DNA from: an uncultured Ruminococcus sp.
GTDB lineage: Bacteria > Bacillota > Clostridia > Oscillospirales > Ruminococcaceae
Length of the DNA stretch: 11,432 bases
Reading direction: 5' to 3'
Assembly (NCBI GenBank): GCA_946537565.1
Contig: CAMNFW010000049.1
Span: forward strand, 1-11,432
Shown: piece after piece, positions 1 to 11,432 of the stretch
Layout of the letters: every line of letters starts with the position of its first letter
Numbering within the stretch: position 1 is the stretch's first letter
Program-made: the position numbers and the translations under genes
The notes under the pieces: model-generated
Seen by the model: only the letters and a program-made list of their open reading frames with translations
What the model was told of the DNA's origin: nothing
Database searches by the model: none

Positions 1-182
1 CCTGTCCCCCGGTCTCCCCTCTTGGAAATACGGGCAAATATAAAGGTTTGATATAATTTAGAGGATTAAACTATTAAAGCATAGACTTCACCAGATTTTA
101 TCCCTTTTTACGTTCAAACTCCATATTTGTTTCCGGCAAAAATTACAAAGAAAATTTTTTTATTTGTTGCAATTGCCACTAT

Positions 183-208
183 TATAAACCACAGAAATGT
201 GGTATAAT
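183..208 (+). promoter_or_regulatory. Candidate extended -10 promoter with overlapping palindrome
   Basis: A perfect TATAAT lies at 203-208, preceded by TGG, giving an extended -10 (TGnTATAAT). No convincing -35 lies 16-18 bp upstream. A 6-bp inverted repeat, ACCACA-GAAA-TGTGGT (188-203), covers the extended -10 and could be a repressor operator. The predicted transcript start, near 215, leaves a leader of about 25 nt carrying the AAAGGAGAG ribosome site before the TTG start at 242. The rest of 1-182 shows no gene; a second extended -10-like TGATATAAT at 49-57 is weak. The promoter reading is inference from sequence. Confidence 0.5.
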
Positions 209-241
209 AATTATAAAAATATATAAAGGAGAGAAAAAACT

Positions 242-637
242 TTGAAAAAAAAGCTCATCATAGCCGCTGTATTTTCAGTGCTATGTCTTTCTTGTGTCTC
301 CTGCGGAGGAGATAATTCAGGCTCAGATCAGAGTCAGTCAACTACTTCATACTCTGCTGTAACTGATCAGAACGCTAACTCAAAATCAGATAGCAGCTAT
401 GTCCCGATCAGTGTTGAAGGTCAGACACCCAACTCCACCGGCTATATTAACCCACCCGGCACAAAGGAATTCGTAATGGTTATGAATCAGCCCAGCGATC
501 AGGGTTATATGAACGGCAGTCTCTTTGCTGGAGATGAAGTCGAGATATACGGAAGAGAATCAAACTGGCTGCTTATAAAATCCGGTGACATAACTGGATA
601 TGTAGAAGATGAGAACATTAGTTCTGAAAAACCGTAA
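242..637 (+). CDS. Small SH3-domain lipoprotein
   Basis: A 131-residue exported protein of unknown specific function. The N-terminus is a lipoprotein signal: KKK at 2-4, a hydrophobic stretch at 5-20, then Cys-Gly-Gly at 21-23 as the most likely lipidation site; -3 is an unusual Cys and C18 is an alternative. Residues 24-75 are Ser/Asp/Asn/Gln-rich, a typical disordered linker anchoring a domain to the membrane. Residues about 78-127 resemble a bacterial SH3 (SH3b) domain, with the pattern SLFAGDEVEIYGRE, NWLLIKSGD, TGYVEDENI; such domains often bind cell wall or peptides. The start is TTG, supported by AAAGGAGAG about 10 nt upstream and a start-proximal signal peptide; no ATG is near. It lies 25 bp before the flavodiiron gene and is probably cotranscribed. 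The lipoprotein call is firm; the ligand is unknown. Confidence 0.8.
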   Translation: MKKKLIIAAVFSVLCLSCVSCGGDNSGSDQSQSTTSYSAVTDQNANSKSDSSYVPISVEGQTPNSTGYINPPGTKEFVMVMNQPSDQGYMNGSLFAGDEVEIYGRESNWLLIKSGDITGYVEDENISSEKP

Positions 638-662
638 ATTTTAGAAATGAGGAAATGTACTT

Positions 663-1829
663 ATGAATAAGATCACACAGGATATTTACTACATCGGCGT
701 TAACGATCATCAGCTCGATCTGTTTGAGGGACAGTACGATGTCCCCAACGGTATGGCTTATAACTCTTACATCATCTGCGGTGACAAGATCGCTGTCTTC
801 GACACTGTAGACGCTAATTTCACTGACCAGTGGCTCGACAATATCGTCGAAGTCCTCGCTGACAGATCTCCAGATTATCTCATCGTTCAGCATATGGAGC
901 CTGACCATTCCGCTAATATCAAAAACTTCCTTGATAAATATCCAGCCACCACTGTAGTTGGAAATGCTAAGACCTTCTCTATGCTGGAAAATTTCTTTGA
1001 GGATATCACTCTCGGTGACAATAAACTCACCGTCAAGGACGGCGATACTCTCAGTCTCGGAAGTCATGAGCTTAAGTTCGTGTTCGCTCCGATGGTTCAC
1101 TGGCCAGAGGTTATGATGACCTATGATATCAAGGATAAGGTCTTCTTCACTGCTGATGCTTTTGGTAAATTCGGTGCGCTGGACGTTGACGAGGACTGGG
1201 CTTGTGAAGCTCGCAGATATTACTTCGGTATCGTTGGCAAATACGGCGCTCAGGTTCAGGCTCTCCTGAAAAAAGCTGCTGGACTTGACATTCAAACCAT
1301 TTGCCCTCTCCACGGACCTGTTCTTCTGAATAATCTGGATTATTACCTCGGTCTTTACAATACATGGTCAAGCTATGGTGTTGAGTCTGAGGGTATCTTC
1401 ATCGCTTATACTTCTGTATATGGAAATACTAAAAAGGCTGCTGAATATCTCGCTGAAAAGCTCACTGCTCTGGGCTGCCCGAAGGTTGCAATCAGTGACC
1501 TTGCAAGAGAAGATATGGCTGAGGCTGTTGAGGACGCTTTCCGCTATGGTAAACTCGTTCTCGCAACTACTACCTATAATGCCGGCGTGTTCCCATTTAT
1601 GAAAACCTTCATTGATGAGCTGACAGAAAGAAATTACCAGAACAGGACTATCGCTCTCATCGAAAACGGTTCATGGGCTCCTACTGCTGCTAAGGGTATG
1701 CGTGCTATGTTCGAGAAATCAAAGAATATCAATATTCTTGATAATACTGTTACGATCAAGTCTGCTGTTAAATCTGCTGACTACGCTAAGCTTGATGCAC
1801 TGGCTGATGAGCTGATGAAACTGGACTGA
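663..1829 (+). CDS. fprA: Flavodiiron protein (A-type, O2/NO reductase)
   Basis: Cytoplasmic flavodiiron protein of 388 residues, the normal size of the two-domain class. It reduces O2 to water and/or NO to N2O, using electrons usually delivered by rubredoxin, and protects anaerobes from oxygen and nitrosative stress. The N-terminal metallo-beta-lactamase domain (about 1-245) carries a complete diiron ligand set: H77, E79, D81 and H82 in HMEPDH, H146 in MVHWPE, D165 in TADAFG and H217 in PLHGP. The C-terminal flavodoxin domain (about 245-385) has the FMN phosphate loop TSVYGNT at 250-256 and the TTTYNAG segment at 302-308. No rubredoxin or NADH-oxidase fusion is present, so the electron donor must be encoded elsewhere. 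GAGGAA lies about 10 nt before the ATG. It sits between the SH3 lipoprotein and thioredoxin in one plus-strand unit. O2 versus NO preference cannot be read from sequence. Confidence 0.95.
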   Translation: MNKITQDIYYIGVNDHQLDLFEGQYDVPNGMAYNSYIICGDKIAVFDTVDANFTDQWLDNIVEVLADRSPDYLIVQHMEPDHSANIKNFLDKYPATTVVGNAKTFSMLENFFEDITLGDNKLTVKDGDTLSLGSHELKFVFAPMVHWPEVMMTYDIKDKVFFTADAFGKFGALDVDEDWACEARRYYFGIVGKYGAQVQALLKKAAGLDIQTICPLHGPVLLNNLDYYLGLYNTWSSYGVESEGIFIAYTSVYGNTKKAAEYLAEKLTALGCPKVAISDLAREDMAEAVEDAFRYGKLVLATTTYNAGVFPFMKTFIDELTERNYQNRTIALIENGSWAPTAAKGMRAMFEKSKNINILDNTVTIKSAVKSADYAKLDALADELMKLD

Positions 1830-1857
1830 TCACACTTATTTTTAAAGGAGGTTCATT

Positions 1858-2175
1858 ATGAACGAGATCACTATCACCAAGGACAATTTTGATGAGGAAG
1901 TAAGAAATTACAAGGGTCTTCCTGTACTGCTGGATTTCTGGGCAGAATGGTGCGGTCCATGCAGAATGCTCGGCCCTATCGTTGAGCAGATCGCTGACGA
2001 ATATGACGGAAAAGTCAAGGTCGGCAAGATTAATGTTGATGACGAGCCTGAGCTGGCAGCTGCTTTCAGAGTTGAAAGCATTCCTATGCTGGTGGTTGTC
2101 AAGGACGGCGTTATCCAGACCACATCTGTGGGTCTAAGACCAAAAGACCATGTCATTTCATTACTGGGCTTATAA
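1858..2175 (+). CDS. trxA: Thioredoxin
   Basis: Thioredoxin of 105 residues, standard length, a general cytoplasmic disulfide reductase normally recycled by thioredoxin reductase. The redox site is WCGPC at 31-35 (C32 and C35), inside the DFWAEWCGPC context, and the cis-proline is P76 in SIPML; the residue after it is Met rather than the common Thr. D26 in LLDFW is the usual buried acid. A strong AAGGAGG lies 6 nt before the ATG. The gene starts 28 bp after fprA and is followed by an intrinsic terminator, so it is the last gene of the lipoprotein-fprA-trxA unit. The pairing with fprA suggests an oxidative-stress module (inference); no thioredoxin reductase is in the window. Confidence 0.95.
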   Translation: MNEITITKDNFDEEVRNYKGLPVLLDFWAEWCGPCRMLGPIVEQIADEYDGKVKVGKINVDDEPELAAAFRVESIPMLVVVKDGVIQTTSVGLRPKDHVISLLGL

Positions 2176-2181
2176 AAATTC

Positions 2182-2210
2182 AAGGGGCTGTTTTCACAGT
2201 CCCTTTTTTT
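2182..2210 (+). terminator. Rho-independent terminator after trxA
   Basis: GGGGCTGT (2184-2191), loop TTTC, ACAGTCCC (2196-2203) form an 8-bp stem with one G-U pair, extendable by two A-T pairs, followed directly by seven T. It starts seven bases after the trxA stop codon and closes the plus-strand operon. Confidence 0.9.
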
Positions 2211-2229
2211 GTTTACAATTCAATTTTCG

Positions 2230-2261
2230 GAGCATACTATAATTGAGGTGATAGTATGCTC
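2230..2261 (+). promoter_or_regulatory. Perfect 11-bp inverted repeat enclosing the SD and covering the start codon
   Basis: GAGCATACTAT (2230-2240) and ATAGTATGCTC (2251-2261) are exact reverse complements, separated by the 10-nt loop AATTGAGGTG. In RNA, the ATG of the downstream 30-codon gene (2256-2258) is paired in the 3' arm and the GAGGTG ribosome site is in the loop. At DNA level the same repeat contains a perfect TATAAT (2238-2243), with a TTTACA 20 bp upstream (2212-2217), a poor spacing. If that promoter is used, the transcript would start near 2250, have almost no leader and lack the full hairpin. The repeat could therefore be an operator, an RNA switch, or both. The structure is seen; the role is inferred. 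Confidence 0.6.
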
Positions 2262-2348
2262 AATTTTATTTTAGGATCGATGTTCGGCGGAACATTGGGT
2301 GTTGTTGCAATGTGTCTCTGTACTGCTGCAAAAACTGAAAATGACTAA
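2256..2348 (+). CDS. Small single-span membrane peptide, DUF3789-like
   Basis: A 30-codon gene. The peptide begins MLNFILGSMFGGTLGVV, has one hydrophobic segment (about residues 3-25) with a GG motif at 11-12 and cysteines at 20 and 22, and ends in the polar tail KTEND. Start MxxFxxGxxxGGxxGVVxMCL and length match my recollection of Pfam DUF3789, tiny membrane proteins of unknown function common in clostridia and their mobile elements. GAGGTG lies 5 nt before the ATG, which supports translation. It sits alone between the trxA terminator and the serS terminator, convergent with serS. The start region lies in a perfect inverted repeat (2230-2261). The function is unknown; a holin-like or regulatory micropeptide cannot be excluded. 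Confidence 0.65.
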   Translation: MLNFILGSMFGGTLGVVAMCLCTAAKTEND

Positions 2349-2358
2349 CGAAGTCAGC

Positions 2359-2391
2359 AAAAAAAGGGGAAGCCAACTGAATGGTTTCCCC
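2359..2391 (-). terminator. Rho-independent terminator of the parA-parB-serS unit
   Basis: Read on the minus strand, GGGGAAACCA and TGGCTTCCCC (2391-2382 and 2375-2366) pair with one A-C mismatch around a 6-nt loop, then seven T (2365-2359). It starts seven bases after the serS stop. On the plus strand the hairpin is followed by no T-run, so it does not obviously terminate the converging DUF3789-like transcript. Confidence 0.88.
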
Positions 2392-2398
2392 GATAGGA

Positions 2399-3676
2399 TT
2401 ATTTTATAATATCTTTTCTCATGTACGGACGAAGTGCCTCTGGGATTCTGATTGTGCCGTCCTCGTTGAGATTATTTTCAAGGAAAGCGATCAGCATTCT
2501 CGGCGGAGCAACAACCGTATTGTTCAATGTATGAGCAAAGTACTTTGAACCGTCCTCAGCCTTCACTCTAATGCCAAGTCTTCTTGCTTGAGCATCGCCA
2601 AGATTTGAGCAGCTGCCCACCTCAAAATACTTCTTCTGTCTCGGTGACCACGCTTCTACATCAATACTCTTGACCTTAAGATCAGCCAGATCTCCTGAAC
2701 AGCATTCCAATGTACGAACAGGAATGTCAAGAGTGCGGAAGAATTCAACTGTGTAGCTGTAAAGCTTGTGGAACCAGTCCATGCTTTCCTCCGGCTTGCA
2801 GACAACGATCATCTCCTGCTTCTCGAACTGGTGGATACGATAAACACCACGCTCTTCGATTCCATGAGCGCCGACTTCTTTTCTGAAGCAAGGTGAATAG
2901 CTGGTTAGAGTTTTAGGAAGCTCAGCCTCTGGAATAATGGTATCAATGAATTTTCCAATCATTGAATGCTCGCTGGTACCGATGAGATAAAGGTCTTCGC
3001 CTTCTATTTTGTACATCATTCCTTCCATTTCAGCGAAGCTCATAACACCTGTAACAACATCGCTTCTTATCATAAACGGAGGTATGTAGTAAACAAATCC
3101 CTTATCGATCATAAAATCACGGGCATACGAAAGAATACAAGACTGGAGCTGAGCGATATCACCGCAGAGGTAATAAAAACCATTTCCGCTGGTTTTTCTT
3201 GCGCTGTCCAGGTCAATTCCGTTGACTTTCTCCATGATATCAACATGATAGGGCACTTCAAAATCTGGAACAAACGGTTCACCAAAGCGCTCAACCTCTA
3301 CGTTTTCACTGTCGTCCTTGCCGATCGGCACGCTGTCATCAATAATATTCGGAATAACCAGCATGATCTTGCGTATATCTTCCTCCAGCTTGATCTCCAG
3401 CTGTTCCATTTCAGTGAGCTTATTGCCGATCTCAGCAACCTCAGCCTTAACACGTTCAGCTTCGTCCTTCAAACCCTTAGACATAAATCCGCCGATTTCC
3501 TTGCTTTTAACCTTACGCTGATTACGCAGTGAATCGCAGGCGACCTTAGTTTCTCTGAACTGCTTGTCCAACTCAATAACCTGATCAACAAGCTCAAGCT
3601 TATGATCCTGAAATTTCTTTTTGATATTTTCTTTAACTAAATCTGGGTTTGTTCTGATCAATTTAATGTCTATCAT
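2399..3676 (-). CDS. serS: Seryl-tRNA synthetase
   Basis: Class II synthetase charging tRNA-Ser (and tRNA-Sec where present) with serine, 425 residues, normal length. Residues about 1-110 form the tRNA-binding arm with a long coiled coil (about 30-105). The catalytic core follows: TSE at 234-236 (serine pocket), motif 2 FRKE (264-267) with RIHQFEKQE (280-288), and motif 3 around LNNTVVAPPR (384-393), keeping the ATP-binding Arg393. Compared with the usual bacterial NGSGLAVGR, motif 3 and the neighbouring GDAQARRLGIR and DGTIRIPEALRPY segments look more like archaeal/eukaryotic cytosolic SerRS as I remember them. The ATG is preceded by AAGGAG at 8 nt; the SD abuts the parB stop 12 bp upstream, so serS is the last gene of the parA-parB-serS unit. 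No T-box leader is present. Confidence 0.95.
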   Translation of the reverse strand: MIDIKLIRTNPDLVKENIKKKFQDHKLELVDQVIELDKQFRETKVACDSLRNQRKVKSKEIGGFMSKGLKDEAERVKAEVAEIGNKLTEMEQLEIKLEEDIRKIMLVIPNIIDDSVPIGKDDSENVEVERFGEPFVPDFEVPYHVDIMEKVNGIDLDSARKTSGNGFYYLCGDIAQLQSCILSYARDFMIDKGFVYYIPPFMIRSDVVTGVMSFAEMEGMMYKIEGEDLYLIGTSEHSMIGKFIDTIIPEAELPKTLTSYSPCFRKEVGAHGIEERGVYRIHQFEKQEMIVVCKPEESMDWFHKLYSYTVEFFRTLDIPVRTLECCSGDLADLKVKSIDVEAWSPRQKKYFEVGSCSNLGDAQARRLGIRVKAEDGSKYFAHTLNNTVVAPPRMLIAFLENNLNEDGTIRIPEALRPYMRKDIIK

Positions 3677-3688
3677 TTTAAAAACTCC

Positions 3689-4537
3689 TTAATATTCATC
3701 TGTCAGCTTCTGTACAAGAGCTGACAGATCATCTTTATCATAAAATTCAAGTGTAATAACGCCCTTATTTTTACCATAATCGACTTTAACTCGTCTGCCG
3801 AGGCGTTCATTCAAAGAAATTTCCATTTCGATGAAATAATTGTCGATCTTTCTATCAGATTTCATCTCATCGTCCTCCTGCATGAGAGATTTCTGAGCTA
3901 ATCTTTCTACCTGACGAACGGTCAAACCACCGTCTGAGGCTTTGATCGCTGTTTGAATAAGCAGCTCTTCATCTTCAAAAGCGAGCAGAGCTTTAGCGTG
4001 ACCTGCCGAAATATCGCCATTTTCCAGCATGCCGAGAACCATATCCGGCAAACTGAGGATCCTGACTGAATTTGCAATTGAAGATCGTGATCTTCCGACC
4101 ATTTTCGCAACTTGATCTTGAGTCATACCGTAATTTTCAATCAGCTCGTTATAACCTTTAGCCTCTTCAACGGGGTTAAGGTTTTCACGCTGAAGGTTTT
4201 CGATGATAGCGATCTGCATAGCCTGAAGATCTGAAAGCTCCTTTATGTTAACAGGAACTTCATCAAGTCCCAGCATTCTTGCAGCTCTCCATCTGCGCTC
4301 ACCCGCAACGATCTGATATCCGCCGCTGCTGAGAGGTCTGACGAGAATTGGCTGTAAAATGCCATGCTCTCGAATTGACTCAGCAAGAGAAGTTATAGCT
4401 TCATCGTTAAAATTTTTTCTTGGCTGATTACGGTTTGGCTCCAGCTCAGAAGTACGCAAAGTCTTTTTAACCTGAACGTCGCTTGAATTATCGCTGAACA
4501 GGGTATCCAGACCTGCACCTAATCCACCTTTAGCCAT
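3689..4537 (-). CDS. parB: Chromosome-partitioning protein ParB (Spo0J)
   Basis: CTP-dependent DNA clamp that loads at parS, spreads, recruits SMC and stimulates ParA. With the ATG at 4537 it has 282 residues and starts MAKGGLGAGLDTLF, the usual family N-terminus including the basic Gly-rich ParA-activating stretch. CTP-binding motifs are intact: GERRWR at 79-84 and ENLQR at 113-117. The HTH (about 137-164) contains GRSRSSIAN; the Arg at 151 corresponds to the parS-type specificity residue. A C-terminal dimerisation domain with GRRVKVDYGKNKG follows at about 235-282. An upstream in-frame TTG at 4543 is possible, but the family start favours the ATG. The only good SD is 24 nt from the ATG, with a hairpin in between. 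It lies 33 bp after parA and 12 bp before serS. Four parS sites are in this window. Confidence 0.95.
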   Translation of the reverse strand: MAKGGLGAGLDTLFSDNSSDVQVKKTLRTSELEPNRNQPRKNFNDEAITSLAESIREHGILQPILVRPLSSGGYQIVAGERRWRAARMLGLDEVPVNIKELSDLQAMQIAIIENLQRENLNPVEEAKGYNELIENYGMTQDQVAKMVGRSRSSIANSVRILSLPDMVLGMLENGDISAGHAKALLAFEDEELLIQTAIKASDGGLTVRQVERLAQKSLMQEDDEMKSDRKIDNYFIEMEISLNERLGRRVKVDYGKNKGVITLEFYDKDDLSALVQKLTDEY

Positions 4538-4568
4538 AAGCAATTCTGTTCTGAGAACAGTCTCCTTT
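4538..4568 (-). promoter_or_regulatory. Distant SD plus intervening hairpin ahead of parB
   Basis: The only strong ribosome site before parB is AAAGGAG (4568-4562), directly after the parA stop. It lies 24 nt from the ATG and 18 nt from the alternative TTG. Between them is the perfect inverted repeat CTGTTCT-C-AGAACAG (4560-4546). Folding it removes 15 nt and leaves about 9 nt from GGAG to the ATG, an ideal spacing. The repeat is seen; the ribosome-bridging role is inference. A DNA-operator role is also possible. Confidence 0.5.
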
Positions 4569-4570
4569 CG

Positions 4571-5380
4571 TTATTTTTTAAAATTAAATATACCTCTTCT
4601 TTTCTTTTTAGGAAGTTCGAGGGGTTCATGGAGTATTTCGTGACAAAGAAGCTCATACGACTCCGCACCCTTAGATGATTTGTCGTAATACATAACAGGT
4701 TTTCCGTGGCTTGGAGCTTCGGAGATTCTGACATTTCTCGGTATTTTAGTTTCAAAAACCTTATCAGGAAAATACTTTTGAACTTCAGCGACAACATCAT
4801 TTGCAACATTAAGTCTACCGTCAAACATAGTAAACAAAATTCCCTCAATTTCAAGGGTTGGATTATAGTTATTTTTAACAATTTTGATTGTATTGACCAG
4901 CTGAGATAGACCTTCCAGTGCAAAGAATTCTGCAAGCATTGGCACAATAATACTATCGCTTGCTACAAGAGCATTGATAGTAAGGGTGCCAAGTGCAGGA
5001 GGGCAGTCGATGAATATGTAATCGAAGGTATCTTTAACCTGTAGAAGCTGCATTTTAAGGCGATTTACACGGTTTTCCATGCCAGCAAGCTCGATTTCAG
5101 CGCCTGCGAGGGACTCTAAAGCCGGAATTATCGAAATATTCTCAAATCCAGTATCTATAATTGCATCAGTGACCTTGTTTTTACCGATGATAACCTCATA
5201 AATTGAAGCAGAAACTGAACGTTTTTTTATACCAAAACCGGTAGTAGAGTTTCCCTGTGGGTCAAAATCCACACAAAGGCATTTAAAGCCTCTTGAGCCT
5301 AAATATGCAAGGATATTGACTACTGAAGTAGACTTTCCAACACCGCCTTTTTGGTTTGTCACGGCAATAATTTTACCCAT
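4571..5380 (-). CDS. parA: Chromosome-partitioning ATPase ParA (Soj)
   Basis: Deviant Walker-type ATPase that binds DNA non-specifically as an ATP dimer, is released by ParB, and moves or positions origins; in Bacillus it also modulates DnaA. 269 residues. Walker A KGGVGKST at 11-18 with the signature lysine, Walker A' DFDPQGN at 38-44, Walker B IDCPP at 124-128. It is slightly longer than I recall for B. subtilis Soj because of a C-terminal tail ending in the basic KKKRRGIFNFKK (258-269), which could add DNA contact (inference). GAAAGGAAG lies about 7 nt before the ATG. A consensus-like promoter and three parS sites lie just upstream, so ParB may regulate its own unit. First gene of parA-parB-serS. 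Confidence 0.95.
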   Translation of the reverse strand: MGKIIAVTNQKGGVGKSTSVVNILAYLGSRGFKCLCVDFDPQGNSTTGFGIKKRSVSASIYEVIIGKNKVTDAIIDTGFENISIIPALESLAGAEIELAGMENRVNRLKMQLLQVKDTFDYIFIDCPPALGTLTINALVASDSIIVPMLAEFFALEGLSQLVNTIKIVKNNYNPTLEIEGILFTMFDGRLNVANDVVAEVQKYFPDKVFETKIPRNVRISEAPSHGKPVMYYDKSSKGAESYELLCHEILHEPLELPKKKRRGIFNFKK

Positions 5381-5409
5381 AGAATCTTCCTTTCAAATGT
5401 TATAAATTA

Positions 5410-5438
5410 ATTATATCACCTTTTCCCTTATTTGTAAA
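5410..5438 (-). promoter_or_regulatory. Sigma-A-type promoter of parA-parB-serS
   Basis: On the minus strand, TTTACA (5438-5433), a 17-bp spacer and TATAAT (5415-5410): one mismatch to consensus and ideal spacing. The predicted start near 5403 gives a leader of about 22 nt carrying the parA SD. The nearest parS begins 30 bp upstream of the -35, close enough for spreading ParB to affect it. Confidence 0.8.
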
Positions 5439-5467
5439 TAGGATATTTGAGTTTTTTCAAAAAAAAT

Positions 5468-5483
5468 TGTTCCACATGAAACA
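5468..5483. promoter_or_regulatory. parS site, variant
   Basis: TGTTCCACATGAAACA matches the Firmicute consensus TGTTnCACGTGnAACA except for A instead of G in the CACGTG core. It is the site nearest the parA promoter and probably the weakest of the cluster. Its centre is 19 bp from the next site. Confidence 0.8.
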
Positions 5484-5486
5484 TTA

Positions 5487-5502
5487 TGTTCCACGTGGAA
5501 CA
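5487..5502. promoter_or_regulatory. parS site, perfect palindrome
   Basis: TGTTCCACGTGGAACA is a perfect 16-bp palindrome fitting the parS consensus. Middle site of the noc-parA cluster and identical to the site between mnmE and mnmG. Confidence 0.95.
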
Positions 5503-5517
5503 GCCATAAAAGAAAAG

Positions 5518-5533
5518 TGTTTCACGTGGAACA
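5518..5533. promoter_or_regulatory. parS site
   Basis: TGTTTCACGTGGAACA fits the parS consensus, with one half as in the B. subtilis site. It lies six bases past the noc stop codon and 31 bp centre to centre from the middle site. Confidence 0.95.
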
Positions 5534-5538
5534 AATAA

Positions 5539-6351
5539 TTACTTTGAAATTGGGATTCTAACGCTATATTCAATAAAATCTTCATTTTGATATTTATGAT
5601 AAAGAGCATTAATACCTGTTGCCTGCATCTGATGAACAGCTTTATTAATAGTATTTATGAAAATATTCACATTCTGAAAGTTTCTGATACGTTTTTTGTA
5701 AGCATTTTTCTCTTTTTGAGAGCCGATATACTCATCAATGTAAAGCTCCGTTCGTTCAACATTTAAGTCAAGCTCAATAATTTTCTTTAGAATTTCAAGG
5801 CGATTCTCAGGACTTGCAATCCTTAGTAATGTTCTCGCATGGCGCTCAGTGAGGGAATGCTTAATAATAAGGTCCTTTTCGGATTCAGTTAAACGCAGTA
5901 AGCGGAGCTTATTAGCAATTGTGCTTTGAGCTTTACCTAATTTTGAAGCTGCCTCAGCTTGTGTCAAACCATAGTATTTAATTAAATCCGAAATCGCAGC
6001 AGCTTCATCAAACATATCAAGCTCATGGTATTTTATTGAATTCAAAATGTAGTTGATCGATGAGTTTTCATCTTTATATTCCTGAATTACACATGGAACC
6101 ATTGACATCTTGCATAATTTTGCTGCTCTCAGTCGTTTTTCACCATCAATTAATTCGTATCTGTTGGAAATTTTACGAACCAGAAGAGGCTTAAGAATCC
6201 CATTTTCCTTGATTGAGACAGCCAATTCAATCAAATCATTCTTATATATAGCAGGTTTTGGTTTTGAAGGATCAGGAAAAATAGAAGAGACCTCCAGAAG
6301 TGTAATAACTTTTGCGATATTTTTATTTTCAGCAGTAATTAATCCAGTCAT
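5539..6351 (-). CDS. noc: Nucleoid occlusion protein Noc (ParB paralogue), divergent
   Basis: Noc proteins bind NBS sites and membrane to block division over the nucleoid. This one has 270 residues from the ATG at 6351; GAAAGGA sits about 8 nt before it, while the in-frame ATG at 6360 directly abuts the SD. The HTH (about 128-154) has GKAQSTIANKLRLLRL; Q142 and K148 match the residues I recall as giving Noc NBS rather than parS specificity. TERHARTLL and a C-terminal domain with FINTINKAVHQMQ and YSVRIPI also look Noc-like. Two features are odd. The CTP motifs are altered: GEKRLR at 70-75, and NSIKY at 104-108 where ParB has ENLQR. The N-terminus (MTGLITAENKN) shows no clear amphipathic membrane helix. 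It lies between rsmG and parA, as in Bacillus. Alternative: a repurposed ParB-like regulator. Confidence 0.82.
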   Translation of the reverse strand: MTGLITAENKNIAKVITLLEVSSIFPDPSKPKPAIYKNDLIELAVSIKENGILKPLLVRKISNRYELIDGEKRLRAAKLCKMSMVPCVIQEYKDENSSINYILNSIKYHELDMFDEAAAISDLIKYYGLTQAEAASKLGKAQSTIANKLRLLRLTESEKDLIIKHSLTERHARTLLRIASPENRLEILKKIIELDLNVERTELYIDEYIGSQKEKNAYKKRIRNFQNVNIFINTINKAVHQMQATGINALYHKYQNEDFIEYSVRIPISK

Positions 6352-6414
6352 AGATAACATCCTTTCGTATTAACTTATGTATCAATCTTAACATATTCTG
6401 GAAATAATTACTAC

Positions 6415-6450
6415 AAAAAAATTCCGACAAAAAATGACAATTTGCCGGAA
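6415..6450 (-). terminator. Rho-independent terminator after rsmG
   Basis: On the minus strand TTCCGGCAAA (6450-6441) pairs with TTTGTCGGAA (6431-6422) with one G-U pair and a 9-nt loop, followed by seven T (6421-6415). It lies 22 bp past the rsmG stop and separates mnmE-mnmG-rsmG from noc. A weak extended -10 for noc (TGTTAAGAT) follows downstream, without a good -35. Confidence 0.85.
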
Positions 6451-6472
6451 AAATGAATATAAATAGACAAAA

Positions 6473-7177
6473 TCAAAGGGATCTCTTTTTAATCTGAGCG
6501 ATTTTTCTTGGATATTTTGTAGAAATATGCGATATTTTTTTAATTAAAATAAGCCTTCTTGAGTTTTCTTCAACAGTATAATCATGAATATTGATAATAT
6601 CACCGCCAAGCTTAGAAATTGATGATTGTGCATCTGAGATATCCTCATTCGGTCCTTTCAAAGCGATGAAAGTACCATTAAGTTTTACAAAAGGCAGGCA
6701 ATATTCTGCCAAAACTGAAAGATTTGCAACAGCTCTGGCACATACATAGTCATATTTTTCTCTGAAATTAACATCTCTTCCGGAATTAACAGCATTATCA
6801 TGGATAAATTTTGCTGAAATACTAAGTTTATCACAAAGCTCGGTAAGGAAATTGATCCTCTTACCAAGACTGTCTAACAAAGTAAGATCTATTTTATCAT
6901 AGAAAATTTTCAAAGGAACCGATGGAAAGCCTGCACCTGTACCAACATCAATCAATGAATTCGAGCCTGAGAAATCAATATACTTTGATATAATTACACT
7001 ATCAAGAAAGTGTTTTACAAGGATTTCATAAGGATCAGTGATTGCAGTAAGATTAATTAATTGGTTAATTTCAATTAAATATCTTGAATATTCACTTAGT
7101 TTATCGTATGCGTTTTGATTAAATTCAATCTCATATTGATTAAACAAATCTGAACATATAGTATAATCAGGAAACAT
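6473..7177 (-). CDS. rsmG: 16S rRNA (guanine-N7)-methyltransferase RsmG
   Basis: Adds N7-methyl to G527 (E. coli numbering) of 16S rRNA using SAM; loss gives low-level streptomycin resistance in known species. 234 residues, normal size. The SAM-binding motif DVGTGAGFP is at 77-85, the family segment KHFLDS at 55-60, CARAVANL at 146-153 and LKGPN at 173-177. A longer in-frame extension to 7264 exists but lies wholly within mnmG and is not family-like. The ATG at 7177 has AAGGGGGA 5 nt upstream and starts [12 protein letters not shown], as expected. It overlaps the mnmG end by 11 bp, pointing to translational coupling. A terminator follows. Confidence 0.95.
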
Positions 7178-9056
7178 TATTTTCCCCCTTTTTCTTGGTA
7201 AGCCAGACACAAAGCATTGTAATATCTGCTGGGGATACACCAGATATTCGAGATGCCTGACCAATTGAAATTGGCTTTATTTTGTTCAATTTCTCCACAG
7301 CTTCAAGTCTGAGACCATATACTGCGGAATAATCGGTGTTTTCCGGCAGAAGTTGAGTTTCAAGCTTACGCATTGCTTCAATTTGTTCAAGCTGCTTCTT
7401 AATATATCCTTCATACTTGACCTGTAATTCTACCTGAGTAGTTACTACTTGCGGCAGTGAAACTGGACAATTGTCAAATTTTATCAGCTTAGAATATGTA
7501 ACCTGCGGTCTTCTTAACAAATCAATAAACTTAACACCTGTTGACAATGGGGCAGTACCAATACTAATTAGATAATTATTTAATTCATCAGATGGAGATA
7601 AATTAATCTTAGAGATACGCTTAATTTCATTATCAATTAATTCAACTTTAGCTAATAGATTAGAATACACTTCATCTGACACTAACCCGATTCTGTGTCC
7701 TATGTGCATCAATCTTTGATCAGCATTGTCCTGTCGCAATACTAATCTATACTCGCTGCGAGAGGTCATCATACGATACGGATCAGAACAGCCTTTCGTT
7801 ACAAGATCATCAACAAGTGTTCCGATATATGAACTTGCTCTGTCAAGAATCATTAGTTCACGACCCTGTATCTTCAATGCTGCATTCACACCAGCCACAA
7901 GACCTTGTGCAGCAGCTTCTTCATAACCGGAACTGCCATTAAATTGACCTGCGCCATATAATCCACCGACTATTTTAAATTCAAGAGAGGGCAAAAGCTG
8001 AGTAGGGTCACAGCAGTCATATTCTATAGCATATGCAGGCCGCATAATCTCAACATTTTCAAGTCCCTTAATTGTCCGCAAAAACGTAAGCTGAACATCT
8101 TCCGGCAATGATGACGACATTCCCTGTAAATAGTATTCTTCTGTTGTGAGTCCCATTGGTTCAACGAATAATTGATGTCGAGGCTTATCAGAAAATCTTA
8201 CAACTTTGTCCTCGATTGACGGACAGTATCTTGGACCTACGCCCTCAATCATGCCAGAATATAAAGGTGATTTATCCAGGTTATTAAGTATAACTTCATG
8301 TGTATTACTATTTGTATAAGTAATATAACAGCTAACTTGATTCTCTAAGTTTTCAACTGGAGTTTCAAATGAAAATGGTACTATATCTTCATCTCCGTCT
8401 TGTCTTTCAAGTACATCAAAATTTATACTTCTTTTATGTACACGACATGGTGTTCCGGTTTTAAAACGACGAAGCTCAATTCCATTATCTATCAGGCTTT
8501 GAGACAGTCCAATACTCGGAAGTGCAGAATCAGGTCCGCTTTCATAACAACAAGTTCCAATATAAATCTTTCCCTTAAGATAAGTTCCAGTCGCAATAAT
8601 TACAGCTTTGACTTTATATTCAGCTCCAAGCTTTGTTATTAAACCGCTGATTTTACCATTTTCAACTATAATTTCAGTTACTTCTGCTTGTTTAATTATT
8701 AGATTTTCCTGTAATTCACAGGTATGCTTCATATAATCATGATATTTTACTCTGTCAATCTGGGCTCTGAGACTATGAACTGCTGGTCCCTTACCTCGAT
8801 TCAACATTCTGCTCTGAATGAAACACTTGTCGGCTGCCTTTCCCATTTCACCACCCAAAGCATCAATTTCCCGCACAAGATGCCCTTTTGCAGTTCCTCC
8901 AATTGACGGATTACAGGGCATATTTGCAATTTGATCCAATGAAATTGTAAACATTACTGTCTTGCAGCCAAGTCTTGCTGATGCAAGTGCAGCTTCAACT
9001 CCAGCGTGTCCTGCACCTACAACTGCAACATCAAATTCTCCCATAAAATATGACAT
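7167..9056 (-). CDS. mnmG: tRNA U34 carboxymethylaminomethyl synthesis protein MnmG (GidA)
   Basis: FAD-dependent partner of MnmE. With GTP, methylene-tetrahydrofolate and glycine or ammonium, the pair makes (carboxymethyl)aminomethyl-uridine at tRNA wobble U34, securing decoding of NNA/NNG codons. 629 residues, full length. FAD-binding GAGHAG at 14-19; family signatures [11 protein letters not shown] at 274-284 (C278 the conserved cysteine) and [18 protein letters not shown] at 368-385; C-terminal helical domain ending [18 protein letters not shown]. The ATG at 9056 has GAGGAA 6 nt upstream; the internal Met5 lacks an SD. It is 34 bp after mnmE, with a parS filling 16 bp of that gap, and overlaps rsmG by 11 bp. 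Confidence 0.97.
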
Positions 9057-9074
9057 ATCTATTCCTCAACTCAT

Positions 9075-9090
9075 TGTTCCACGTGGAACA
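9075..9090. promoter_or_regulatory. parS site between mnmE and mnmG
   Basis: A perfect palindrome, TGTTCCACGTGGAACA, directly abutting the mnmE stop codon and ending 18 bp before the mnmG start. It is identical to the middle site of the noc-parA cluster, 3.6 kb away. Bound or spreading ParB here would lie inside a transcribed operon. Confidence 0.93.
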
Positions 9091-10452
9091 TCATTTTCCA
9101 ACACAAAAATGCGAAAAAACTTCATCTACTACTGATTCTGTGATTTTCTTCCCGGTAAGCTCCAGCAAGTTCTGCTCTGCTTCATCTAATACAACATTAA
9201 CTGCATCAAGAAATTCACCGTTATCTAAAGCAGAAATTGCACTGTCAATATTCTGGACAGCTCTTGATATACATGATCTCTGACGCTCATTTGAAGCTGT
9301 TGCTGATGCAAAAAAATCAGGCGATATATTAAAAATTTTTTCAATAGCTGCCTTAAGCTCATCTGAACCTGAGTTATCTTTAGCAGATAAATAAACAGTC
9401 TGTATAAAATTATTGTTGATATATTCACTGTCAATAGTCTGTTCAAGGTCAGTTTTGTTAATAACAGCAATAGAGTTTTTATTTTTAAATTTATTAATCA
9501 AATCAAAGTCGTCCTCCGTAAGCGGACAATTTCCATCGAATACTGCTATTATCAGCTCACTGTTCTGAGCAATTTTTTCAGCGATATCAATCCCCTTTCC
9601 CTCAATTATATCCTCAGTCTCATGAATTCCGGCTGTATCTGTCAGCCTGAGTACAATATCGCCTAAACGAACAGTCTCCTCAACAGCATCTCTAGTTGTT
9701 CCTGCAATATCAGTTACTATGCTCCGCTCAAATCCGCTTAGGCAATTGAAAAGGGTTGACTTTCCAACGTTCGGTCTCCCTACGATCGCTGCTGAAATTC
9801 CTTCACGAATGATCCTTCCGCTGTCATAATTTCTGATAAGAGAATACAGCTCGGAGCGAATTTCGTAAAGCTCCTCCCGAAGATTATCAGGCTCTACCTC
9901 AGGTATATCTTCATCGGGATAATCTGTCCAGGCGGCAATTCCACTCAGTAAATACAACAGCCTGCCGGAACATTTTTCTGCTGTACGGAATATTGCGCCT
10001 TCACGCAGAAATTCAGCATTATTCAGCTCCGCTTCACTCTTTGCTGAAATTATATCCATTACAGCCTCAGCCTGGGTAAGATCGATCTTTCCATTTAGAA
10101 AAGCACGCTTTGTAAACTCTCCGGCTTCTGCATTCTCAGCACCGTTTTTAAGTGCTGCACGCAGGATTTTACGGGATACATACAGTCCCCCGTGACATGA
10201 TATCTCAGCCACGTCTTCACCTGTAAAGCTGTGAGGACTGCGGAAAATAGTCAGTATACAGTCATCTATCCGCTCGTCATCATCATGGGCAATACCATAA
10301 GCACAGGTGTAGCCGGGCATTTCACTGACTGATTTTACATTGAACGGACGAAATATCTTTTCTGCTGTTTCGATCGCTCCCTCTCCGGAAATACGGATAA
10401 CAGCAATTCCGCCGGGAGCATTCGGCGTAGATACCGCTGCAATTGTAGACAA
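9091..10452 (-). CDS. mnmE: tRNA modification GTPase MnmE (TrmE)
   Basis: GTPase partner of MnmG in wobble-U34 modification. 453 residues, normal length. The N-terminal domain (1-120) binds the folate one-carbon donor. The G domain lies inside the helical domain: G1 GRPNVGKS at 225-232, G2 DIAGTTRD at 248-255, G3 DTAG at 272-275, G4 NKTD at 332-335. The C-terminus FCVGK (449-453) keeps the family cysteine C450 (usually FCIGK). The start is TTG at 10452, supported by AAGAGGTGAT about 5 nt upstream and by MSTIAAVSTPNAPGGIAVIRISG matching the family N-terminus. A terminator-like hairpin lies 13 bp upstream, so mnmE expression depends on readthrough from jag or on an unproven promoter (TATAAT at 10545-10540, no good -35). 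Confidence 0.96.
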   Translation of the reverse strand: MSTIAAVSTPNAPGGIAVIRISGEGAIETAEKIFRPFNVKSVSEMPGYTCAYGIAHDDDERIDDCILTIFRSPHSFTGEDVAEISCHGGLYVSRKILRAALKNGAENAEAGEFTKRAFLNGKIDLTQAEAVMDIISAKSEAELNNAEFLREGAIFRTAEKCSGRLLYLLSGIAAWTDYPDEDIPEVEPDNLREELYEIRSELYSLIRNYDSGRIIREGISAAIVGRPNVGKSTLFNCLSGFERSIVTDIAGTTRDAVEETVRLGDIVLRLTDTAGIHETEDIIEGKGIDIAEKIAQNSELIIAVFDGNCPLTEDDFDLINKFKNKNSIAVINKTDLEQTIDSEYINNNFIQTVYLSAKDNSGSDELKAAIEKIFNISPDFFASATASNERQRSCISRAVQNIDSAISALDNGEFLDAVNVVLDEAEQNLLELTGKKITESVVDEVFSHFCVGK

Positions 10453-10465
10453 AGTATCACCTCTT

Positions 10466-10492
10466 AAAAAAATAACGGCATAATCGCCGTTA
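10466..10492 (-). terminator. Terminator-like hairpin just before mnmE
   Basis: On the minus strand TAACGGC (10492-10486), 6-nt loop, GCCGTTA (10479-10473) and then seven T (10472-10466). The mnmE SD follows at once. The stem is short (7 bp, 4 G-C), so termination may be partial, acting as an attenuator between jag and mnmE. Confidence 0.7.
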
Positions 10493-10511
10493 AAATAATA
10501 CTGAATTTTCG

Positions 10512-10537
10512 GGGAAGATCACTGCAAAAATCTTCCC
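10512..10537 (-). other. 8-bp hairpin downstream of jag, no U-run
   Basis: GGGAAGAT (10512-10519) and ATCTTCCC (10530-10537) pair perfectly around a 10-nt loop. On the minus strand no T-run follows, so it is not a standard terminator by itself. It lies between the jag stop and the terminator-like hairpin and may protect the jag 3' end or belong to a mnmE leader. Confidence 0.5.
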
Positions 10538-10579
10538 AAATTATATTTTAAGAATATTAAATGATCGTTGTTTTAAGGA

Positions 10580-11432
10580 TCAAAGCTCGATCTTGCCATA
10601 AAGACCGCCGGCAATATCGTCTTCAGGTCTTGGCTTTTTGTAATCCTTCTCAAAGCTTGTGGAGAGATCAATAGGCTTTGCTTCGATAGGTTCACGGTTA
10701 TTTCTTCTGCGGTTATTTCCGCCCTTACCGCCTCTGTTTCCGCCGTCGTTACGGTTGTTATTTCTTCTTCTTCCGCCATTCTTGGGGTTATTGGAAGAAA
10801 TAATGATCTTTCTGTAAGGCTCTTCACCAACTGAACGAGATGAAACTCCTTCGATCTTTGAGATAGCAGAATGGATAACTCTTCTCTCATAAGGATTCAT
10901 CGGCTCAAGAGGCTGTGATCTGCCTGTTCTGAGAACGGATTTTGCAACCTTTGCAGCCAGCTGTTCAAGGGTCTCTTTTCTCTTTCCACGATAGCCCAGA
11001 CAGTCGATCGTAATGCGGAAATAATCCTTATCGCCCTTGTTTGCAATGATAGAGCAGAGATACTGTATAGAATCGAGGGTTTCGCCTCTTCTGCCGATAA
11101 TAGTGCCGTTATTGTCGCTGTCAATATTTACAACAGCACCTGTTTCATTCTGATAAACAGTGAACTGTGCATCAATATCCATTGCACAAAGAATGCTTCT
11201 GATATAATCAATAGCGATCTTCACCTTTGGTTCGAGCAGAGATTCATCTTCAATGAGAGTGAAATTATCCAGTGAATATTCAGCTTCGTCATCTTCCGGG
11301 TCTCTTGGAGTTTTCTCAGCCTTCGGAGCTTCAACAGCAGCTGGCTTCTCAGCCTTTGGAGCTTCAGCAGCAGCTGGCTTCTCAGCCTTCGGAGCTTCAG
11401 CAGCAGCTGGCTTCTCAGCCTTCGGAGCTTCA
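10580..11432 (-). CDS. jag: Jag/KhpB RNA-binding protein (KH-R3H), N-terminus outside window
   Basis: RNA-binding regulator, partner of KhpA in Firmicutes, linked to cell elongation and division and encoded beside yidC near oriC. The frame stays open to the right edge; 283 residues are visible and the Jag_N domain must lie outside. A GTG at 11224 is within the frame and is not the true start. Visible residues 1-44: repeats of EAPKAEKPAAA; 45-69 acidic linker; about 70-145 KH domain with IIGRRGETL at 111-119; about 146-210 R3H domain with the RxxxH pair R183/H187 in NPYERRVIH, then GEEPYRKIIIS. R3H is followed by an unusual tail of about 70 residues: Arg/Asn/Gly-rich 219-246 with RGG-like NRGGKGG, then an acidic/basic stretch ending GGLYGKIEL. 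Two hairpins separate it from mnmE. Confidence 0.93.
   Translation of the reverse strand, partial: EAPKAEKPAAAEAPKAEKPAAAEAPKAEKPAAVEAPKAEKTPRDPEDDEAEYSLDNFTLIEDESLLEPKVKIAIDYIRSILCAMDIDAQFTVYQNETGAVVNIDSDNNGTIIGRRGETLDSIQYLCSIIANKGDKDYFRITIDCLGYRGKRKETLEQLAAKVAKSVLRTGRSQPLEPMNPYERRVIHSAISKIEGVSSRSVGEEPYRKIIISSNNPKNGGRRRNNNRNDGGNRGGKGGNNRRRNNREPIEAKPIDLSTSFEKDYKKPRPEDDIAGGLYGKIEL
11321..11432 (-). repeat. 33-bp in-frame tandem repeat in jag
   Basis: Three full 33-bp units (11321-11353, 11354-11386, 11387-11419) and 13 bp of a fourth reach the window edge. Units differ by one or two bases; each encodes the 11-residue Ala/Pro/Lys/Glu unit EAPKAEKPAAA (one has V in place of the last A). It probably forms an extended linker between Jag_N and KH and may vary in copy number between strains. 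Confidence 0.95.

Follow-up and report, generated by a model that had tools for sequence, protein, structure and literature searches.

The noc gene in the 11,432-nucleotide stretch of Ruminococcus DNA analysed here (the window) very probably encodes a Noc protein whose CTP switch is dead and whose DNA recognition is retained. From its sequence, we put at roughly 0.6 the probability that this protein is a CTP-independent, locally site-bound DNA-binding protein with a broken switch, and no longer a CTP-gated membrane-tethering clamp. The locus holds the following features.

5539..6351, minus strand: noc orthologue coding sequence of 270 aa, with ATG at 6351; an in-frame alternative ATG at 6360 gives 273 aa
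4571..5380, minus strand: parA, locus neighbour of noc
3689..4543, minus strand: parB with GERRWR and ENLQR intact, the internal control
5468-5483, 5487-5502 and 5518-5533, no strand assigned: three parS-like 16-mers (TGTTCCACATGAAACA, TGTTCCACGTGGAACA and TGTTTCACGTGGAACA) between noc and parA

The reading frame at 5539-6360 on the minus strand is open and its product is a ParB/Noc protein of 270-273 aa, which matched PF02195 with 70.6 bits and PF17762 with 99.3 bits in a profile search. The start had been chosen by Shine-Dalgarno spacing in the preliminary description, and ATG at 6351 (MTGLIT...) does have the better Shine-Dalgarno match and aligns with the start of the relatives. The gene order is rsmG-noc-parA-parB, with noc sitting between rsmG and parA-parB, and the same three genes adjoin noc in relatives too; the window gene is the noc orthologue of this Ruminococcus-type locus. 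We take the order to be the same as that of the B. subtilis noc locus. The top solved-structure matches of the protein were Geobacillus Noc and B. subtilis Noc. The NCBIfam model TIGR04285 (nucleoid_noc) scored 233.4 bits with the window Noc, below the curated 315 bits, and 232.9 bits with the window ParB, and so does not separate the two here. A search of the genome from which the window comes (assembly 90% complete) found two ParB_N proteins only, Noc and ParB, and thus a second intact Noc was not seen. Sequencing error was considered as the cause of the changes described below; the protein cluster has three member sequences on two contigs, and the erosion runs across the N-terminal domain (NTD) and not at one spot. 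At least two parS-like sites were present in 108 of 118 genus loci, as counted in the fetched stretch around noc. At locus L033 of genome G012, whose HTH-only Noc is the shortest of all, the stop-to-stop frame of this Noc contains a perfect parS, with two more upstream. Elsewhere in the window, a 33-bp tandem repeat of 3.6 copies (11313-11432) encodes a repeated EAPKAEKPAAA near the N-terminus of the product of 10580-11431 (minus strand), likely a Jag/KhpB-type gene, the name being taken from context.

The CTP boxes of the window protein lie at these positions.

6187..6201, minus strand: Box I loop GILKP, whose Lys position is Gln in all 98 intact relatives
6127..6144, minus strand: Box II GEKRLR, residues 70-75, in which R73 aligns with R89 of B. 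subtilis Noc
6028..6042, minus strand: Box III NSIKY, residues 104-108, in place of ENIQR; S105 aligns with N121 of B. subtilis Noc

Compared with its relatives, Q54 of Box I and R72 of Box II are both changed to K, and E104-N105-x-Q107-R108 of Box III has become N-S-x-K-Y. GEKRLR at 70-75 and NSIKY at 104-108 had been read earlier from the letters alone, together with the replacement of Glu-Asn by Asn-Ser and of the last Arg by Tyr, and intact GERRWR and ENLQR had been read in the ParB of the same window. All of this was confirmed: the two motifs hold in the 270-aa numbering, both ParB boxes are intact, and in an alignment to the solved B. subtilis and Geobacillus Nocs the N-S pair sits under E-N of ENLQR, with no copy of an ENxxR box in a shifted position. 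The wider statement that the CTP motifs are degenerate stands for Box III (NSIKY) and Box I (Q54K), which leave the protein without an intact set of boxes I-III, but not fully for Box II, where GEKRLR is only mildly changed, R73 is kept and K72 is conservative. By alignment to B. subtilis Noc, R89 is kept as R73, N121 is lost as S105 and the equivalents of E120 and R124 are also changed. Box III reads VENIQR in 115 of the 120 best homologues listed, the other five being LNSIKY (the window), VEDIKR, VKNIQR, IENIQR and VENILR.

The Noc of B. subtilis was reported as the first CTP switch for membrane binding (PMC8429893). In the same work, its N121S variant showed no binding of radiolabelled CTP at the concentration used, and in ITC its binding of a CTP analogue was weaker by a factor of about three (232 versus 68 μM). 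This variant neither hydrolysed CTP nor bound liposomes, nucleated without spreading and failed to complement, and its N-terminal domains still crosslinked at 1 mM CTP (PMC8429893). By analogy with this published phenotype, the window Noc would have lost CTP binding and hydrolysis. Counter-evidence to a dead switch is that R73 and most of Box II are kept, that the NTD fold is predicted at moderate confidence and that crosslinking persisted in the B. subtilis N121S variant at 1 mM CTP. The pocket may instead be remodelled, with Box II still binding a nucleotide (CTP weakly, or another) and driving a slow or altered switch; the retention of E71, R73 and R75 in GEKRLR, the predicted fold and an NTD dN/dS of 0.08 in one degenerate pair (G013/G142) agree with such a pocket. 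We consider it unlikely, since the window Noc has changed the Gln of Box I together with four residues of Box III (Glu, Asn, Gln and Arg), since N121S alone disables B. subtilis Noc (PMC8429893), and since related species dispense with the whole CTPase domain.

The domains of the window protein are given below.

6304..6351, minus strand: N-terminal tip MTGLITAENKNIAKVI, residues 1-16, a weakened counterpart of the genus MAGFLNFTKEK tip
6022..6303, minus strand: ParB_N / CTPase-fold domain, residues 17-110, eroded, with the fold still predicted
5737..6021, minus strand: HTH DNA-binding domain, residues 111-205, pLDDT mostly over 90
5908..5937, minus strand: recognition helix region GKAQSTIANK with Q142 and K148; R153 (5893-5895) and R170 (5842-5844) complete the quartet
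5542..5736, minus strand: linker and C-terminal dimerisation-type domain, residues 206-270

Sites conserved in at least 90% of intact genus Nocs were kept at 49 of 56 positions in the HTH of the window Noc, 30 of 51 in its CTPase domain, 27 of 38 in its C-terminal part and 1 of 7 in its tip. The mean kept fraction in the intact relatives is 0.94-0.99 per region, and their lowest CTPase-domain value is 0.84. The AlphaFold model covers the 273-aa form, which starts at the earlier ATG, except for its last two residues; it gives the NTD fold with moderate confidence, a pLDDT mostly above 90 in the HTH and values under 50 for the first 17 residues. The four Noc DNA-specificity positions (Q, K, K/R, R) have been defined in PMC7383237. 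The HTH had been called Noc-like on account of Q142 and K148; these are present, as are R153 and R170 at the remaining two positions, and the quartet is Q-K-R-R in all 118 genus Nocs, intact and broken.

A search of 125 genomes of the genus gave 118 Noc orthologues; six genomes had no match, and G140 (79% complete) had a single match of ParB strength (E 1.4e-25), ParB-sized, and no Noc-sized match. The CTP boxes were broken in 20 of the 118 orthologues, eight of these with the CTPase domain deleted or replaced. A strict count over six box positions makes it 23 of 118; G133, G139 and G145, with one changed position each, were counted as intact. Five Nocs of 192 aa have no CTPase domain (mini-Nocs; genomes G062, G146, G123, G136 and G125), and in their layout a short tip leads directly into the last helix before the HTH. 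In G017 and G117 (loci L034 and L043), about 45-70 dissimilar, fast-changing residues replace the CTPase domain between a kept tip and the HTH, and little but the HTH is left of the G012 Noc. Twelve broken Nocs, that of the window included, are full-length with an altered domain, and five of them are mild cases (G087, G124, G116, G121 and G122). Among the best 120 matches to a mini-Noc query, at least 32 clusters, genus mini-Nocs included, had PF17762 without PF02195; one of them (P0193) is an apparent fragment of an ordinary Noc, and leaving it out gives at least 31 HTH-keeping clusters without a CTPase domain. A different junction and an HTH nearer to ordinary Nocs suggest that clusters P0147-P0150 stem from a further separate domain deletion. 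A named example of a mini-Noc is that of a Ruminococcus flavefaciens MAG, whose gene lies on an 894-kb contig.

On a quick tree built from RsmG, ParA and ParB of 110 genomes (8 of the 118 were too gappy and were left out, among them G013, G121 and G123), the degenerate versus intact state required 11 changes, at least 8 of them forced by well-supported branches, and domain loss alone required 3. The window lies on a long branch of this tree, so that its own placement is unsure. In AU tests on a hand-chosen subset of 30 genomes, one clade was rejected for the seven domain-lost rows (p 2e-17) as well as for the six remaining without G012 (p 0.003). The lesions in Noc also differ from lineage to lineage. 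The CTP switch thus appears, from these sequence comparisons, to have been lost separately several times within one genus, in some cases by deletion of the whole domain. The preliminary description had proposed a Noc lineage working without the CTP switch; loss of the boxes with kept DNA recognition, seen also in relatives, bears this out, but the loss is recurrent and does not mark one lineage. The open-access literature searched yielded no description of Nocs lacking the CTP boxes or of truncated Ruminococcus Nocs, and a 2025 ParB-CTPase survey presents Noc as retaining the canonical architecture.

Two controls bear on how special this loss is. GERRWR and ENLQR were present in ParB of all 17 degenerate-Noc genomes with ParB in hand. 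Both boxes were found in 101 of 106 ParB pieces, the other five ending before the boxes where the fetched stretch was cut, so that ParB is intact in all 101 pieces long enough to show them. For the second control, 18 Noc-like loci were read in further families of the order: E-N-x-x-R was kept in 17 of these proteins (one reads ENLMR) and a GERR Box II in all 18 (one reads GERRLQ). The protein of G050 (L204, another family of the order) has ANLLS as Box III and Arg at the specificity Gln position, and could represent an independent loss beyond the genus; the match in G051 is divergent, and in G053 the Gln position is occupied by Pro. With ParB intact and E-N-x-x-R kept in 17 of the 18 outside proteins, frequent loss looks peculiar to the genus in this sample, with G050 as a possible exception.

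Is the NTD merely the first part to go of a Noc that has become dispensable? Such decay of the gene would fit the recurrence of the loss, which resembles relaxed selection, the lack of a Noc-sized match in G140 (79% complete), and the finding that a small number of conserved NTD sites goes together with C-terminal loss (27 of 38 sites remain in the window Noc and 4 of 38 in that of G012). We hold it to be quite improbable, as the reading frames remain open, the promoter element described below is kept, the specificity quartet is Q-K-R-R in 118/118, and the HTH is retained in at least 31 clusters without a CTPase domain among the matches listed. HTH dN/dS, at 0.03-0.10 in four mini-Noc pairs, also argues against decay; the values were 0.034, 0.051 and 0.044, all three saturated with dS over 2, and 0.103, and a fifth, very close pair gave 0.184. 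The HTH is constrained in the relatives, as judged from these genus pairs. For the NTD, nine intact pairs gave dN/dS values of 0.013-0.126, and the values of three full-length degenerate pairs were 0.078, 0.189 and 0.27, with overlap between the ranges. The value of 0.078, from G013/G142, lies inside the intact-pair range; the NTD of this pair is still constrained and may still do something, which speaks against free decay there.

The tip of the window protein had been described as lacking an evident membrane helix. Its hydrophobic moment of 0.34 (median 0.48 in 98 intact relatives) and hydrophobicity of 0.33 lie below the 5th percentile of those relatives (0.37 and 0.40, respectively), and the Phe residues of the genus tip are absent from it. 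The tip is thus weakened, but this is a matter of degree and not plain absence. The tip packs on the NTD in apo-Noc (PMC8429893), and a protein freed of autoinhibition by the CTPase domain might have its tip always exposed and act as a constitutive membrane tether, for which the short hydrophobic N-terminus of the mini-Nocs, leading directly into a helix, could serve. This reading is very improbable, because the window tip and those of the five genus mini-Nocs are poorer in Phe and have a lower moment (0.23-0.28 in the mini-Nocs), and because the NTD is still present in the window protein.

A potential site of action for a CTP-independent, site-bound Noc is found upstream of its own gene.

6385..6413, minus strand: noc promoter with -35 TAGTAA (6408-6413), 17-bp spacer and extended -10 TGTTAAGAT
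6399..6406, minus strand: TATTTCCA in the promoter spacer, counterpart of the genus TATTTCC[C/G], the NBS half-site

In an unprompted k-mer count of rsmG-noc intergenic DNA, the top shared 8-mers were GGAAATAA (63/115) and GGGAAATA (62/115). Both belong to TATTTCC[C/G], located in the 17-bp spacer of the conserved noc promoter, and of the 8 bases of this element 7-8 agree with the NBS half-site; the published Noc crystal DNA contains the 16-mer TATTTCCCGGGAAATA (PMC7383237). TATTTCC[C/G] had 88 matches in the noc-upstream regions of 119 loci, 87 of them in sense, with about 3 expected from shuffles, and 152 matches outside these regions, mostly in coding sequence, including 81 in parA. TATTTCCC was exact in 62 of 111 noc promoters and within one mismatch in 103 of 111, and each of the 18 degenerate or mini-Noc genes listed has it upstream with at most one mismatch. 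The window element TATTTCCA has A at the eighth base. No clear second NBS half was found in the noc promoter. Noc probably autoregulates its own promoter through this half-site, to which it is predicted to bind.

Other candidate targets were rejected. TTTCCCGGGAAA, the NBS core of Bacillus, did not turn up in the window's genome and occurred at 1-2 sites each in 17 of 125 genus genomes, and was discarded as the genus target for being absent or rare across the 125; sites of a different sequence may exist. TTNCNCGNGNAA occurred at 30 places in G034, without a repeated perfect palindrome. No chromosome-wide Noc site was found in the genus genomes scanned. ATTTCCGGAAAT seemed strongly enriched as a genus NBS (up to 21 copies as compared to 0 in a reversed control, which ignores codon use), but was rejected because it is found mainly within long reading frames, in which it can encode Ile-Ser-Gly-Asn: 26 of 30 copies were in frames of at least 100 aa, and 19 of 22, in short stretches, were in frames of at least 110 aa. 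Synonymous spellings are frequent in G121 as well, with 21 TCC-GGA as compared to 9 TCC-GGT, 7 TCC-GGC, 9 TCA-GGA and 4 TCG-GGA; with such small numbers, counted in one genome, an artefact is likely and not proven. Three copies of ATTTCCGGAAAT lie in promoter-like spacers such as TTGAC...TATAAT (L156 294, L166 506 and L175 300), two of them in related stretches of G002 and one in G087 upstream of a metK-like frame, and could be the site of a regulator.

As to how the window Noc may work, a dimer, presumably held by the C-terminal domain, would bind its DNA site through the intact HTH and stay there. As it lacks Box III and its tip is poor, the protein would not close as a clamp on CTP, would not slide and would expose no membrane tip. 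With the switch broken and no clamp or tip response expected, local DNA binding independent of CTP is the most likely mode of action. The NBS half-site of its own promoter is one likely target; a protein sitting there, between -35 and -10, would repress transcription. Nucleoid occlusion by the window Noc would then be lost. ParT of SCP2, a ParB-like protein without a CTPase domain, is reported to load and diffuse on DNA still (PMC12260392). The predicted model of a mini-Noc has a comparable layout, with one N-terminal helix, the HTH domain, a C-terminal helix and two strands, and hence CTP-independent diffusion on DNA is conceivable here too.

MinC_C was found in none of the 125 genus genomes using one family model, which detected the B. 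subtilis control. Cells with a broken Noc may thus have neither classical spatial regulator of division, and this would make the choice of division site directly testable in these species. S. aureus is also without Min; its Noc binds close to the origin and influences both division and the initiation of replication (PMC12203958). Our tentative proposal for this genus of gut Bacillota, in which MinC was not found, is one to which we give somewhat less than even odds: that Noc, once a DNA clamp gated by CTP and tethering to the membrane, has repeatedly become a site-bound DNA regulator that works without CTP, the most extreme route being clean removal of the CTPase domain; that a ParT-like architecture was so reached independently; and that Noc-type nucleoid occlusion was given up or replaced in those species. 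A genus with repeated loss of the switch beside an unchanged ParB is a natural experiment, which may separate the functions of Noc that need CTP from those that need DNA binding alone.

Like the Nocs of B. subtilis and Geobacillus, the window protein consists of ParB_N, HTH_ParB and a C-terminal domain and has the Q, K, K/R, R specificity residues. It differs from them in the lost residues of Box I and Box III, in the weakened tip and in the Bacillus NBS core not being found in its genome, and its mini-Noc relatives are without the whole CTPase domain. Chromosomal ParB (Spo0J) is of the same fold family as Noc and is encoded by a neighbouring gene; the window ParB keeps GERRWR, ENLQR and an LGAGL motif of the ParA-binding type, whereas the HTH of Noc carries Q/K/R/R. 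ParT of the Streptomyces plasmid SCP2 resembles the mini-Nocs in having an HTH and a C-terminal dimerisation domain with a short helical N-terminus only, although ParT is a plasmid partition protein with a ParA partner, and a mini-Noc derives from a chromosomal Noc and has an intact ParB as its neighbour. ParT homologues are reported mainly from Actinomycetota and Cyanobacteriota (PMC12260392). In contrast to ParT, the window Noc keeps an eroded CTPase domain (PF02195, 70.6 bits), and absence of the domain is seen only in its mini-Noc relatives, which are small candidate CTP-free site-specific binders for comparison with ParT.
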